From an uncultured beta proteobacterium (GTDB lineage Bacteria; Pseudomonadota; Gammaproteobacteria; Burkholderiales; SG8-39), in the NCBI GenBank assembly GCA_903859155.1, contig CAIOLO010000126.1:1-64000 (forward strand): a stretch of 64,000 bases of DNA. Direction: 5' to 3'. The notes under the pieces were generated by a model that saw nothing but the letters and a program-made list of their open reading frames with translations, was not told the DNA's origin and searched no databases. Both the position numbers and the translations under genes were made by a program. This document shows, one piece after another, positions 1 through 64,000 of the stretch. Each line of letters begins with the position of its first letter. The first letter of the stretch is position 1.

Positions 1-246
1 ATGGCAATTGATGTATTAATAGATAGTCTGTGCAATGGCTGCGGGGTCTGCTTTTCCATTTGTCCTCAGGACGTGTTTCGACTGGACCACGTGGCCGGCA
101 AGGCAGTAATCCAATATCCGAATGATTGCGTGGCCTGCTGGAGTTGCGATTTATTTTGTCCGTCCAAATCCATAAAGGTATCCGAACCCAGACCGAGGAA
201 GCTGCCAACCACTGACAGCATCATCAAGCAGGGGATGCATACCTAG
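1..246 (+). CDS. 2x[4Fe-4S] ferredoxin-like protein
   Basis: Predicted small electron carrier of 81 residues. Two CxxCxxCxxxCP motifs are visible, near residues 11-22 (CNGCGVCFSICP) and 43-54 (CVACWSCDLFCP), each able to bind one [4Fe-4S] cluster as in bacterial dicluster ferredoxins and AprB-like subunits. The ATG is the first base of the window, so any upstream ribosome site or partner gene is out of view. Its most likely partner is a flavoprotein or oxidoreductase encoded just before the window (inference). It is followed after 86 bases by an unrelated hydrolase. Confidence 0.85.
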   Translation: MAIDVLIDSLCNGCGVCFSICPQDVFRLDHVAGKAVIQYPNDCVACWSCDLFCPSKSIKVSEPRPRKLPTTDSIIKQGMHT

Positions 247-332
247 CGAAACCAATTGAGGGGGGCAGTCCTAACAACTTCCGCCTCTGCTGCAATGCCC
301 TTCGACATACCTAGCTGAACAAGGAAGCAATC

Positions 333-1985
333 GTGTCACAAGAAACCTTCGAGTATCTCTTTCGCCGCGTCAAATCGCCGCAGGCACTTTCAAAAATCGA
401 GTACGGCTACCGTGCGATCCGGGAAGACGGCATGCTCATCGAGCGCGATGTGGCCGTCCCGATGCGCGATGGCGTGCGCATACTGGTCGATATTTACCGA
501 CCGGAAGTCGCGCAGCAAGCGCTGCCCACCCTGATTGCCTGGGCTCCTTACGGAAAACATTCGCCGCGCGGCACCTACGAGCGCTTTCACAACAATGGCG
601 GAGTGAAGCATGAATGGGTATCGCGCCACGCCGCGTTCGAGGCACCGGATCCGCTTTACTGGTCGCGCCACGGCTACGCGGTGATCAATGTCGATCCGCG
701 CGGCACCTGGAATTCGGAAGGCAAGGCCACGTTCTGGTCCCCCGACGAGGCCATTGACTACTATGACCTCATCGAATGGGTTGCAGCGCAGCCATGGAGC
801 AACGGCAAGGTGGGGTGCTCGGGGGTCTCATACCTGACGATCCTGCAGTGGCAGGTCGCGGCGCTCCAGCCGCCGCATCTGGCCGCCATCAATCCCTGGG
901 AGGGCTACAGCGACTCCTATCGGGAGCGAACCACCCACGGCGGCATCCCGGAGAACCTGTTCGGGCCGAGCTGGCTCGATCGTTCAATTTATTCAAATAA
1001 TGAGGTAGAAGATGTTCTGGCCATGGTCGAGAAACATCCGTTCTTCGACGCCTATTGGAAGAGCAAGGCGCCGGATCTGTCGAAGATCGAGGTGCCTGCT
1101 TACGTGGTTGCCAGCTGGGGAGACCAGGGGCTGCACACACGCGGCACGCTCGAGGGCTTCAAACAGATGTCCTCGAAGCAGAAATGGCTGGAAGTGCATG
1201 CTCGCAACAAATGGGAGTATTTCATGCGGCCCGACAATGTCGAGAAGCAGCGTATCTTCTTCGACCACTTCCTCAAGGGCAGCAGCGACGAGGTGCTCAG
1301 CTGGCCGAAAGTGAATATCGAAGTGCGCGAACGCCATTATGTCGGTGCGATGCGGGCCGAATCCGAGTGGCCGCTCGCCAGGACCGCCTATACCCGCTTG
1401 TTCCTGCATGGCGCGGACGGTTCCATGGGTCCCGCGCCCGAGGCGGCGCAAACGCAGGTGCAATACGATGCGCAGCAGGGACAGGCGGTTTTCGATTACC
1501 GCTTCGAGGCGGATACCGAGCTGAGCGGGCACATGAAACTCAGGCTATGGGTGTCCACCAGCGCCGGGGACGACATGGACCTGCTGGTGGCGGTCCACAA
1601 GCTCGATACCAGTGGCGAGCAGGTGCCGTTCGCCTATTTTTCAGTGTACGACAACGGCCCGGTGGCGCTTGGCTGGCTGCGGGTGTCGCACCGCGAACTC
1701 GATCCGGTTCGTTCCACCGAATACCAGCCGTGGTTGCTGCACCAGCGGGAGTTGCGCCTGAAACCCGGCGAATGCGTGCCGGTGGACATCGAGATTCTTG
1801 CCTCGAGCACGCTGTTTCACAAGGGCGAGAGCATCAGGCTGGTCATCCAGGGGCGGGATTTCTATCATCTGACCCCCAAGGGACCGATGATCGGTCATGG
1901 CCCATTGCGCAACGAAGGCATGCATATTCTACGCATGGGCGGGACCTGTGATTCGCACCTGCTGGTCCCTGTCATACCGAAATAA
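333..1985 (+). CDS. CocE/NonD family hydrolase
   Basis: Alpha/beta hydrolase of the CocE / X-Pro dipeptidyl-peptidase S15 type, 550 residues, about the family length. The N-terminal half has the hydrolase core with the nucleophile elbow GVSYL (Ser166) and the acid region near WGDQG. The second half is a jelly-roll C-terminal domain typical of CocE. The final Gly of GxSxG is replaced by Leu, and the catalytic His motif reads EVHARNKWEYF instead of GPWxH. The start is GTG, chosen because AAGGAAG lies six bases upstream. No signal peptide is seen, so it is probably cytoplasmic. It may hydrolyse an ester or amide feeding the neighbouring CoA pathway (inference). Confidence 0.85.
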   Translation: MSQETFEYLFRRVKSPQALSKIEYGYRAIREDGMLIERDVAVPMRDGVRILVDIYRPEVAQQALPTLIAWAPYGKHSPRGTYERFHNNGGVKHEWVSRHAAFEAPDPLYWSRHGYAVINVDPRGTWNSEGKATFWSPDEAIDYYDLIEWVAAQPWSNGKVGCSGVSYLTILQWQVAALQPPHLAAINPWEGYSDSYRERTTHGGIPENLFGPSWLDRSIYSNNEVEDVLAMVEKHPFFDAYWKSKAPDLSKIEVPAYVVASWGDQGLHTRGTLEGFKQMSSKQKWLEVHARNKWEYFMRPDNVEKQRIFFDHFLKGSSDEVLSWPKVNIEVRERHYVGAMRAESEWPLARTAYTRLFLHGADGSMGPAPEAAQTQVQYDAQQGQAVFDYRFEADTELSGHMKLRLWVSTSAGDDMDLLVAVHKLDTSGEQVPFAYFSVYDNGPVALGWLRVSHRELDPVRSTEYQPWLLHQRELRLKPGECVPVDIEILASSTLFHKGESIRLVIQGRDFYHLTPKGPMIGHGPLRNEGMHILRMGGTCDSHLLVPVIPK

Positions 1986-2045
1986 ATGACAGGGCGGCCA
2001 CCAGGCCGCCCCGGATCGCTAACCGCCGACGAGGACGAAGAAGCC

Positions 2046-2834
2046 ATGCCGTTGATTTGCGAGAAACGAGGAAGCGTCGCAATTCTGACCCTGAGCCGCC
2101 CCGGCAAACGCAATGCCTGGGGCAGCGATTACCACCAGGGGCTCAAGGAAATGCTCCCCGAACTGGAGCGCGACCCCGCGGTGCTGTGCCTTGTTTTGAT
2201 CGGAGACGAGCAAGGTGCCGCCTTTTGCGCCGGTGCCGACATGAAGGATGCGGAAACGCATAGCCTCAACGGTATGGGGGAGTTTCTGAGAACCTTTCCC
2301 ATCACGCGCCGTGAGTCGCCATTTGCGTTGTTGTCTGCATTTTCGAAGCCGATTATTGCAGCGGTGAATGGTTATGCAGTCGGTATCGGGGCTATCGTCA
2401 CCTTCTGCTGCGACCTGATTGTGGCCTCGGACCGCGCCGAGTGGCGCCTGCCGCAGGTTTCGCTGGGAATAATTCCTGCAGACGCTGGCGCGGTTCGATT
2501 GGCGCGGTTTGTCGGCAAAGGCCTGGCCATGCGCACGGCCATGGGCTTTCCGCTGAAGGCCGAGGAAGCGTATCGCGCAGGGCTCGCGCAATGGCTGGTG
2601 CCGCATGCCGAGGTGCTCACCAAGGCCATGGAGGTTGCAGACCATATCGCTGCGCTGCCACCGCTGGCGGCCTTGATGGCCAAGGAATCGCTAACCCAGG
2701 GTAGCGAAGTTCCGCTGCCCTGGGCGGCACTGACCGATCGCTACCGCTCGGGGGCGCTGCTGATGACGGAAGACAAGCGCGAGGGGCACGAAGCCTGGCG
2801 CGAAGGCCGCAAACCGAATTTCAAGGGACAGTGA
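2046..2834 (+). CDS. Crotonase-fold (enoyl-CoA hydratase/isomerase family) protein
   Basis: Crotonase-superfamily protein of 262 residues. The oxyanion-hole segment CAGADMKDAE and the helix AVNGYAVGIGAIV identify the fold. Both glutamates used by classical enoyl-CoA hydratase are absent: the GGGxE position reads GIGAI and the xPE position reads LPQ. True hydratase activity is therefore doubtful; an isomerase, hydrolase, decarboxylase or lyase role is possible. The frame is open back to 1986, but the ATG at 2046 follows a purine-rich GAGGACGAAG and starts at the family's usual N-terminus. It is probably co-transcribed with the CocE-type hydrolase upstream. Confidence 0.85.
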   Translation: MPLICEKRGSVAILTLSRPGKRNAWGSDYHQGLKEMLPELERDPAVLCLVLIGDEQGAAFCAGADMKDAETHSLNGMGEFLRTFPITRRESPFALLSAFSKPIIAAVNGYAVGIGAIVTFCCDLIVASDRAEWRLPQVSLGIIPADAGAVRLARFVGKGLAMRTAMGFPLKAEEAYRAGLAQWLVPHAEVLTKAMEVADHIAALPPLAALMAKESLTQGSEVPLPWAALTDRYRSGALLMTEDKREGHEAWREGRKPNFKGQ

Positions 2835-2838
2835 GCAA

Positions 2839-2871
2839 AGCGCCGGCGAGGGCAATGTTGGCGCCGGCGCT
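2839..2871. terminator. Bidirectional hairpin between convergent genes
   Basis: Perfect 10-bp inverted repeat AGCGCCGGCG / CGCCGGCGCT with a 13-base loop. It lies between the convergent ends of the crotonase (2834) and the CoA-transferase (2892). There is no clear U-tract, so strict intrinsic termination is uncertain. Confidence 0.5.
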
Positions 2872-2891
2872 GCACCGCGCGCGCAAACAGC

Positions 2892-4085
2892 TCAAGTATT
2901 GGGAAATACCGCGCCGGCGGCACGCAGCGTTTCGATTTCCTCCTCCGTAAATTTCAGGTCATCGCGCAAGACCGAATCGCAGTCCGCATTCTGGCGCGGA
3001 GCCGCGCGTGTCGCGGTACCCTTGCAATCCTCCAGCTTGAAAGGCATGCCGACATACGGCACCTGGGTGCCGTCGGTGTCTTCGGCGTAGACCACCATGT
3101 CATTGGCCAATACCTGAGGATGCGTCATGACTTGATCGATGGACTGTATCGGTGCCGCCGGTATGCCCGTCAAGGAGAAGACGTCGGCCCAATGGGCCAT
3201 GGTCTGACCAGCAAGGAGGGTCTGCAGTATGGGCAAAAGTATCCCGCGGTTTTTGACTCGATCCCGATTGGTAAGGAATCTTTCGTCCGTGGCCAGTCCA
3301 GGCATCCCCAGCGCATCGCACAGCCGCTTCCAGGCGCCTTCATTGGGCGCGCCAAGGACAAGCTGCCCGTCGGCGCAATCGAAGGCCTGATAGGGAACGA
3401 TATGCCATGAGCCGGAGCCATTGCGCCCGGGCAACGCCCCGGTTTGCATCCAGCCGACACCATGAAAGCCCTGGCAGGCGACCGCGGTCTCCAGCAGCGA
3501 TCCATGAACCCAGGTGCCTTCACCTGTCCGCTCGCGCAGTAGCAGCGCACTGACGATACCCGCGTAAGCCGCAAGCCCGGTGGACATGTCAAGGAACGAC
3601 ACGCCTGCCCGGACCGGAGGACCTTCGCGCTCTCCGGTGGCCGCCATCACCCCGGCGAAGGCCTGCAGCGTGGTGTCATAGCCGGGGCGCCCGCGCAGCG
3701 CGCCATTTTCCCCATAGCCGGAGACCGAGCAGAAAATGAGACGCGGATTCACCTTGCGCAGTTTCTCGTAGGAAACGCCCAGTCGCTCCGCTGTATCTGG
3801 CAGGAAATTGTGCAGCATGACGTCGCCCCATTCGGCGAGGCGACGCATGACCGCCGTGGCCTGTTGCGATTTCATGTTCAGCGTGATGCTGTATTTGCCA
3901 CGATTGACAGAGGCGAAGTTGCTGCTGATGCCGCGAAATGTCGGCGGCCAGCCCCGGTTTTCATCACCGCCCGGGCTTTCAACTTTGATGACACGAGCGC
4001 CCATGTCGGCGAGCAATTGCGCGCAATAAGGGCCGGCAAGCACTCTGCTCAAATCAACCACACGAACGTTTTCAAGCAATTTCAT
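2892..4085 (-). CDS. CaiB/BaiF (family III) CoA-transferase
   Basis: Class III CoA-transferase of 397 residues, the usual size. It moves CoA between carboxylic acids through an aspartyl-CoA thioester. Visible hallmarks are the N-terminal VVDLSRVLAGPYCAQLLAD, the segment RVIKVESPGGDENR, and the catalytic Asp166 in GVSFLDMSTG. The ATG at 4085 is preferred over a TTG at 4100, because the family normally begins with a motif like LLENVRVVDLSRV. Upstream lies a 225-base divergent region shared with a Bug binding protein. It probably activates the acid that the neighbouring crotonases and SDR process. Confidence 0.92.
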   Translation of the reverse strand: MKLLENVRVVDLSRVLAGPYCAQLLADMGARVIKVESPGGDENRGWPPTFRGISSNFASVNRGKYSITLNMKSQQATAVMRRLAEWGDVMLHNFLPDTAERLGVSYEKLRKVNPRLIFCSVSGYGENGALRGRPGYDTTLQAFAGVMAATGEREGPPVRAGVSFLDMSTGLAAYAGIVSALLLRERTGEGTWVHGSLLETAVACQGFHGVGWMQTGALPGRNGSGSWHIVPYQAFDCADGQLVLGAPNEGAWKRLCDALGMPGLATDERFLTNRDRVKNRGILLPILQTLLAGQTMAHWADVFSLTGIPAAPIQSIDQVMTHPQVLANDMVVYAEDTDGTQVPYVGMPFKLEDCKGTATRAAPRQNADCDSVLRDDLKFTEEEIETLRAAGAVFPNT

Positions 4086-4310
4086 ATTCTGAAGATCCAA
4101 CTATAAAAAATGCAGAAGGGGAGCATCCACGCTGATCCATTAGCATGCGCTGTAGGCCGATTGCTTCAATGGGACTACAGTCTTTCCAACAATGTATTCC
4201 ATTTCCCGATTTCAAGTGCTAGAGTCAATTTCCCTAATGCTGTCAGGGATAGCTCACTGGCCTTGCTGAAAGGCCACGGCAGATTCGCTCCACGAAGAAG
4301 GATGATCATC

Positions 4311-5294
4311 ATGGCCACGCAATCGAAAATGATATTTGTCGCGATATCGATGTTGCATGCCGCTGCAGCCGCCGCGCAGGGTGCACCGGCGGCTTTTCCT
4401 TCCAAGGCGATCACAGTGGTTCATCCGCAGGCGACCGGTGGACCGGTCGACGTGACGACCCGGCTGGTGGCGCAAAAGGCCGGGGAGAACATGGGACGAT
4501 CGGTGCTGGTGGAGGCCCGGCCCGGTGCCGGCGGCACAATTTCGGCTATGTACGTCAAGCAGGCTGCTCCGGATGGATACACGCTGCTGCTCGGCAATCA
4601 TGTTTCCCTGGCAGTCAACGTGACGCTTATGCCGAACCTGCCGTACGACCCGTTGAAACATTTTGTTCCCGTTACGCTCTTGTGGAACAACCCGACGCTG
4701 ATGACGGTGTCGGCCAACAGTCCAGCACGCACCCTTCGCGAACTGATCTCCATTGCACAGCAGGCGCCGGACAAGGTGAGCTACGCGACTGCAGGAATCG
4801 GCACGACCGGGCATCTGGCAGGGCACATGCTTGCAACAGCAGTGCGCTCGAGCATGGTGCACGTTCCCTACAAGGGATCTGTGGAAGCGCTCAATGACCT
4901 GATGACAGGGCGTGTGGACACCTACTTGGGCAGTTACGCCTCGGTCGCGACGTTCCACAAAGCCGGAAAAATTCGCCTCCTTGCTGCGGTGTCGGAGAAG
5001 CGCAACACGATTGCACCGGAGGTACCAACCATCGTCGAGCAGGGATATCCCGGCATTCACTTCGACGGCTGGTTCGGCATCCTGGCTCCAGTCGGCACGG
5101 TGCCTACGGTTGTGCAAAGGCTGCAAACCGAATTCGTCAAGGCGGTCACCAGCCCGGATGTGCAAGCCAAACTGGCCAGTCAAGGCACCGTCACCATGAC
5201 CAGTGCCAGCCCGGCGGAGTTCGGCGGCTTTATCGCCGATGAAATCGTCCGCCTTGGACGCGCGGCAAAACTTTCAGGGGCGACCGCGGAATAA
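4311..5294 (+). CDS. Bug/TctC-family periplasmic substrate-binding protein
   Basis: Periplasmic binding protein of the Bug (Bordetella uptake gene) / TctC family, 327 residues. It has an N-terminal signal peptide ending near AAAAAQG, then the family landmarks VVHPQATGGPVD, VEARPGAGGT and APDGYTLLLG that line the carboxylate-binding cleft. Start 4311 is chosen because AGAAGG lies nine bases upstream and a signal peptide follows; the frame is open back to 4110. These proteins normally feed a TctAB membrane complex or act as sensors, and neither is encoded nearby. It is adjacent to an SDR gene and divergent from the CoA-transferase. Confidence 0.92.
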   Translation: MATQSKMIFVAISMLHAAAAAAQGAPAAFPSKAITVVHPQATGGPVDVTTRLVAQKAGENMGRSVLVEARPGAGGTISAMYVKQAAPDGYTLLLGNHVSLAVNVTLMPNLPYDPLKHFVPVTLLWNNPTLMTVSANSPARTLRELISIAQQAPDKVSYATAGIGTTGHLAGHMLATAVRSSMVHVPYKGSVEALNDLMTGRVDTYLGSYASVATFHKAGKIRLLAAVSEKRNTIAPEVPTIVEQGYPGIHFDGWFGILAPVGTVPTVVQRLQTEFVKAVTSPDVQAKLASQGTVTMTSASPAEFGGFIADEIVRLGRAAKLSGATAE

Positions 5295-5346
5295 TTCTGA
5301 AGCGGACGGGCCGAAAATTGCGTATTTTTTGAAGATCGGAGTCGGT

Positions 5347-6267
5347 ATGAGCGGAATAAGAATGCTTGAAGGCAAGGTCGCGGTCGTCACCGGCGCAGGT
5401 GGCGGAATCGGGCGCGAAGTGGCCATTGCGCTGGCGGCCGCAGGAGCAAAGGTCATCGTCAATGACATCGGTGTTTCGCTCAACGGTGAAGGCGGGTCCG
5501 CGCAACCTGCACAGGAGACCAAAACACTCATTGAACAGCGCGGGGGACGTGCGGAAATCAATACTGATTCAGTTGCGTCCTGGGAATCGGCCAGCAAAAT
5601 CATTCAGTCCGCGCTCGATCATTTCGGCCGCATCGACGTGCTGGTCAACAATGCCGGCATCCTGCGCGATGCCCTGTTTCACAAGATGTCCCCCGAGGAC
5701 TGGCGCGCGGTGGTGGATGTGCACCTGAACGGCAGCTTTTATACCAGCAGGGCCGCCGCCGACCACTTTCGACAGCAGGAAAGCGGCGCCTATGTGCATA
5801 TCACCAGCCCGACCGGATTGATCGGTAACGTTGCTCAGGCAAACTATGCCGCAGCGAAACTGGGAATCGTCGCGATGTCGAAAGCGATCGCGCTGGACAT
5901 GGGACGCTACAACGTGCGCTCAAACTGCGTGGCACCGTCAGGCTGGACGCGAATGCTCAGTTCGGTTCCGATCAAGACACCGCAGCAACAGGCGCGCATG
6001 GACAAATTACGGCATATGACCCCGGACAAGAACGCGCCCATGGTGGTGTTTCTTGCGTCGGACGCGGCGAAGGAGGTCAACGGACAGGTGTTCGCGCCCT
6101 TGCACAACGAAATCTTCCTGTTCAGTTCGCCGCGCCCCATACGCAGCATCCATCGATCGGAAGGATGGACGCCGGAGAGCATCGCCGAACATGCGCTGCC
6201 CGCTCTCAAGAGTTCGTTCATGCCTGTCGACACCTTGCGGGACGTCTTCAGCTGGGATCCGGTCTGA
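5347..6267 (+). CDS. SDR-family dehydrogenase (3-hydroxyacyl-CoA dehydrogenase-like)
   Basis: Classical short-chain dehydrogenase of 306 residues. It has the cofactor motif TGAGGGIG (15-22), NNAG (101-104), the catalytic Ser154 in HITS and YxxxK (Tyr167, Lys171) in YAAAK. The long insert GVSLNGEGGSAQPAQET after the second beta strand resembles the peroxisomal multifunctional-enzyme branch of SDRs, which oxidise 3-hydroxyacyl-CoA. It carries a C-terminal extension of about 50 residues past the usual end. Start 5347 is chosen from the fold; the frame is open back to 5203, inside the upstream Bug gene. It probably works with the hydratases and crotonases around it. Confidence 0.9.
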   Translation: MSGIRMLEGKVAVVTGAGGGIGREVAIALAAAGAKVIVNDIGVSLNGEGGSAQPAQETKTLIEQRGGRAEINTDSVASWESASKIIQSALDHFGRIDVLVNNAGILRDALFHKMSPEDWRAVVDVHLNGSFYTSRAAADHFRQQESGAYVHITSPTGLIGNVAQANYAAAKLGIVAMSKAIALDMGRYNVRSNCVAPSGWTRMLSSVPIKTPQQQARMDKLRHMTPDKNAPMVVFLASDAAKEVNGQVFAPLHNEIFLFSSPRPIRSIHRSEGWTPESIAEHALPALKSSFMPVDTLRDVFSWDPV

Positions 6268-6332
6268 TCTCAAACCCGAGAAAATACGCCAGGACACCGG
6301 GACCGGGCGCGCCGCGTTGATCGTGCAGGTGC

Positions 6333-7163
6333 TTACCTGCCTTCGAACTTGCGCGGCGGGCGTTTTTCGACGAACGCTTTTGCCGCTTCTTGGAAGTCCT
6401 GTGTCAGGTGCAATGCCGGATTGGGTTCCACCAGCATGAAAGACAGGCGCTGTGCCTCGAGCATGTACATGCGGCGTGTTCTTACGCCTGCCCGCACCGC
6501 CAGTGGCGGATTCTTCAGAATTTGCCGCGCGTAATCCTCGGCAACTGCCAGGTGCTCACCGTCTGCAGTGGCCCGCGTGACAACACCGTGTCGTGCCGCT
6601 TCCTCTCCGGTGAAAATGCGGCCGGTCAATGCGACCTCGTCAGCAAATCCCCCGGCACCGCGAAAACGCAGCAATGCCCAAAGGGTTGACCCGTTCAGGC
6701 CGCGCCCGACCTCGGTGATCTGGAGTTTCGTCGACGCGGCAGCCACCACCAGATCACAACCAAGGCAAAGACCGACTCCCATACCCATGACATAGCCATG
6801 CACGGCTGAAATCATGGGTTTCCAGTTGACGAAATCGAAAAACAGGTCGCGACGGCGTGTGTCCGGAGCGGCAGGACCGAAAGATTCCATCTCCTCCTTG
6901 GGACGAAGCTGACGCTGCCGCACGTCGGCGCCGCTGGTAAACGCCCGGCCGGCCCCATGAAAAATCGCGACCTGCGCGTCACGATCCAGGTCGAAAAACT
7001 GGAACGCACGGCGAATCTCTATGATGACCTGGTCACTGATGGCGTTGAGTTTGTCAGGCCGGTTCAGCATGATGTACGCAATGCCGTCTTGCACCCGATA
7101 TTGCACGAACTCCAAATCGGGAGGCTTGGGCCTGTAAATCGTCGTTTTTTCTTCTGCGCTCAT
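6333..7163 (-). CDS. Crotonase-fold enoyl-CoA hydratase/isomerase family protein
   Basis: Crotonase-superfamily protein of 276 residues. It shows the oxyanion-hole region FTSGADVRQRQ and AVHGYVMGMGVG. The first catalytic Glu of hydratases is replaced by Gly (GMGVG for GGGxE) but the second is kept (QITE), a pattern more typical of isomerases and lyases than hydratases. Start 7163 has AAGGA about eight bases upstream; the frame is open to 7244. It converges on the SDR gene and is divergent from a Bug gene. Confidence 0.88.
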   Translation of the reverse strand: MSAEEKTTIYRPKPPDLEFVQYRVQDGIAYIMLNRPDKLNAISDQVIIEIRRAFQFFDLDRDAQVAIFHGAGRAFTSGADVRQRQLRPKEEMESFGPAAPDTRRRDLFFDFVNWKPMISAVHGYVMGMGVGLCLGCDLVVAAASTKLQITEVGRGLNGSTLWALLRFRGAGGFADEVALTGRIFTGEEAARHGVVTRATADGEHLAVAEDYARQILKNPPLAVRAGVRTRRMYMLEAQRLSFMLVEPNPALHLTQDFQEAAKAFVEKRPPRKFEGR

Positions 7164-7248
7164 TGACTGATTCCTTTTTTCATTGCCGGTGCAGTGTTCG
7201 CACGCCGTTGTCCGGACGATGGCGGTGCTAGGCAGGTGGTGCAATTAA

Positions 7249-7267
7249 TAGTAGTCTGTCGATACTA
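7249..7267. promoter_or_regulatory. Inverted repeat in divergent intergenic region
   Basis: TAGTA-N9-TACTA inverted repeat, set in an AT-rich patch that stands out from the GC-rich surroundings. It lies between the divergent crotonase (7163) and Bug (7353) genes. It could be a regulator site; the regulator is unknown. Confidence 0.3.
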
Positions 7268-7352
7268 GTTTCGATCGCAACTGTCGTCCAGTGCAAACTG
7301 TAAAGCGACATGGGAAATGCGGTCGCTTCCCTTTCCTAAACCAGGGATTCTT

Positions 7353-8333
7353 ATGCAAAAACGGTTGCATCTTCTCGGATCGGTATTTTTCGCCTGTACT
7401 GCCGGCCTCGTCATTGATGGTGCGATGGCCCAGGCCTGGCCTGGCAAACCCGTCCGGTTGGTGGTACCCATTGCTCCGGGGGGCAGCGTTGACACCATAG
7501 GGCGGGCCATGGCGCAGAAATTCAGTGAGGCGTGGAAACAACCGGTCATCGTCGAAAACCGCGCCGGCGCCGGCGGCACGATTGGCGCCGACGTGGTGGC
7601 CAAGGCGACGCCCGATGGATACACCTTCCTGATCAATTCGACCAGCCAGGCAAGCAGCGCCGGCCTGTATCGCAAGTTGCCCTATGATGCGGTCAAGGAT
7701 TTCGCTGCTGTGACGCAGATCATCACAACCTATCAAATGCTGGTTTCGAACCCCAAGCTGCCCTTCACGACTGTGAAGGAACTGATTGCACGCGCCAAAG
7801 CCCAGCCGGGGAAGCTCAACATGGGTTCGTCGGGGACGGGGTCCTCGCCGCACCTGGTTGGAGAGTTGCTTCGTCTTGAAACCGGGATAGACGTGGTGCA
7901 CGTTCCCTACAAAGGCGATATCGGATTGCAGCCGGCGCTGATCGGTGGCGAGGTCGATTTCGCGTTCGTGTCCCCGATCGCGGCGCTGCAGCACATAAAG
8001 TCCGGGCGTATGCGGGCCCTCGCAGTGACAGGTAGGACGCGAGCTTCTATCGCCCCGGATGTGCCGACCATGATAGAAGCCGGAGTGCCGGATTTTGAAT
8101 TCATAGGGTGGGTGGGTTTTTTTGCACCGGCCGGCACGCCGCGCGACATTCAGTCCAGGGTCAGCGCCGAAACCATCCGGTTGCTCACCACGCCGGATGT
8201 TCTCGAACGTGTACCTGGTTGGGGCGGCGTCGCAGCCGGTACCTCCCCGGACGAATTTACCGCGCAATACAGATCGGATATTGCAAAGTTTGTCAGGATA
8301 GTGAAGGAAGCACACGTACCGCAGGTCGATTGA
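7353..8333 (+). CDS. Bug/TctC-family periplasmic substrate-binding protein
   Basis: Second Bug-type binding protein, 326 residues. A signal peptide ends near GAMAQ. Family landmarks are VVPIAPGGSVDT, VENRAGAGGT and ATPDGYTFL. Start 7353 has CCAGGGA just upstream and begins the signal peptide; the longer frame from 7317 is not needed. It leads into the hydratase/DUF35/thiolase-like trio with a 143-base gap and may deliver the carboxylate degraded by it (inference). Confidence 0.92.
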   Translation: MQKRLHLLGSVFFACTAGLVIDGAMAQAWPGKPVRLVVPIAPGGSVDTIGRAMAQKFSEAWKQPVIVENRAGAGGTIGADVVAKATPDGYTFLINSTSQASSAGLYRKLPYDAVKDFAAVTQIITTYQMLVSNPKLPFTTVKELIARAKAQPGKLNMGSSGTGSSPHLVGELLRLETGIDVVHVPYKGDIGLQPALIGGEVDFAFVSPIAALQHIKSGRMRALAVTGRTRASIAPDVPTMIEAGVPDFEFIGWVGFFAPAGTPRDIQSRVSAETIRLLTTPDVLERVPGWGGVAAGTSPDEFTAQYRSDIAKFVRIVKEAHVPQVD

Positions 8334-8476
8334 GGTGATTTCGTGTGGCGGCACGCCCCGTTGATGCGGATTTCAGGCATTCCGTCCAAAGGAGTCGGCA
8401 TGCGGCGAGGCCGGCGTCGTTCTGTTTCCTGCGTTCAGACAACCTTCCGGCGCGAGCCAAATGTGAGGAATTGAAG

Positions 8477-9331
8477 ATGAGCGGTTTTGAGGACTTGCAG
8501 AAATATGTCGGCTGGAAAACGGAACATGAAGATGTCATCACCGCATCCCAGGTTCAAAGACTCAACGCGACTCTCGATCGAGTCGAAGCGGAACCCAGGA
8601 TCGGAGACCCGATACCACCGGGCTGGCACCTCATCTTTTTTCCGCGGATTCCGACGACAAAATCATTGAGTCGCGATGGAACCGAACCCGCAAGCGAAAA
8701 CGGCATGCCCGATCCTTTGCCGGTCAGGATGTTCGCAAAAAACAGTTGCCGGTTTCATTTTCCTTTGCGCATTGGCGACGCGGTGCGACGCATTACCGAA
8801 ATCGCGTCGATAGACGCCAAGGAAGGACGCTCAGGAAAACTCGTGTTCGTAACTTACCGGTATACCATTTCCACTCCGGGCGGCGTCGCCACCGAGGATG
8901 AGCGCGAACTGGTGTTTCTGGAGGAATCGAAATCTGGCGTCCGCAAATTGCCGCCGGGGCAGCCAGCGCCCGAGGGGGCTCCATGGGAGATGACGGTCAA
9001 TCCGAGCAACGCGATGCTGTTCCGTTTTTCCGCGGCGACCTTCAATCCACACCGGATTCACTACGACCATCCCTATGTAACGCAGGCGGAAGGCTATCCC
9101 GGTCTGGTAGTCCACGGACCGCTGACTGCCACCTGGCTGCTGGAACTTGTCCGCAACAACAAGCCGGGCGCCATAATGACTGCATTCGAAGTACGCGCCA
9201 AAGCGCCATTGTTCGCGGGGCGACCATTCAGAATCCTGGGCAGGCCGCGTGACGGGGACCGCGCATGCGACCTTTGGGCAGTGACACCGGAAAACACCAT
9301 CGCCATGGAAGCTTCGGCACGCTTTGCATGA
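8477..9331 (+). CDS. MaoC/HTD2-like acyl-CoA hydratase (double hotdog)
   Basis: Hotdog-fold acyl-CoA hydratase of 284 residues, like HTD2 or mesaconyl/itaconyl-CoA hydratases. An N-terminal degenerate hotdog (about 1-150) is followed by a C-terminal catalytic one (about 160-284). The hydratase-2 motif appears as FNPHRIHYDHPY and then GLVVHGP. Start 8477 follows GAGGAATTGAAG; the frame is open to 8345, but that extension overlaps the Bug gene's downstream region and is not family-like. It precedes a DUF35 protein and a thiolase-fold protein, an order seen in hydratase-aldolase complexes. Confidence 0.85.
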   Translation: MSGFEDLQKYVGWKTEHEDVITASQVQRLNATLDRVEAEPRIGDPIPPGWHLIFFPRIPTTKSLSRDGTEPASENGMPDPLPVRMFAKNSCRFHFPLRIGDAVRRITEIASIDAKEGRSGKLVFVTYRYTISTPGGVATEDERELVFLEESKSGVRKLPPGQPAPEGAPWEMTVNPSNAMLFRFSAATFNPHRIHYDHPYVTQAEGYPGLVVHGPLTATWLLELVRNNKPGAIMTAFEVRAKAPLFAGRPFRILGRPRDGDRACDLWAVTPENTIAMEASARFA

Positions 9332-9420
9332 AGAATTGATAATGCCAACGGGCAGATCCGCCGCAATAAGCTGCATCGGCCGATTCAGATGATTTTTGGA
9401 AAGCAAGAAAAGGAGTCTAT

Positions 9421-9792
9421 ATGCAAGGTCCCGAGAGCCACTATCAGGAATATCTCGCCAAGGGCGAATTCCGCATCCAGCGCTGTGACGCCTGCAACAG
9501 CCATGTGTTCTATCCGCGCCTGCTCTGTCCTCATTGCGGCTCATCTGCCCTTAAATGGATAGTGCCCTCGGGAGCGGGCACGGTGTATTCGACCACGGTG
9601 ATGCGCAGGCGTCCCGAAGCGGGAGGCGACTACAACGTCTGCCTGGTCGATCTCGAAGAGGGACCACGCCTGATGAGCCGCGTCGATGGCCCGCCGCCGG
9701 CCGCAATAGGGATCGGCATGCGGGTGAAAGCGCGGATCGCAGGCGGCGGCGATGCCGGTTTTTTTGTCGTATTTGAACCGGTGGGGAACTGA
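9421..9792 (+). CDS. DUF35 OB-fold / zinc-ribbon protein
   Basis: Small 123-residue protein with an N-terminal rubredoxin-like zinc ribbon (Cys pairs in RCDACNSH and LCPHCGSS, about residues 20-41), then an OB-fold domain (DUF35_N / DUF35). Such proteins bind thiolase-fold partners and channel acyl-CoA. The clear ribosome site GAAAAGGAG sits just before the ATG. Its stop is one base before the thiolase-like start, so the two are surely coupled. A role as scaffold for the neighbouring enzyme is known for the family and inferred here. Confidence 0.88.
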   Translation: MQGPESHYQEYLAKGEFRIQRCDACNSHVFYPRLLCPHCGSSALKWIVPSGAGTVYSTTVMRRRPEAGGDYNVCLVDLEEGPRLMSRVDGPPPAAIGIGMRVKARIAGGGDAGFFVVFEPVGN

Positions 9793-9793
9793 G

Positions 9794-10942
9794 ATGGCTT
9801 CGAACAATTTGCGGGGGCAGACGGCAGCGGTGGGTGTGGGTCTGTCGGATTTCGGCGATGTGCCCGGATTCACCCATTTCGAGCTGATGGCGCAGGCGGT
9901 AGAGCGGGCGCTGGCGGATGCCGGCCTCAAGAAAGCGGATGTCGACGGCGTGTTTGCCACGCTCGAGCCGTCAAACCTTCCGGTGGTGGCGGTGTGCGAA
10001 TACCTCGGCATCCGTCCCAAGGTGATGGAAGGGACGATGATAGGCGGATCGTCATTCGTGAATTATCTGCAATGGGCGGCCCTGGCCTTGCAGGCTGGCC
10101 TGTGCGAAGTGGCGCTCATCACCTATGGCAGCAATTCGCGCAGCGGCAAGCGCAAGCCCGGCGGCGCAGTGCCCATTCCTTATGAAGGCGCATACGACGC
10201 GCGTCTGGTCACGGCATATGCCCTGGCGACCGCCCGGCACATGCACCAGTACGGCACCACGCGCGCGCAATTGGCGGAGATTCCCGTGGCCGCCCGCGCC
10301 TGGGCGCGCCTGAACCCCAAGGCGACCCAGCGGGGGCCTTTGAGCATCGAGGACGTGATCCGTTCGCGCATGGTGAGCGATCCGCTCACCGTCGCCGATT
10401 GCTGCCTGATCAGCGACGGCGCGGGCGCGGTGATCATGACCCGCGCGGACCGCGCCAAATATCTACCCCGGAAGCCGGCGTACCTGCTCGGTGTCGCGGC
10501 GGAAACCTCGCACCTGGGCATTGCGCAGATGGCCGACCTCACGGTCACCGCCGCGGCGCAATCGGGACCGCGCGCTTTTTCGATGGCGGGCCTCGCGCCG
10601 AAAGATGTCGATGTGCTGTCGCTCTACGACGCTTTTTCGATCAATACCCTCCTGTTCCTGGAAGACCTGGGCTTTTGCAGCAAAGGCGAAGGCGGTGCGT
10701 TCGTCAGCGGCGGCAACATCGCTCCCGGCGGAAAATTGCCGGTCAATACCAACGGCGGCGGCTTGTCCTGCATGCACCCGGGAATGTACGGCGTGTTCAC
10801 CATCATCGAAACGGTGACCCAGCTTCGCGGCGACGCGGGGGAGCGGCAGGTAAAGGACCCGAAGGTCGGACTGGCGCACGGAAACGGCGGCAGCCTTTCC
10901 ACGCAGGTCACATCGCTTTTCGGGACGGAAGAGACCCTCTGA
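9794..10942 (+). CDS. Thiolase-fold protein lacking the nucleophilic Cys (SCPx/Ltp2-like)
   Basis: Thiolase-superfamily protein of 382 residues, nearest in pattern to SCPx/archaeal-type thiolases and Ltp2 aldolases. The N-terminal nucleophile position reads MIGGSSFVNYL (84-88 GGSSF), with no cysteine. The C-terminal His is kept (His328 in SCMHPGMYG). A Tyr is found in SLYDAF (Tyr278), as in Ltp2-type retro-aldolases. Claisen condensation by the usual Cys mechanism is unlikely; retro-aldol cleavage of a beta-hydroxyacyl-CoA is a better guess. It is tightly coupled to the DUF35 gene. Start 9794 is chosen because the longer frame (9752) overlaps DUF35. Confidence 0.85.
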   Translation: MASNNLRGQTAAVGVGLSDFGDVPGFTHFELMAQAVERALADAGLKKADVDGVFATLEPSNLPVVAVCEYLGIRPKVMEGTMIGGSSFVNYLQWAALALQAGLCEVALITYGSNSRSGKRKPGGAVPIPYEGAYDARLVTAYALATARHMHQYGTTRAQLAEIPVAARAWARLNPKATQRGPLSIEDVIRSRMVSDPLTVADCCLISDGAGAVIMTRADRAKYLPRKPAYLLGVAAETSHLGIAQMADLTVTAAAQSGPRAFSMAGLAPKDVDVLSLYDAFSINTLLFLEDLGFCSKGEGGAFVSGGNIAPGGKLPVNTNGGGLSCMHPGMYGVFTIIETVTQLRGDAGERQVKDPKVGLAHGNGGSLSTQVTSLFGTEETL

Positions 10943-10959
10943 CATTGTCGTGCAGACCT

Positions 10960-10987
10960 GTTTGATGGCGCGGCATCGCCATCAAAC
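10960..10987. terminator. Hairpin between convergent genes
   Basis: Perfect 11-bp stem GTTTGATGGCG / CGCCATCAAAC with a 6-base loop, 17 bases after the thiolase-like stop. A short T-rich run (TTCTTTT) follows at about 10999-11006. It is probably the terminator of the hydratase-DUF35-thiolase operon and may serve both strands. Confidence 0.6.
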
Positions 10988-11079
10988 GGGGGCAGGCCAT
11001 TCTTTTAGGACCACGCGGCCAAAAGCTCGCCGCGCTGCTTCCAACAGCCGGCGCAAGATTTATGCGACGGCGGTTTAAT

Positions 11080-13125
11080 CTAATCGATCTCTTCCTGCGG
11101 CTTGTGCGCGGCCGCGAGTTTCTGCTGCAACTGCGCCGGGGCCGGTTCGTAGTGGTTGAACTCCAGGGTATAGGCGCCTTCGCCTGAAGTCAGCGATTTC
11201 AGACGCGCCGGAAAATTCTCAAGTTCGGACAGCGGCACCTGCGCTGTGATGCGGCTCACCCCCGGGCGCACCAGTTCGGTGCCGCGCAGGTGCGCGCGGC
11301 GTGAGCCAAGATCCCCTGCGACGTCCCCGATGTGGGCATCGGCGACGGTCGCTTCGAGGTTAACCACCGGTTCCAGGATCAACGGGCGTGCCCGTGACAA
11401 TGCATCGATGAACGCCTTGCGGCCTGCCGACACGAAAGCGACTTCCTTGGAGTCCACCGGATGGCTCTTGCCGTCGTAGACGGTGACGCGCAGATCCTGG
11501 ATCGGATAGCCGGCGAGGTAGCCCGATTCCAGTACCGCGCGAACTCCCTTTTCCACCGCAGGAATGAACGCCGTGGGAATGACCCCGCCTTTGACTTCGT
11601 CGACAAATTCGAATCCACCGCCGCGCATCAGGGGCTCAATGCGCAGGAACACTTCGCCGAACTGGCCGGCGCCACCGGTCTGTTTTTTATGGCGCGAATG
11701 GCCCTGTGCTTTCGAGGCCACGGTTTCGCGAAAAGGAATGCTGGGCGGGCGCGTGTCGACCTCGAGCTTGTGCTGGGCGGCCATGCGCTCGAGCAGCGTC
11801 TTCAGGTGCAGTTCACCCAGGCCGCGGATCACCGTTTCGTTCGCCTGGGCGTCGCGCTCGACGTGAAAGCAAGGGTCTTCGGCGACAAAGCGGTGCAGCA
11901 CGTCGGAGAGTTTCTGTTCATCGCCATGCTTTTTGGGCAGCAGCGTCAGCCCGAACACCGATGCCGGGAAGTCGAGTGGTTGCGCATGGATGTGCGCATC
12001 CTCGGCAGCGTCATGCAGCACCTGGTCAAAATGCAGTTCCTCGACCTTGCTCACCGCACAGATATCGCCCGGCAGGGCTTCCTCCAGCGCAATCTGCTGT
12101 TTGCCGCGCAGCATCCACAGATGCCCGGGCTTGAAGGCCTTGCGTGCGTCGCCGGCATAGAGTTGCATGTTGGGGGTCACGCGTCCCTGGTGGACGCGAA
12201 ACACACCGACCCGGCCGATAAAGGGATCGATCTCCACCTTGAATACATGCGCCAGCACATGGCGCCCCGGATCGGGTACGGCCTCGATCACCGCGGTTGT
12301 CGCGCCGCCGAGGCTCACGTAGCGCGGCGGGTTGCCTTCGGTCGGATTGGGCAGCAGGCGCACAATGACCTGCAGCAGTTCGGCCACCCCGGCGCCGGTC
12401 GTGGCCGAAGTGAATACCACCGGGATCAGGTGCCCTTCGCGCAGCGCACGCTCGAATGGCTCGTGCAGTTGCTCCGGCGCCACCTCTCCCTGTTCGAGGT
12501 ACAGGGCCATCAGCTTCTCGTCCACCTCCACTACCTGGTCGACCAGTTCCCGGTGGGCCTGCTCCACCGAGGAGAAGTCGGATTCGCCGGCCGGCGCGAA
12601 AAAACAGTCCGAGACGCGGGTCGCGCCGCCGGCCGGAAGGTTGATAGGCAGGCATTCCTTGCCGAAAGTCTCGCGGATGCGCGCGAGCAGGGCGGGGAGG
12701 TCCACATGCTCGGCGTCGATGCGGTTGATCACGATGATCCGGTCCAGGCCCATGCGTTCGGCCCAATGCATCATTCGCTGTGTCATCAGCTCGATGCCAT
12801 TCTGGGCATTGATGACGATCGCAGCAGTCTCGACCGCACTCAGCGCAGGCAGGGCATGGCCGACAAAGTCGGGATAGCCGGGCGTATCCAGCAGATGTAT
12901 CCGGGTGTCCTGCGCCTCGAAACTCGCCACGGCCAGCTTGAGCGAATGACGCAGTTGCTTCTCCAGCGGCAGGTAATCGCAGACCGTATTGCCGCGCTCG
13001 ACGCTGCCGGCGCTGGGAATCGCGCCGGCGGCCGCCAGCAGCGCCTCGGCCAGGCTGGTTTTGCCGCAGCCCGCTTGACCGACCAGCGCGAGGGTGCGAA
13101 GGTTCTTGATGGACACTTTGCTCAT
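11080..13125 (-). CDS. Elongation factor G paralogue (EF-G-like translational GTPase)
   Basis: Translational GTPase of 681 residues with EF-G architecture: G domain, domain II and domains III-V. The P-loop GQAGCGKTS is near residue 16 and the G4 motif is NRID. The G3 motif reads DTPGYPDF, so the catalytic His of EF-G/EF-Tu is Tyr. The switch I Thr region (RGITI in canonical EF-G) is replaced by NTVCDYLPLEK. These traits match the EF-G-2-like paralogues rather than fusA. The gene stands alone, away from any ribosomal-protein operon. Start 13125 has GGGGAGA upstream; a TTG at 13140 is less likely. Confidence 0.85.
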   Translation of the reverse strand: MSKVSIKNLRTLALVGQAGCGKTSLAEALLAAAGAIPSAGSVERGNTVCDYLPLEKQLRHSLKLAVASFEAQDTRIHLLDTPGYPDFVGHALPALSAVETAAIVINAQNGIELMTQRMMHWAERMGLDRIIVINRIDAEHVDLPALLARIRETFGKECLPINLPAGGATRVSDCFFAPAGESDFSSVEQAHRELVDQVVEVDEKLMALYLEQGEVAPEQLHEPFERALREGHLIPVVFTSATTGAGVAELLQVIVRLLPNPTEGNPPRYVSLGGATTAVIEAVPDPGRHVLAHVFKVEIDPFIGRVGVFRVHQGRVTPNMQLYAGDARKAFKPGHLWMLRGKQQIALEEALPGDICAVSKVEELHFDQVLHDAAEDAHIHAQPLDFPASVFGLTLLPKKHGDEQKLSDVLHRFVAEDPCFHVERDAQANETVIRGLGELHLKTLLERMAAQHKLEVDTRPPSIPFRETVASKAQGHSRHKKQTGGAGQFGEVFLRIEPLMRGGGFEFVDEVKGGVIPTAFIPAVEKGVRAVLESGYLAGYPIQDLRVTVYDGKSHPVDSKEVAFVSAGRKAFIDALSRARPLILEPVVNLEATVADAHIGDVAGDLGSRRAHLRGTELVRPGVSRITAQVPLSELENFPARLKSLTSGEGAYTLEFNHYEPAPAQLQQKLAAAHKPQEEID

Positions 13126-13455
13126 CGCCGATCTCCCCAATCAAATTGAATCCAACCGCCTGAGGAAATTCTAGGAGGTCCTTCAGCGCGAGACATTGAG
13201 CTAGAACAAGGAACCGGGCATCGAATAGCGCGAGCGCCGCCGACGCCAGCGGCAACCCACGAGGCAAGAAACGCAGCACCCCGGCTTGATCATGGCTATC
13301 CCCCCCCCGGGATTGAAGCGGCATATACACTACCAGGGGTAGACAAGGGGAGTGCGGAATCCTGTCCGCCTGCCCATGCCGAATTTGTGAAGGGAATCTG
13401 GACTGATGTTTGACCGCCTACCGTCCGGGCATGATGCCGCCGGCGAAAAGAAGTG
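13126..13455. other. 330-base divergent intergenic region
   Basis: Non-coding stretch between the divergent EF-G paralogue and the b561-like gene, so promoters in both directions are expected. It contains a run of C (CCCCCCCCGGG near 13303-13313). I found no convincing -35/-10 pair, hairpin or RNA motif. Confidence 0.5.
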
Positions 13456-14250
13456 ATGCTCGAATCCGCGTTTGCCACCTGGCAATGGCTCATGTCGCCG
13501 ATCAGCGGTGCGAGCGTCCATGTCGTGGATTTCGGCACTTCATGGCACGCGCGCCTGATGGTCCTGGGCTGGGCGATTCTGCTCCCGGTGGGGATACTGC
13601 TGGTGCGATTCTACAAAGTCACCCCCGGCCAGGACTGGCCCCGGCGGCTCGACAATCCATTCTGGTTTCGCAGCCATCGCGCATTTGAATATGCGGCGGG
13701 CGTGCTGATGCTTGCGGCACTGGCGCTGATTCTGTTCGCGTCGCCGGCGAACTCGCCGTGGGGCAGGTTTCACGCCTATGCGGGCTGGACGCTGGTTATA
13801 TTTGGGTGGATACAGTTGCTGGGCTCCCATCTGCGCGGCACCATGGGTGGTCCGGTGGAACCCTTCACCCGCAACAGGCGGCCGCCGGAGCAATGGCGCG
13901 GTGACCACTTCGATATGAGCCGCAAGCGCGTGGTCTTTGAATATGTGCACAAAATACTTGGCTACGGGCTGCTGGCGCTGTCGGTGCTGACGCTGCTGAG
14001 CGGTTTGGCCGCGGCCGATGCACTGCGTTGGATGTGGATTGTCATCGCAGCTTGGTGGCTGGCCATGGCAGCAGTATTTGCCTTGCTCCAGCGGCAGGGA
14101 CGGGCGCTTGATTGCTACCAGGCCATCTGGGGCGTAGATCCCGATCTGCCGGGGAATCAAAGGCAGCCGATCGGCTGGGGCATCCGCCGCTATACCCCGG
14201 AGACTCTTGCCCGTGCGCCCTGGCCCCGGCGCCCGAGCGCCGGAAATTAG
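13456..14250 (+). CDS. Cytochrome b561-like membrane protein
   Basis: Integral membrane protein of about 264 residues with five to six hydrophobic segments. Histidines near the helix ends (in SWHARLM, RSHRAFEY, RFHAYAGW, LGSHLRG and EYVHKILGY) are placed like the haem ligands of cytochrome b561 / ferric-reductase-like proteins. It probably carries electrons across the inner membrane. The start is ATG 13456, or the GTG directly before it (13453). It converges on a PII-like gene. Substrate or partner is not evident. Confidence 0.7.
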   Translation: MLESAFATWQWLMSPISGASVHVVDFGTSWHARLMVLGWAILLPVGILLVRFYKVTPGQDWPRRLDNPFWFRSHRAFEYAAGVLMLAALALILFASPANSPWGRFHAYAGWTLVIFGWIQLLGSHLRGTMGGPVEPFTRNRRPPEQWRGDHFDMSRKRVVFEYVHKILGYGLLALSVLTLLSGLAAADALRWMWIVIAAWWLAMAAVFALLQRQGRALDCYQAIWGVDPDLPGNQRQPIGWGIRRYTPETLARAPWPRRPSAGN

Positions 14251-14275
14251 GCTGGGAAAGGGGGGCGCACGCCCC
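14226..14275. terminator. Paired hairpins at convergent gene ends
   Basis: Two stems are found. CCGGCGC / GCGCCGG with a CCGA loop (14226-14243) overlaps the end of the b561-like gene. GGGGC / GCCCC with a GCAC loop (14262-14275) lies just after the stop. No long T-run follows. It is a candidate bidirectional terminator. Confidence 0.4.
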
Positions 14276-14291
14276 TGGTCCGGCGCTATTT

Positions 14292-14591
14292 CTAGACGAT
14301 CTGATCTAGCGGCATCTGGAACAGCCGGATATGGTCTGTCGCACGCGGAATTTCCTGATTCGCAATCTGGATGCCACGTATCAATGCCGCGAGCGGCGCA
14401 TCGTTCTCGAACGCGATCATGGTCACCGAATTGGTGCTCGGATACGCGCCTGAACCCAGGTGCGGCTCGGTGCCGTGCCCCTTGCCCTTGACGTTGTCCC
14501 AACTGGTGAAATAGTCGATTTCGTTAGCCTTCAGGATCTGCGTGAGCCGATCGTTGAAAAAGCTGTTGCAGACGACAAATGCCATTTTCAT
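14292..14591 (-). CDS. PII-like superfamily protein (PG0541-type)
   Basis: Protein of 99 residues that reads like a PII-fold (ferredoxin-like) small trimeric protein of the transporter-associated type. It opens with a beta strand MAFVVCN, has a helix, then a T-loop-like segment with GKGHGTEPHLG, and ends with a strand-helix-strand. There is no Tyr-uridylylation motif. The ATG at 14591 is preceded by AAGGGTAG. Such proteins regulate or accompany membrane transporters, but the only nearby membrane gene is the convergent b561-like one. The family call is moderately sure; the role is unknown. Confidence 0.6.
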   Translation of the reverse strand: MKMAFVVCNSFFNDRLTQILKANEIDYFTSWDNVKGKGHGTEPHLGSGAYPSTNSVTMIAFENDAPLAALIRGIQIANQEIPRATDHIRLFQMPLDQIV

Positions 14592-14852
14592 GCTGCGCTA
14601 CCCTTGAACATTGCCAGTCTGTGAGTATAACTGCGCCTTGCGAACCGGAAGAATCATCCCCGCCGACTCAATGTTCAACAAAGTTGCACTTCGTATTTGA
14701 ACGCGGGACAGCCTTCCCGGCATTTGGGTTTATCCGAAAATCCCATCAGCAAATTACCCGCGGCCGTTGCGTGCAATTGAGGCGAAGTGCTACATTGCGG
14801 AAAAAATGCGTCCTGGGCGTCAGGATTCACGAAAATAACGAGGAGAAATGCC

Positions 14853-15500
14853 ATGCACGGAAATACCAAAATAAAGAAGATGCTTTGGACTCTGCCTGCG
14901 GCCGCTCTGGTCATCGGCGCTGCTGCTGCGCGGGCCCAGGAGGCGGTGCCCGCCATCCCCGCACCTGCGACGGTAACGCTGGAGGCGAAAAACAGCGTGC
15001 TGCTGATCCTCGATATCAGCAGCGCCATCTGCCAGCCCAATCCTGCCTGCATTGCCACCGTGCCGGCAATTGCCGCGCTGCTCAAGAAGGCGCGCGATGC
15101 GAAAGTGCCGGTGGTGTACTCGACGACGGTCAACCCCGCCGGCCCGCCTCCGATTCTCGCCGCCGTTGCCCCCTTGGCGGGCGAACCGACGGTGGTTGCG
15201 CGTGCCGACAAATTCATCGATACCAATCTTGAGGAATTGTTGAAGCAGCGCAATGCCACCACCCTGGTGGTCGTTGGCAGCGCGGCCAACGGCGCGGTGC
15301 TGTACACGTCGTTTCACGCCAATGTGAGGGGCTTTACGGTGGTCGTTGCCGAAGACGGCATTTCCAGCGGAGTGCCTTTCAACACGACCGTGGCGCGCTA
15401 TCAGTTGTTGAACCAGCCCGGTTTTCAGAACTCGGCCAACAAACCGCTGGCCGAGCGCATGGTCACGCTCAGCAAAAGCGATCTGGTCACCTTCAAGTAA
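14853..15500 (+). CDS. Exported isochorismatase-fold protein without catalytic Cys
   Basis: Isochorismatase-like (cysteine hydrolase) fold of 215 residues, preceded by a signal peptide ending near ARA-Q (residue 28). The family triad is Asp-Lys-Cys. Asp54 (LLILDIS) and Lys120 (ADKF) are present, but the Cys position in GSAANGAVLYT is Ala148. Classical nucleophilic hydrolysis therefore looks impossible, although the fold is intact. Start 14853 has CGAGGAGA upstream. The protein is predicted periplasmic. It is followed by a convergent Bug gene. It may bind rather than hydrolyse a small amide or ester (inference). Confidence 0.82.
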   Translation: MHGNTKIKKMLWTLPAAALVIGAAAARAQEAVPAIPAPATVTLEAKNSVLLILDISSAICQPNPACIATVPAIAALLKKARDAKVPVVYSTTVNPAGPPPILAAVAPLAGEPTVVARADKFIDTNLEELLKQRNATTLVVVGSAANGAVLYTSFHANVRGFTVVVAEDGISSGVPFNTTVARYQLLNQPGFQNSANKPLAERMVTLSKSDLVTFK

Positions 15501-15544
15501 GGGCCGTACTGGGAATTCCCGGAATTCCGCACGCGCGCTAGCAA

Positions 15545-15571
15545 TGGCATATCCCGACACAGGATATGCCA
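15545..15571. terminator. Hairpin between convergent genes
   Basis: Perfect 10-bp inverted repeat TGGCATATCC / GGATATGCCA with a 7-base loop, between the isochorismatase-like gene and the Bug gene on the other strand. It has no U-tract. A GGGAATTCCC palindrome lies just upstream (near 15511-15525). Confidence 0.5.
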
Positions 15572-15589
15572 GGCGCAGTTCAGCCAGGG

Positions 15590-16561
15590 TCATTCGGTTG
15601 GCTGTATCCCGGCGGACTTGACGATGCGGCCGACCAGATCGGTCTGGCGCTTGATCAGGGCCGCGAATTCTTCGGGCGTATTACCCAGTGCATTGAATCC
15701 CGCGGCATTGATTTTCGCCTTGACCTCGGGATCGTTCATCGCCTTGATGGTGTCATCATGGATGCGGCGCAGCACCGCTGCGGGCAGGTTTGCCGGCCCC
15801 AGCAGTCCGGTCCAGGATGGTGCCTGCTCGAAGCCGGGTACCTGCTCTCCCATCGTCATCACTTCCGGCCAGGATGCGAAGCGGTTGGGGTTGACGATGG
15901 CCAGCACCTTGAGCTTTCCGGCCTTGACCATGGGCGCGGCGGGGGCGGAAAGGTTGAATGCGATCGGAATGGTCCCTGACACCACGTCGCGCAGCGCATC
16001 GTTGAGCGCTTTATAGGGTACGTGCACCAGGTTGATGCCGGTGAGCATCTTGAGTTGTTCGCCGGAAAGGTGGTGGGTGGAGCCGATACCCGAGGTCGCA
16101 TAGGAATACTTGCCCGGATCGCGCCTGGCCAGGTCCACCAGTTCCTTCACATTGTTGGCTGCAAATGCAGGATGCGCCACCACCACGATGGTCGGCTCTC
16201 CCAGCGTGGTGATGGGCGTGAAGTCCTTTACCGGATCGAATGGATTGCTCCTGGCCAGGTGCACGCGTATCACCTGGGTGTTGGGCGTGGCACCGAACAG
16301 GGTGTAGCCGTCCGGCGCGGAGCGCGCCACGGCTTCAGCGGCCACCACGCCGCCGGCGCCAGCCCGGTTTTCGATGACAACAGACTGGCCCAGGTTGGTG
16401 CTCATTCCCGCGGCGACGATGCGCAACAGCGCATCGCCACCGCTGCCGGCAACAAACTCCGTCACCATGCGCACCGGTTTTGCGGGAAAGCCCTGCGCGC
16501 AGACAATCTGCGCCGCGAGCAATGTGCCCAATGCGATAAGTACCCTGGCCGTGCATTGCAT
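15590..16561 (-). CDS. Bug/TctC-family periplasmic substrate-binding protein
   Basis: Third Bug-type binding protein, 323 residues. The signal peptide ends near IVCAQ; landmarks are VTEFVAGSGGDA, IENRAGAGGV and SAPDGYTLFG. Start 16561 has AGGAGTC eight bases upstream; the frame runs on to 16942 through the Rid gene region, but that is an artefact. Close in pattern to the next Bug gene (17138-18121): both share VAGSGGDAL and a TPN motif after GYT. It is probably an operon with the Rid-family gene 43 bases upstream. Confidence 0.92.
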   Translation of the reverse strand: MQCTARVLIALGTLLAAQIVCAQGFPAKPVRMVTEFVAGSGGDALLRIVAAGMSTNLGQSVVIENRAGAGGVVAAEAVARSAPDGYTLFGATPNTQVIRVHLARSNPFDPVKDFTPITTLGEPTIVVVAHPAFAANNVKELVDLARRDPGKYSYATSGIGSTHHLSGEQLKMLTGINLVHVPYKALNDALRDVVSGTIPIAFNLSAPAAPMVKAGKLKVLAIVNPNRFASWPEVMTMGEQVPGFEQAPSWTGLLGPANLPAAVLRRIHDDTIKAMNDPEVKAKINAAGFNALGNTPEEFAALIKRQTDLVGRIVKSAGIQPTE

Positions 16562-16604
16562 AAATTGACTCCTGTCTAGGTTGAATAAATCCCGCTGCGA
16601 CCGA

Positions 16605-16991
16605 TTACACTTTGGCGGCGATGGCTTCGATCTCCACCATGTATTCGGGTGTCGCCAGCGAAGTGATGCACAACAGCGTCGCGGTGGGGCGGTGCTCGCC
16701 AAGCACACGCTTGCGTGCCGCGGAAGTCTTGGCCAGATATTCCGGTTTGGTGACAAAGGTCTGCACTTTGACCAGGTCCGTATAGCCCATGCCGGCCTCC
16801 GCAAGGATGGCGCCGATGCGCTGCCAGACAATATCGATCTGTTCGTCAAAGGTATCGGGAACCGTGCCGTCCATGCGGCCAGGCGTCTGTCCGGCGATGA
16901 ACAGCATGCGCGCATTGGCAGGCACCAGCATGCCGTGCACATAGCTGCCCGAGGGTGCGGGTATGGACTGCGGGGTCAGGATTTCGATCAT
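16605..16991 (-). CDS. Rid (YjgF/YER057c/UK114) family protein, Arg-less
   Basis: Rid-family protein of 128 residues, a small trimeric fold. It ends with the family signature VEIEAIA. The Arg that binds the imine carboxylate in RidA (in a P-A-R-T context) is missing: the segment reads HRPTATLLCIT. Canonical 2-aminoacrylate deaminase activity is unlikely, and it fits one of the Rid subfamilies of unknown substrate. Start 16991 has GGAGG six bases upstream. It lies between two Bug genes in the same direction. Confidence 0.85.
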   Translation of the reverse strand: MIEILTPQSIPAPSGSYVHGMLVPANARMLFIAGQTPGRMDGTVPDTFDEQIDIVWQRIGAILAEAGMGYTDLVKVQTFVTKPEYLAKTSAARKRVLGEHRPTATLLCITSLATPEYMVEIEAIAAKV

Positions 16992-17137
16992 GCTCGCCTC
17001 CGGGTTGAATTGCGTAGATTGCATTGACAAGAACGATAAAACACGTGCATTCGCAGGAAGTTTGTATCTCGTTTTCTATATATCAGGCAGCCATCACAAG
17101 GGAAAAATGGCATTCCCGTGGCAGGTCGGGCCGTCGA

Positions 17138-18121
17138 TCAGTCCCCAAGCTTGATGCCCGCCGCCCTGGCAATTCGCGCCGTCAGCGCGACCTCGCGTTT
17201 TATTTGCGCGGCAAATTCCTCGGGCGTATTGCCAACGACCTCGAAGCCGATCTGATTGATCTTGGTTTTTGCCTCGGGCACCTGCAGTGCCTTCATGGCA
17301 TCGCCGGACAGTCTGCGGAAAACCGCCTGCGGCACGCCCGCCGGTGTAAACAATCCGGTCCATCCCGGCAGTGGTTCAAAGCCGGGGATCAATTCGCCGA
17401 TGGCCGGCACATCGGGAAATGCCGACAGGCGTTTTTCCTCGCGGGTCACCAGCACCTTGATCTTGCCGGCCTTGGCCAGCGGCACCGCTTCCCCAAGAAT
17501 CACCCAGGAAGTGGGGATCTGGCCGGTCACCACATCGAGCAGCGCCTGTTGCCCGGCCTTGTAGGGAACATGCACCATCTCGATTCCGCTCAGCAGGCGA
17601 ACCTGCTCGGCGGCCAGATGGTGCGCGGAACCCACGCCGGAGGTTCCGTAGGAGAGTTTGTTGGGGAACTTTCTGGCGTAATCCATCACTTCGCGGTAGG
17701 AATTGACCGGCAGCGAGGGGTGCGCGATAAATATGGAAGGTGTCGCCGCCACCGCGGTCAATGCCACCAGGTCCTTGTTCGGGTCGAAGGACATTTTGCT
17801 TTCGGCGGCGACGCGCACCACCGGGATGTTCGGTGTCGCCGCCAGAAAGGAGTAGCCGTCGGGTGCCGCGCGCGCCACGACCTCAGCGGCGATGATGCCC
17901 CCCGCACCGGCGCGATTCTCGATGACCACAGGCTGTCCCAGATTGTCACCCAGGTAGGTGGCCAGGATGCGGATGAGGGCATCGCCGCCGCTGCCGGCGA
18001 CAAACTGGGTCACCATGCGCACCGGTTTCGCAGGATAGGTTTGTGCGTGGGAGGGGGCAGGGGGGATCAGCACCAGTGCCGCGCCCAGCAACGGGAGGAT
18101 TCTGCGGGGAATGTCAGTCAC
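17138..18121 (-). CDS. Bug/TctC-family periplasmic substrate-binding protein
   Basis: Fourth Bug-type binding protein, 327 residues, with a GTG start. AAGGAT lies nine bases upstream and a signal peptide ending near SHAQ follows. Landmarks: VTQFVAGSGGDA, IENRAGAGGI, AAPDGYSFLA. It shares the unusual VAGSGGDA cleft motif with the Bug gene at 15590-16561, so the pair probably arose by duplication around the Rid gene. The three genes may form one transcription unit. Confidence 0.92.
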   Translation of the reverse strand: MTDIPRRILPLLGAALVLIPPAPSHAQTYPAKPVRMVTQFVAGSGGDALIRILATYLGDNLGQPVVIENRAGAGGIIAAEVVARAAPDGYSFLAATPNIPVVRVAAESKMSFDPNKDLVALTAVAATPSIFIAHPSLPVNSYREVMDYARKFPNKLSYGTSGVGSAHHLAAEQVRLLSGIEMVHVPYKAGQQALLDVVTGQIPTSWVILGEAVPLAKAGKIKVLVTREEKRLSAFPDVPAIGELIPGFEPLPGWTGLFTPAGVPQAVFRRLSGDAMKALQVPEAKTKINQIGFEVVGNTPEEFAAQIKREVALTARIARAAGIKLGD

Positions 18122-18220
18122 GATCGGATCCTTGTCAGCATGAATGTTTCTTGCGCCGGGCCCCGGCCCCGGGGGAGCGCACTGTAGCGCGACTTTCGTG
18201 CATATGCCACTGCGCGGGAC

Positions 18221-19072
18221 TTATGCGTGCGTCAATTTTCCAGCCTGGTAATCGCGCAACGCCTGCTCGATTTCCTCGCGGGTGTTCATGACGAAGGGCC
18301 CGTATTGCACCACCGGTTCGTTGATGGGTTTGGCGGCAAGCAGCAGGAAGCGTGCCCCTGCATCGCCGGCAAGCACCTCAACGGCGTCCCCGGCACCCAG
18401 TATCGCGGCGTGATGATTGGCCAGCGCCTGGTCGGCGACCGTGGCATTGCCCTCGAACACATACAGGAATGCATTGCGTGCGGCACCGAGGGCTTGCGAG
18501 AACCGGGCGCCCGCGGGGAGTTCGATATCGAGATAAAGCGGATCGGTGCTCAGGCCCTGCACCGGACCCGGCACCGCCGCATCTGCGGTTTCCAGCGTGC
18601 CGGCAATGACTTTCGCGCGCCCGCCGCCGGTCAGGGCTGCGACCGGAATTTCAGCCGGGTTAATGTCGCGATAGCCCGCCGGCTTCATTTTCTCCTTTGC
18701 CGGAAGATTGATCCACAACTGAAAGCCGCGCAGGCGCCCCTGTAGTTGCTGCGGCATTTCCGAGTGGATGATGCCGCGCCCTGCGGTCATCCATTGCACC
18801 GCGCCGGTCTTGAGATCGCCGCGATTGCCCAGATGGTCCTCGTGCAGCATGTGGCCATCCAGCAAGTAGGTGACGGTCTCGAAGCCGCGATGCGGATGGG
18901 CGGGAAAACCGGCGATGTAATCGTCCGGATTGTCCGATGAAAACTCGTCTAGCATGAGAAACGGGTCGAGGCGGGCAAACTGGCTGCTGCCCAGGCTGCG
19001 GCGCAATTTCACGCCGGCACCGTCGGGGGTCGGCAGGGCGTCGATAATTCGTTGTATGGGACGGATGGTCAT
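18221..19072 (-). CDS. Pirin-family bicupin protein
   Basis: Pirin family protein of 283 residues: an N-terminal cupin with metal ligands in PAHPHRGFETVTY, HEDH and IHSEMP, then a C-terminal pirin cupin. Bacterial pirins are iron-binding and some have quercetinase-like dioxygenase activity; others act as redox regulators. The length is typical. ATG 19072 is the only good start. It is divergent from a Bug gene (19272). Confidence 0.92.
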   Translation of the reverse strand: MTIRPIQRIIDALPTPDGAGVKLRRSLGSSQFARLDPFLMLDEFSSDNPDDYIAGFPAHPHRGFETVTYLLDGHMLHEDHLGNRGDLKTGAVQWMTAGRGIIHSEMPQQLQGRLRGFQLWINLPAKEKMKPAGYRDINPAEIPVAALTGGGRAKVIAGTLETADAAVPGPVQGLSTDPLYLDIELPAGARFSQALGAARNAFLYVFEGNATVADQALANHHAAILGAGDAVEVLAGDAGARFLLLAAKPINEPVVQYGPFVMNTREEIEQALRDYQAGKLTHA

Positions 19073-19271
19073 GTTCGCCTCGGGCGGGTCGGTTGGAACG
19101 CCTCACGGGGTCAAGTTTAGCGGCAATCGCCATATGCTGGACATCCGCGGGCGGGCGCCTTGAGCCTGATCAAACGGCGGGTGCGCTAAACTGGCACTTT
19201 ACGCCCGGAGGCGCATGCTGCGTGTCGTTGCAATGCGGATCGCCGTCGGTTAATTATTCCAGGAGCGCGTG

Positions 19272-20264
19272 ATGAAGAATTCTCGTCAATCAAAACATCT
19301 TTGGTCCGGGGTGATCGTGTTATTGACCTCGGCCGGGCTTTTGTCCGGACCTGTCGCGGCGCAATCGTGGCCCTCAAAACCGGTGCGCCTGATCGTTCCC
19401 TTTGGTCCGGGGGGGTCTGCGGACACCCTGGGTCGCCTGACATCGAGCAAGGTCGGCGAGTATCTGGGCCAGTCGTTTGTCATCGAGAATCGCGCCGGCG
19501 CCGGTGGAATGATCGGCTCCGATCAGGTGGCAAAAAGTGCACCCGACGGCTACACCTACGTCGTTTCCGGCGTCGCCACCCACGCCGTTGCGCCCGCGAT
19601 GATGGCCAAGTCCCCGTTCGACCCGGTGAAGGATTTTTCGCATGTCGCGCTCTACGGCGGACCGCCGCTGGTGTTCGCGGTAAGCCTTGGCGTGCCGGCC
19701 AAATCCATGATGGAATTCATTGCGCATGCAAAAACCAAACCCGATGCCTACAGCTACGGCTCACCAGGCATCGGCACGCACGGCCACCTGTTTGGAGAAC
19801 TGCTCAAGCAGATCAATGGCATTGAAATGACCCATGTTCCCTACAAGGGCGCCGCCGGCGCGGTAGCCGACCTCTCGGCAGGACATCTGCCGGCGATTTC
19901 CAGCACGCTCACCACGGCTTCTGCGCAGATCAAGGCCAACCGGGTGCGCGCGCTTGCCATCAGTTCCACATCGCGCCTGCCCGACTATCCTGATGTACCC
20001 ACGTTCCGTGAGCTGGGATTTGCCGATCTGGTGGCGGTCACCTGGTTTTCGATTTCCGGTCCCGCGGGCATTCCGGCGGAAATTGTCACGCGCCTGAACA
20101 GCGAGGTACGGCGCGCCTTGCAGTCGCCTGAGGTCAAGGAAAAGCTGCGTCCCGAAGGCATCGAACCCGGTACGCTGAGCCCGAAGGAATTCACCGATTT
20201 CGTCGCCGCCGAATACAAGCGCTGGGCGCCGGTGGTCAGAGCCTCCGGGGCCAAGGCCGAATAA
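19272..20264 (+). CDS. Bug/TctC-family periplasmic substrate-binding protein
   Basis: Fifth Bug-type binding protein, 330 residues. A signal peptide ends near PVAAQ; landmarks are IVPFGPGGSADT, IENRAGAGGM and SAPDGYTYV. AGGAG lies six bases before ATG 19272; a GTG three bases earlier is possible. It stands alone between the divergent pirin gene and the convergent UbiD-family gene. Its proximity to UbiD suggests an aromatic or conjugated carboxylate ligand (weak inference). Confidence 0.92.
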   Translation: MKNSRQSKHLWSGVIVLLTSAGLLSGPVAAQSWPSKPVRLIVPFGPGGSADTLGRLTSSKVGEYLGQSFVIENRAGAGGMIGSDQVAKSAPDGYTYVVSGVATHAVAPAMMAKSPFDPVKDFSHVALYGGPPLVFAVSLGVPAKSMMEFIAHAKTKPDAYSYGSPGIGTHGHLFGELLKQINGIEMTHVPYKGAAGAVADLSAGHLPAISSTLTTASAQIKANRVRALAISSTSRLPDYPDVPTFRELGFADLVAVTWFSISGPAGIPAEIVTRLNSEVRRALQSPEVKEKLRPEGIEPGTLSPKEFTDFVAAEYKRWAPVVRASGAKAE

Positions 20265-20269
20265 AACCT

Positions 20270-20308
20270 GGACGTACCACGGTGGTCGTGGGAATTCGTG
20301 GTCCGTCC
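20270..20308. terminator. Imperfect 12-bp hairpin between convergent genes
   Basis: GGACGTACCACG pairs with CGTGGTCCGTCC at 11 of 12 positions, with a 15-base loop. It lies between the Bug gene and the UbiD-family gene stops. It probably ends transcription from both sides, though without a U-tract. Confidence 0.5.
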
Positions 20309-20316
20309 CCGGTTCT

Positions 20317-21774
20317 CTAGCGATACAACTCCGGATACTTTGCCCTGACCTTTGCCGCCAGTTCCGGCGAGCTCTCGCACACCTTGGGAAAGGTGTCGAG
20401 CAGCTCGTAAGGACGACAGGCATCGATGATCATGCGCGAGTTGTAGAGCATGTTCTTGTCGCGCACCAGGGTATCCAGGCGCGACGACCAGCAGTGATCC
20501 AGCACCGTGGTGCGCGATTTCGGATCGCAGCGCGTGCCCATGGCCCAGATCACATCGTGGATGTCGGTAGGGTCGACATCGTCATCGACAACCACAATCC
20601 AGCGGCTGATGTAACCCACCGAGGCCAGTTGCGAGGCCACCACGCCCACTTGCGTCGAATGGCCAAAATAACGCTGTTTGATCGAAAGCACGCAAAAGGT
20701 GCGTCCGCCACCCGCCTGGTGCAACCAGGCGCCGCGCACATCGGGAATGCCGGCCGCCTCCAGTGCGTCGAGCAGGCCGGCTGAACGCAGGAAGCAGCGC
20801 TCGAACAGGTGCGAATGCGGCGGCTTCTGGCTGGCCGCGCAGGTGAGGATGGGTTGATTGCGATGGTAGATGCGCTTGATGTGGATCAGCGGTTCTTCCC
20901 TGGCATCGCCGGCGTAATAACCGTGCCACTCGCCGAACGGACCTTCCAGGGCCGTTTCCGTCGCACTGATCTCGCCTTCGATCACGATTTCAGAGCGCGC
21001 CGGAAAGGGCAGGCCGGTGACTTCGCCTTCGATGAGTTCCAGCGGGCGATCCATCAGTCCGCCGGCCCATTCGTATTCCGGCATGGCGTCGGGCATGGTG
21101 AAACCGGCCGCCAGGTAGGTAATGGGATCACAGCCGATGATGATCACCACCGGGCAGGGTTTGCCCGCCTTGAGATATTTATCGCGCTGAATGCGGCCTT
21201 GTTTGCCATTGGAAATGTAGGACGTGCAGGTATCCGGACCGATCATCTGCACGCGGTAGGTGCCCACATTGATGCGGCCGCTTTCTGGATCGCGCGTCAC
21301 CACGCCGCAGGCGGTGCCGATGTACCTTCCGCCGTCTTCCTCGTGGTGGATGGGGACCGGCAGCCGGGTCAGGTCGACCGCGCCGTCGCGCAGCACGTTC
21401 TCCAGCACCGGGCCTTCCTTGACGATTTTCGGCGCAATGCGCTTGAAGCCTTTCTTGATGTTCTTGCGGAAATGGTCGAGCATTTCCTTGCGGTGTGTGG
21501 ACAGCGAGGGTTCCATGCCGAGCACGGTGGCCAGCCGGAAAGGCGAACCGAACATGCCGTAGGCGACGCGGTGCCCCTTGGGGTAATCTGGAATGCCATC
21601 GAACAGCAGCATCGGCGCTTTTTCCACCTTCTGGCGGTAGAGCACTTCGGTCACCGCCCCCAGTTCGCGGTTCCAGTGGGCGCCTTCGACCCGCGCCAGT
21701 TCTCCGCGAGCCTCGACAGTGGCGATGAATTCGCGCAGATCATTCTGCGCGGTGGCGGTGGATTCGTTGCTCAA
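20317..21774 (-). CDS. UbiD-family decarboxylase
   Basis: UbiD-type (de)carboxylase of 485 residues, full family length. Visible are the prenylated-FMN-binding region (INVGTYR, GKQGRIQRDKYLKAGKPCPV, IIGCDP) and the catalytic acid segment ALEGPFGEWHGYY. The family removes CO2 from aromatic or alpha,beta-unsaturated acids and needs prFMN from UbiX; no ubiX is in the window. Start TTG 21774 is chosen because GGAGG sits five bases upstream; a TTG at 21795 lacks a ribosome site. It is divergent from the ABC-transporter/oxygenase array and shares its palindrome-rich promoter region, so joint control by the IclR protein is likely (inference). True UbiQ biosynthesis is less likely in this context. 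Confidence 0.9.
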   Translation of the reverse strand: MSNESTATAQNDLREFIATVEARGELARVEGAHWNRELGAVTEVLYRQKVEKAPMLLFDGIPDYPKGHRVAYGMFGSPFRLATVLGMEPSLSTHRKEMLDHFRKNIKKGFKRIAPKIVKEGPVLENVLRDGAVDLTRLPVPIHHEEDGGRYIGTACGVVTRDPESGRINVGTYRVQMIGPDTCTSYISNGKQGRIQRDKYLKAGKPCPVVIIIGCDPITYLAAGFTMPDAMPEYEWAGGLMDRPLELIEGEVTGLPFPARSEIVIEGEISATETALEGPFGEWHGYYAGDAREEPLIHIKRIYHRNQPILTCAASQKPPHSHLFERCFLRSAGLLDALEAAGIPDVRGAWLHQAGGGRTFCVLSIKQRYFGHSTQVGVVASQLASVGYISRWIVVVDDDVDPTDIHDVIWAMGTRCDPKSRTTVLDHCWSSRLDTLVRDKNMLYNSRMIIDACRPYELLDTFPKVCESSPELAAKVRAKYPELYR

Positions 21775-21816
21775 ATGGTCCTCCGGGGTCGACAAAATAC
21801 ATTGTCCGCTGGTCTC

Positions 21817-21833
21817 GTTCCGTTATATGGAAC
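21817..21833. promoter_or_regulatory. Palindrome GTTCC-N7-GGAAC, candidate IclR operator
   Basis: Perfect 5-bp arms around GTTATAT, 17 bp in all. It resembles the TTCC/GGAA half-site palindromes bound by many IclR-family regulators, and an IclR gene is in the adjoining array (23858). On the minus strand its centre reads TATAAC, a possible -10 for the UbiD-family gene, so binding there would block that promoter. Confidence 0.5.
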
Positions 21834-21876
21834 GCAGTTCTAATTCGTTGCGAACTGCGCGGATTCGACCATATAA
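21823..21876. repeat. Nested inverted repeats in divergent promoter region
   Basis: Two further inverted repeats are nested here. TTATATGG (21823-21830) pairs with CCATATAA (21869-21876), and CGCAGTTC (21833-21840) pairs with GAACTGCG (21852-21859). Together they put two similar composite half-operators on either side of about 21846, one of them over the forward -10. This suggests cooperative or looped binding by a dimeric regulator. Confidence 0.5.
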
Positions 21877-21877
21877 T
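21848..21877 (+). promoter_or_regulatory. Candidate sigma-70 promoter of the transporter/oxygenase array
   Basis: TTGCGA (21848-21853), an 18-base spacer, then a consensus TATAAT (21872-21877). Transcription would start near 21884, giving a leader of about 58 bases to the first binding-protein gene. The -10 overlaps the arm CCATATAA of an inverted repeat. Confidence 0.55.
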
Positions 21878-21941
21878 TCCAGCCGGGTCAATTGACCGGC
21901 CGTGTCATGCAGGCGGGATCGGGCCCAAAGGAGGAGGAAAC

Positions 21942-23000
21942 ATGAGACAGGCCTTCGCGCGCCGATGGGCATGCGTTCTGTCCGGGCTGGTGCTGGCGTA
22001 CTCGTTTGCGCCGAGTGTGATCGCACAGACCGTTCCCGAGCGCAATGCCGCTGTTTATATGTACAAAGGGGCGGATCGCGACCAGCGCCTGCTGGAGCGC
22101 GCACGCAAGGAAGGCTCGTTGACCTTCTACACATCGCTCGCCACCACCGAATCGATTCCGCTCGGCCAGGCCTTCGAGAAGAAGACCGGCGTCAAGGTGC
22201 AGTTGTGGCGCGCACTGAGCGAAGAGGTGGTCCAGCGAACCCTCAACGAGGCGCGCGGCAAGCGCCACACTGTCGATGTGATCGAAACCAATGGCCCGGA
22301 AGTCGAGTCTCTTGCCAGGGAGCAACTCACCGCCGAGTTCTACACGCCGCATACGGCAAAATATCCACCCTGGGCGATACCCAGCCACCGCCTGTGGGTG
22401 AGCGACCGGATGGATTTTTTCGTCGTGGCCTTCAATACCGGCAAGGTCAAGCGCGAGGAGATCCCCACGACCTACGAGGGGTTTGGCGATGCGCGGTGGA
22501 AGGGCCGTCTCGGCATCGAGGCCACCGATCAGGAGTGGCTCGCCGGGGTGGTTCAGCTGTGGGGTAGCGAACGCGGCCTGAGTTTTTTCCGCAAGCTGGT
22601 CGCCTTGCGTCCCGATGTCAGGAAAGGCCATGTGTTGCTCTCGCAATTGGTGGCAGCCGGTGAAATACCGGTGGCATTGACTGCTTATGCTTCCAACGCG
22701 GAATCGTCCAAGCGCACCGGCGCGCCCATCGACTGGGTGGCGTTGGAACCGGTGGTCGTGCGTCCGCAGGGCCTTGCGCTGGCCCGCAATGCGCCCAACC
22801 CGAATGCCGCCTTGCTGTTTGCCGATTACCTGTTGTCGCCCGAAGGCCAGCAGTTCTACGAATCGGTAGGGCGGTTCCCGGCCAGCCGCGGCGTACGCGG
22901 CGCGGGCGACCCCTCCAAGGTCACCATGGTGGATTCCCAGACCGCTGCCAACGAATCGGAAAAGTGGCAGAAAGTCTGGGGCGAGATGCTCAAGCGATGA
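21942..23000 (+). CDS. ABC transporter periplasmic binding protein (Fe3+/AEP-type, family 1)
   Basis: Type II periplasmic binding protein of 352 residues, similar in pattern to FbpA/AfuA-type solute receptors. It has a signal peptide ending near VIA-Q (28) after a strong AAAGGAGGAGG site. The landmarks DRDQRLLERARKEGSLTFYTS, FEKKTGVKVQLWRA and ARWKGRLGIEATDQEW recur in the two other binding proteins of this array (30667, 33087), so all three are paralogues. It is the first gene of the array and probably supplies the fused permease. Typical FbpA iron-binding Tyr pairs are not obvious, so an organic ligand is as likely as iron. Confidence 0.88.
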   Translation: MRQAFARRWACVLSGLVLAYSFAPSVIAQTVPERNAAVYMYKGADRDQRLLERARKEGSLTFYTSLATTESIPLGQAFEKKTGVKVQLWRALSEEVVQRTLNEARGKRHTVDVIETNGPEVESLAREQLTAEFYTPHTAKYPPWAIPSHRLWVSDRMDFFVVAFNTGKVKREEIPTTYEGFGDARWKGRLGIEATDQEWLAGVVQLWGSERGLSFFRKLVALRPDVRKGHVLLSQLVAAGEIPVALTAYASNAESSKRTGAPIDWVALEPVVVRPQGLALARNAPNPNAALLFADYLLSPEGQQFYESVGRFPASRGVRGAGDPSKVTMVDSQTAANESEKWQKVWGEMLKR

Positions 23001-23045
23001 GCGCCCGGAGATGAGCGAGCGTAACGCGGCGCGGCGGGCACTGCC

Positions 23046-23861
23046 GTGAATATTGCCGAAGTCCAGGACGGGTGGATGCTGGTGCTGGCCGTTTTTGCGC
23101 TGGGCGCGAAGCACGGCATGGATCCGGATCACCTGGCGACCATCGACGGACTGACGCGCTTCAATGCACGGCGGCGGCCGCGTCTCGCGCGCTGGTCGGG
23201 GTGCCTGTTTTCTCTGGGTCATGGTGGAGTAGTGACCCTGGTGGCCGGCCTGGTCGCCTCGCTGTCCGGAGGTTTTGAAATCCCGGCGTGGCTGGAGCAT
23301 ACCGGCGCGTGGATATCGATTGTGTTTCTCGCGCTGCTGGGCGTCACCAATATTGCTGCGGTATTCCGCGCACCAAGGGACCAGGTCGTGGCAAGCGTGG
23401 GCATGCGCGCGCGCCTGCTCAGCCGCTTCGCCCAGACCGATCATCCCGTGGTGATCGCTTCGGTAGGCGCTGCGTTCGCGTTGTCCTTTGACACCTGGAG
23501 CCAGACGGCGCTGTTTTCGATCACCGCACAGCAACTGGCCGGCTGGACCTTTTCGGTTCTGCTGGGCCTGGTATTCATGTCCGGCATGATGGCCGCAGAC
23601 GGGTTGAATGGCCTGTGGGTGGCGCGCATGCTCGCCAGGGCCGATCGGCGCGCACTGATCGCCTCGCGCGTCATGAGCCTGGTAATCGGCGCTTTGGGCA
23701 TCACCATTGCCGCGCTCGGGATCGCGCGCTATGTCGCACCGGATGTCGGCGCGCTCATGAACGGCAGCAGCCTGTATCTCGGCATTGGCATGCTGGGTTT
23801 GCTGCTGACCAGCTACGCCGTGGCCACAAGGATTACGGACGGCCCCGGGGTGCGGGCATGA
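23046..23861 (+). CDS. NiCoT/NicO-like nickel-cobalt transporter homologue
   Basis: Polytopic membrane protein of 271 residues with about seven hydrophobic segments. It keeps the three NiCoT signatures in variant form: HGMDPDHLATID (canonical HAxDADHI; His23, Asp26, Asp28 and His29), FSLGHGGVVTL (canonical FxxGHSSVV) and LSFDTWSQTALFS (canonical LGxDTATE). It probably moves Ni2+ or Co2+, though the altered signatures leave selectivity open. The start is GTG 23046; ATG 23076 is an alternative. Its last bases overlap the IclR start (ATGA), so they are translationally coupled. Its place beside a His-rich, EutA-bearing permease suggests a metal link. Confidence 0.78.
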   Translation: MNIAEVQDGWMLVLAVFALGAKHGMDPDHLATIDGLTRFNARRRPRLARWSGCLFSLGHGGVVTLVAGLVASLSGGFEIPAWLEHTGAWISIVFLALLGVTNIAAVFRAPRDQVVASVGMRARLLSRFAQTDHPVVIASVGAAFALSFDTWSQTALFSITAQQLAGWTFSVLLGLVFMSGMMAADGLNGLWVARMLARADRRALIASRVMSLVIGALGITIAALGIARYVAPDVGALMNGSSLYLGIGMLGLLLTSYAVATRITDGPGVRA

Positions 23862-24703
23862 GCGCCAGCGCGCGCGCATCGGTTACGCCCGCGCGGGCGC
23901 GGCGCAGAATGCGCCCAGGCGGCGCCCGCACGCGTCTTTCCTCGGTCACCAATGCGCTGCGCCTGCTCAAGGTATTTTCCGACCAGGATTCCGAGATCGG
24001 CATCAGCGACCTGGCAAGGCGGGTGAATCTTGCAAAGAGCACGGTGCATCGCCTGGCCTCCTCGCTGGTGGAGGAGGGCATGCTCGAGCAGACCGAGAGG
24101 GAGGGGAAGTATCGCCTCGGCCTGACACTTTTTGAACTGGGTTCTCTGGTTCGCCGCAAGATGGATGTGACCAACGAGGCCCGGCCGTACCTGCGATCGC
24201 TCTCCGAGAGCACCGGGGAAACGATTCAACTGGCGGTACTGGAGCAATCCTCGGCCCTTTATATCAACGTGATCGAAAGCCAGCGCGCGCTGCGCATGAG
24301 CTACCAGGTCGGCACGCGCGCGCCCCTTTACTGCACCGCTGTAGGCAAAGTGCTGCTGGCGCATGCGGAGGCGCAGATTTTTGCCGCTACCGTGGCACAG
24401 GGCCTGACCGCCCTGACCGCGGCGACCATCACCGATGCGGACAGTCTGCGCCGCGAAGTGGTGCTCATCGGCAACCGCGGGTATGCGCTCGAGGACGAGG
24501 AGGCGGAACCGGGTTTGCGCGGCGTTGCCGCGCCGGTGCGTGATTTTTCCGGGCTGGCCGTCGCCGCAATCGGCATATCCGGGCCGACTCACCGCATGTC
24601 GAAAAAGGTTCTGCTCGGTTACGCCCGCGACCTGCTGGATGTGAGTAATGCCGTCTCGCAGCGCCTGGGTTATCAGACGCCCCTGCTGGCGCGTCGGGCT
24701 TGA
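23858..24703 (+). CDS. IclR-family transcriptional regulator
   Basis: Regulator of 281 residues. The N-terminal winged helix spans about residues 28-85 (SVTNALRLLKVF, ISDLARRVNLAKSTVHRL, EREGKYRLGLTLFELG), and the C-terminal IclR effector domain carries GTRAPLYCTAVGKVLLA and RGVAAPVRDFSG. A basic, Arg/Ala-rich 25-residue N-terminal tail precedes the helix. It overlaps the NiCoT-like gene by four bases and ends five bases before the fusion gene. IclR proteins commonly control aromatic-acid catabolism with small aromatic or glyoxylate-like effectors. The likely target is the palindrome cluster at 21817-21877. Confidence 0.93.
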   Translation: MSASARASVTPARARRRMRPGGARTRLSSVTNALRLLKVFSDQDSEIGISDLARRVNLAKSTVHRLASSLVEEGMLEQTEREGKYRLGLTLFELGSLVRRKMDVTNEARPYLRSLSESTGETIQLAVLEQSSALYINVIESQRALRMSYQVGTRAPLYCTAVGKVLLAHAEAQIFAATVAQGLTALTAATITDADSLRREVVLIGNRGYALEDEEAEPGLRGVAAPVRDFSGLAVAAIGISGPTHRMSKKVLLGYARDLLDVSNAVSQRLGYQTPLLARRA

Positions 24704-24708
24704 GCAGC

Positions 24709-27700
24709 ATGGCACAGACACCGACTCCGGACAGCCCGCGCGGCCACAGCATCTCCGACCACCAGTACGGTGAGGACTTCGCGCACACCCACGATGGCGT
24801 GGATGCCGACCACGACCATGATCGCTTCGATGGCGACGGCCCGCTGGAGGAAAACCCGATATGGATCGCCGACCATGTGACGCTCACCAGCGTGGGCATG
24901 GACATCGGCTCTTCCGGAACTCAGGTGGTGTTCTCGAAAATGAACCTGCGCCGTTTCGGCGAGGAACTGTCCAGCCGCTATTACGTGGTCTCGCGCGAGA
25001 CCTTGTATCAGTCGCCCGTGACGCTGACGCCCTACCGCAGCGAGGAGTTGATCGACGATGCAGCCCTTGGGGCAATCATCGATTCCGCTTATGCGGCGGC
25101 CGGACTGCATCCGGACGCCATCGATACCGGCGTGGTGATCCTCACCGGCGAGGCGCTGCGTCGCGAAAATGCGGAGGCGATCGCCGCCATCCTGGCCGAG
25201 CAGGGCGGTGAGTTCGTCTGCGCAACGGCCGGCCATCATATGGAGGCCATGCTGGCCGCCTACGGTTCGGGCGCGGCGCGCGCTTCGCACGATACCGGCA
25301 AACGCATCCTGAACATAGATATTGGCGGTGGCACCACCAAACTGGCGCTGGTTGACCGGGGCAAGGTGCTTGCCACGGCAGCCGTCCACATTGGCGGGCG
25401 GCTGCAGGTAGTCGATGGCGAACACCGCATCGTGCGGCTCGATCCGGCCGGCAAATATCACGCAAAAAGGGCCGGATTCGCCTGGGAACGTGGTGATCTG
25501 GCAGCCGCTGCCGACATGGATCGCGTCGCCGAGGGCATGGCCGACACGCTGGTCGCCGCGCTGGCCGGCGCCGTTGCCGCGCAGGCTTTGCCCCATGAAA
25601 TCGAGCATCTGTATCTGACCGAGCCGATTCGCGACTGGGGCAGCATCGAAGGCGTAATGTTCTCAGGCGGCGTTGGCGAGTACGTCTACGCCCGCGAAGA
25701 GCGGGACTTTGGCGACATGGGGCGGCGCCTGGGACAGGCGGTGCGGCGTCGAATCGACTCGGGTGCACTGCCCTGGATGCTGCTGCCGGCCGGTGAATGC
25801 ATGCGCGCCACCGCACTGGGGGCCTCCGAATACAGCGTGCAGTTGAGCGGCAATACCACTTATATCTCCAGCCCCGGCGAGTTGCTGCCCAGGCGCAATC
25901 TGCAGGTGTTGCAGCCAGCCATCGAATTTCAGGAACACATCGACGCCGACGCCCTGGCAAATGCCATCCGCGAGCATTTCACCGCTTTTGACCGGATCGA
26001 AGGGGAGGGTGAAGTCGCGCTTGCGTTCCGCTGGACGGGCGCGCCGTCCTATGAGCGTATCGCCGCATTCGCCCACGGCATAGAGCGCGGCATGAGCAAC
26101 AGCATCGCCGCTGGCGCACCCTTGTTCATCATGCTCGATGGCGACATCGCCCAGACCCTGGGGGCCATCCTGCGCGAAGAACTCGGTGTGGCCAATGAAA
26201 TCCTGGTGATCGACGGTGTCACGCTGCAGGATTTCGACTACATCGACCTGGGCCGGGTGCGCCTGCCCTCGCAAACGGTGCCGGTGACCATCAAATCACT
26301 GGTGTTCAGCGAGGACCCGCGCGCGCCTGACGGGCGCCAGCATCTGGATCAAGGGCCCGCGCATACGCATGATCATGGTCATGCGCATGACCATGATCAT
26401 CCGCATGCACACTCCCACGGTCCTGCACAAGCGCACCGGCACGGCCATTCCCATGCCCACGGTGATGAACATCACCACGCCCATGATGACCACACCCATG
26501 CGCACACCGGCGCGGATAATGGCCATTCCCATGGCGATGGGGGAAATGGACATTCCCATGGCGGCGGCCACGGTGCCGAAGACGCGCCCTCCGCGGGTTT
26601 CTGGGCGCGCCTGGATCCCAAATGGCTGATTTTTGCCGTCTGCGTGGCCTTCGTAGCATGGCTCGCCCTGGTGCCGCTGGGATTCCTGCTGTGGCAGAGC
26701 TTTTTCACCCCGGAAACGGCCACCGTCGCCGCAGAGTTCACTTTCGACAATTACAAGGTCGCCTACTCCAGTGTCGAGACGCTGCAACTGTTTCTCAACT
26801 CGGCGCAATTCGCAGCGGGGGCGGCGCTGTTTGCATTTCTGGTAGGCACTTTTCTAGCGTGGGTCAACGAGCGCACCAATACGCCGTTCAAGTCGCTGTT
26901 CTTCGGGCTTTCGATCATTCCCCTGGTGATTCCCAGCATTCTCTTCACCGTCTCCTGGATACTGCTGGCCAGTCCGAAAATCGGCATTCTCAACCAGGTC
27001 CTGCAGACCTGGTTCGGAACGGAGCGGGTGTTTTTCAATATCTATTCGATGTCCGGCATGGTCTGGGTGGACGGGCTGCACTATTCCCCGGTGGCATTCC
27101 TGCTGATGACCGCCGCCTTTCGTTCCATGGACCCGTCGCTGGAGGAGTCCGCGCTGATGAGCGGCGCCTCGGTTTTTCAGATCGCCCGGCGCATCACACT
27201 GAAGCTGGCCTGGCCGGCGGCCCTGGCTTCGCTGCTGATTCTGTTCGTGCGCGCCATCGAATCATTCGAGGTGCCTGCACTGCTGGGACTGCCGGTCGGA
27301 ATCCACGTCTATACCTCGGCGATCTTCGAGGCGATACGGCAATATCCGAGCAAGGTGGGCCTGGCTTCGGCCTACGGCATCACCCTTTTGGCGATCGCCG
27401 GGCTGGGTCTTTATTTTCAGTCGCGCCTGTCCAGCCAGGGCAACCGCTACTCCACAGTGACCGGCAAGGGGTTCCGGCCGCGGCCCATGGACCTGGGCCG
27501 CTGGCGCTATTTCACCGCGGCCATTTTCATCGCCTACCTGCTGGTGGTGGTGGTGTTTCCGTTCCTGGTGCTGGTGTGGTCCTCGCTGCACAAGTTCTAC
27601 AGCGTGCCTTCAATGGAAGCGTTAAAGACGCTGACCATCGAGCCTTACCGGCGCGTATTCGAGTTTCCGGCGCTGGCGGGCGCGGTTTGGAACAGCCTGT

Positions 27701-28296
27701 TCCTGTCGCTGGGTGCCGCCACCATGATCATGCTGGTGACCTCGGTGATCTGCTGGATCGTGGTTAAAAGCCGCATGCGCGGCCGGGTATGGCTGGACAA
27801 TCTGGCCTCCCTGCCGCTGGTTTTTCCGGGGCTGGTCCTGGGCCTGTCGATCATGATCTTTTATCTTTATGTCGATATCGGCGTGTACGGCACCTTCTGG
27901 ATCATGTTCATCGCCTACGTGACGCGCTTCCTCCCCTATGGGCTGCGCTACAACATGACCTCGATGCTGCAGATCCACAAGGAACTGGAGGAATCCGCGG
28001 CAATGAGCGGTGCGGCCTGGGCGGCGACCTTCTGGCGCATCGTGCTGCCGCTGCTCAAACCGGGCCTGGTCGCCGGATGGATCTACATCGTCATCGTTTC
28101 GATTCGTGAACTGTCGAGCTCCATCCTGCTCTACAGCCCGGGCAAGGAAGTCGTCTCCATCATCATCTGGGAATTCTGGCAGAACGGCCAGTACGTCGAA
28201 CTGTCGGCGTTGGGCGTCATGATGATTGTGTCGCTGTTCTGCTTCGTGATGCTGGCGCAGTATGCGGCCGGAAAACTTGGCATCAAAGAGGTTTAG
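24709..28296 (+). CDS. EutA-like ATPase / His-rich linker / ABC permease fusion
   Basis: Single open frame of 1195 residues with three parts. Residues about 50-535 match EutA, the ATPase that reactivates B12-dependent ethanolamine ammonia-lyase, end to end: phosphate-1 DIGSSGTQ (Asp65), phosphate-2 NIDIGGGTTK (Asp204), adenosine-type SGGVGEY (319-325) and the EutA tail VPVTIKSL (524-531). Residues 545-621 hold 28 His in 77 positions; a smaller His/Asp cluster lies at 26-40. From about 625 there are 12 TM helices with two EAA loops (near 812 and 1094), as in FbpB/ThiP-type two-domain permeases. No in-frame ATG lies between the linker and the first TM helices, so separate translation of the permease is unlikely. 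The ATPase gene follows directly. No EutB/EutC is present. The function of the fused EutA is unknown; nucleotide- or metal-dependent gating is a hypothesis. A TTG at 24700, overlapping the IclR stop, is an alternative start. Confidence 0.88.
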   Translation: MAQTPTPDSPRGHSISDHQYGEDFAHTHDGVDADHDHDRFDGDGPLEENPIWIADHVTLTSVGMDIGSSGTQVVFSKMNLRRFGEELSSRYYVVSRETLYQSPVTLTPYRSEELIDDAALGAIIDSAYAAAGLHPDAIDTGVVILTGEALRRENAEAIAAILAEQGGEFVCATAGHHMEAMLAAYGSGAARASHDTGKRILNIDIGGGTTKLALVDRGKVLATAAVHIGGRLQVVDGEHRIVRLDPAGKYHAKRAGFAWERGDLAAAADMDRVAEGMADTLVAALAGAVAAQALPHEIEHLYLTEPIRDWGSIEGVMFSGGVGEYVYAREERDFGDMGRRLGQAVRRRIDSGALPWMLLPAGECMRATALGASEYSVQLSGNTTYISSPGELLPRRNLQVLQPAIEFQEHIDADALANAIREHFTAFDRIEGEGEVALAFRWTGAPSYERIAAFAHGIERGMSNSIAAGAPLFIMLDGDIAQTLGAILREELGVANEILVIDGVTLQDFDYIDLGRVRLPSQTVPVTIKSLVFSEDPRAPDGRQHLDQGPAHTHDHGHAHDHDHPHAHSHGPAQAHRHGHSHAHGDEHHHAHDDHTHAHTGADNGHSHGDGGNGHSHGGGHGAEDAPSAGFWARLDPKWLIFAVCVAFVAWLALVPLGFLLWQSFFTPETATVAAEFTFDNYKVAYSSVETLQLFLNSAQFAAGAALFAFLVGTFLAWVNERTNTPFKSLFFGLSIIPLVIPSILFTVSWILLASPKIGILNQVLQTWFGTERVFFNIYSMSGMVWVDGLHYSPVAFLLMTAAFRSMDPSLEESALMSGASVFQIARRITLKLAWPAALASLLILFVRAIESFEVPALLGLPVGIHVYTSAIFEAIRQYPSKVGLASAYGITLLAIAGLGLYFQSRLSSQGNRYSTVTGKGFRPRPMDLGRWRYFTAAIFIAYLLVVVVFPFLVLVWSSLHKFYSVPSMEALKTLTIEPYRRVFEFPALAGAVWNSLFLSLGAATMIMLVTSVICWIVVKSRMRGRVWLDNLASLPLVFPGLVLGLSIMIFYLYVDIGVYGTFWIMFIAYVTRFLPYGLRYNMTSMLQIHKELEESAAMSGAAWAATFWRIVLPLLKPGLVAGWIYIVIVSIRELSSSILLYSPGKEVVSIIIWEFWQNGQYVELSALGVMMIVSLFCFVMLAQYAAGKLGIKEV
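26341..26571 (+). repeat. His-rich low-complexity coding repeat (linker of fusion protein)
   Basis: The DNA is a run of CAT/CAC codons alternating with Asp, Gly, Ala, Ser and Thr codons (HDH, HAH, HSH, HGH units) with repeated CATGATCATG-like words. It encodes residues 545-621 of the fusion protein. His-x-His tracts of this kind bind Ni2+, Co2+ or Zn2+ in metallochaperones and transporters. Confidence 0.9.
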
Positions 28297-28341
28297 GAAT
28301 CGACGGTACGCAACCAGCGAATCCACTTAGGGAGAGTCAGC

Positions 28342-29463
28342 GTGCTTAGCGTCAAAGGTCTTTTCACCGAATACCCCAACGACCGCGGACAGACCGTGAA
28401 GGCGGCGCAGGATGTCGCCTTCGAAGTGCCCGAGGGCAAGCTGTTTACGCTGCTCGGGCCCAGCGGCAGCGGCAAGACCACAACGCTGCGCTCGATCGCG
28501 GGCCTGGAGCGGCCGGTCGCCGGAGACATCAGCGTCGACAACCGCGTGGTGTACTCATCCTCGAAAAACGTGTTCGTGCCGCCGAACCGGCGCAACTTCG
28601 GCATGGTTTTCCAGTCCTACGCCATCTGGCCGCACATGAACGTGTTCCAGAATGCCGCGTTTCCACTGCAGGTGCGCGCCAACCCCCCCGGGGAGAAGGT
28701 AATCAAGGAAAAGGTCATGCGAGTGCTGGCCGCGGTGGGGTTGGAGGAACTTGCGGGGCGGGACGCCACGCGGTTGTCCGGCGGCCAGCAGCAGCGACTG
28801 GCGCTGGCGCGTGCCATTGCGATGGAACCCCGGCTGCTGTTGCTGGACGAGCCTTTGTCCAACCTGGACGCCAAACTGCGCGAGCGCATGCGCTTCGAGC
28901 TGAAACGGCTGCAAAGCGAATTCAAGCTGACCACTGTCTATGTCACACACGACCAGAGCGAGGCACTGGCCCTGTCGCACCAGATTGCCGTCATGAGCGA
29001 AGGGCGCATCGTGCAACTGGGCACGCCCAGGGAAATCTACGAGCGGCCGCGCAACAAATTCGTGGCGGATTTCGTCGGTTCCAGCAATTTCATCGACGCG
29101 TCGGTGCGCGCGGCCCAGGGCGAGCCCGGCGCCTACCGCGTGACGAGCGCGCTCGGGGACCTCGACGTGCGCTCGGTGGGCAGGCTCGCCCCCGGCGACA
29201 AGGCGGTCATCGCCATCCGTCCGGAGGATGTGACACTGGCTGACCAGGCGCTCCCGGGCGGACAGAATGCCTGCCAGGGCAGGGTGGAGGCCAAGGTGTT
29301 TCTCGGCGAATGCGTCGATTTCCAGGTGCGCATCGGCGAGACGCTGCTGCTCGCGCGTGCTCATCCTTCGTTGCGCACGCCGGTCGGCGAAAACATTCAT
29401 TTGACGATGGATCCGGAAAAATGCATCGCGATACCCAACACCGTGGAAACGGCGCCGCAGTGA
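28342..29463 (+). CDS. ABC transporter ATP-binding protein (FbpC/PotA type)
   Basis: ABC ATPase of 373 residues. It has Walker A GPSGSGKTT (39-47), the Q-loop in MVFQSYAIWPHM, the signature LSGGQQQR, Walker B LLLLDEPLSNLDA, the H-loop in VYVTHDQSEA, and a C-terminal TOBE domain (about 285-365). The GTG start has GGGAGA eight bases upstream and lies 45 bases after the fused permease, so the two are surely partners at the inner membrane. The type imports iron, thiamine, polyamines or phosphonates; the substrate here is not readable from sequence. Confidence 0.95.
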   Translation: MLSVKGLFTEYPNDRGQTVKAAQDVAFEVPEGKLFTLLGPSGSGKTTTLRSIAGLERPVAGDISVDNRVVYSSSKNVFVPPNRRNFGMVFQSYAIWPHMNVFQNAAFPLQVRANPPGEKVIKEKVMRVLAAVGLEELAGRDATRLSGGQQQRLALARAIAMEPRLLLLDEPLSNLDAKLRERMRFELKRLQSEFKLTTVYVTHDQSEALALSHQIAVMSEGRIVQLGTPREIYERPRNKFVADFVGSSNFIDASVRAAQGEPGAYRVTSALGDLDVRSVGRLAPGDKAVIAIRPEDVTLADQALPGGQNACQGRVEAKVFLGECVDFQVRIGETLLLARAHPSLRTPVGENIHLTMDPEKCIAIPNTVETAPQ

Positions 29464-29494
29464 CCCCTATTTTGAACACAGCTGGAGAACCGTA

Positions 29495-30613
29495 ATGGCC
29501 AAAGACGCAGTGGTATCGGACGATCTGGCGAAGAAATTCGCCACGGAAAAGGACACCCCTTACACCCGCTGGGTGAAGAACGAGGGCCTGGACATCATCG
29601 GCGCGCATTACGTCCCGAACCTGCACAGTGTCGAACTCAAGCCCTGGGTGCGTCGCGAGGCACGCGGCGTCTACCTCAATCACGAGGCATCGAGGACCTC
29701 GAATGACTGCTATGTCTGCGAGATCCCCTCGGGAGGTAAGCTGCCGCCGCAGCGCCAGCTGTTCGAGGAAATGATCATGATCCTCGACGGACGTGGATCA
29801 ACCACGGTATGGAATGACGCCGGCAAACGCATCACCTTCGAATGGAAAGCCGGTGCGTTGTTCGCAATTCCGCTCAACACCTGGCACCAGCACTTCAACG
29901 GTTCGGGCCGGGAGCCGGCCCGCTATGTGGCGGTGACAAACGCACCGTCTGTGATCAACCTCTATGAAGAACCCGAGTTCGTATTCAACACAAGCTACGA
30001 CTTCAAGAACCGCTTTGCGGGCGAACCCGATTATTTCAGCAACAAGGGCGAGCAAAAGGGGCTGCTGCTGGAGACCAACTTCGTCGCAGACGCAGTCAAC
30101 CTGCCGCTGATCAGCGCAAAGGAGCGCGGTGCCGGCGGCGGGCATATCCGCTTCAACATGGCCAAAGGCTCGATGAACAGCCATATTTCCCAGTTTCCCA
30201 TCGGCACCTACAAAAAGGCGCACGCGCACGGTCCCGGAGCGCATGTGATCATCCTGACCGGCGAGGGTTACTCATTGATGTGGCCTGAGGGCGAGGCGCC
30301 GAAGCGCTACGAATGGCAGGTCGGTTCGATGATCGTGCCGCCGGCCGGCTGGCTGCACCAGCACTTCAATACCGGGACCACGCCCGCGCGTTATCTGGCC
30401 TTCAAGCATGAGGGGGTGGCGCTGCGCAATACCCAGGGCGTGCCCAAGGCCTGGATCAGCAAGCGCCTGGGCGGGGACCAGATCGATTATGCGGACGAAA
30501 AACCGCTGATCCGGCAGCTTTTCTCCGAAGCGCTGGCCAAACACGGACTGCAATCGCGCATGGAGGAGGCTTACAAGGCCGAACTGGCCGATTTGCCACC
30601 TGTCACGGGGTAA
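29495..30613 (+). CDS. Bicupin protein with HQHFN motifs
   Basis: Two-cupin protein of 372 residues. Cupin 1 (about 60-150) has QRQLFEEMIMILDGRG, with Gln where metal-binding His are expected, then TWHQHFNGSG. Cupin 2 (about 230-325) has HAHGPGAHVIILTGEG and WLHQHFNTG, so it can bind metal with an extra His in place of the usual Glu. The HQHFN motif recurs in the two single cupins downstream (31891, 32476). The family resembles ring-cleaving or gentisate-type bicupins only in fold. It lies 31 bases after the ATPase and has no signal peptide, so it acts in the cytoplasm, probably on the imported substrate. Confidence 0.82.
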   Translation: MAKDAVVSDDLAKKFATEKDTPYTRWVKNEGLDIIGAHYVPNLHSVELKPWVRREARGVYLNHEASRTSNDCYVCEIPSGGKLPPQRQLFEEMIMILDGRGSTTVWNDAGKRITFEWKAGALFAIPLNTWHQHFNGSGREPARYVAVTNAPSVINLYEEPEFVFNTSYDFKNRFAGEPDYFSNKGEQKGLLLETNFVADAVNLPLISAKERGAGGGHIRFNMAKGSMNSHISQFPIGTYKKAHAHGPGAHVIILTGEGYSLMWPEGEAPKRYEWQVGSMIVPPAGWLHQHFNTGTTPARYLAFKHEGVALRNTQGVPKAWISKRLGGDQIDYADEKPLIRQLFSEALAKHGLQSRMEEAYKAELADLPPVTG

Positions 30614-30616
30614 GCC

Positions 30617-30646
30617 TTTGGGCTTGCCCGCGCGGCGGTCTATACT
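30617..30646 (+). promoter_or_regulatory. Possible internal promoter
   Basis: TTTGGG, an 18-base spacer, then TATACT (30641-30646), 20 bases before the binding-protein start. The -35 is poor. An internal promoter would raise the binding protein above the permease level, as is often needed. Confidence 0.3.
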
Positions 30647-30666
30647 TTGCAATCAGGGAGGAGAGC

Positions 30667-31749
30667 ATGAGGCAAAACCAAAGCATCAAAGCCATCTGGG
30701 CTGGCTGCACGCTGGCACTTGCCGGTCTGGCGCTGCTCGGCAGCAGCGGCGCAACCGCGCAGGCCAGGGCGGTACCCGACTCACCGTCGGCGGCATTGGC
30801 GAACTACAGCGGCGCGGACCGGCAGCAGCGGCTGGTTGAAGGCGCAAAAAAAGAAGGCGAGGTCAGCGTCTACAACTCGGCGCCGGTTGATGACATGAAG
30901 ATTTTTGCCGGGGCTTTCGAAAAGAAATACGGGATCAAGGTCAAGGTGTGGCGGTCCAGTTCGGAAAATATCGTGCAAAGGGCGGTCACCGAAGCACGCG
31001 CCGGCCGCTTCGAGGTCGATGTTGTCGAAACCAATGCGCCGGAGATGGAGGCGCTTTCCCGGGAAAGGCTGCTGCAGGAGGTGAAGTCGCCTTACCTTCA
31101 GGATTTGATTCCACAGGCCCTGCCGCCCCATCGCGAATGGATAGGAACGCGGCTCAACATGTTTACCGCCGCGTACAACACCAGACTGGTCAAGAAGGAA
31201 GATCTGCCGAAAACCTATGAAGACCTCCTCAATCCCAAGTGGAAAGGGCGGCTGGGAATCGAATCGAGCGATCTGGACTGGTTTGCCGCCGTTGTCGGCG
31301 ACATGGGTGAAGCCAAGGGGCTCAAGCTGTTTCGCGACATCGTGGCGACCAATGGCATTTCCGTGCGTACCGGCCACACCCTGCTGGTGAATCTTGTGGT
31401 ATCGGGGGAAATTCCGCTGGCACTGACCATTTACAACTACAAGGCCGAACAGTTGAAAAATGACGGCGCACCCATAGACTGGTTCGTGATGCAGCCCGGA
31501 CTCGCCCGTCCCCAGGGGGTCGGCGTCGCGCGCCGCGCGCCGCATCCGAATGCGGCCATCCTGTTCCATGATTTCATGCTCTCGGATGCGCAGGAAATGT
31601 TCATCAAGCGCGATTTCGTGCCCACCAGCAAGAAGATCAACACGCCATTGAATAAATTCCCGTTCCGCTTTATTGATCCAAAAATTGCGCTGGATGAGAA
31701 TGCAAAGTGGTCAAAGCTTTATCGCGAGATTATCGGCGCCGCGAAGTAA
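30667..31749 (+). CDS. ABC transporter periplasmic binding protein (paralogue 2)
   Basis: Periplasmic binding protein of 360 residues with a signal peptide ending near ATA-Q (31), after a GGGAGGAG ribosome site. Shared paralogue segments: DRQQRLVEGAKKEGEVSVYNS, FEKKYGIKVKVWRSSS, NPKWKGRLGIESSDLDWFA and SVRTGHTLL. It is closer to the 33087 protein than to the 21942 one. A strong hairpin directly after its stop may protect its mRNA. It probably serves the fused permease as an alternative receptor. Confidence 0.88.
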   Translation: MRQNQSIKAIWAGCTLALAGLALLGSSGATAQARAVPDSPSAALANYSGADRQQRLVEGAKKEGEVSVYNSAPVDDMKIFAGAFEKKYGIKVKVWRSSSENIVQRAVTEARAGRFEVDVVETNAPEMEALSRERLLQEVKSPYLQDLIPQALPPHREWIGTRLNMFTAAYNTRLVKKEDLPKTYEDLLNPKWKGRLGIESSDLDWFAAVVGDMGEAKGLKLFRDIVATNGISVRTGHTLLVNLVVSGEIPLALTIYNYKAEQLKNDGAPIDWFVMQPGLARPQGVGVARRAPHPNAAILFHDFMLSDAQEMFIKRDFVPTSKKINTPLNKFPFRFIDPKIALDENAKWSKLYREIIGAAK

Positions 31750-31775
31750 AGACGGCTGGGCAAGGTTCAAGGAGG

Positions 31776-31810
31776 CCTGCGCCGCCCGGGGAATCCCCCC
31801 GGAACGCAGG
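31776..31810 (+). other. Long GC-rich mRNA hairpin after a binding-protein gene
   Basis: CCTGCG (31776) pairs with CGCAGG (31805-31810), with an inner stem CCGGGG (31786) / CCCCGG (31797-31802). It is 26 bases after the binding-protein stop and has no U-run, and genes continue in the same direction. A stability or attenuation element that sets the binding-protein to cupin ratio is more likely than a full terminator. Confidence 0.5.
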
Positions 31811-31890
31811 GGCAAGCTGTTGAGACGTTTTAGTCGAGTGATTGTTTCAGGGTTTCATCGGGGAATATTTTTCAGCACACAGGAGCAGCA

Positions 31891-32445
31891 ATGTCCAACG
31901 AGTCGCATTACCACAGCAAGAAAGACCGGATCTTCGTCCGAGCCATAGCCGGCGCCTACAGCCTGAAGGACGAACTCACGCGACTTCGCGCCCTGCCTCG
32001 GGTGCGCAAGGGTTCCGAGATCAAGTTCCAGGATGGTCCCCAGGCCTATAGCCGGCATTATGTCGAACCCAAGGACGGCATTACCCAGACCCTGCACATT
32101 CACCTGGAGGAATACGGTCCAGGCGGTAAATCGCAAAAGCACGGCCACGTCAACGAGGCGGCGTTCTACATCCTCGATGGCACAGGTTACGAAATCCACG
32201 ACGGCGTGCGCTACGACTGGCAGGCCGGCGATATTGCGATTGTGCACAACAACTGCGTGCACCAGCATTTCAACGCCGATGCCGACAAGCCGGCCCGCGC
32301 ACTGGTACTGAAGACCAAGCCCATGTACATGTTCATGAACATGCTGTTCCAGTCGACCGTGGAGCCACGGCCCACCGAGGCGGCCCCGGGCGGAAAGAAT
32401 TTTGTCGTGCGCGAGCGCGAAGAAGACCTCAACCACGCAAAGTAA
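31891..32445 (+). CDS. Cupin-domain protein (HQHFN family)
   Basis: Single cupin of 184 residues. The metal site is visible as HGHVNEAAFYILDGTG (His84, His86, Glu89) and VHQHFNADADKPAR (His124). A 141-base leader precedes the ATG, with ACAGGAGCAGCA before it. It is a cytoplasmic protein with no signal peptide. It shares the HQHFNADxDKPxR signature with the next gene and a shorter form with the bicupin. It is probably a dioxygenase or isomerase acting with the Rieske enzyme (inference). Confidence 0.85.
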   Translation: MSNESHYHSKKDRIFVRAIAGAYSLKDELTRLRALPRVRKGSEIKFQDGPQAYSRHYVEPKDGITQTLHIHLEEYGPGGKSQKHGHVNEAAFYILDGTGYEIHDGVRYDWQAGDIAIVHNNCVHQHFNADADKPARALVLKTKPMYMFMNMLFQSTVEPRPTEAAPGGKNFVVREREEDLNHAK

Positions 32446-32475
32446 CGCGCAAACACTTTATTTAAGGAGATAACA

Positions 32476-33090
32476 ATGGCCTGGACTGAAGCAAAAGCGT
32501 GGATGCGCGGCAAGACAACCGGAAAAATCTACCAAGACCTCCTCGATGACGCGACCAACGCGCCGGTGCGCAACGCGCGCCGCAAGAAGGTAGTGCGTCC
32601 CGAAGACATGCCCTGGGAGATGGCGCGCCAGGGATTGCTGAAGCACCTGATCAGCGAACAGATGAATACGCGCATGGAGACGGTGGACTCCTACATGCAG
32701 ATCATCCCGCCTGGCAGCAAGTCGGGAAAGCACCGCCACCTGGCCGAGGAGTGCCTCTACGTGCTGGAAGGACGCGGCTACGACCTGCACCAGGATTGCG
32801 ACGTCGAAATTACCGACACCTACCACTGGACGCCCCAGGAAGAGGTCAAGCGCTACGAGTGGGAGGCCGGCGACGTGATCTATATCCCGCCGAACACCAT
32901 ACACCAGCACTTCAATGCCGACCCGGACAAACCGGTGCGCCTGATATCCGCCATCAACCGCATATTCAAGAACAGCGGTCTCAATGACCTGGAGCAACTT
33001 GAGGATGCGCCCGAATACGACCCGGCGGTGGTGCTGAGCGCGGAAGCGGTGCAACGCTACCTCAAGGGCAAGGTCAAGGAGCCGGCGTGA
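32476..33090 (+). CDS. Cupin-domain protein (HQHFN family)
   Basis: Single cupin of 204 residues with HRHLAEECLYVLEGRG and IHQHFNADPDKPVR, so the His/His/Glu/His metal site is complete. A 20-residue insertion (DCDVEITDTYHWTPQEEVKR) lies between the two cupin motifs. The start follows AAGGAGATAAC. It ends in a 4-base overlap with the GTG start of the third binding protein, so translation is coupled. It pairs with the preceding cupin as a probable heteromer or tandem duplicate. Confidence 0.85.
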   Translation: MAWTEAKAWMRGKTTGKIYQDLLDDATNAPVRNARRKKVVRPEDMPWEMARQGLLKHLISEQMNTRMETVDSYMQIIPPGSKSGKHRHLAEECLYVLEGRGYDLHQDCDVEITDTYHWTPQEEVKRYEWEAGDVIYIPPNTIHQHFNADPDKPVRLISAINRIFKNSGLNDLEQLEDAPEYDPAVVLSAEAVQRYLKGKVKEPA

Positions 33091-34130
33091 AAAAGGCAAT
33101 CGTCGCATTGCGGCAATCGGCGGCGGCATGCGCCGTCGCACTGTTCGCGGCGGCTGCATGGGGACAGACACCGCTGGCGACCTACGAGGGTCCGGACCGG
33201 ATGCAGCGCATTGTCGCCGAAGCAAAAAAGGAGGGCTCCCTCAGCCTGTATACCTCCTTTGCCGCCACCGACCTGCCGACGCTGATCCCACCGTTCGAGA
33301 AAAAATACGGGATCAAGGTCAATGTATGGCGTGCGAGCACCACCAGCGTATTGCAGCGGACGGTGACCGAAGCCGCGGCAAAGCGCTTCGAAGTGGACGC
33401 CATCCACATCAGCGGCCCGGAGATGGAGGCGCTCAATCGCGAGCAACTGCTGCAAGCGGTGGTGTCACCCAGCTACCGGTTCCTGTTGGCCGGCGCGGTG
33501 CCCAAGCACCATGCCTGGGCGGCAACGCTGCTTACAGTCTTCGTGCAGGCCTACAATACCAATGCGGTGAAAAAGCAGGACCTCCCCAAATCCTTTTCAG
33601 ATCTGCTTGATCCGAAATGGAAGGGCAAACTGGGTATCGAGTCCGAAGACCAGGACTGGTTCGCGACCGTGGTGACCGGCATGGGAGAGGAAAAAGGCCT
33701 GGCGCTGTTCCGCGAGATTGCGCGCCGGAACGCCGTCTCGGTGCGCACCGGGCACACCCTGCTCAATAACATGGTGGTGGCCGGGGAAGTCCCGCTGGCG
33801 CTCACACTGTACAACTACATGCCCGAATCGGCCAAACAAAAGGGCGCGCCGGTGGACTGGTTCACGCTTGACCCGGTGGTGGCGCGCTCGAACGCGATCG
33901 GGGTTGCGCGCCGCGCGCCGCGTCCGCACGCCGCGCTTCTTTTTCACGATTACATGCTCGGAGAGGCGCAGGATCTGCTGGTGCAGATGAACTACGTGCC
34001 GACCAACAGCAACGCCGTTTCGCCGATGAAGAACGTCAACATCAAACTGATCGATCCCAACCTCATGCTCGACCAGCGTGACAAATGGAACAAAGCCTAC
34101 GACAGCGTCTTCGGCAGGCGCGCACCCTGA
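33087..34130 (+). CDS. ABC transporter periplasmic binding protein (paralogue 3)
   Basis: Third periplasmic binding protein of the array, 347 residues, with a GTG start overlapping the cupin stop (GTGA) and AAGGAG six bases upstream. A signal peptide ends near AWG-Q (26). Landmarks: DRMQRIVAEAKKEGSLSLYTS, FEKKYGIKVNVWRAS, DPKWKGKLGIESEDQDWFA and SVRTGHTLL. The three paralogues differ most in the ligand-facing segment after VDV, which suggests related but different substrates. Confidence 0.88.
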   Translation: MKKAIVALRQSAAACAVALFAAAAWGQTPLATYEGPDRMQRIVAEAKKEGSLSLYTSFAATDLPTLIPPFEKKYGIKVNVWRASTTSVLQRTVTEAAAKRFEVDAIHISGPEMEALNREQLLQAVVSPSYRFLLAGAVPKHHAWAATLLTVFVQAYNTNAVKKQDLPKSFSDLLDPKWKGKLGIESEDQDWFATVVTGMGEEKGLALFREIARRNAVSVRTGHTLLNNMVVAGEVPLALTLYNYMPESAKQKGAPVDWFTLDPVVARSNAIGVARRAPRPHAALLFHDYMLGEAQDLLVQMNYVPTNSNAVSPMKNVNIKLIDPNLMLDQRDKWNKAYDSVFGRRAP

Positions 34131-34170
34131 CATGCATCCGCTTCGCACAACGTAAGAAGAGACTAACACC

Positions 34171-35454
34171 ATGATGAGCCAGGAACAAAACGACGCCCTG
34201 ACACGTACCGATCGGGGGACTTTGATGGGTGATCTCTTTCGCCGCTACTGGATACCGGCGCTGCACGACTTTGAGCTGCCGGAACCGGACTGCCCGCCGG
34301 TGCGGGTGAAACTGCTGGGCGAGTCGCTGATAGCCTTTCGCGACAGCGACAACCGCATCGGTCTGATGGACGAATTCTGCGCACACCGGGGAGTGTCACT
34401 CTGGTTTGGACGCAACGAGGAAAGCGGCCTGCGTTGCCCTTATCACGGCTGGAAATTCGACATCACCGGCCAGTGTGTCGACCTGCCCTCCGAAGGCGAG
34501 AACGGCCCGATGCGCAAGCGCACCAAGCTCACCTCCTACCCGTGCATAGAACAAGGCGGCGTCATCTGGACCTACATGGGGGCGCCGGAGCTGAAACCGG
34601 CGCCGCCGGGACTGGAGTGGGCCAATGTGACGGCAGAGCGCCGCTATATCTCCAAGCGTTTCCAGGAGTGCAACTACCTGCAGGCGATGGAGGGAGGTAT
34701 CGATTCCTCGCACGTGACTTTTCTTCACAGCGGTGCGCTCAAGACCGATCCGCTGTTCAAGGGTACCAAGGGAAATCAATACAACGAGCGCGACAAGATG
34801 CCGCACTTCGAGGTGGTGGAATTCGAAGGCGGACTGCTCATCGGTGCGCGCCGCAATGCCGATCATGGCAAGTACTACTGGCGCATTACGCCGTGGATCA
34901 TGCCGTTCTACACCGTCATTCCGCCGCGCGGAAGCTATCCGCTCGGCGCGCACGCATGGGTGCCGATTGATGACCACAACTGCTGGTCCTGGAGCATCAA
35001 CTACCACCCGGCCCGCGCCCTGTCCGCCGACGAGCGCAAGGCGATGGAGGACGGCATGGGGATCCACGTGAAAAACATCCCCGGCACCTTCATTACCTTG
35101 CAGAACAAGAGCAACAACTACATGATGGATCGCGCTGCGCAAAAGGCCGGAACCCAGTATTCCGGCATTGACGGCATAGGCATGCAGGACGCCTCTTTGC
35201 AGGAATCCATGGGGCCGATACAGAATCGCGCCAAGGAAAACCTCTGTCCGACCGATAAAGGCATTGTCATGGCAAGGCGCATGCTGCTGCAGGCCGCCGA
35301 GGCCAATCGCGATGGCAAACCGGTCATCGGTCTGGATCCGCAGGTGCAGCGGGTGCGTTCCTGCTCGATCGAGCTGAACCCCGAGGAGAATTACAAGGAC
35401 GCGGCGCGGCACGGACTGTTTGCGCCGCCGGGTACCAACCCGGTCAGCGTCTGA
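34171..35454 (+). CDS. Rieske non-haem iron aromatic ring-hydroxylating oxygenase
   Basis: Single-component-type oxygenase alpha subunit of 427 residues, like phthalate 4,5-dioxygenase or phenoxybenzoate dioxygenase oxygenases. The Rieske [2Fe-2S] site is CAH...CPYH (Cys70, His72, Cys89, His92). The mononuclear iron site is EGGIDSSHVTFLH (Asp178 bridging; His181 and His186). These enzymes need a reductase of the phthalate-reductase type, and none is in the window. It is the last gene of the array, followed by a good terminator. It probably attacks the imported aromatic acid; the ring substrate is not determinable by eye. Confidence 0.92.
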   Translation: MMSQEQNDALTRTDRGTLMGDLFRRYWIPALHDFELPEPDCPPVRVKLLGESLIAFRDSDNRIGLMDEFCAHRGVSLWFGRNEESGLRCPYHGWKFDITGQCVDLPSEGENGPMRKRTKLTSYPCIEQGGVIWTYMGAPELKPAPPGLEWANVTAERRYISKRFQECNYLQAMEGGIDSSHVTFLHSGALKTDPLFKGTKGNQYNERDKMPHFEVVEFEGGLLIGARRNADHGKYYWRITPWIMPFYTVIPPRGSYPLGAHAWVPIDDHNCWSWSINYHPARALSADERKAMEDGMGIHVKNIPGTFITLQNKSNNYMMDRAAQKAGTQYSGIDGIGMQDASLQESMGPIQNRAKENLCPTDKGIVMARRMLLQAAEANRDGKPVIGLDPQVQRVRSCSIELNPEENYKDAARHGLFAPPGTNPVSV

Positions 35455-35489
35455 TATCCGCGGCCTTCGCCGAAACTTGATGGTGACGC

Positions 35490-35525
35490 CCGGGCAGGAA
35501 CGCCCGGACGGTCATTTTGCCTTTT
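35490..35525 (+). terminator. Intrinsic terminator of the transporter/oxygenase array
   Basis: CCGGGC-AGGAAC-GCCCGG stem-loop (35490-35507), followed by ACGGTCATTTTGCCTTTT. It lies 36 bases after the Rieske stop and marks the end of the array. Confidence 0.65.
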
Positions 35526-35554
35526 CAGCCCACTTTCGTCCCACTCATCAGCCC

Positions 35555-36532
35555 CTATTGCGGTAAAGTAACACCGGTATCCTTGACCAGTTTCTCGTAG
35601 AACGCACGCTCCTCCCTGAGTTGCTGGCCGAATTCCTCGACCGTCCCGCCGGTGGGAACCATGCCCTGGGTCGTCAGGTATCTGGCGACATAATCCTTGT
35701 TTTTCAGCAATCCATTGATGTCGGCGTTCAAGCGCTCAACGATGACCTTGGGCGTACCGGCGGGAGCGAACAGGCCGATCCAAACCCCGGTATCGACCGT
35801 GTAGCCGGACTCCCCCATCGAGCGCACTCCGGGCAGGAACTGAGACGCCCGAATGCCACTGACGGAAATCGCTTTGAGCTTGCCGGACTTGATCATGGGA
35901 ACGGTGCGGCCGGCCGCATTCATCGACAAATCGACCTGTCCGCCGATGACGGCATTCATGGCCGCCTCGCCGCCCTTGAACGGAACGTGGAGAACCTCTA
36001 CGCCGCGTGTCCGCAGCCACTCGAGCGTCATGTGTGCGCCGCTGCCAACACCGATGGTGCTCCAGGTGAGTGCATTGGGCTTGCCTTTGGCGTAGGCAAC
36101 CAGTTCTTCAAACGTATTCACCGGCACCGACGGATGGGCAACGATCAGGCTTTCGATGTCCCCGATCCTGGCAATCCCGATAAAATCCTTGGGAGGATCA
36201 TAGGGCAGCTTCGGATAGGCGATCGGATTGATCGAGACCGTGCCGTTATTGGTGCCGCACAGGGTATAGCCGTCCGGCGCAGCTTTCGCGCACAATTCCG
36301 CGCCAATCACCGCATTGGCGCCGGGCCGATTCTCGATGACGAACGGTTGCCCGTATTTCTGGGAAAGAAATTCCTGAAAGCCGCGAAAGGGAATATCACC
36401 AGGCCCCCCCGGCGGATGGGGCGAAATGATGCGGATGGACTTGGCAGGCCACTGCTGCGCCAATGACGGTGCAACGACAAGCATCCCGGCCAGAAACAGG
36501 CAGGCGCTGCTGATACGCATCAAGTTTTTCAT
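35555..36532 (-). CDS. Bug/TctC-family periplasmic substrate-binding protein
   Basis: Sixth Bug-type binding protein, 325 residues. A signal peptide ends near SLAQQ. Landmarks: IISPHPPGGPGD, IENRPGANAVIG and AAPDGYTLCG. Start 36532 has GGAGGAG upstream; the frame is open to 36592. It converges on the oxygenase array and is divergent from rlmJ. No clear partner is seen. Confidence 0.92.
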   Translation of the reverse strand: MKNLMRISSACLFLAGMLVVAPSLAQQWPAKSIRIISPHPPGGPGDIPFRGFQEFLSQKYGQPFVIENRPGANAVIGAELCAKAAPDGYTLCGTNNGTVSINPIAYPKLPYDPPKDFIGIARIGDIESLIVAHPSVPVNTFEELVAYAKGKPNALTWSTIGVGSGAHMTLEWLRTRGVEVLHVPFKGGEAAMNAVIGGQVDLSMNAAGRTVPMIKSGKLKAISVSGIRASQFLPGVRSMGESGYTVDTGVWIGLFAPAGTPKVIVERLNADINGLLKNKDYVARYLTTQGMVPTGGTVEEFGQQLREERAFYEKLVKDTGVTLPQ

Positions 36533-36664
36533 CTCATCTCCTCCAGTAAATAACCGCCGCGACTTGAACAGAACCCGCGACAGTCCGGCCAATCATAGGG
36601 ACAAGCCAGCTGATAATCAATGCAATCGGCGTACGCATTCCGGTTTGGCGGGTCGCCGGCTGGA

Positions 36665-36670
36665 TATAAT
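36665..36670 (+). promoter_or_regulatory. Possible -10 of the rlmJ-bioB unit
   Basis: Consensus TATAAT, 31 bases before the rlmJ ATG. The best -35 (TTGGCG at 36645) has only a 14-base spacer, so the promoter is uncertain. Confidence 0.3.
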
Positions 36671-36701
36671 CTGCCATCTTTATCGCCATGGATGCGGGCT
36701 G

Positions 36702-37559
36702 ATGTTCAGTTATCGCCACGCGTTTCACGCCGGCAGCCACGCGGATGTCTTCAAACACGCTGTGCTTGTCTATCTTCTGCGCCATTTCGCGCAGAAGGAA
36801 AAGACCTTCTGGTACATCGACACCCACGCCGGCGCCGGCGCCTACGACCTGCGCGGCGACCACGCAAAGAAGAGCGGCGAGTCGAGTACCGGTATTGCAG
36901 CGCTGTGGGGACTGGCGCATCTTCCCGAGGCGCTGCTCGATTACCGCGACCAGGTCAGGCAATTCAATGCCGTGCACGCCAGCGGTGACGCATTGCGCTT
37001 TTATCCGGGCTCGCCGCGCCTGGCGATGCAGGTGCTGCGCCGGCAGGACCGGCTGCGCCTGTTCGAACTCCACAGCACCGACAGCCGTGAACTCATCCGT
37101 TCGCTTGCCGGAGAAGCGCCGCGCACCATTGCCCAGGCCACCGATGGATTCGACGGCATGACCGCGCTGTTGCCGCCGACATCGCGGCGCGGCATGGTGA
37201 TGATCGACCCCTCCTACGAAGACAAAGCGGATTACCCGCGAGTCGTCGCCGCGTTAAGGGGCGGAATCGAGCGCTTTGCAACCGGCACCTACATGGTCTG
37301 GTATCCCCAGGTGCAGCGTCTTGAGGCGCAACAGTTCCCGGCACGCCTCAAACGCCTGCAGGCCAAGGGCTGGCTGCACGCCACGCTGACGGTCAAGGCG
37401 GCCGCCGAGGGCGGCCTGGGGCTGAACGGCAGCGGCATTTTTGTTCTCAATCCGCCCTGGACCCTGTCGCGCATGCTCGCGGAGATATTGCCCGTGTTGG
37501 TAAAACACCTGGGCCAGGATCGGAAGGCAGACTTTACTATGGAGGAATCCAAACGATGA
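36702..37559 (+). CDS. rlmJ: 23S rRNA (adenine(2030)-N6)-methyltransferase RlmJ
   Basis: RlmJ-family methyltransferase of 285 residues, which makes m6A2030 in 23S rRNA. Diagnostic features are the N-terminal [16 protein letters not shown] (4-19), the SAM-binding [13 protein letters not shown] (38-50) and the catalytic motif IV as MIDPSYE (169-172 DPSY). Most RlmJ have DPPY, so Ser171 is a mild variation. Start 36702 is at the family N-terminus; the frame is open far upstream. It overlaps bioB by four bases (ATGA), so the two are translationally coupled. Confidence 0.93.
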
Positions 37560-38614
37560 GTGCGTCCAACGAGCATCACGACAGCGCGGCCCGCGCAGAA
37601 CCGGTGCACCTGTATAAAGCCGGGACCATCGATCAAGCGGGGGCGCACCGGCACGCCACCCTCGGCGGCGCCTGGACTCAGTCCGGCGTCGAAGCCTTGT
37701 TCAGCCTTTCATTTGCAGATCTGCTGTACCGTTCCCAGGGAGTGCATCGCCAGCATTTCAATGCAAACGAAATCCAGCTCTCCACACTGATTTCGGTCAA
37801 GACTGGCGGTTGTTCGGAGGATTGCGGCTACTGCCCGCAATCCTCCCACCATGCGACTGGTGTTGCCGACGAGCCGGTCATGGCCCTGGACGATGTGCTT
37901 GCTGCGGCCAATCAGGCCAAAGCACGCGGTGCCACGCGCTTCTGCATGGGTGCCGCATGGCGCGGACCCAAGCAGCGCGACCTCGATCCGGTGCTCGACA
38001 TGGTGCGCGGGGTGAAAGCCCTGGGGATGGAAACCTGTGCAACCCTGGGATTGCTGCGTCCCGGGCAGGCCGAACAACTGAAGGCGGCAGGCCTTGATTT
38101 TTATAACCACAACATCGACACCGCTCCCGATTATTACAGCTCCATCGTCGCCACGCGGGAGTTCGAAGACCGGCTCGATACGCTGGCCAAGGTGCGCGGT
38201 GCCGGCGTCAAGGTCTGCTGCGGCGGCATCGTCGGCATGGGCGAATCGCGCGCACAGCGAGCGGCGATGATTGCCACCCTGGCGAATCTCGAACCGCAGC
38301 CCGAATCGGTGCCGATCAACATGCTGGTCAGGGTGGAAGGCACGCCGCTGGCCAATGCCGGTGATTTCGACTGGAGCGAATTCGTGCGCACCATTGCGAG
38401 CGCCCGCATCTGCATGCCGCGAAGCATGGTTCGGCTCTCCGCCGGCCGCACCGAAATGCCCGAGTCGATGCAGGCGCTGTGTCTGCTGGCAGGCGCCAAT
38501 TCCATTTTCTACGGCGAAAAACTCCTCACCACGGACAACCCCGAGGCTGAGCAGGATCGTCTGCTGCTCGACAAGCTCGGTTACGTCCCCTCGGTGGTGG
38601 AGGTCCGCGAATAG
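37556..38614 (+). CDS. bioB: Biotin synthase BioB
   Basis: Radical-SAM enzyme that inserts sulfur into dethiobiotin, 352 residues. The radical-SAM cluster motif is CSEDCGYC (CxxxCxxC). Other family segments include [32 protein letters not shown] and the Arg-bearing RLSAGR of the [2Fe-2S] site. About 35 extra residues precede the usual start. GGAGGA lies nine bases before the ATG, inside rlmJ. The other biotin genes are not in the window; being coupled to an rRNA methyltransferase is an unusual placement. Confidence 0.96.
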
Positions 38615-38679
38615 CATACGGATCCCTCCGGGACGGGCGCTCGTTGCCCCTGGCCTTGCCGCCCTGTTAATCTTGCGGC

Positions 38680-38693
38680 GCACGCATGCGTGC
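38680..38693. promoter_or_regulatory. 14-bp palindrome upstream of guaC
   Basis: Perfect palindrome GCACGCATGCGTGC, 53 bases before the guaC start. Its core ACGCATGCGT is of a size and place that fits an operator, possibly purine-linked. It is not a recognised PurR site. Confidence 0.35.
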
Positions 38694-38746
38694 AACGGGA
38701 GTCATCAATGGCGGACAACGGTAGCGAAAACGCTGGGAGCTGAGCC

Positions 38747-39784
38747 ATGCGCATCGAAGAAGATCTCAAGCTGGATTTCAAGGATGTCCTCATCCGGCCG
38801 AAGCGTTCGACCCTGACCTCGCGCTCCGAAGTCGACATCTCCCGTGAATACTCGTTTCGCAATTCCGGCGGCAAATATCGCGGCATTCCGATCATCGCTG
38901 CCAACATGGACACGGTGGGAACTTACGAGATGGCACAGTCGCTGAGCGCATTGCGCCTGTCCACCGCCTTGCACAAGCATTACGACGAGGCAAGCCTGAT
39001 TGCGTTTTTCAAATCGCAGCCGCCCGACGCCACGGTGTTTTATTCGCTGGGAATAACCGGCGCCGATTATGAAAAATTCCGCCGCGTGAAAAATGCCGCG
39101 GGCGATGCCATTGCCTACCTGTGCGTCGATGTCGCCAACGGCTATACCAAGTCGTTCGTCGATTTCATCCGCAAGGTCCGCGACGCCTATCCGAAAGTAA
39201 CCATGATGGCCGGCAACGTGGTCACCGGCGAGATGACCGAGGAGCTGATTCTTCTGGGCGTCGATATCGTCAAGGTCGGCATCGGTCCGGGTTCGGTGTG
39301 CACCACCCGCAAAGTGGCCGGCGTCGGTTATCCGCAGCTCTCGGCAATCATCGAATGCGGCGACGCGGCGCACGGCCTCGGCGGCCTGATCTGCTCCGAC
39401 GGCGGCTGCTCTTCGCCCGGCGACCTGGCCAAGGCGTTTGGCGGCGGCGCCGATTTCATCATGCTGGGGGGCATGCTGGCAGGACACGACGAGTGCCACG
39501 GTGAGATCGAGGAACACGGGGGGCAGAGCAAGCTGCGCTTCTATGGCATGAGCTCGCGCACTGCCATGGAGAAGTATTCCGGGGGTGTCGCCAACTACCG
39601 CGCCTCCGAAGGCAAGGAGGTGCTGATCGACTACCGCGGGCCCGTTGAAGGCACCGTTCAGGAAATATTAGGCGGCGTTCGCTCGGCCTGCACCTACGTC
39701 GGCGCGCGCCGGCTGAAGGAACTGTCCAAGCGCACCACCTTTATCCGCGTGGCCCGGCAGTTGAACGAGGTATTCGGTGCCTGA
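38747..39784 (+). CDS. guaC: GMP reductase
   Basis: GMP reductase, converting GMP to IMP with NADPH, 345 residues. It aligns by eye with E. coli GuaC over its whole length, from [19 protein letters not shown] to [14 protein letters not shown] near the C-terminus. The catalytic Cys lies in [11 protein letters not shown], and the phosphate-binding loop is SDGGC...GGGADF. There is no CBS insert, which separates it from IMP dehydrogenase. It stands as a single gene after bioB with a palindrome in its leader. Confidence 0.95.
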
Positions 39785-39826
39785 GGCAGGTTGAACAGAT
39801 AGCTTTTTCTCAAGCGCTCGGACAAT

Positions 39827-40126
39827 TCAGCAGCAATCGCACTCAAAATTTTCCGGCACCGCAAGCGCCTCCAGCAGCCAGGCGTAGGGCAGGTCCTCAG
39901 CCGCGATCTCTGCGACGGGCTTGAAAATCTTGAAGTGGTAGCGCCTGCCATCGGCATTCCAGAACGAAATCACCGTCTCCAGCGGAGGACAGCCGGGCAG
40001 GGCGCAGGCCAGTTCCGCGGCGAAAATGGTGCTTCCATCGGGGAGCTTGAAACGCTCGCGCGTCCACGATTTCACCCTTTCGAGGGCGTGCAGGCGGGCG
40101 GGACTGTTTTTGTTCGAGGAAAACAT
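39827..40126 (-). CDS. Conserved-looking small protein with C-terminal Cys tail
   Basis: Protein of 99 residues that I do not recognise. It has a basic N-terminus (about 1-30) and an acidic second half. Cysteines lie at ACALPGCPP and at the very end (FECDCC), giving five Cys that could bind a metal. It has no signal peptide or TM segment. ATG 40126 is chosen; a TTG at 40135 is possible. It is probably transcribed after the LysR gene on the same strand (27-base gap). Confidence 0.6.
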   Translation of the reverse strand: MFSSNKNSPARLHALERVKSWTRERFKLPDGSTIFAAELACALPGCPPLETVISFWNADGRRYHFKIFKPVAEIAAEDLPYAWLLEALAVPENFECDCC

Positions 40127-40153
40127 GGGGCGCAAGACTGGCTTATCTATCCT

Positions 40154-41047
40154 TCATTGCATTATGTTTGCAGGTCTTGCCAATCGCACGACCAGATAAT
40201 CAACAAACACGCGCACTTTGGCCGGCAAAAGCCGTGTCGTTGTCAGGGCGTACACCGGCACTTTCGCCGACGACCATTCCGGTAAAACACGAACCAGTCT
40301 ATGTTCCGCAACGTCGGCGAGACCCCAGCTTTCCGCGGTCAACATTATCCCCATGTCGTTGAGCGCAAACTGGCGCAGCATGCCGACGTTGTTGGCGACA
40401 AATTTTCCGCTTACCGCCAGCGAGTGGCTCTTATGGCCCTTGGCATGACTTAGCGTCCAGGGACTCTCTGTCATGCGCAGGCATTCGTGCCGCAGCAGAT
40501 CCTGGGGATTTTTCGGCACACCCCATTTCTTCAGATAGCCTGGCGACGCAAACAATCCGACCGCCATGTCGGCGACTTGCCTGGCAATGAGGTTTTGATC
40601 CCTCGGCAGTCCCATCCGTATCGCCACGTCAACCGGGTCCGTTGTCAGGTTGGCCTGTGCGGGGCTCAGATCAAGTTCAAAGCGGATGTCCGGATATTGC
40701 ATTGTGAAATCCGCCAGCAACGGTCCGAGGTACAGCACGCTGAAATCCACCGGCACGGACGCGCGTATCAATCCGCTGGGCTTGGCCTGCATGTTCGCGA
40801 GTTGCTGATGTGCCAGTTGCGCCTCTTGAATGATGCGATTGCAGTGCTCGAAATAGAGACGGCCTCCTTCGGTCAACTCCACCCGCCGTGTGGAGCGGTT
40901 GAACAGTCGCAGGCCGACATCCCGCTCCAATTCCGCGATGCGGCGCGATACCGTGGAATTGGGCATATCAAGGACCGCGGCCGCGCGCCGGAAGCTGCTG
41001 GCCCGGGCAACTTCAACGAAGAGCGGCATGTTTTTGAAGATTTCCAT
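40154..41047 (-). CDS. LysR-family transcriptional regulator
   Basis: LysR-type regulator of 297 residues. The N-terminal winged helix covers about 1-60 (FVEVARASSFRRAAAVLDMP, NSTVSRRIAELERDVG, LFNRSTRRVELTEGG). The rest is the effector domain of the CrgA/AaeR-like branch (GLIRASVPVDFS, DVAIRMG). Start 41047 is at the normal family N-terminus. It is divergent from an SDR gene, which is the expected target, with a candidate operator near its own start. Confidence 0.93.
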   Translation of the reverse strand: MEIFKNMPLFVEVARASSFRRAAAVLDMPNSTVSRRIAELERDVGLRLFNRSTRRVELTEGGRLYFEHCNRIIQEAQLAHQQLANMQAKPSGLIRASVPVDFSVLYLGPLLADFTMQYPDIRFELDLSPAQANLTTDPVDVAIRMGLPRDQNLIARQVADMAVGLFASPGYLKKWGVPKNPQDLLRHECLRMTESPWTLSHAKGHKSHSLAVSGKFVANNVGMLRQFALNDMGIMLTAESWGLADVAEHRLVRVLPEWSSAKVPVYALTTTRLLPAKVRVFVDYLVVRLARPANIMQ

Positions 41048-41077
41048 GGCGTTATTATCCCATTTATAGCGCAATCA

Positions 41078-41090
41078 ATTCCAATTGAAT
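41078..41090. promoter_or_regulatory. Candidate LysR box
   Basis: ATTC-N5-GAAT inverted repeat in an AT-rich patch between the divergent LysR and SDR genes, 31 bases before the LysR start. Size and place fit a LysR autoregulatory site. Confidence 0.4.
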
Positions 41091-41281
41091 GTCTTTATCC
41101 CGATCTGGAACAGCGACACAATGCGCAGCTTTAAACCAGACAGGGACTGAAATGGAACACAGCTGCGAGCTAATGTCGGTCGGGACTGCCGTCAAACTTC
41201 GGGCGATTGCCATAACCCCATTTGGCATGCCATCACTCAAACGCAGGTAGGCCGCATCAGATTCCGGGAGGAGCGTGTCGA

Positions 41282-42181
41282 ATGAAAGCTTTCAGTGGCA
41301 CTCGTCGTAAAGATTTGCATTGGCAACGGGCGACATTGGCCCATGACGCCTTCAACGGCAAAACCGTCGCGGTGGTAGGAGGAACGAACGGTATCGGTCG
41401 CGCGCTAGCTATGGCACTGGCGGCGAAAGGCGCGCAGGTCCTGGTGGTGGGGCGAAGCCTCCGCGATCGTGGCGTCGCGGGCCTCCGCTTCATTCAAGCC
41501 GACCTTACTCGGATGAAGGACGCGCGTCGCGTGGCGCAGGAACTACCCGCTGAGTCGCTGGATATTCTGATATTCACCACCGGCATCATGGCCGGCAGGC
41601 AGCGCGCCGAGAGCACGGAGGGCATTGAGTTGGACCTGGCCGTCAGTTATCTGAATCGCTTCGTCATGCTTGGAGAAATGGCGCTACGTCTGGGCAAACA
41701 GCGGGATCAGCCCAAAGCAAAGCCCAGGGTCTTCGTCTGGGGTTTCCCCGGGACGGACCAGAAAGGCAATCCGGATGATTTCAATTCCGAAAAAAGCTAC
41801 AGCCTGATGGCGGCACACTCCAATACGGTGATCGGCAACGAGGCACTGGTCCTCGATGCTGCGGCGCGCTATCCGGCTGTGAATTTTTACGGGATGAACC
41901 CGGGGCTTCTGAAATCCAACATCCGCGCTGGCACGCTGGGGCAGGGTTCCCTGAGCCTGAAGCTGACGGAGATGCTCGTCGGGGCCCTGTTCCCCAGTGT
42001 GGAGCAGTACAGCGAGACAATCCTCCCGCTGTTGGCCTCGCCCGACATTGAAAACCACTCCGGCGCGATGTTCAATCGACACGGTGATCCTATCCATGCC
42101 AGCCATTCTCTTTCCGGGGGAACAATGTTGCAAAAGGTTCTCGAGGCATCGCAGAAACTTTCAAAGAATGCACTGCTTTGA
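41282..42181 (+). CDS. SDR-fold oxidoreductase lacking the YxxxK lysine
   Basis: Short-chain dehydrogenase-like protein of 299 residues. The cofactor motif GGTNGIG (33-39) is good and the fold reads through to NPGLLKSN. The NNAG position is FTTG (98-101). The active-site motif reads YSLMA (173-177), so the catalytic Lys is Ala. It may bind NAD(P)H without classical catalysis, or use a different proton relay. The GGGAGGAG ribosome site fixes the start. It is divergent from the LysR gene. Confidence 0.82.
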   Translation: MKAFSGTRRKDLHWQRATLAHDAFNGKTVAVVGGTNGIGRALAMALAAKGAQVLVVGRSLRDRGVAGLRFIQADLTRMKDARRVAQELPAESLDILIFTTGIMAGRQRAESTEGIELDLAVSYLNRFVMLGEMALRLGKQRDQPKAKPRVFVWGFPGTDQKGNPDDFNSEKSYSLMAAHSNTVIGNEALVLDAAARYPAVNFYGMNPGLLKSNIRAGTLGQGSLSLKLTEMLVGALFPSVEQYSETILPLLASPDIENHSGAMFNRHGDPIHASHSLSGGTMLQKVLEASQKLSKNALL

Positions 42182-42213
42182 TCTCGCGGCAGCACCGCCC
42201 CATTCGGAGCGGT

Positions 42214-42228
42214 GGCCATGAAATGGCC
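42214..42228 (+). terminator. Short hairpin after the SDR gene
   Basis: GGCCAT-GAA-ATGGCC, a 6-bp stem, 33 bases after the SDR stop. There is no T-run; a weak candidate. Confidence 0.3.
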
Positions 42229-42344
42229 GGCCCCTGAGCTCGAGTGAAACTTTTCGTGAAGCGAGCGATTGCCGCACCCTATACGCCGCAGGGTACCAAG
42301 GGGCTTCCCAGGGAACCGCTGTTGGCAGGTAGAACGCATTCATG

Positions 42345-42362
42345 GTACGCTATGACGTACGT
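42345..42362. promoter_or_regulatory. YefM-type operator (paired GTAC cores)
   Basis: Two GTAC cores (42345-42348 and 42357-42360) lie 12 bp apart centre to centre, the second inside the palindrome ACGTACGT. The E. coli yefM-yoeB operator has two TGTACA-core palindromes with the same 12-bp spacing. It lies 17 bases before the antitoxin start, where autorepression is expected. Confidence 0.55.
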
Positions 42363-42379
42363 TTAAATGGAATCCGGTC

Positions 42380-42622
42380 ATGACGATACTCAAAGCGTCC
42401 GACGCCCGCGCGAATCTTTATCGCCTCATCGACGAGGCGGCAGAGCACCACGCACCCGTGCAGATTACCGGCAAGCGAAATAGCGCCGTCCTGGTGGGTG
42501 AAGACGATTGGCGCGCGATCCAGGAAACGTTGTATCTGCTGTCAATCCCCGGCATGCGTGAATCAATTCGCAAGGGCCTGGTCGAGCCCGTTGCCAAACT
42601 CTCCAGGAATCCTGGCTGGTAG
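42380..42622 (+). CDS. yefM: YefM/Phd-family antitoxin
   Basis: Antitoxin of 80 residues. The N-terminal Phd/YefM DNA-binding fold is visible (MTILKASDARANLYRLIDEA, PVQITGKRNSAVLVGEDDW), and the C-terminal stretch MRESIRKGLVEP is the usual toxin-binding helix. It neutralises the YoeB-type toxin encoded eight bases downstream and should repress the pair through the paired GTAC sites upstream. Confidence 0.93.
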   Translation: MTILKASDARANLYRLIDEAAEHHAPVQITGKRNSAVLVGEDDWRAIQETLYLLSIPGMRESIRKGLVEPVAKLSRNPGW

Positions 42623-42630
42623 ACCTGGTT

Positions 42631-42897
42631 ATGGCCTGGCAAATCCTGTTTACGAAGCAGGCGCAAAAAGATGCCAAGAACATTGCAAAGTCAGGACTAC
42701 GGGAAAAGGCCGAGGCTTTGCTCGATGTCCTGGCAAAAAACCCCTTGCTGACACCCCCTCCATTCGAAAAGCTGGTGGGCGATCTGGAAGGCGCTTATTC
42801 ACGGCGCATCAACCTCAAACACCGGTTGGTCTATCAGATCCTTAATAAGGAAAAAATCGTAAAAATCATTCGGATGTGGACGCATTACGGGGACTAG
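42631..42897 (+). CDS. yoeB: YoeB/Txe-family toxin (ribosome-dependent mRNA interferase)
   Basis: Toxin of 88 residues, full family length. Catalytic residues known for E. coli YoeB are in place: Glu46 (PFEKLVGDL), Arg65 (NLKHRLVYQI) and the C-terminal His85-Tyr86 (MWTHYGD). It therefore looks active. It cleaves mRNA at the ribosomal A site. Only eight bases separate it from the antitoxin. After it lie 184 bases with a possible TTGGGC / GCCCAA hairpin near 43000 before the next gene. Confidence 0.95.
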   Translation: MAWQILFTKQAQKDAKNIAKSGLREKAEALLDVLAKNPLLTPPPFEKLVGDLEGAYSRRINLKHRLVYQILNKEKIVKIIRMWTHYGD

Positions 42898-43081
42898 GAC
42901 TTTCCGCGCAGTCCCGCTACCGGGTGCAACATCTAGAATTGATCCGAGAGGTAAAGTTGCGCGCGGTAGTGCAGCGGCGATACTTGGGCCCTGGGGTTAC
43001 ATGAGAAAATGTGCCCAATCGTCCCTCTTCGTCAAACGGCGGGCGGACGAAAAACACAGATAATCAGGGAGGAATATCAAG

Positions 43082-44188
43082 GTGGAAAAGGTACAAGCGG
43101 CGGTAAGAATCGGCCCAGGCAGAACGGAAATCCGTGAATATCCCATGCCGGATATTCCCGCCGACGGAGCCTTGATGAAAATGGAGGTTGCCGGAATCTG
43201 CGGCACCGACGTCAAGCTGTACAAGACGCCGCCATCGAACGCTCATGTGATCATGGGCCACGAGAACATCGGTTACATCGCCAAGGCGGGCAAGGAGTTC
43301 ACCGCGCGCAAGGGCTTCAAGGAAGGCGACCTGGTGTTCGTCGAGCACTATGTCGAGTGCGGCAAGTGCGAGTGGTGCCACATCGGCCAGTACCGCCATT
43401 GCGAAAACACCGACTGGCGTTACAACCCGGATGCCATCCGCTACGGCTATACCTCGGCCGAGAAAGCGCCGCACCTGTGGGGCGGCTTCGCACAGTATGT
43501 CTACCTTCCCTGGAATGCGGTGCTGCACCACGTGCCCAAGGGCGTATCGCCGGAACTGGCCGGGGTGGTCACGCCGATGGCCAATGGCATCGAATGGTCC
43601 TTGTTCGAAGGCGGAGTCGGCTATAACTCCACCGTGCTGATTCAGGGGCCGGGGCAACAGGGACTTTCGCAGACCGTCATCTGCAAGCAGGCCGGGGCCT
43701 CGCTCATCATTGTCACCGGCACATCGAAGGACGGCGCACGCCTGGAGGTTGCCAAGGCGCTGGGTGCCGATTTCGTCATCGACGTGCAGAAGGAAGATCC
43801 GCTGGCGCGCATCAAGGAGATTACCGGGGGCAAGGGCGTGGACGTGGTCCTCGATTGCACCGCGGGGGCCGGCACGCTGCCGATTCTGCTGGGGATCGAG
43901 GCTTTGAAGCGCAAAGCGGGAGTGATGGTGGTGCAGGGAGAGATGGCCGATTTCCCCAATTTCCCCATCGGGCGCATGACCGTCAAATACGTCACCTTGC
44001 GCAGCGCACGCGGCCACAGCTACAAGGCCTGTGAGCTTGCGCTGCAGCAGCTGGCTTCCAAGCGCTTTCCTCTGGAAAAAATCACCACGCATCGCTTCGG
44101 GCTCAAAGACGTGGATCTGGCGATCAAGTCGGTGGGCGGGCAGGGCGTGCCGGATGTCATCCACGCATCGCTGATGCCATGGCTGTGA
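43082..44188 (+). CDS. Zinc-dependent medium-chain dehydrogenase
   Basis: MDR-family alcohol/polyol dehydrogenase of 368 residues. The catalytic zinc ligand region is GICGTD and GHENIGYI. The structural zinc is present as four Cys in ECGKCEWCHIGQYRHC. The nucleotide-binding half follows with IQGPGQQGLSQTVICKQ. The GTG start has GGGAGGAA upstream. The last ten bases overlap the PanB-like gene, so they are coupled and should act on linked substrates. Confidence 0.9.
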   Translation: MEKVQAAVRIGPGRTEIREYPMPDIPADGALMKMEVAGICGTDVKLYKTPPSNAHVIMGHENIGYIAKAGKEFTARKGFKEGDLVFVEHYVECGKCEWCHIGQYRHCENTDWRYNPDAIRYGYTSAEKAPHLWGGFAQYVYLPWNAVLHHVPKGVSPELAGVVTPMANGIEWSLFEGGVGYNSTVLIQGPGQQGLSQTVICKQAGASLIIVTGTSKDGARLEVAKALGADFVIDVQKEDPLARIKEITGGKGVDVVLDCTAGAGTLPILLGIEALKRKAGVMVVQGEMADFPNFPIGRMTVKYVTLRSARGHSYKACELALQQLASKRFPLEKITTHRFGLKDVDLAIKSVGGQGVPDVIHASLMPWL

Positions 44189-44997
44189 GCATGGAAGCCA
44201 TGACCATACCCGCGCTGCAGCAACTGAAGCGCGATGGCAAGAAAAGCGTCGGCGTGGTTGCCTGGGATACGCCGATGGCGCTGATCGCCGAGCGCGCCGG
44301 TGTCGATTTCATCTCCGTGGGCGATTCGGTGGGCGTCAACCTGTGGGGGCACGACAATCCGCTGGAGGTGACGCTCGATGAAATCCTCATCTGCTGCAAG
44401 GCGGTGCGGCGCGGCACAAAGCGCGCCATAGTCAGTTGCGACCTGCCGTTTGGTCCGTTGCAGGAGGGCATCCCGAGCGCCTTGCGTGCGGCCATACGCA
44501 TCGTCAAGGAAGGCGGCGCCGACATGATCAAGATGGATGGCGCGGCGGAGTTCCCCGAGGCCGTCGCCGCGCTAACGCGCGCGGGCATTCCGGTATTTGC
44601 GCAGTTCGGCCTCACGCCCCAGACCGCATTGCAATTGGGCATTCCCTACAGCGCCCAATCTGGCGCTGGAGCGCAGGCGCCGGCTGGAATGACGCAGAAA
44701 CTGGTTGCACAGGCCAAGGAACTGGAGAAGGCCGGAGCCGTGGCGCTCGATTTCACCAACTCCGGTCCCGTGGCCGGTCCGGCGGTGGTGGCGGCGGTTG
44801 CCATTCCGGTAATCGGCGGCTTCGGCGGCGGTCCCTGGCTGGATGGGAGAGTGCGCCTGGCTCATACCGCCATCGGTTATGGCGCCAAATGGCTCGATTC
44901 AAAAACCGAGACCTACGTCAACGGCGCGAAACTGAGCCTTGAGGCGTTCACCACGCTGGTGAACGACGTGCGCGGCGGCCGGCAGATCAAAGGCTAG
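44179..44997 (+). CDS. PanB-like (ketopantoate hydroxymethyltransferase superfamily) protein
   Basis: TIM-barrel protein of 272 residues that aligns with PanB. Metal ligands are kept in SVGDSVGVN and SCDLPFG, as is the substrate Lys in IKMDG, and GLTPQ is present. The catalytic base of E. coli PanB (Glu181, in a VLEC context) is Thr here (DFTNSGP), and the Glu after the Lys is Asp. True pantothenate synthesis is doubtful; another C-C bond lyase or aldolase reaction of the PEP mutase/ICL superfamily is possible. It overlaps the zinc dehydrogenase and ends at a terminator. Confidence 0.8.
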   Translation: MAVSMEAMTIPALQQLKRDGKKSVGVVAWDTPMALIAERAGVDFISVGDSVGVNLWGHDNPLEVTLDEILICCKAVRRGTKRAIVSCDLPFGPLQEGIPSALRAAIRIVKEGGADMIKMDGAAEFPEAVAALTRAGIPVFAQFGLTPQTALQLGIPYSAQSGAGAQAPAGMTQKLVAQAKELEKAGAVALDFTNSGPVAGPAVVAAVAIPVIGGFGGGPWLDGRVRLAHTAIGYGAKWLDSKTETYVNGAKLSLEAFTTLVNDVRGGRQIKG

Positions 44998-45028
44998 GCA
45001 AGTCGCGCAAGTTGCGGCGGGCGTTGCG

Positions 45029-45069
45029 AAGCCCAGCGGCGAGATGGATCGCGCGCCGGGCTTGGTTTT
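45029..45069 (+). terminator. Intrinsic terminator after the PanB-like gene
   Basis: AAGCCC (45029) pairs with GGGCTT (45058-45063), followed by GGTTTTA. The long GC-rich loop can pair further. It ends the dehydrogenase/PanB-like unit before a convergent gene. Confidence 0.5.
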
Positions 45070-45089
45070 ACCCTTCCCGGACCAGTCCT

Positions 45090-46037
45090 CTAACCGATCA
45101 AACCCAGGGTATTGGCCGCGAACAGTTCTTCCACGCTGACGCGCTTGTTGATGATGCCCTGTTCCAGCGCGTAATCAATCACCTCGCCGATTGTCTGCCG
45201 GTTGGGCGCGATGCCATAAGGCAGCGGATCGCGGCCGGTGATTTCCATCACGCGTTTGTGCATGTCGTCAACGGCGTTCGGTTTGGCGATCTGCCCGGCT
45301 TTGAGGCGCTCGACGTAGAGTCGTTTGGCGTCAGAAAAGGCATTGAAAATCGCCGTTCCCAGCTTGGGATTGGCGCTCAACAACTCGTCCCTGACCACCA
45401 CCGTGTGGTTTATCGGATAGTGCCCGAGTTTGCCCAGGGCCTCGTAACCGGCTTCTTTGGCATTGGGGATCAGCGGCTTCACATCCGGATGATCGCATTC
45501 GGCGCCGATGGCGGCGACCAGTTCACCCGAGGCCAGCATGTCAGCGATTTTTTTGCCTTTTTCGATAGGCACCACATTGGCGGGCGGGCGGAATTCCGCC
45601 ACATGCTCATCGCCCGAGAGCACCCAGGTGATCTTGCTCAGGTCGACGCCATGCTGGTGCGCCAGCACGCCGCGCGCCCACAGCCCGGTGGTGACGGTGT
45701 AGCCGCGATTGACGCCGACGCGCCTGCCTTCGAGGTCTTTCGGCGTCTTGATGCCGGCCTTGGTATTGACCAGTATTGCGCCATGGTGAAAGGCGCGCAC
45801 TATGAAAATCGGCAGCGCCGTGTAGCGCTTGCCATGCTCGCGTCCGCAGATGTAGGTGGTGATTGCCATCTCGCAGATATCGAATTCCATGCCGCGCGTC
45901 ATGCGGCGGAAGGCGTCGATCAGCGGGTCGACCTCCAGGAAATCAAAAGCGAAGCCAACCGGTATGACGGTGCCATCCTTGAGCGCGGCATTGTTGCCCT
46001 GGGTGCGGGTTACGGTCCTCAGTTTCAGTTCGGGCAT
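45090..46037 (-). CDS. 4,5-dihydroxyphthalate decarboxylase-like / SBP-fold protein
   Basis: Protein of 315 residues with the type II periplasmic-binding fold seen in Pht5-type 4,5-dihydroxyphthalate decarboxylase and related NMT1-like receptors (FDICEMAITTYI, RRVGVNRGYTVTTGLWARG, INHTVVVRDELL). It has no signal peptide from start 46037 (AGGAAA upstream), so it is more likely a cytoplasmic enzyme than a receptor. The Rieske oxygenase and UbiD in the window make phthalate-type chemistry worth testing (inference). It is third in an operon with an acyl-CoA synthetase and a crotonase. Confidence 0.75.
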   Translation of the reverse strand: MPELKLRTVTRTQGNNAALKDGTVIPVGFAFDFLEVDPLIDAFRRMTRGMEFDICEMAITTYICGREHGKRYTALPIFIVRAFHHGAILVNTKAGIKTPKDLEGRRVGVNRGYTVTTGLWARGVLAHQHGVDLSKITWVLSGDEHVAEFRPPANVVPIEKGKKIADMLASGELVAAIGAECDHPDVKPLIPNAKEAGYEALGKLGHYPINHTVVVRDELLSANPKLGTAIFNAFSDAKRLYVERLKAGQIAKPNAVDDMHKRVMEITGRDPLPYGIAPNRQTIGEVIDYALEQGIINKRVSVEELFAANTLGLIG

Positions 46038-46144
46038 GAGTTCATTTCCTGATTGATTTCGACGAACGGGTTCGACCACGAGGCGGCTAGTTTAGACGCA
46101 TGTGCCGCAATTCGGTTGACGGGGCGCGGATGCCGCGCCAACAG

Positions 46145-48064
46145 TCATTCCGGGGGCTGCATCCGCGCATCTTCGGCGCGCCAGGCTATCTCGTAGACGC
46201 AGGTGAAGCGATCCAGCGCCTCGCGTATCTGGAGTTCCACATCGCGATCGCGCCCGTCGCCCCCCGGCGTCAGAGCCACTCTCAGCACAGTGCCGTGAAC
46301 CGGGTGCGGGTCGATGCTGACACTTGCATTGCGCTCCGCCGTGGCGATGGCAGCCACCATTTGGCCGAATTCACGCCTGGCCGCGCGCAGGCGCAGATCA
46401 GGGCGGAATATTTTCCCCACGCCGGTGAGCGGCATGGCATCGACCACGAACACTTCCACAGGCGCTGCCGCGCGCTCGGGTATGCGCGAGCGGGCAAATT
46501 CCTTGAGTTCCGCGTCGGTGGCACTCGCGCCCGCCTTCAGTTGCACGAACGCGATCGGGAGTTCGCCGGCGCGGGCATCGGGTTTGCCCACCGCCGCCAC
46601 CAGCGCGACGGCGGGGTGGGTCATGAGGGTCTCCTCGATCAGCAGCGGATCGATGTTGTGGCCGCCGCGGATAATGACGTCCTTGGCCCGGCCGGTCACC
46701 CAGATGTAGCTGTCCTCGTCAAGGCGGCCGAGGTCGCCGGTTCTGAGCCAGTTTCCGTCGACAAACAGTTTCCTGTTGAGTTCGGCGTCGAGGTAACCGG
46801 CAATCACGCCCGGCCCCTGGACCAGAATTTCACCAATTTCGCCGACGGCGCAGTCGCGCACGATGCGTCCTGCCTCGTCAATCATCACCGTCCGGATCCG
46901 GGTGAACGGAAATCGAATCCCGCTCGATCCAAAGCGGGGGTCGCCGTCGCGCGGTGGCAGCGCGATGGTGGCGGTGTTCTCCGTCATCCCGTAATTGCTC
47001 AGAATGCGTACGCCGATGGTGCTCTGAAAATACCTCGACACCTGTGTCGGCAGGCCGGCCGATCCGGTCATCACATAGGGTCGCAGCGACGAGATGTCGG
47101 CGTCCACGGCAACGCCGGCAAGCAAGCCCAGCGTGGTGGGCACCCCGCCAAGGTCCGTGACCTTGAACCGCTCCACCAGTTTCCAGTAGTCGCGGATGAC
47201 GTTCCGGCTGCGGAATCCCATCGGTCCGAGGATCACGCTGCGCATGCCCCGGGCGAGCCAGCTGATGGTGTGATGGACGATGCCGCCGATATGGAACATC
47301 GGATGCGCCGCCAATCCGCAATGTCCGGGCCGCTGCTCGAGCAGAATGGTGTATGCCCAGCACTTGTAGGCAATTGCGCGATGGATGAGTTGCGCGATTT
47401 TCGGCAGCCCGGTGGTTCCCCCGGTATGCACGTAGAGCGCGACATCCTGGGGATCGATGACCCGGGCGGAATTCACGCCGCTGCCTGCCTGGGCTTGGCT
47501 CAGCGCGTCGAAATCGCTCGCCGGCTGTGTGCTCCCGCCGGGACCCTTGACCTGCAGGACATGCCTGAGGGCCGGCGCTCGAGTGCGAATCGCCTCGACC
47601 TTTTCCCAGATGTCGAATCCCGGGGTCGGTCCGAGCGCCACCAGCACTTTTGCTCCGGAAGCGTTCAGCAATGCGGCGATCTGCGGCGCTTCGAGCATCC
47701 AGTTGATGGGAAAGGCGATGCCTGCGGTAATCGCGCCCAGCAAAGCAAAATAATTCTGCGGCACAATCGGCAGCAGGATGGCCACCGGCTCCGATTTTCC
47801 GATGCCCAGAGAATGGAACAGGTTTGCCGCCTGATGGATCCTGAGCATCAGCTGCCGGTAGCTGATTATCTGGGAATCGTCGTCGAGGCTGCCATGTTCC
47901 AGGTACTCCAAGGCCGCCTTGTCCGGTTCGATTGCGGCGCCCAGTGCGATCAGTTCGTACACCGTCCAGACCTCGTTTTGCTGCTCGAGCGGAATGCGCT
48001 CCAGCAATTCGATATCCGCCAGACCCCGGATCGGCGCAAGCCCGGATGCCATGTTGGCCGCCAC
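46145..48064 (-). CDS. Acyl-CoA synthetase (AMP-binding, ANL superfamily)
   Basis: AMP-forming acid-CoA ligase of 639 residues. Core motifs: P-loop HTGGTTGLPK (A3), YGMTENTA (A5), the hinge GRAKDVIIRGGHNIDP (A8) and the catalytic Lys in GVGKIFRP (A10). All key residues are present, so it looks active. The GTG start overlaps the crotonase stop by one base (TAGTG) and AGGA lies just upstream. It is clearly paralogous to the synthetase at 60911-62776 (shared LGPTPGFDIWE, NYF.L.GA..AG). The N-terminal domain carries an extra segment before the A1 motif. Substrate unknown. Confidence 0.93.
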   Translation of the reverse strand: MAANMASGLAPIRGLADIELLERIPLEQQNEVWTVYELIALGAAIEPDKAALEYLEHGSLDDDSQIISYRQLMLRIHQAANLFHSLGIGKSEPVAILLPIVPQNYFALLGAITAGIAFPINWMLEAPQIAALLNASGAKVLVALGPTPGFDIWEKVEAIRTRAPALRHVLQVKGPGGSTQPASDFDALSQAQAGSGVNSARVIDPQDVALYVHTGGTTGLPKIAQLIHRAIAYKCWAYTILLEQRPGHCGLAAHPMFHIGGIVHHTISWLARGMRSVILGPMGFRSRNVIRDYWKLVERFKVTDLGGVPTTLGLLAGVAVDADISSLRPYVMTGSAGLPTQVSRYFQSTIGVRILSNYGMTENTATIALPPRDGDPRFGSSGIRFPFTRIRTVMIDEAGRIVRDCAVGEIGEILVQGPGVIAGYLDAELNRKLFVDGNWLRTGDLGRLDEDSYIWVTGRAKDVIIRGGHNIDPLLIEETLMTHPAVALVAAVGKPDARAGELPIAFVQLKAGASATDAELKEFARSRIPERAAAPVEVFVVDAMPLTGVGKIFRPDLRLRAARREFGQMVAAIATAERNASVSIDPHPVHGTVLRVALTPGGDGRDRDVELQIREALDRFTCVYEIAWRAEDARMQPPE

Positions 48065-48954
48065 TATTCCTCGACCGGCGGATAACGGCCCACGATGCCG
48101 CCGAAAGGCCGGTCGCGCTCCTCCGCAGCGACCTTGACGCCTTTCTCCCTGACCGTCTTTTCAAAGTTGCGCAAGGCCTTCAGGTGCGGCCCGAAGCTGA
48201 CGAGCTCACCGCTGGATTTCATCGAATGCGAAAACCCCTGCTGCTCGAAAATTCGATTCACCAGGGTTTTGGAAAGATTCAGCAGTTCGGAATCGATATT
48301 GGCTATGCGCCGGGCGATCTTGCGGGTTTCTGCGTCCAGCTTGTCTTTGGGAAAAACCCAGTTCGCCACGCCGAATTCGAGCATTTCCTTGGCGGTCAGG
48401 CTGTCGCCGGTCAGCGACAGCCACTTGGCGCGCTTCAGACCGATGTGCCAGGAAAACAGGCTGATCTCCTCGCCGGGCGCCATCGAGCGCACCGGCGGAT
48501 AGCCCATGCGCGCGTCTTTTGAAGCAATCAACAGATCGCAACTCAGAGCCATGCCGATGCTGCCGCCCAGGCAGTAGCTGTGCACCTGGGCGATGACCGG
48601 CTTCCAGCAGTTCCAGATCTCCAGGTCGAAATCAAGGTGGTCCTGCACGCGCGCGCGCGCGTCCCAGACACTGGGACCATCGCCATCGCCGCCGACAATT
48701 TCATTCCAGGGGCGTTGGTCGAGTTGCCGGCGCCCCAAGCCCATGGTCGTGCTCAGGTCGTGTCCGGCGGAAAAACACGGCCCGGCCCCTTTGATGATGA
48801 TGACGCGGACCTCGGGGTCCTTTTCCGCCTTTTTCAGCGCCTTACTCACTTCCTCCAGCATCGGCCAGTTCAACGCATTGCGCTGCTCGGGCCGGTTCAG
48901 CGTAATCGTCGCCAGGCGATCATCCACTTCGTAAAGAATGAATTGGTAGGTCAT
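48064..48954 (-). CDS. Crotonase-fold protein (paralogue A)
   Basis: Enoyl-CoA hydratase/isomerase-family protein of 296 residues. The oxyanion-hole segment FSAGHDL and QVHSYCLGGSIG are clear. Both hydratase Glu positions are lost: GGSIG (first) and GYPPV (second). It keeps a C-terminal extension with RPFGGIVGRYPPVEE, shared with the crotonase at 62784-63683. It is probably the first gene of an operon with the synthetase. A carbon-chain or ring-cleavage reaction other than hydration is likely. Confidence 0.88.
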   Translation of the reverse strand: MTYQFILYEVDDRLATITLNRPEQRNALNWPMLEEVSKALKKAEKDPEVRVIIIKGAGPCFSAGHDLSTTMGLGRRQLDQRPWNEIVGGDGDGPSVWDARARVQDHLDFDLEIWNCWKPVIAQVHSYCLGGSIGMALSCDLLIASKDARMGYPPVRSMAPGEEISLFSWHIGLKRAKWLSLTGDSLTAKEMLEFGVANWVFPKDKLDAETRKIARRIANIDSELLNLSKTLVNRIFEQQGFSHSMKSSGELVSFGPHLKALRNFEKTVREKGVKVAAEERDRPFGGIVGRYPPVEE

Positions 48955-49094
48955 CAGGTCTTTCCTTGATTATCAGTGCGGCCGGAACAGGATCCGCCGG
49001 AATCGGACAGCATCGCCCGGGCGAATTTTACCGATGCCCACATGCCGATGGCACCGGTTTTATCCGCATTATTGCAATATTCGGCGCGATGCCG

Positions 49095-49108
49095 GGACGA
49101 TATCGTCC
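49095..49108. promoter_or_regulatory. 14-bp perfect palindrome upstream of crotonase operon
   Basis: GGACGATATCGTCC, about 140 bases before the crotonase start and in the 293-base region between it and the photolyase stop. A smaller palindrome CGCCCGGGCG is at about 49013. It is the most symmetric element of this region and an operator candidate. Confidence 0.4.
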
Positions 49109-49247
49109 GCCTCGACGCGCGCCGATGGTACGTGATCGAACGGCATCCGTGGTGAAGCCTGGCGCGCTATAGAAGTCCTTCATGGACGCGCAGATCAGCC
49201 GCGGAAAAGCAACAGAAAATGACCTCGCGAGCCGGCAGCTATCGGCC

Positions 49248-50711
49248 TCAGGATGAAACATCGGTGCGCTTGCCGGAACTTCTCGCAGCCGCATACCGCT
49301 CCAGGCTGTGTTTGCGGGCCGTGTCGTGATTCACCACCGGCAGCGGATAGTCCCCGCCGAGGATGCACGCGGCATCCTGCTGCTCCCGCTGCGTCATGGT
49401 CCAGGGCGCATGGATACGTTTGGCAGGTACCCTGGACAGTTCGGGCACATATTGGCGGATGAACTTTCCGTCGGCATCAAATTTTTCCGACTGGGTCACC
49501 GGATTGAAAATTCGGAAGTAGGGCTGGGCGTCGCAACCGGTGGACGCGGCCCACTGCCAGCCGCCATTGTTTGCCGACAGGTCGAAGTCGTTCAGGTGAT
49601 CAGCGAAATATTTTTCGCCGAGGCGCCAATCGAGCTGCAGGTCCTTGACCAGGAACGATGCCGTGAGCATGCGCAGACGGTTGTGCATGAACCCGGTGGC
49701 ATTGATTTGCCGCATCGCCGCATCGACCAGCGGGTAACCGGTGCGGCCCTCGCACCAGGCGACGAACAGTTCCGGGGCGTGCTCGAACCGAAGCGACCGG
49801 TACTCCGCCTTGAATGCCTGCTCGACCACGTGCGGATGGTGGTGCAGCACCTGGAAATAGAAATCCCGCCAGATGAGCTCGGAGAGCCAGCTCTCCGCCC
49901 CGCGACCGCCCTGAACCATGGCCGCCGCGGCCAGCCGGCGGATCGATACGGTGCCAAAACGCAGGTGCACCGAAAGGTGCGAAGTTCCGTTCACCGCCGG
50001 GTAGTCGCGGGCCCGGTCGTATTCCCCGATGCGCTCGAGAAAATCATCCAGCAGCAGCGCGGCTCCGCCCAGTCCGGGAAGGATGGGTATGGCAAGCAGA
50101 TTGGTTGGTGCGAAGCCCAGATCTTGAAGCGAGGGCAGGCGTTGCTCCCGCGGGGCCGCCAGCGAAGCCGTGTAATTCTCCACCGGATGCGGTTTCAGGT
50201 CGGCGGCATCGAGCTTTTTCCGCCAGTTGTTCCTGTAGGGGGTGAATACCGAATACGCGCTACCGGCCGCGGTCATGATTTCGTTGCGCTCGAAAATCAC
50301 CTGGTCCTTGTATGCGGCGAACTCCATGCCCTGATCCGCCAATGCCGCGGCAACGGCGGTATCGCGCCGGTTTGCCGACGGCTCGTAGTCGCGATTGGCA
50401 AAAACCGCCTGAACACGCAGTTCGGCGGCAAGCGCCGGGATTTCGGCCACCGCCCTGCCGTGCCGCACGATCAGGCCGCCGCCATGCTCGCGCAGCACCG
50501 CATCCAGTTCCTTCACCGAGTGCCAGATGAATTCAACGCGGCGGTCGGTGCGCGAGGGCAGGGCATCGAGGATCTCGGTGTCGAACACGAATGCGCACCA
50601 GACCCGGCGCGATTGTTCAAGCGCATGGAAGAGCGCGGCATGATCGACAAAGCGCAGGTCGCGGCGGAACCAGACCAGTGCGCGCTCGAAGCCGGGAGCA
50701 TTAGAAGTCAT
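49248..50711 (-). CDS. phrB: Deoxyribodipyrimidine photolyase (class I CPD)
   Basis: FAD-dependent photolyase of 487 residues, repairing cyclobutane pyrimidine dimers with blue light. The N-terminal antenna domain starts with ALVWFRRDLRFVDH. The FAD-binding domain shows HLRFGTVSIR, SELIWRDFYFQVL, GYPLVDAAMRQINATGFMHNR and DFDLSANNGGWQWAAS. The Asn of DLSANN near the flavin N5 is as in class I CPD enzymes. GGGGA precedes the ATG. It is a single gene. Confidence 0.96.
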   Translation of the reverse strand: MTSNAPGFERALVWFRRDLRFVDHAALFHALEQSRRVWCAFVFDTEILDALPSRTDRRVEFIWHSVKELDAVLREHGGGLIVRHGRAVAEIPALAAELRVQAVFANRDYEPSANRRDTAVAAALADQGMEFAAYKDQVIFERNEIMTAAGSAYSVFTPYRNNWRKKLDAADLKPHPVENYTASLAAPREQRLPSLQDLGFAPTNLLAIPILPGLGGAALLLDDFLERIGEYDRARDYPAVNGTSHLSVHLRFGTVSIRRLAAAAMVQGGRGAESWLSELIWRDFYFQVLHHHPHVVEQAFKAEYRSLRFEHAPELFVAWCEGRTGYPLVDAAMRQINATGFMHNRLRMLTASFLVKDLQLDWRLGEKYFADHLNDFDLSANNGGWQWAASTGCDAQPYFRIFNPVTQSEKFDADGKFIRQYVPELSRVPAKRIHAPWTMTQREQQDAACILGGDYPLPVVNHDTARKHSLERYAAARSSGKRTDVSS

Positions 50712-50828
50712 GCAATATCCCCGGAAATTGAAGATAATTTGTGTAATTACTTTGGCAAGACATCCAATTGGCGTCGCCTATCGGCCAATTTTCATTGCGA
50801 AAATGGGATAACAGGCGCTTGGGCCCGG

Positions 50829-53165
50829 TTACTTGTCTTCCATCACCCACACGCCGCACCAGTCCTCCGGCGGCGGAGTGGCGATCAGGTGCTCGCAGCG
50901 TTGCACGTAAAGGCCGGCGGTCTTGTCGTGCGGATTGATGGCGAGCACTTTCTCGAAAAGCAAACGCGCATCGACAAAGGCGCGCGCCCGGTATTTTCCC
51001 AGCGCGTCGCGGAAGTGGCCCATGGCGTCGGTGAGTTGCGGATAGGTCTCTTCAGTGTGGTAATCGAGGATCTCGTACACGCCCACCGGCTGGGTCTTGC
51101 CTTTGACCACCACCAGGTCGATCTCGCGCGCGCGGTAGGTGCCGCGCAGCTTCCTGTAGGTGTACTCGCTGACCAGAATGTGCGCTCCATACTGCTTGCA
51201 GGCCGACTCCAGCCGCGAGGCCAGGTTCACGCCGTCGCCTATCATGGTGTAGTCCATGCGCTTCTTGGAGCCGATGTTGCCCGAGACCACCATGTCGGTA
51301 TTGAGGCCGATACCGATGTCTATCGGCGCCTTGCCTTCGCCTGAGCGCTGCACATTCCAGCGGCGCAGCTCATTGATCATCGCAATCGAGGCCCGCACGG
51401 AGCGATCCACGTCGTCGTCGTGTGGCACCGGCATGCCGAAACCGGCCATGATGGCATCGCCGATGAATTTGTCGAGCATGCCGCCTTCTTCCTGGATGCA
51501 ATCGACCATCAGCGTGAAATACTCGTTGAGCATCGCCACCGTGCCCTGCGGCCCCAGTTTCTCCGAATGCGTGGTGAAGCCGCGAATATCGGAGAACAGC
51601 ACCGTGGCCTCGACAGACTGCCCGCCCAGCATCTCGGCACCGGCGGCCACCAGGCGGTCGGCAATGCCCGGGTCCATGTAGCGCGACATGGTCGATTTGA
51701 GGCGCTTTTCGCTGGAAATATCCTCGATCATGATCATCGAGCCAATGCGCTTGTGGTCGGCGCTGGAGAGCGGCAGCACGGTGACGTTGCTCGAAATGCG
51801 CTCTTCCTTGAGCACCAGTTCGGCGTCCATCAGGACTTCGAGCTTGCCACTCTCGCTGACCTGTTTGAGCTTGTCGAGCACCCAGGCATTCTCGCCGGTG
51901 AAAAAATCCGCGACCGGCTTGTGCAGGACCTCCGCTGCCGTCGCCCTCAGGATGCGCAATCCGGCCGCATTGCAGGTGACGATCTTGCCTGATTCGTCGA
52001 GTGTCACCACGCCGTTGGACATGGACTCGAGCATCGCCTCGCTGTAGTTCTTCATGTTCTGCACGTCGGCGAACAGCTTGGCGTTTTCCAGGGCGATGGA
52101 GATCTGCGCGGTGAACGCCCGCAGGCGCGACTCGTCCTCGGCGGTAAACGGTCCGCCGCGCTTGTTGAGCACCTGCGTCACGCCGATCACCTTGCCGTGC
52201 TTGTTGATGATGGGCACGCACAGGATGGAGCGGGTGAAGTAGCCGGTGCGCTTGTCGAAAGACGGGTTGAAGCGCAGATCGGCATAGGCGTAGGGAATGT
52301 TGATCGATTTTCCCGAGGTAAACACCGCCCCGGCGATGCCAACATGGTTGGGCAGGCGGATCTGCATCGATTCCAGGCCCTGGCCCACCTCGGACCACAA
52401 TTCGTTGGTTTTTTCGTCGTTGAGGAACAGCGTGGAGCGGTCCGAATTGAGCAGCCGCGTCGCCTCGCCCATCACCTTCTGCAGGAGCGAACCGAGCTTG
52501 ATGTCGGCGGTGACCTCCGAGACGATTTCGACGAACTCCATCTCCTGGGCGCGCACCGCCTTCATGCGTTCGATGAACTGCGCCCCCTGCAGAGCCACGG
52601 TGCCCTGGGTGGTCATCGCCTCGAGAATGTCGAGGTCCTGATCGGTGAACTCGCCCTTCCTCTTGTTCAGCGCCTGCGCCACGCCGATGATCTCGCCCTT
52701 CACGGTCTTGATCGGCACGCAAAGGATGTTGCGGGTGACAAAACCGGTCTGCTCGTCGATGCTCTTGTTGAAGCGGGCGTCGGAGTAGGGGTCGGGAATG
52801 ATCATCGACTCGCCGCTAGAGAACACGTGGCCGGCAATGCCGCTGGTGTTGAGCAGGCGTATCTCGCGCTTGATATTGCCCTGGGCGACGCGCGAGTACA
52901 GTTCGTTGGTGGTGGTGTCGTTCAGGAACAGCGTGCCGCGCTCGGCGCCGATTTCGCTGGTGGTCATGTCCACCAGCGCGTGCAGCACGTCGTCCAGCGT
53001 ATCGTAGGCCGCCATGCGGCGCGTGACCTCGAGCAGCATCTCGACCAGTTTCAGGCGCTCATGCCGGGGGGGCGCCTTGGCGCGCGGCTTGGCCTTCGGT
53101 TCGCCGTTGCGACCGAGCAGCGGTCGGATGTTGCTTTGAGGCAGAGGTGACTTTTCGGCGCTCAT
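50829..53165 (-). CDS. GAF-GAF-PAS class III adenylate/guanylate cyclase
   Basis: Signalling cyclase of 778 residues, like cyanobacterial CyaB1/CyaB2. It has GAF-A (about 50-205), GAF-B (about 225-375), PAS (about 385-500) and a class III catalytic domain (about 510-690). Metal Asp is in FSDIRGFT (Asp526); KFIGDAIMAGFG and YTMIGDGVNLASRLE hold the base- and transition-state residues. Lys plus Asp at the purine positions point to cAMP. GAF-B carries a complete NKFDE-like pattern (NKRGGPFTAEDE), suggesting cyclic nucleotide feedback; GAF-A lacks the final Glu. There is no TM segment, so it is cytoplasmic. It follows a coiled-coil gene by 29 bases. Confidence 0.93.
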   Translation of the reverse strand: MSAEKSPLPQSNIRPLLGRNGEPKAKPRAKAPPRHERLKLVEMLLEVTRRMAAYDTLDDVLHALVDMTTSEIGAERGTLFLNDTTTNELYSRVAQGNIKREIRLLNTSGIAGHVFSSGESMIIPDPYSDARFNKSIDEQTGFVTRNILCVPIKTVKGEIIGVAQALNKRKGEFTDQDLDILEAMTTQGTVALQGAQFIERMKAVRAQEMEFVEIVSEVTADIKLGSLLQKVMGEATRLLNSDRSTLFLNDEKTNELWSEVGQGLESMQIRLPNHVGIAGAVFTSGKSINIPYAYADLRFNPSFDKRTGYFTRSILCVPIINKHGKVIGVTQVLNKRGGPFTAEDESRLRAFTAQISIALENAKLFADVQNMKNYSEAMLESMSNGVVTLDESGKIVTCNAAGLRILRATAAEVLHKPVADFFTGENAWVLDKLKQVSESGKLEVLMDAELVLKEERISSNVTVLPLSSADHKRIGSMIMIEDISSEKRLKSTMSRYMDPGIADRLVAAGAEMLGGQSVEATVLFSDIRGFTTHSEKLGPQGTVAMLNEYFTLMVDCIQEEGGMLDKFIGDAIMAGFGMPVPHDDDVDRSVRASIAMINELRRWNVQRSGEGKAPIDIGIGLNTDMVVSGNIGSKKRMDYTMIGDGVNLASRLESACKQYGAHILVSEYTYRKLRGTYRAREIDLVVVKGKTQPVGVYEILDYHTEETYPQLTDAMGHFRDALGKYRARAFVDARLLFEKVLAINPHDKTAGLYVQRCEHLIATPPPEDWCGVWVMEDK

Positions 53166-53194
53166 GGCGTTTTGCTATCCGGTGACACCCGAAT

Positions 53195-53848
53195 TCAACG
53201 GGCGGACTCCATTTTATCCTGAAGCCGGTCGCGCAATTCCCGCGCGGTCTCCTGCAGTTGCGAAATTTCCGCGCGATCCTGGGTGCGTGCGGCGTTCATG
53301 GCCTGCTCGCGTGACAGCGATTCGTGCTCCAGCGCGTCGCGCAAAGCGGCGGCGGTGGCACGCAACTGCGCCATTTCGTCCTGGACAAAGGAGACCGCCT
53401 TTTGCACCGCATTGTCGCGTGCCGCGTGCTCGGCCTCGAGCTGGTCGCGCAGCACTGTCGCCGCGGCGCGCACCTGGGCGATTTCATCCTGGCTTTCGTT
53501 ATAGGCCTTGCGCACCAGTTCATCCCGATGGGCCCGTTCGTTTTCCAGTCCGTCGCGCAGCGCCGTGATGGTGTGCTTGAGCTGGCTGATTTCGCCGTGG
53601 GCCTCGGCCAGTGCGCTGGTAACCGCCTGCCGGGTGTCGGCGTGCGCAATTTCAATTTCGTCGCGCAACACCGCCGCCGTGGCGCGCAACTGCAGCGCTT
53701 CCGCATTGGCTTCGGAAACCGCGCGGTTGACCGCCAAAGCGGTTGCCGCCCTGGCGGCCTCGAGTTCGTCGCGCAGCGCCGCGGCGAGATTCTGCAGGTC
53801 GCGAATTTCCAGCAAAAGAGCGGCGGTATCCGGATTTTCGTTCGACAT
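53195..53848 (-). CDS. Coiled-coil protein of six 36-residue repeats
   Basis: Protein of 217 residues, nearly all alpha-helical, charged and rich in Ala, Arg, Glu and Leu. The tripeptide LRD comes at residues 25, 61, 97, 133, 169 and 205, exactly 36 apart each time. The unit reads roughly E(I/M)xQLRATAAxLRDxLExExA then 15-16 variable residues. It has no signal peptide or TM segment. 36 residues fit ten alpha-helical turns. No family is recognised. It is 29 bases before the cyclase gene on the same strand, so it is probably co-expressed and may scaffold or position the cyclase (inference). Confidence 0.85.
   Translation of the reverse strand: MSNENPDTAALLLEIRDLQNLAAALRDELEAARAATALAVNRAVSEANAEALQLRATAAVLRDEIEIAHADTRQAVTSALAEAHGEISQLKHTITALRDGLENERAHRDELVRKAYNESQDEIAQVRAAATVLRDQLEAEHAARDNAVQKAVSFVQDEMAQLRATAAALRDALEHESLSREQAMNAARTQDRAEISQLQETARELRDRLQDKMESAR
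53228..53776 (-). repeat. 108-bp period coding repeat (36 aa)
   Basis: Region from the first to the last LRD (residues 25-207). The protein-level period is exact through five consecutive intervals, with no indels, while the DNA copies have diverged. This implies old duplication with strong length selection. Confidence 0.85.
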
Positions 53849-54071
53849 GATCTTTCCGCTGCCTCGGTCGCCGCATTATGCACCGTGATGACATCCACTG
53901 AAAACCACCGCAGCGGCGCATGGCCTCTATAATTGCCGGCCATATCATGAAGAAGCGCTTCATGAACAAAGCGGCCTTTGCCCCACGCATACCGCCCCGA
54001 TCAGGGGAAGGGCAATGCGACTGGATACTTGAATTGACACCTGCTCGGTGCTTACTGAGGAAACACGGATT

Positions 54072-55046
54072 ATGAAAGCGATGCTCTGCCGCGAATTCGG
54101 CCCGATAGATAATATTGCCTGGACGGACGTTCCGACGCCTGCATGCGGCCCGAGGCAGGTGCGCTTTCGCACCTCGGTGGCCACGCTGGGGTTCATGGAT
54201 GCGCTGATGGTGAAGGGCGAATACCAGATCAAGCCCGATCTTCCCTATGTGCCCGGATCGGTGTCGGCAGGCATTGTCAGTGAAGTTGGCGCCGAAGTCC
54301 GGGGCATAGAACCGGGACAGCGCGTGACCGCCTCCGATCATCAGGGAGCATTCGCCGAAGAGCGCGTGGTCAACGCTGAAACCGTGCTGGTGACCCCCGC
54401 AGGCATGGAGGACGTGCAGGCTGCCGCGCTGCGCCTCACCTTCACTCCCTCCTACCTGGCGCTGGTGGTACGCGGCCAGTTGCAGAAAGGCGAAACTCTG
54501 GTGGTCACCGGCGCCACCGGTGGCATCGGGTTTGCGGCCCTGCAGCTTGGCCGGTATCTGGGCGCGCGCGTCATCGGCGTGGTGGGCAGCGCGGCCAAGG
54601 CGGCGTTCCTGCGCGAACACGGCTTTGCCGAAAGCATCGACTACTCGAGCGAGAATTACAAGGACCGGGTCAACGCCATGACCGGCGGCCTGGGCGCGGA
54701 CGTCATTTTCGAAGTCATCGGCGGCGATATCTTCGAGCAGTCCATGCGCTGCATCAATGTCGGCGGGCGGCTGCTGGTGCTCGGATTTGCCGGCGGCCGG
54801 ATAGGCAACGTGCCGGCCAATCTGCCGCTTTTGAAAAATGCGTCCATCATCGGCTCTTTTCTCGGCGGCTGGCGCAAGCGGCACCCGGAGGCCGGACCGG
54901 TGATCAATCAGGCGATACAGAAGATTCTGATCGATTCGGGCATGAAAACGCCGGTCGCGCGCACTTTCCCGATGCCACAGGCGGCAGACGCGCTCAAGAC
55001 ACTGCTGGACCGGACCCACGTCGGACAGATCGTGCTGGCATTCTGA
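54072..55046 (+). CDS. NADPH:quinone oxidoreductase-like MDR protein
   Basis: Zinc-free medium-chain reductase of 324 residues, like QOR/Nqo enzymes and zeta-crystallin. Features: FGPIDNIAWTDVP, YVPGSVSAGIVSEVG, the cofactor loop VTGATGGIGFAALQLG and VIFEVIGGDIFE. There are no zinc Cys. Start 54072 has GAGGAA upstream. It sits 20 bases before a VOC gene, so the two are probably one unit. Confidence 0.9.
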   Translation: MKAMLCREFGPIDNIAWTDVPTPACGPRQVRFRTSVATLGFMDALMVKGEYQIKPDLPYVPGSVSAGIVSEVGAEVRGIEPGQRVTASDHQGAFAEERVVNAETVLVTPAGMEDVQAAALRLTFTPSYLALVVRGQLQKGETLVVTGATGGIGFAALQLGRYLGARVIGVVGSAAKAAFLREHGFAESIDYSSENYKDRVNAMTGGLGADVIFEVIGGDIFEQSMRCINVGGRLLVLGFAGGRIGNVPANLPLLKNASIIGSFLGGWRKRHPEAGPVINQAIQKILIDSGMKTPVARTFPMPQAADALKTLLDRTHVGQIVLAF

Positions 55047-55065
55047 GCAGAACAAGGAGATATTT

Positions 55066-55434
55066 GTGTACAAGCGCATCGATCATGTTGCCCTGCACGT
55101 CGCCGATCTGGACCGTTCCATCGCCTTTTACGAGCGCCACTTCGGTTTCACGAATTACTTTCAGGCCCCGGTGCCCGGTGGCATACAGATCGCCTACCTG
55201 AAGCTGGGTGACACCGTGCTCGAACTCACCCACCATTCCGACGGCGAAATGATGGGGTTCCATTTTTGCCTCGAAACCGACAGCTTTGCCGAAGCGGTAT
55301 CGGCCCTGCAGCGCAATGGCGTTGATCTCATCCGTGCACCGCATCCCACGGCGCCGCGGGAGCCGCGCGAACAGGGGTGGCGCAGGGTGGTATTTCGCGG
55401 ACCCGACGGCGAGCAGATCGAGCTGCGGGGGTAA
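55066..55434 (+). CDS. VOC-family (glyoxalase-like) protein
   Basis: Vicinal oxygen chelate fold protein of 122 residues, with the two beta-alpha-beta-beta-beta halves starting at IDHVALHVADLDRSIAFYE and HFCLETDSFAEAV. Metal ligands may be His7, Glu53 in VLELTHH, His65 in GFHFC and the C-terminal Glu in GEQIEL. The GTG start follows AAGGAGA. It could be an epimerase, glyoxalase or ring-cleavage relative; no specific member is recognised. Confidence 0.85.
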   Translation: MYKRIDHVALHVADLDRSIAFYERHFGFTNYFQAPVPGGIQIAYLKLGDTVLELTHHSDGEMMGFHFCLETDSFAEAVSALQRNGVDLIRAPHPTAPREPREQGWRRVVFRGPDGEQIELRG

Positions 55435-55655
55435 TTCGCGGCGGGGGACTCCGCCTGATCGGTCGGCTTGCTCCGGGCGCTGCTCCGGCCTGCTTTACCT
55501 TTACCGGGTATGCGGAAACGAACACAATGCGGAACGGTTGATGTTCCTGTTCATTGTTCTTGCAGATGCAGCCGGATATCATCCATTTGCATTCGGAGCC
55601 AGCGCGTTGCAATCCGTTGGCGGCCTTGCCACTGATTCTTGGAGGAACCCTGACC

Positions 55656-56615
55656 ATGCGCCGTTTGATACTGACCATTCTGTTCGCAACTGCCGCAGGT
55701 GCCGCCTGTGCGCAGTCCTACCCGTCGCGTCCGCTGCGCATGCTGATCCATTTTCCTCCGGGGGGGGCGACGGATATTGTCGGCCGCATCATCTCGCCGC
55801 CGCTTGCCGAGAAACTTGGCCAGCCGGTCGTGGTCGAGAACCGGCCCGGAGCGGGTGGTGCCGTCGCCGCCGAGATCGCGGCCAAGGCGGCACCGGATGG
55901 CCATACCCTGTTGATCGCAGGCACCTCCAGCGTGCTCGGGCTCAACGTAGTGATGATTCCCAACCTGCCCTACAAACCCAGCGATCTGGCCTCGATCACC
56001 AGGCTGGTGACCAGCCCCTTCATTGTCGCCGTGAACACCTCGCTCATTCCTGCCACCTCGATCCGCGAATTGATCGCCGCGCTCAAGGCAAAACCGCGCC
56101 AGCCGTTTGCGTCGGGCGGCACCGCGTCGGGCATGCACCTGGCCGGTGAATTCTTCCGCAGCCTGGCCGGCGTCGACATGTACCACGTGCCGTACAAGGG
56201 TAACGGACCGGCAATGTCCGATCTCTCCGGCGGCCAGATTCCGATTGCTTTCGTGGATCTGGGCTCGACCGCCTCCTATGCGAAATCAACCCGCGTGAAA
56301 GTACTTGCAGTGGCAGCCCGCGAGCGCACCGCCATGGCGCCGGATATTCCATCGGCGCTGGAGAGCGGATTGCCAGGATGGGAAGCAACCGGTTCCTTCG
56401 GCCTGGTGACAGCGGTCGCCACACCGCGCCCGATCATCATGCGGCTGAACCGGGAGATGACGGATATATTGAAAATGCCCGAGGTCCGCACGCGGATTCT
56501 GGCAACCAACAACGAACCGGCGCCGACCTCGCCGGAAGAGTATGACGCCTTCATCAAGTCCGAAGTCACGAAATGGACGAAGGTGATCACCGAGGCGAAC
56601 ATCAAGTTCGAGTGA
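55656..56615 (+). CDS. Bug/TctC-family periplasmic substrate-binding protein
   Basis: Seventh Bug-type binding protein, 319 residues. The signal peptide ends near GAACAQ. Landmarks: LIHFPPGGATDI, VENRPGAGGA and AAPDGHTLLI; His replaces the usual Tyr in PDGYT. GGAGGAACC precedes the ATG; the frame is open to 55554. It lies downstream of the VOC gene with a 221-base gap. Confidence 0.92.
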   Translation: MRRLILTILFATAAGAACAQSYPSRPLRMLIHFPPGGATDIVGRIISPPLAEKLGQPVVVENRPGAGGAVAAEIAAKAAPDGHTLLIAGTSSVLGLNVVMIPNLPYKPSDLASITRLVTSPFIVAVNTSLIPATSIRELIAALKAKPRQPFASGGTASGMHLAGEFFRSLAGVDMYHVPYKGNGPAMSDLSGGQIPIAFVDLGSTASYAKSTRVKVLAVAARERTAMAPDIPSALESGLPGWEATGSFGLVTAVATPRPIIMRLNREMTDILKMPEVRTRILATNNEPAPTSPEEYDAFIKSEVTKWTKVITEANIKFE

Positions 56616-56922
56616 GGTCCGCGAAGAACTCTCCGGGGTGTGCACCGAGTACCTGAGGCCTGGGCGATCGGGTCAAGCAGCGGTCGGTTGAGGGGCTATA
56701 AGTGATGCAATTCCGAGCCATTCATCCAGTGCCGGCGCCCCCGCCGGCAAGGCGTTCGTTGACCTAAATCAAAAGTTCTCCATCCTCCGGCATCAATAGC
56801 GGTTTCGGCCCGTTGCTTCCCTTTACGGGCCCATGCTTCGGCAGTACATTCGCCAAGTCCGGCCCCGACCCGTGGCCGCATTTTTGCGCGAATTACCGCG
56901 CAGACAGCAACAGGAGCATCCC
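56616..56922. other. 307-base intergenic region with a hairpin
   Basis: Holds a perfect 8-bp stem TGCCGGCG / CGCCGGCA with a CCCC loop (56730-56749), 114 bases after the Bug stop; possible late terminator or start of a leader structure. The frame of the next gene is open from 56833, but there is no ribosome site or family match there. No clear promoter is seen. Confidence 0.45.
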
Positions 56923-58125
56923 ATGGCAGGCCCCGAAGAACGCTTACACCATCCGATATCAACCCAGGAACTCGAGCGTCGCTGGAGCGCGGTGCGCGCA
57001 GCGATGAAGCAGCACAAGATCGACGTGCTGCTGATGCAGAACAACAACGATTTCATGGGAGGGTACGTCAAGTATTTCACCGACCTGCCTGCCAGCCACG
57101 GCTATCCCCAGACAGTGATCTTCCCCGCCGACGACAGCATGACCGTGATCATCCAGTCGGGCTTCGGCGACGACCAGAAACTGCCGCCAGAGGGTAACTG
57201 GATGCGACGCGGCGTCAAGCGCGTACTGGGCGCGCCGTACTTCTCCAGCGCGTACTACACACTGCCCTACGACGCCGAACACGCCGAGACCGCGCTCGCG
57301 CCGTATGCGCGCGGCACCATAGGCCTGGTCGGGCGCGGCACGCTGCCGCTGTCGATGATGGAACACCTGCAGAAAGGCAAGCTCTCCGGCGCGCGATTCG
57401 TCGACGCGAGCGACATGGTCGATCAGATCAAGGTCATCAAGAGCGAAGAGGAATGGACCTTCATCCGGCGCACGGCTGAGGTCCAGGATGGCGCGATTGC
57501 TGCGGCAATGGCCGCTGTCAAACCGGGCAAGCGTGAAATCGAAATTGCCGCGGTAGCCGAACACTACGTGCTCGATCACGGTGGCGAGCAGGGCCTGTTT
57601 CTGGCCGCCTCGCATGCGGCCGGAGAGCCCGTCTACTGGGGCAACCGCCACCTGCAGAACCGCACGCTGCGCGAGGGCGACATGTTCACGCTGCTGTGCG
57701 AGAGCAACGGGCCGGGCGGCTTCTACACCGAGATCAGCCGCGCCTGCGTGCTGGGCAAAGCGCCCCAGATCATGAAAGACCACTTCGCCTTCCTGCTCGA
57801 GGCGCGCCAGTACACGCTCAGCCTGCTAAAGCCCGGCGCCTCCTGCAAGGACATCTGGGATTCCTATAACGCGTTCATGCGCAAGCACGGCAAGCCCGAG
57901 GAGGAAAGACTGTATTGCCACGGGCAGGGCTACGACCTGGTGGAGCGCCCGCTGGTGCGCAAGGACGAACCCATGGTGATTCGCGCCGACATGAACATCA
58001 CCTGCCATCCCACCTATGTCGCGGATGGCTGGTTCCACACCATCTGCGACAACTACCGGATCGGCGAACAGGGTGTCATCGGGCGCACCCACAAGTATCC
58101 GGAAAAGCTGCTCGAAATCGGCTGA
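56923..58125 (+). CDS. M24 (Xaa-Pro peptidase/creatinase-fold) protein, altered metal site
   Basis: Pita-bread-fold protein of 400 residues, with a creatinase N-terminal domain (about 20-150) and an M24 domain (about 160-390). The usual five metal ligands Asp, Asp, His, Glu, Glu are changed: Glu260 (LLCESNG), Glu270 (FYTEISR), His333 (CHGQGYD), His362 (ITCHPTY) and Cys or Asp in TICDNYR. Either a different metal is bound or the protein works without one, as creatinase does. Start 56923 has AGGAG upstream. The ligand and reaction are unknown. Confidence 0.8.
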   Translation: MAGPEERLHHPISTQELERRWSAVRAAMKQHKIDVLLMQNNNDFMGGYVKYFTDLPASHGYPQTVIFPADDSMTVIIQSGFGDDQKLPPEGNWMRRGVKRVLGAPYFSSAYYTLPYDAEHAETALAPYARGTIGLVGRGTLPLSMMEHLQKGKLSGARFVDASDMVDQIKVIKSEEEWTFIRRTAEVQDGAIAAAMAAVKPGKREIEIAAVAEHYVLDHGGEQGLFLAASHAAGEPVYWGNRHLQNRTLREGDMFTLLCESNGPGGFYTEISRACVLGKAPQIMKDHFAFLLEARQYTLSLLKPGASCKDIWDSYNAFMRKHGKPEEERLYCHGQGYDLVERPLVRKDEPMVIRADMNITCHPTYVADGWFHTICDNYRIGEQGVIGRTHKYPEKLLEIG

Positions 58126-58146
58126 TGCGGCGGCAGTTCTGAGGCA

Positions 58147-58167
58147 GGGCATCATCCTTCGATGCCC
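58147..58167. terminator. Hairpin between convergent genes
   Basis: GGGCATC-ATCCTTC-GATGCCC, a perfect 7-bp stem, extended by GGCA/TGCC pairs further out. It lies between the M24 gene and a Bug gene on the other strand. There is no U-tract. Confidence 0.45.
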
Positions 58168-58250
58168 GCCGCTGCCTGCCGCCGGCGATTGCAGGCGGTA
58201 GCGTGACAAAGCGACTAAATGATTGATGCTGCGTCGGGCAGCGCCGTGCT

Positions 58251-59237
58251 TTACTCGACCTTGATGCCGGACGCCTTGACGACTTTGGCCCATTTCACGA
58301 CTTCGTCGCGCAGGAAGGCTTCAAACTCCGGCAGCGAATCGATGCCGGGTTCGACGCCGAAATCCTTTAGAAGCTGCTGGCGCACTTCCGGCTGCGCCTT
58401 GATCCGGGTGACCTCGGCGTTCAGCCTGGTGATGATCTCCCGCGGCGTTCCCTTCGGCGCTGCCAGCGCGAAAAATGAGATCGACTCGGCATTCTTGATC
58501 CCGGCCTCGGCGGTGGTCGGCACATCCGGCAGCAACGCATGGCGTTCGAAACTGGTATAGACCAGAGGGCGTAATTTTCCGGCTTTGATTTGCGGCAACA
58601 CATCAAGGACCGTGGCGAAACTGGTCTGTACCCGGCCGGCGAGCAGATCAACCGATGCCGGCTGGAACCCCTTATACGGTACGTGGACCAGTCCTATTCC
58701 TGTTTGCGCGTTGAACAGTTCACCGGAAAGATGGAACGGGGTGGCATTTCCGGGCGTGGCGTAATTCAGCGTACCCGGCTCGGCTTTCGCCAGGGCGATA
58801 AGTTCCTTCACCGAGCGCGGCGCCAGTCCCGGATAAATCACCAGCACGGTTCCCTGCCGCACCAGCATCGATATCGGCGCGAAATCGGTGTTCGGGTCAT
58901 ACGGCAGCTTCGTATAGAGGCTCTGGTGGATGGTGAGAATGCTGGTGTTTGCGGACAGCAGGGTATAGCCGTCTGGCGGTGATTTCGCGACATGGTCAGA
59001 GCCGATCACGCTGTTCGCGCCGGGTCTGTTTTCGACAACGAACGGCTGCTTCAACTGGTCGCCAAGTTTCTGGGCGAAAACCCGCGTCACGATGTCGCTG
59101 GAACCGCCGGCGGCCAGCGTGACGATGATTCTTACGGGTTTGACCGGATACGCACCGCCTGTTTGCGAAAGCGCGTTGCCCCAGGGCACTGCCAGGCTTG
59201 CGGCCAGCAGCGCAACTGCCAGGTAAGGTCTCGTCAT
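58251..59237 (-). CDS. Bug/TctC-family periplasmic substrate-binding protein
   Basis: Eighth Bug-type binding protein, 328 residues. The signal peptide ends near NALSQ. Landmarks: IVTLAAGGSSDI, VENRPGANSVIG and SPPDGYTLLS. Start 59237 is chosen because GGAGGAG lies about ten bases upstream; the in-frame ATG at 59255 overlaps that site. It is the last gene of a crotonase/synthetase/synthetase operon, so it may capture the acid they activate. Confidence 0.92.
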   Translation of the reverse strand: MTRPYLAVALLAASLAVPWGNALSQTGGAYPVKPVRIIVTLAAGGSSDIVTRVFAQKLGDQLKQPFVVENRPGANSVIGSDHVAKSPPDGYTLLSANTSILTIHQSLYTKLPYDPNTDFAPISMLVRQGTVLVIYPGLAPRSVKELIALAKAEPGTLNYATPGNATPFHLSGELFNAQTGIGLVHVPYKGFQPASVDLLAGRVQTSFATVLDVLPQIKAGKLRPLVYTSFERHALLPDVPTTAEAGIKNAESISFFALAAPKGTPREIITRLNAEVTRIKAQPEVRQQLLKDFGVEPGIDSLPEFEAFLRDEVVKWAKVVKASGIKVE

Positions 59238-59302
59238 GATGGTTTTCTCCTCCATTGAAAATAGGGCCTCGGTTTGCGCGCGTGCTCAATTTCAGCCGGA
59301 TT

Positions 59303-60838
59303 TCATATCCGTCTGCCGACCGTTTGCCAGTACGGGTCGGAAATGCGGCGTTTGTAGATCTTGCCATTGTCCTCGCGCGGCAACTCCGCGTCGAATCGGA
59401 TCACCCTGGGGATCTTGTAGCCGGCAAGATGCGCGCGCAAATGCTCGCGAACGGCGGGCTCGAGCAGCGTGGCGCCGGGCATCAGTTCGATATGCGCGGC
59501 GAGCGCCTCGCCGTATTCCTCATCGGGAATGCCGAATACCGCGCAATCCTTCACCCCCGGCAGTCCGAGCAGCAGTGCTTCGATTTCGGCAGGAAATATA
59601 TTGACCCCTCCGGAGATCACCATGTCCTTCTTGCGATCGCACAAAAACAGGTAGCCGTCGGCGTCGAAATAACCGATGTCGCCACTGGCGATCAGCCCGC
59701 CGCGGTCAAGCTTGGCGCGCTCCTCGGGCAGATTGCGAAACGTGAACGGCGGATAAAGCGAACTGAACGACACGATTTCGCCCGGGGTTCCGGGCGGAAC
59801 CTCAGCCCCCTGATCGTCGATCACCTTCACGATGCAGTCGTCGGCCACGCGCCCCACGGTACCGGGCTTGCTCAGGTAATCCGCCGAACTGGCGAAAGTG
59901 ACGGCGCCGGTCTCGGTGGCGCCGTAGAACTCGTTGATCACCGGCCCCCACCATTCGATCATGCGTTTTTTCACCTCGAGCGGGCAGGGCGCCGCGGAAT
60001 GAATCACCCACTGGACCGAAGACAAATCATATTTTCCGCGCACTTCCTCAGGCAGACGCAGCAGGCGCACGAACATCACCGGCACCAGCATCAACTGGGT
60101 GATGCGATGCTCCTCGACCAGACGCAGCAGGCGCTCTGCATCGAAGCGCGCTTCGATCACCAGCACGCCCTCGGCCCCCAGGGCGGCCAGGACCGAGCGC
60201 ATATTGGCGCTCTGCATGGAATGGTAGAGCGGGCCGCTGATGAGGCTGCGCACCCCCGGGCGGATGCCGAAAGTCCGGGCCCGCGCCGCAGCGGCCAGCC
60301 GGTCGTGCTCCGGATTGGTGAAAGGCAGGCGTTGGATCCCCTTGGGCTGACCGGTGGTGCCGGAGGTGTAGGTGATGCTCGGCGATGGCCGGATCTGTCC
60401 TGCATAAGGAGAATAATCCGCAAGCCAGCTGTCCCAGTTGAGGGCACCCTGCGGCACACGGCAGGCGCTGGAATCAAGGCGATAGGCAAGCGCAATCTCT
60501 TCCGGGGTCTCCACGTAAATGGTCCGGGTCTGCTCTGGCGCAGACGCGCTGACCAGCGCTGCAAGATCCGCATGGGCAACGATGACCCGTGCGCTGCAGT
60601 CGAGCAGAATGGAACGCAGCTCGTCGGCCTTGCCGTGCCAGTTCAACGGCACCGCATAGGCGCCCAGCCGACCGGCGGCGATGCTGGCCTCGAGGAAGGC
60701 AATATCGTTGCGCATGACAAGCGCAACGGCATCGTTTTCCTTGATGCCCAGTTGCACCAGGCCGGTCATGGCGCGCGCCACCCGCTCCTCGAAGAGCGCC
60801 GTGTCCATCCTGCGCCGGCCCATGATCAGAGTTCCCAC
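59303..60838 (-). CDS. Acyl-CoA synthetase (AMP-binding, ANL superfamily)
   Basis: AMP-forming acid-CoA ligase of 511 residues. Motifs: TYTSGTTGQPKG (A3), YGATETGA (A5), DRKKDMVISGGVNIFP (A8) and the catalytic Lys in DNGKIYKRR (A10). Complete and probably active. The N-terminus is shorter than usual: the family's first 20 residues or so are absent. GTG 60838 is chosen, as AGGAG lies about nine bases upstream; a TTG at 60856 or ATG at 60823 are alternatives. It is closer to ordinary FadD-type ligases than to its neighbour at 60911. Confidence 0.9.
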   Translation of the reverse strand: MGTLIMGRRRMDTALFEERVARAMTGLVQLGIKENDAVALVMRNDIAFLEASIAAGRLGAYAVPLNWHGKADELRSILLDCSARVIVAHADLAALVSASAPEQTRTIYVETPEEIALAYRLDSSACRVPQGALNWDSWLADYSPYAGQIRPSPSITYTSGTTGQPKGIQRLPFTNPEHDRLAAAARARTFGIRPGVRSLISGPLYHSMQSANMRSVLAALGAEGVLVIEARFDAERLLRLVEEHRITQLMLVPVMFVRLLRLPEEVRGKYDLSSVQWVIHSAAPCPLEVKKRMIEWWGPVINEFYGATETGAVTFASSADYLSKPGTVGRVADDCIVKVIDDQGAEVPPGTPGEIVSFSSLYPPFTFRNLPEERAKLDRGGLIASGDIGYFDADGYLFLCDRKKDMVISGGVNIFPAEIEALLLGLPGVKDCAVFGIPDEEYGEALAAHIELMPGATLLEPAVREHLRAHLAGYKIPRVIRFDAELPREDNGKIYKRRISDPYWQTVGRRI

Positions 60839-60910
60839 CGCGACACTCTCCTGCAAATTTCAAACACGACCCAGTGTTGCTCGGCCTCGTCCACCGCGCG
60901 GTTCAACGCC

Positions 60911-62776
60911 TCATGCGACCTCGTAGACCGTGCTGTAGGCATCCATGATGTTGCGCACCCGGGCCTCGGCGTCGGGCTCGCCGGCGCTTGCCGGGTCCAG
61001 CCGCACTCGGGCACGCATGCCGACGGCCGGATCTTCCGTGATTTCTACCTGTACTTTCAGGTTGGCGGCAGTCAGCGCTTCCGAGAAGGCACGCTGCGCG
61101 GCATCGCGCCGCAGCGGTTGCTTGTATATCTTGCCGACTTCGGTCAGCGGAATTCTGGGAATGACATAGACCTCCACCGGCGCTGCACCGCGTTCGGTGA
61201 TCTTTTCCCGCGCAAACTCCCGGATTTCGTCGCTCGAGGCGCCCGCGCCGGGTTTCAACTGCACATACACAACCGGCAATTCACCTGCGTAGGCGTCCGG
61301 CTTGCCGACTGCGGCGGCCAATTCAACCGCCGGATGCTGCAGCACCGCGTCGTCGATAACGCTCGCATCTATGTTGTTGCCGCCACGAATGATCAGATCC
61401 TTGATGCGTCCGGTAACCCAGATATAACCATCGGCGTCGATGTGCCCCAGATCCCCGGTATTGAGCCAGCCTCCGGGGAAAAACAGCCCGCGATTCAGGC
61501 TTTCGTCTACATAGCCGGACACAACACCGGGACCCTTCACGGCGATGACACCCGATTCTCCCGGCGCGCCATCGCGCACGTAGACGCCATGTCGGTCGAC
61601 GGCCACCGTCTTTATATCGGTGTACGGCAGGCGGATGCCGCTCGCCCCATAGCGCGGTTCTCCGCCGCGCGGCGAAAGCGCCGCGGAGGCGGTGTTCTCC
61701 GTCAACCCGTAGTTGGCCAGCAGACGCACGCCGAATTTCTCCTCGAAAGCACGCGCGGTCGCGGCTGGCAGCGCCGAGGAACCGGTGTTGGCGTATTTCT
61801 TCAATGAGGAAAGATCGGCCCCGCCGGTAGGCCGGGCGATCAATGCGGCAAGCATGGTCGGTGGCGCGACCACCTCCGTGACGCGATAGCGCTCCACCAG
61901 TTTCCAGAAATTCTCCCGGCTGCCGGGCGCACGGAAGCCGTGTGGCGAAACAATCACATTGGTGATGCCGCACGACATCGGGCTCAGGGTTCGGCTGATG
62001 ATTCCGCCGGAATGAAACAGGGGAATTCCGGCAAATAACACATCGCCGGGGCCATGGCCGAGCACCCAGGCGAACGCATGACACTTGTAGGCAATGCCGC
62101 GATGACTGAGCTTGGCAAGCTTCGGTACCCCGGTGGTGCCGCCGGTCGGGCAATAGATCGCGGTGTCGTCCGGATCGAGTTTGCGCTCGAAATCGAAAAC
62201 ATCATCGCGCTCGCGGGCGATCAGTGCGGTGAAATCCTTGGCGGCATCCACCGTGCCGCGAGGTCCGCGCACCTGCACGACGTGCCTGATGCGGGGAGCA
62301 AGCTTCAGTACTTCGAGGCTGGTCTCCCAGATGTCGAACCCGGGTGTCGGTCCGAGCGTAACCAGCACCTCGGCCCGGGCGGCATTCAGAATGGCCGCTA
62401 TCTGCGGCGGCTTGAGAGCCCAATTGACCGGACACATGACACCGGCCGCTGAAGCACCCGCCAGCATGAAGTAATTTTCAGGGACCAGCGGCAGCAGCAC
62501 GCCGACAACGCCCTCGCCGCCGCCGAACAAACGCCGCAGCGCATTGGCGGTCTGATGCATCTTGCCCATCAGTTGCGCGAAACTGAACGTAAGCGGCGTT
62601 TCCTCAGGATCCGCGTCGAGCAGATAATGCAGTGCCGCGGCGCCCGGATTGAGGCGCGCACCGCGCTCGACCACCGCCTGCACCGTCCATTCGCCGGCGC
62701 GTTCCCCCAGAGGCATGCGCTCGAATGCTTCGACGTCGGCCAGATTACGGATCAGCGGCTGGATTTCATTGGCCAC
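60911..62776 (-). CDS. Acyl-CoA synthetase (AMP-binding, paralogue B)
   Basis: AMP-forming ligase of 621 residues, paralogous to the synthetase at 46145-48064. Motifs: PTGGTTGVPK (A3), YGLTENTA (A5), GRIKDLIIRGGNNIDA (A8) and the catalytic Lys in EVGKIYKQ (A10). All key residues are present. GTG 62776 is chosen by analogy with the paralogue's GTG-GCx start, seven bases after the crotonase stop; ATG 62806 is an alternative inside that gene. It probably activates the same class of acid as its paralogue. Confidence 0.9.
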   Translation of the reverse strand: MANEIQPLIRNLADVEAFERMPLGERAGEWTVQAVVERGARLNPGAAALHYLLDADPEETPLTFSFAQLMGKMHQTANALRRLFGGGEGVVGVLLPLVPENYFMLAGASAAGVMCPVNWALKPPQIAAILNAARAEVLVTLGPTPGFDIWETSLEVLKLAPRIRHVVQVRGPRGTVDAAKDFTALIARERDDVFDFERKLDPDDTAIYCPTGGTTGVPKLAKLSHRGIAYKCHAFAWVLGHGPGDVLFAGIPLFHSGGIISRTLSPMSCGITNVIVSPHGFRAPGSRENFWKLVERYRVTEVVAPPTMLAALIARPTGGADLSSLKKYANTGSSALPAATARAFEEKFGVRLLANYGLTENTASAALSPRGGEPRYGASGIRLPYTDIKTVAVDRHGVYVRDGAPGESGVIAVKGPGVVSGYVDESLNRGLFFPGGWLNTGDLGHIDADGYIWVTGRIKDLIIRGGNNIDASVIDDAVLQHPAVELAAAVGKPDAYAGELPVVYVQLKPGAGASSDEIREFAREKITERGAAPVEVYVIPRIPLTEVGKIYKQPLRRDAAQRAFSEALTAANLKVQVEITEDPAVGMRARVRLDPASAGEPDAEARVRNIMDAYSTVYEVA

Positions 62777-62783
62777 GGCAGTC

Positions 62784-63683
62784 TCACTTGCCAGGCTTCG
62801 GGTCATCGACAGCCGGATAACGGCCAAGCGTGCCGCCGAAAGGCTCGTCGCGCCATTTCAGGGCTGCGCGCAATCCCTGTTCGCGGGCGATGCGTTTGAA
62901 TTCCTGATTGGAGGGCAGGCGGCCGGCCACGGTCACATACTCGCCGCTCGATTTCATCGTCGAGGAAAAGCCGATCTGCTCGAACACGCGGTGAATCATC
63001 GTTTTCGACAGCGACAAGAGCTGCGAATCGACGTTGGCTATGCGCCGCGCAATGGCGCGTGTCTCACTTTCCAGTTGCTCGATTGGGAAAACATAATTGG
63101 CCATCTGGTAATCGAGCATCTCCCGGGCGGTCAGCGAATCGCCGGTCAATACCATCTCCATGGACTTTTTCAGGCCCACATGCCAGGCGAAAATGGCGGT
63201 CTCCTCGCCGGGCGCCAGCGCTCGCGTGCCCGGATGTCCGAGGCGCGCATCTTCGGAAACGATCATCAGGTCGCAGGCCAGTGCCAGCGCCGACGCGCCT
63301 CCCAGGCACTCCCCGTGCACCTGCGCGATCACCGGTTTCCAGCAGTTCCAGATTTCCAGCATGTAGTCGATATGTCCCTGCACCCGGGCGCGGTTGTCCC
63401 AGACGCTGACCTGCTCGTTCGGCGTTTCGGAAGTCGCGGTCGCCCGGCCCGTCTGTCGCGGCGGTGATCCGGCGCTCTTGTCGAGGTCGTAACCGGCAGA
63501 AAAACTGGCGCCCGCCCCCTTGAGAATGATCACGCGGACGTTTTCATCGCCTTCGGCCTCGCTGAGCGCCGCGCTGATTTCCGCGGACATTGCCCAGTGA
63601 ATGGCGTTACGCCGCTCGGGACGGTTGAAGGTGATGGTGGCGAGCCTGTCGCCCACTTCGTACTGTATGAACTGATAACTCAC
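62784..63683 (-). CDS. Crotonase-fold protein (paralogue B)
   Basis: Crotonase-family protein of 299 residues, paralogous to that at 48064-48954 (shared YQFI.YEV.DRLATIT, EIWNCWKPVIAQVH, LTGDSLTA.EML, GRYP). Both hydratase Glu positions are changed (GGASA and GHPGT). The GTG start has GAGAGG upstream. First gene of a four-gene minus-strand operon with two synthetases and a Bug protein. Confidence 0.88.
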   Translation of the reverse strand: MSYQFIQYEVGDRLATITFNRPERRNAIHWAMSAEISAALSEAEGDENVRVIILKGAGASFSAGYDLDKSAGSPPRQTGRATATSETPNEQVSVWDNRARVQGHIDYMLEIWNCWKPVIAQVHGECLGGASALALACDLMIVSEDARLGHPGTRALAPGEETAIFAWHVGLKKSMEMVLTGDSLTAREMLDYQMANYVFPIEQLESETRAIARRIANVDSQLLSLSKTMIHRVFEQIGFSSTMKSSGEYVTVAGRLPSNQEFKRIAREQGLRAALKWRDEPFGGTLGRYPAVDDPKPGK

Positions 63684-64000
63684 GGGGGCCTCTCGCTAAT
63701 TGAAGGTGGCGGATATTTCCATCGCCATTCTGCCTGCAGGCATTCAGCGGCCACAGGCGGCACGATGCACCGTCCGTGGCCGGCTCTTGTGCCCGAGGCG
63801 CGGTCGTGCCGCCGGCGGGCTCTTCGCCACGGAACACGATGCTCTACCAACGCGTTTTGCTTCGCCAGCAAACTGAGCTAAACGCATAAAGGCAGCAAAG
63901 GCCCGCACCTCTGCGGTCTGCATCGTGATCATTGTACAAGGAAAGCCGCCTCGCCCGGCAAGACTCCGGGACAAACTACAGGAGCAAGACCTGCGCCGAC
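63684..64000. other. Non-coding end of window, probable promoter region
   Basis: 317 bases upstream of the crotonase operon. It holds the 8-bp palindrome TTGTACAA (63932-63939), a possible operator or part of a promoter. No open frame here looks real, and no RNA motif was seen. Confidence 0.4.

Follow-up and report, generated by a model that had tools for sequence, protein, structure and literature searches.

A EutA-like ATPase, fused to an ABC permease in one small lineage, keeps company with a bicupin

Across 98 genomes of one bacterial family, EutA-like proteins keep company with a bicupin and not with EutB. Profile searches found a EutA-like protein in 19 of these genomes, the bicupin in 19 and both in 17 (Fisher p = 6e-15, a value that overstates the association because the cupin profile consisted mostly of cupins near EutA in the same 98 genomes and because the test treats genomes as independent, the two proteins occurring together in 8 of 26 genera); EutB was present in 13, only two of which also had a EutA-like protein (p = 1). 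The window analysed here, a stretch of 64,000 nucleotides from an uncultured beta proteobacterium, encodes a EutA-like protein fused to an ABC permease. From sequence comparisons, we tentatively propose that the EutA-like protein might use ATP to mature or reactivate the bicupin and that it probably handles metal.

Results

Anatomy of the fused gene and its neighbours

The fusion is a single open frame of 1195 codons with a terminal stop and no internal stop in translation, as the initial annotation had reported (Table 1). The claim of a full-length EutA homologue with its motifs was borne out by Pfam, because EutA (PF06277) matches residues 58–533 (E 2.5e-115, 386.5 bits for a cut-off of 27) along profile positions 2–474 of 475, that is, over the whole domain. 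BPD_transp_1 (PF00528) matches two stretches, the best at residues 710–903 (E 3.4e-16), in agreement with the two permease modules described before; as to the 12 membrane helices then proposed, the modelled helices fit 6+6 spans, whereas simple hydropathy gives 10 hydrophobic segments. Likewise, the 28 His of the linker were found again, but its length of 77 residues becomes 104 if measured from the EutA C-terminal ...IKSL to ...DPKW, just ahead of the first membrane helix, and the difference is one of border choice. The linker and the 60 codons beyond it contain no ATG, which makes a separate internal start of the permease unlikely, although GTG occurs at residues 532, 646 and 655; the linker of the homologous fusion L071 contains one ATG. 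Modelling of the whole chain, which the initial annotation had advised (mean pLDDT 71.8, pTM 0.55), gave a low-confidence linker and the helices mentioned above, and we read nothing from it on how the two halves are placed relative to each other. A PDB sequence search with the fusion yielded 10 distinct matches at E 0.01, none of them named EutA.

The best structural match of the permease part is FbpBC (9j4r; TM-score by target 0.87), and the presence of two permease modules in one chain beside an ATPase gene likewise makes it FbpB-type. The locus thus shares with the FbpB/FbpC ferric importer a two-module permease, a cognate-looking ATPase and binding proteins of the ferric-binding superfamily, but its permease carries an N-terminal ASKHA ATPase. 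The binding protein of FbpABC uses tandem Tyr as iron ligands. Judged by alignment only, the tandem present in the ferric-binding matches appears not to be kept as such in the three binding proteins of the window (TIYNYK, TLYNYM and TAYASN), with YNY in SBP2 and SBP3 and no Tyr pair in SBP1. UbiD is also encoded in the window, and class II aldolases occur at the loci of relatives. Rfam gave no match of any kind, riboswitches included, at gathering score in the window.

Table 1. Features of the window around the fused gene
Feature	Coordinates	Strand	Basis
Solute-binding protein 1 (SBP1), ferric-binding-protein superfamily	21942..23000	+	Profile search, alignment
NicO family nickel/cobalt transporter; contains HGMDPDH, presumably the HX4DH signature	23046..23861	+	Pfam
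IclR-type regulator, start codon not fixed	23855..24703	+	Profile search
Fused gene, 1195 aa: His/Asp-rich N-terminus, EutA-like ASKHA ATPase, His-rich linker, two-module ABC permease	24709..28296	+	Translation, Pfam, homologous fusions in L069, L070 and L071
His/Asp-rich N-terminal extension, 57 residues (HTHDG...DADHDHD)	24709..24879	+	Translation; such a motif in 71/80 relatives (best 80 of 260)
EutA-like ATPase domain; DIGSSGTQ, NIDIGGGTTK and SGGVGEY, which we take to be phosphate and adenosine motifs	24880..26307	+	PF06277, 2.5e-115
His-rich linker, low confidence (disordered) in model; counterpart of the His-rich C-terminal tail of separate relatives	26308..26616	+	Sequence comparison, model
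FbpB-type two-module ABC permease; EESALMSGAS and EESAAMSGAA, one per module, presumably EAA-loop-like stretches	26617..28293	+	Pfam, structure match FbpBC 9j4r
ABC ATPase with TOBE_2 domain, presumed permease partner	28342..29463	+	Profile search
Bicupin cupinA, salicylate/gentisate 1,2-dioxygenase fold; invariant His243/His245/His288 (and His290), C-terminal barrel	29495..30613	+	Pfam, alignment, model
Solute-binding protein 2 (SBP2)	30667..31749	+	Profile search, alignment
Single cupin B	31891..32445	+	Pfam
Single cupin C	32476..33090	+	Pfam
Solute-binding protein 3 (SBP3)	33087..34130	+	Profile search, alignment
Rieske oxygenase with LigXa_C domain	34171..35454	+	Profile search

The EutA-like group is distinct from classical EutA

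The observation that no EutBC lies nearby extends, as far as EutB is concerned, to the whole genome of the window, 98.67% complete, where a search with a positive E. coli control found no EutB. The four NCBIfam EutA equivalogs that matched the protein did so below their cut-offs (313.5 vs 598, 251.6 vs 769, 221.4 vs 952 and 184.3 vs 799). Classical EutA genes adjoin EutBC in the 10 of 10 loci examined and fall outside the tree group of the window protein; this group of 58 cupin-type rows is split from the 10 EutBC-linked rows with support 91/93, a value below the tool's mark for firm support and accompanied by long-branch warnings, with long branches among the classical rows. The fused protein thus has in common with EutA, the reactivating factor of ethanolamine ammonia-lyase, the whole-domain profile, the phosphate and adenosine motifs and the C-terminal VPV..KSL, and differs from it in a genome without EutB, a separate tree group, His/Asp-rich ends, a bicupin partner and the permease fusion. 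On these sequence grounds, the EutA-like domain does not belong with the reactivases of ethanolamine ammonia-lyase.

The earlier statement that EutA is known only as such a reactivase agrees with the part of the published record we consulted (PMC9426561), although PF06277 also holds the group without EutBC. As a point against a special tie of the group to cupins, classical eut operons also include one, EutQ, described in PMC3483176 as lacking metal-binding His; it resembles cupinA in sharing an operon with EutA, but it is a single short cupin, whereas cupinA is a bicupin whose set of His is invariant. Among open-licence PMC papers, we found none that mentions PF06277 or EutA-like proteins and none that links the reactivating factor EutA to a dioxygenase. 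A phylum-wide sample was too sparse, with PF06277 in 6 of 398 genomes (E 1e-20) and the bicupin only in the window's own (1 of 398, E 1e-40).

The fusion is a derived state

Our comparison of loci used the best 80 of 260 matches to two peptide patterns; these are the nearest relatives and do not represent the family as a whole. Culturable carriers of the locus include Aromatoleum toluclasticum and Pusillimonas noertemannii. Among these 80, 78 were scorable, and the EutA-like protein had its own stop in 75 and was fused in three (L069, L070 and L071), so that the initial annotation's domain order recurs in other genomes. Each of the three has one open frame over both parts, with EutA parts 87% identical. 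The four fused copies, confined to one small clade in the tree, have linkers that vary in length and sequence while the frame stays open, which argues against chance or assembly error, and a chimeric assembly was rejected because the fusion is present in four genomes. L069 and G002:C163 are apparently one contig, with a fusion of the same length at the same position. A full-length permease lies on the same strand at 37 unfused loci, and at 24 of them it starts 217–427 bp past the EutA domain. The fusion is, then, derived and apparently a local event, a separate EutA-like gene being the usual state among the nearest relatives. Other long frames proved unrelated: the extra length of EutA frames of 768, 790 and 936 aa is an upstream open frame, neither permease nor cupin, and the candidate Rosetta-stone cupin-EutA fusions (cupin frames of 1026 and 1065 aa) are upstream read-throughs without EutA.

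Linkage of the EutA-like gene with the bicupin

Four genomes break the co-occurrence pattern, with only the EutA-like protein in G073 and G079 and only the bicupin in G001 and G078; three of them are 77–82% complete, and G073 (97%) carries a EutA that appears broken. A close cupinA was not seen at 35 of the best 80 loci of 260, and a whole-genome search of 17 of those 35 genomes found the bicupin family in 16, or in 18 of 19 when L102 (partial linked cupinA) and L071 (full) are added, all genomes searched being EutA-bearing; in four of the 19 (G850, G854, G855 and G865), the best bicupin score reaches only the level of B-type cupins. Of the best 80 loci, 45 have 6 kb or more of downstream sequence; seven of these showed neither a permease or ATPase of this kind nor a nearby bicupin in the stretch fetched, and all seven genomes carry a bicupin elsewhere. 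Within 7 kb on the same strand, EutA and cupin classes pair as A-A 35, B-B 24, C-C 7, A-B 5 and none 64, in 135 rows that include contigs counted twice. Distances between EutA proteins and between their nearest cupins correlate (mirror-tree r = 0.44, 73 pairs; top of 1000 permutations 0.10), a value of little weight given some divergent-neighbour pairs, duplicate contigs and uncontrolled relatedness.

The model of cupinA (pLDDT 86) has salicylate 1,2-dioxygenase 2phd as its top VIA match (Z 21.6, rmsd 3.2, 255 aligned), with Z 21.1 for 3bu7, at 12–18% identity in both rows; MncA and oxalate decarboxylase trail these best matches by only 1.6 to 2 Z. Salicylate and gentisate 1,2-dioxygenases, which share this fold, hold their iron through three His of the N-terminal barrel, whereas the invariant His of cupinA (H243, H245, H288 and H290) all lie in the C-terminal barrel in our alignment, and the N-terminal one has none. 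The model gives cupinA a bicupin fold, with ring cleavage as a putative activity.

His-rich ends and metal genes

A His-rich tail (at least 6 His) occurs in 73 of the 75 separate EutA-like proteins among the best 80 of 260. However, it is found in 0 of 34 proteins of clade B and 1 of 9 of clade C, and as both clades retain the cupin, storage of metal cannot be what the protein is centrally for. A NicO gene lies near the EutA-like gene in 14 of 80 loci (best 80 of 260), a count hard to set against a background, since a Pfam scan of the 98 genomes gave 18 hits but overlooked the NicO that G002 has. In Phyllobacterium (L155), NiCoT and NikR genes adjoin the cupin-EutA pair, and a second locus with NikR is L042. 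The gap between NiCoT and nikR in L155 contains a NikR-like box with one mismatch to the E. coli consensus; the count in L155 at three mismatches is below chance (6 vs 8.5), L042 has no site, and exact sites were found in none of 157 loci. Overall, the EutA-like protein is probably metal-handling, and its His-rich tail together with the NicO and NikR neighbours suggests a putative role in nickel binding or delivery. HypB, UreE and CooJ are His-rich nickel chaperones; the likeness lies in a His-rich tail on a known or putative maturation protein and in the nickel genes near some EutA-like loci, but they are G-proteins where the EutA-like protein has the fold of an ASKHA ATPase.

Discussion

In the explanation that we tentatively favour, the EutA-like domain, as a member of a group apart from the EutBC-linked reactivases, would most likely have as its client the bicupin encoded beside it. 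It would spend ATP on the maturation or revival of this cupin, probably through insertion or replacement of the metal. The His/Asp-rich ends of the window's group would bind and store divalent metal, with nickel or cobalt hinted at by NicO and NikR and iron possible, and the adjoining FbpB-type importer may bring in the pathway substrate or a metal. A single small lineage would then have lost the stop that separates the ATPase and permease genes, tethering the loader to the pore with whatever benefit this may confer. The earlier idea of a membrane device for loading or repairing a cofactor enzyme comes close to this, with the bicupin as the enzyme, a client that we infer. The full version, a EutA-family ASKHA ATPase that is the metal insertase or reactivase of a ring-cleaving bicupin (possibly with nickel or cobalt), with its own His-rich metal store and, in one lineage, covalently anchored to the importer that supplies the pathway, would be rather unlikely to hold in every part.

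The linkage of EutA-like protein and bicupin could reflect a shared pathway only, which would explain it equally well. The ATPase would then phosphorylate or otherwise activate an aromatic or carboxylic substrate after import and ahead of the steps of the cupins and the Rieske oxygenase, as an enzyme of a pathway to which the catabolic-looking surroundings (Rieske protein with LigXa_C, cupins, UbiD and, in relatives, class II aldolases) would belong, and some ASKHA relatives are indeed enzymes acting on small molecules. We consider this unlikely, as the closest family is a reactivase acting on a protein and each of the three EutA-like classes is mostly paired with a bicupin class of its own, which looks more like a protein client than a small-molecule step in common. 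A true membrane-tethered reactivase of B12-dependent ethanolamine ammonia-lyase is hardly credible: the Pfam match has its motifs intact, but the genome lacks EutB, the four equivalog cut-offs are missed, the protein falls outside the EutBC-linked rows and no association with EutB appears in the 98 genomes.

As regards the permease, the initial annotation had placed the essence of the system in a EutA built into it. Gating or regulation of the importer by the nucleotide or metal state of the EutA module would fit the physical fusion in four genomes and the short distance to the permease in most unfused relatives, but the EutA-like protein is separate in 75 of 78 and, where the flank is long enough to tell, seven of 45 loci lack the transporter in the stretch fetched, which argues against a required gate; moreover, no such permease occurs in 14 of 15 loci with only class B or C EutA (the exception is L061; some contigs are short), and we find this reading distinctly improbable. 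There is also some small chance that the loss of the stop codon between neighbours was neutral and that the halves work as if apart, since the fused clade is single and small and the linkers drift freely, although a frame kept open in four genomes with EutA parts about 87% identical indicates that the fusion is at least tolerated. Such neutrality is compatible with the EutA-like protein being a helper of the bicupin. Overall, the initial interpretation is partly supported and the observation behind it confirmed.

Proteins of this group may be annotated as ethanolamine ammonia-lyase reactivating factors, as in Phyllobacterium, and yet they track a bicupin. If the client relation is true, EutA-type reactivases would, to our knowledge, gain in the bicupin a second class of client, and the EutA-like protein would be the first dedicated chaperone of a cupin oxygenase. 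Reactivating ATPases would then serve metal-dependent cupins besides B12 enzymes, the metal choice of a cupin would become testable with one gene pair, and the fusion would be a natural linked construct.

Anatomy of the fused gene

Translation bore out the initial annotation of a EutA homologue, a His-rich linker and an ABC permease in one frame: the gene is a single unbroken frame of 1195 residues, in which Pfam detects EutA (PF06277) at residues 58–533 (2.5e-115) and an inner-membrane ABC component in two stretches. The linker holds the 28 His described, although it spans 104 residues, counted from ...IKSL to ...DPKW, instead of 77. ATG is absent from the linker and the following 60 codons, where only GTG occurs, at residues 532, 646 and 655. 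In a model of the full-length chain, residues 534–630 show pLDDT <50, so the linker is probably disordered, and the permease-half helices are compatible with two six-helix modules, as proposed; simple hydropathy, however, gives 10 hydrophobic segments rather than 12. In Foldseek the permease most resembles the ferric importer FbpBC from Thermus thermophilus (9j4r; 22% identity, TM-score by target 0.87); weaker rows for the fused protein include HgdC-type 1hux, PilM, GppA and EutJ, which we take to be ASKHA-type proteins.

Features of the window and of selected loci
Feature	Location	Strand
UbiD-type decarboxylase, flanking the cluster	20317-21795	
Binding protein 1	21942-23000	+
NicO	23046-23861	+
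Fused EutA-like/permease gene	24709-28296	+
Bicupin (cupinA)	29495-30613	+
Binding protein 2	30667-31749	+
Binding protein 3	33087-34130	+
LigXa-like Rieske oxygenase, flanking the cluster	34171-35454	
Second PF06277 match, window's genome	L002 (G000:C162:36148-36279)	
Distant EutA-like protein, class C	L041:8679-10259	
Broken EutA-like gene, genome G073	L045:8793-9414	

Distribution of the fusion and origin of the linker

Of 98 genomes of the window's family, 19 gave a match when searched with the EutA part; a fused-length frame, besides that of the window's own genome, occurs only in G002 (1185 aa, same genus). Scanning named genome contigs retrieved 260 relatives, and among the best 80 the same domain order recurs in three (L069, L070 and L071), with EutA parts 87% identical and linkers of 71–88 residues and 21–30 His that differ in sequence but keep the frame; L069 is apparently the same contig as that in G002. 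The tree groups all four fused proteins as one clade (support 100/99), consistent with one fusion event in a single small lineage. L069 and L070 are titled Bordetella parapertussis, but their proteins cluster with those of the window's genome and of a further betaproteobacterial bin, and the names are probably misassigned.

Among the same best 80 of 260, the contigs of L116 and L138 stop short of the end of the frame; each of the 75 unfused loci scored has a stop that closes the EutA-like protein, and 73 of them carry at least six His in the first 90 residues past the EutA domain. A His/Asp-rich motif precedes the domain in 71 of the 80. A full-length same-strand permease is present at 40 loci, 205–427 bp past the EutA domain in 27 (3 fused, 24 separate) and 1.2–5.7 kb away, with other genes intervening, in 13. 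Since unfused relatives have a His-rich tail with its own stop, often followed by a permease at 205–427 bp, the linker is most simply the former EutA-like tail joined to the former permease leader.

Of 45 loci with 6 kb or more of downstream sequence, seven (L089, L093, L100, L106, L110, L119 and L121) show no linked permease, ABC ATPase or close bicupin in the stretch fetched. Four of these, L093, L100, L106 and L121, are alphaproteobacterial, 71–75% identical to the window and without an ABC transporter; by appearance, what we take to be TctC-type binding proteins and a sulfopyruvate-type decarboxylase part follow within about 0–5 kb. L041, 39% identical, carries a His-rich tail of its own at the C-terminus, with 21 His among 57 residues, perhaps gained independently in its different gene setting. 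The gene in L045 looks broken, with N-terminal and later parts in two frames and the middle missing, and the weak second match in the window's genome lies in a frame of 450 residues and covers 44 profile positions (27.4 bits).

A bicupin accompanies the EutA-like protein

Of the 98 family genomes, 19 contain the bicupin family (alignment A2), 17 of which also carry the EutA-like gene, itself present in 19 (Fisher p = 6e-15, from a cupin profile built mostly from EutA-adjoining cupins of the same, non-independent genomes). The exceptions are G073, whose copy is apparently broken, and G079, with the EutA-like gene alone, and G001 and G078, with the bicupin alone. In G001, of the window's genus, NicO stands at the contig start on the minus strand, and its neighbours would fall off the contig. 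Among the best 80 of 260, a close linked cupinA is missing at 35 loci. Whole-genome searches of 17 of these genomes plus those of L102 and L071 found the family in 18 of 19, the miss being that of L101; the genomes of all seven loci without linkage are within the 18, with A-type scores, and the best scores in G850, G854, G855 and G865 reach only B-type level. G860, the genome of L116, has an expanded family: its bin, of about 3.1 Mb, yields 14 matches, one of them containing an internal TGA.

EutA-like proteins fall into three similarity classes, and their same-strand pairs with the cupin classes within 7 kb are, EutA-like class first, A-A (35), B-B (24), C-C (7) and A-B (5, at 4.1 to 7.0 kb). 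The matches lie 31–132 bp apart in 20 of the 24 B pairs listed. By the same measure a cupin is absent in 64 of 135 rows, partly from contig ends, the rows including contigs held twice.

The model of the window's cupinA, built with 18 sequences, reaches pLDDT 86. By E-value its top Foldseek matches are oxalate decarboxylases; VIA-align places salicylate and gentisate 1,2-dioxygenases first (2phd, Z 21.6, rmsd 3.2, 255 aligned; 3bu7, Z 21.1), by a small margin, as MncA (Z 20.0) and oxalate decarboxylase (Z 19.6) are close behind. His243, His245, His288 and His290 are invariant in the 18 sequences and, lying in the C-terminal barrel, fit a cupin metal site there. EutQ, the cupin of classical eut operons, likewise shares an operon with EutA but lacks metal-binding His (PMC3483176).

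Relation to ethanolamine ammonia-lyase

The initial annotation saw no EutBC nearby, and EutB was likewise not found in the window's whole genome (98.67% complete). The fused protein matches four NCBIfam EutA equivalogs, each below its cut-off. EutB and EutC adjoin EutA in all ten loci taken as classical (nine that make up all the EutA matches of other kinds, and one archaeal plasmid locus, from 25 plasmid records). A tree of 68 rows places all ten outside the 58 window-type rows, which include L210 and L211, with support of 91/93, the first value being below the tool's mark (95 and 80); several classical rows and L041 are long-branched and, by the tool's own warning, may be wrongly joined. The fused EutA domain is very probably not a helper of the ethanolamine enzyme.

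EutB occurs in 13 of the 98 family genomes, with a EutA-like gene in 2 of them (Fisher p = 1) and no EutA-like match at E 1e-10 in the other 11. This fits an ethanolamine ammonia-lyase needing no EutA, as reported in PMC9426561, and such enzymes may therefore be common in the family.

Metal, cargo and surroundings

NicO transporters occur in the window and at 14 of the best 80 of 260 loci; a Pfam scan gave 18 hits in the 98 genomes yet missed the EutA-adjoining NicO of G002, and is not a fair baseline. In Phyllobacterium zundukense the cupin-EutA pair is followed by an annotated HoxN/HupN/NixA nickel/cobalt transporter and NikR, with a NikR-like box (one mismatch) in the gap of these two genes, and at L042 NicO and NikR adjoin the pair. 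Nickel or cobalt is only a lead, because the His tail occurs in 0 of 34 class B and 1 of 9 class C proteins, nickel genes were not seen at most loci, and 157 loci yielded no exact NikR site.

The three binding proteins of the window belong to the ferric-binding-protein superfamily, their best PDB matches being named HitA, iron-utilization and iron ABC transporter periplasmic proteins. In the alignments, however, the tandem Tyr of the ferric-binding matches is not retained as such in these proteins, which would make a metal chelate or an organic acid as likely a cargo as iron. The flanking UbiD-type decarboxylase and LigXa-like Rieske oxygenase suggest that the cluster serves aromatic-acid breakdown.

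Possible roles and novelty

We observed the anatomy, the fusion, the separate neighbours in relatives and the co-occurrence with the bicupin. Our preferred reading, held at slightly less than even confidence, is that the EutA-like protein is a maturation or reactivation factor that would use ATP on the bicupin as its client, with metal stored, in class A, on the His-rich ends. The client, the metal, the direction in which it would be delivered and any benefit of tethering are inferred. The main rivals take up the same observations otherwise: the EutA-like protein may be an ATP-using enzyme of the pathway, its module may gate the transporter to which it is joined, or the fusion may be neutral.

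The initial annotation held EutA to be known only as the ethanolamine ammonia-lyase reactivase, in agreement with the open-licence PMC papers found, among them PMC9426561. In open-licence PMC literature we found no description of EutA with a bicupin or with a permease, and we have not seen the EutA-permease domain order described. The closest known kind is the EutA family, of which the fused protein would be a variant with another partner, a bicupin instead of EutB and EutC.
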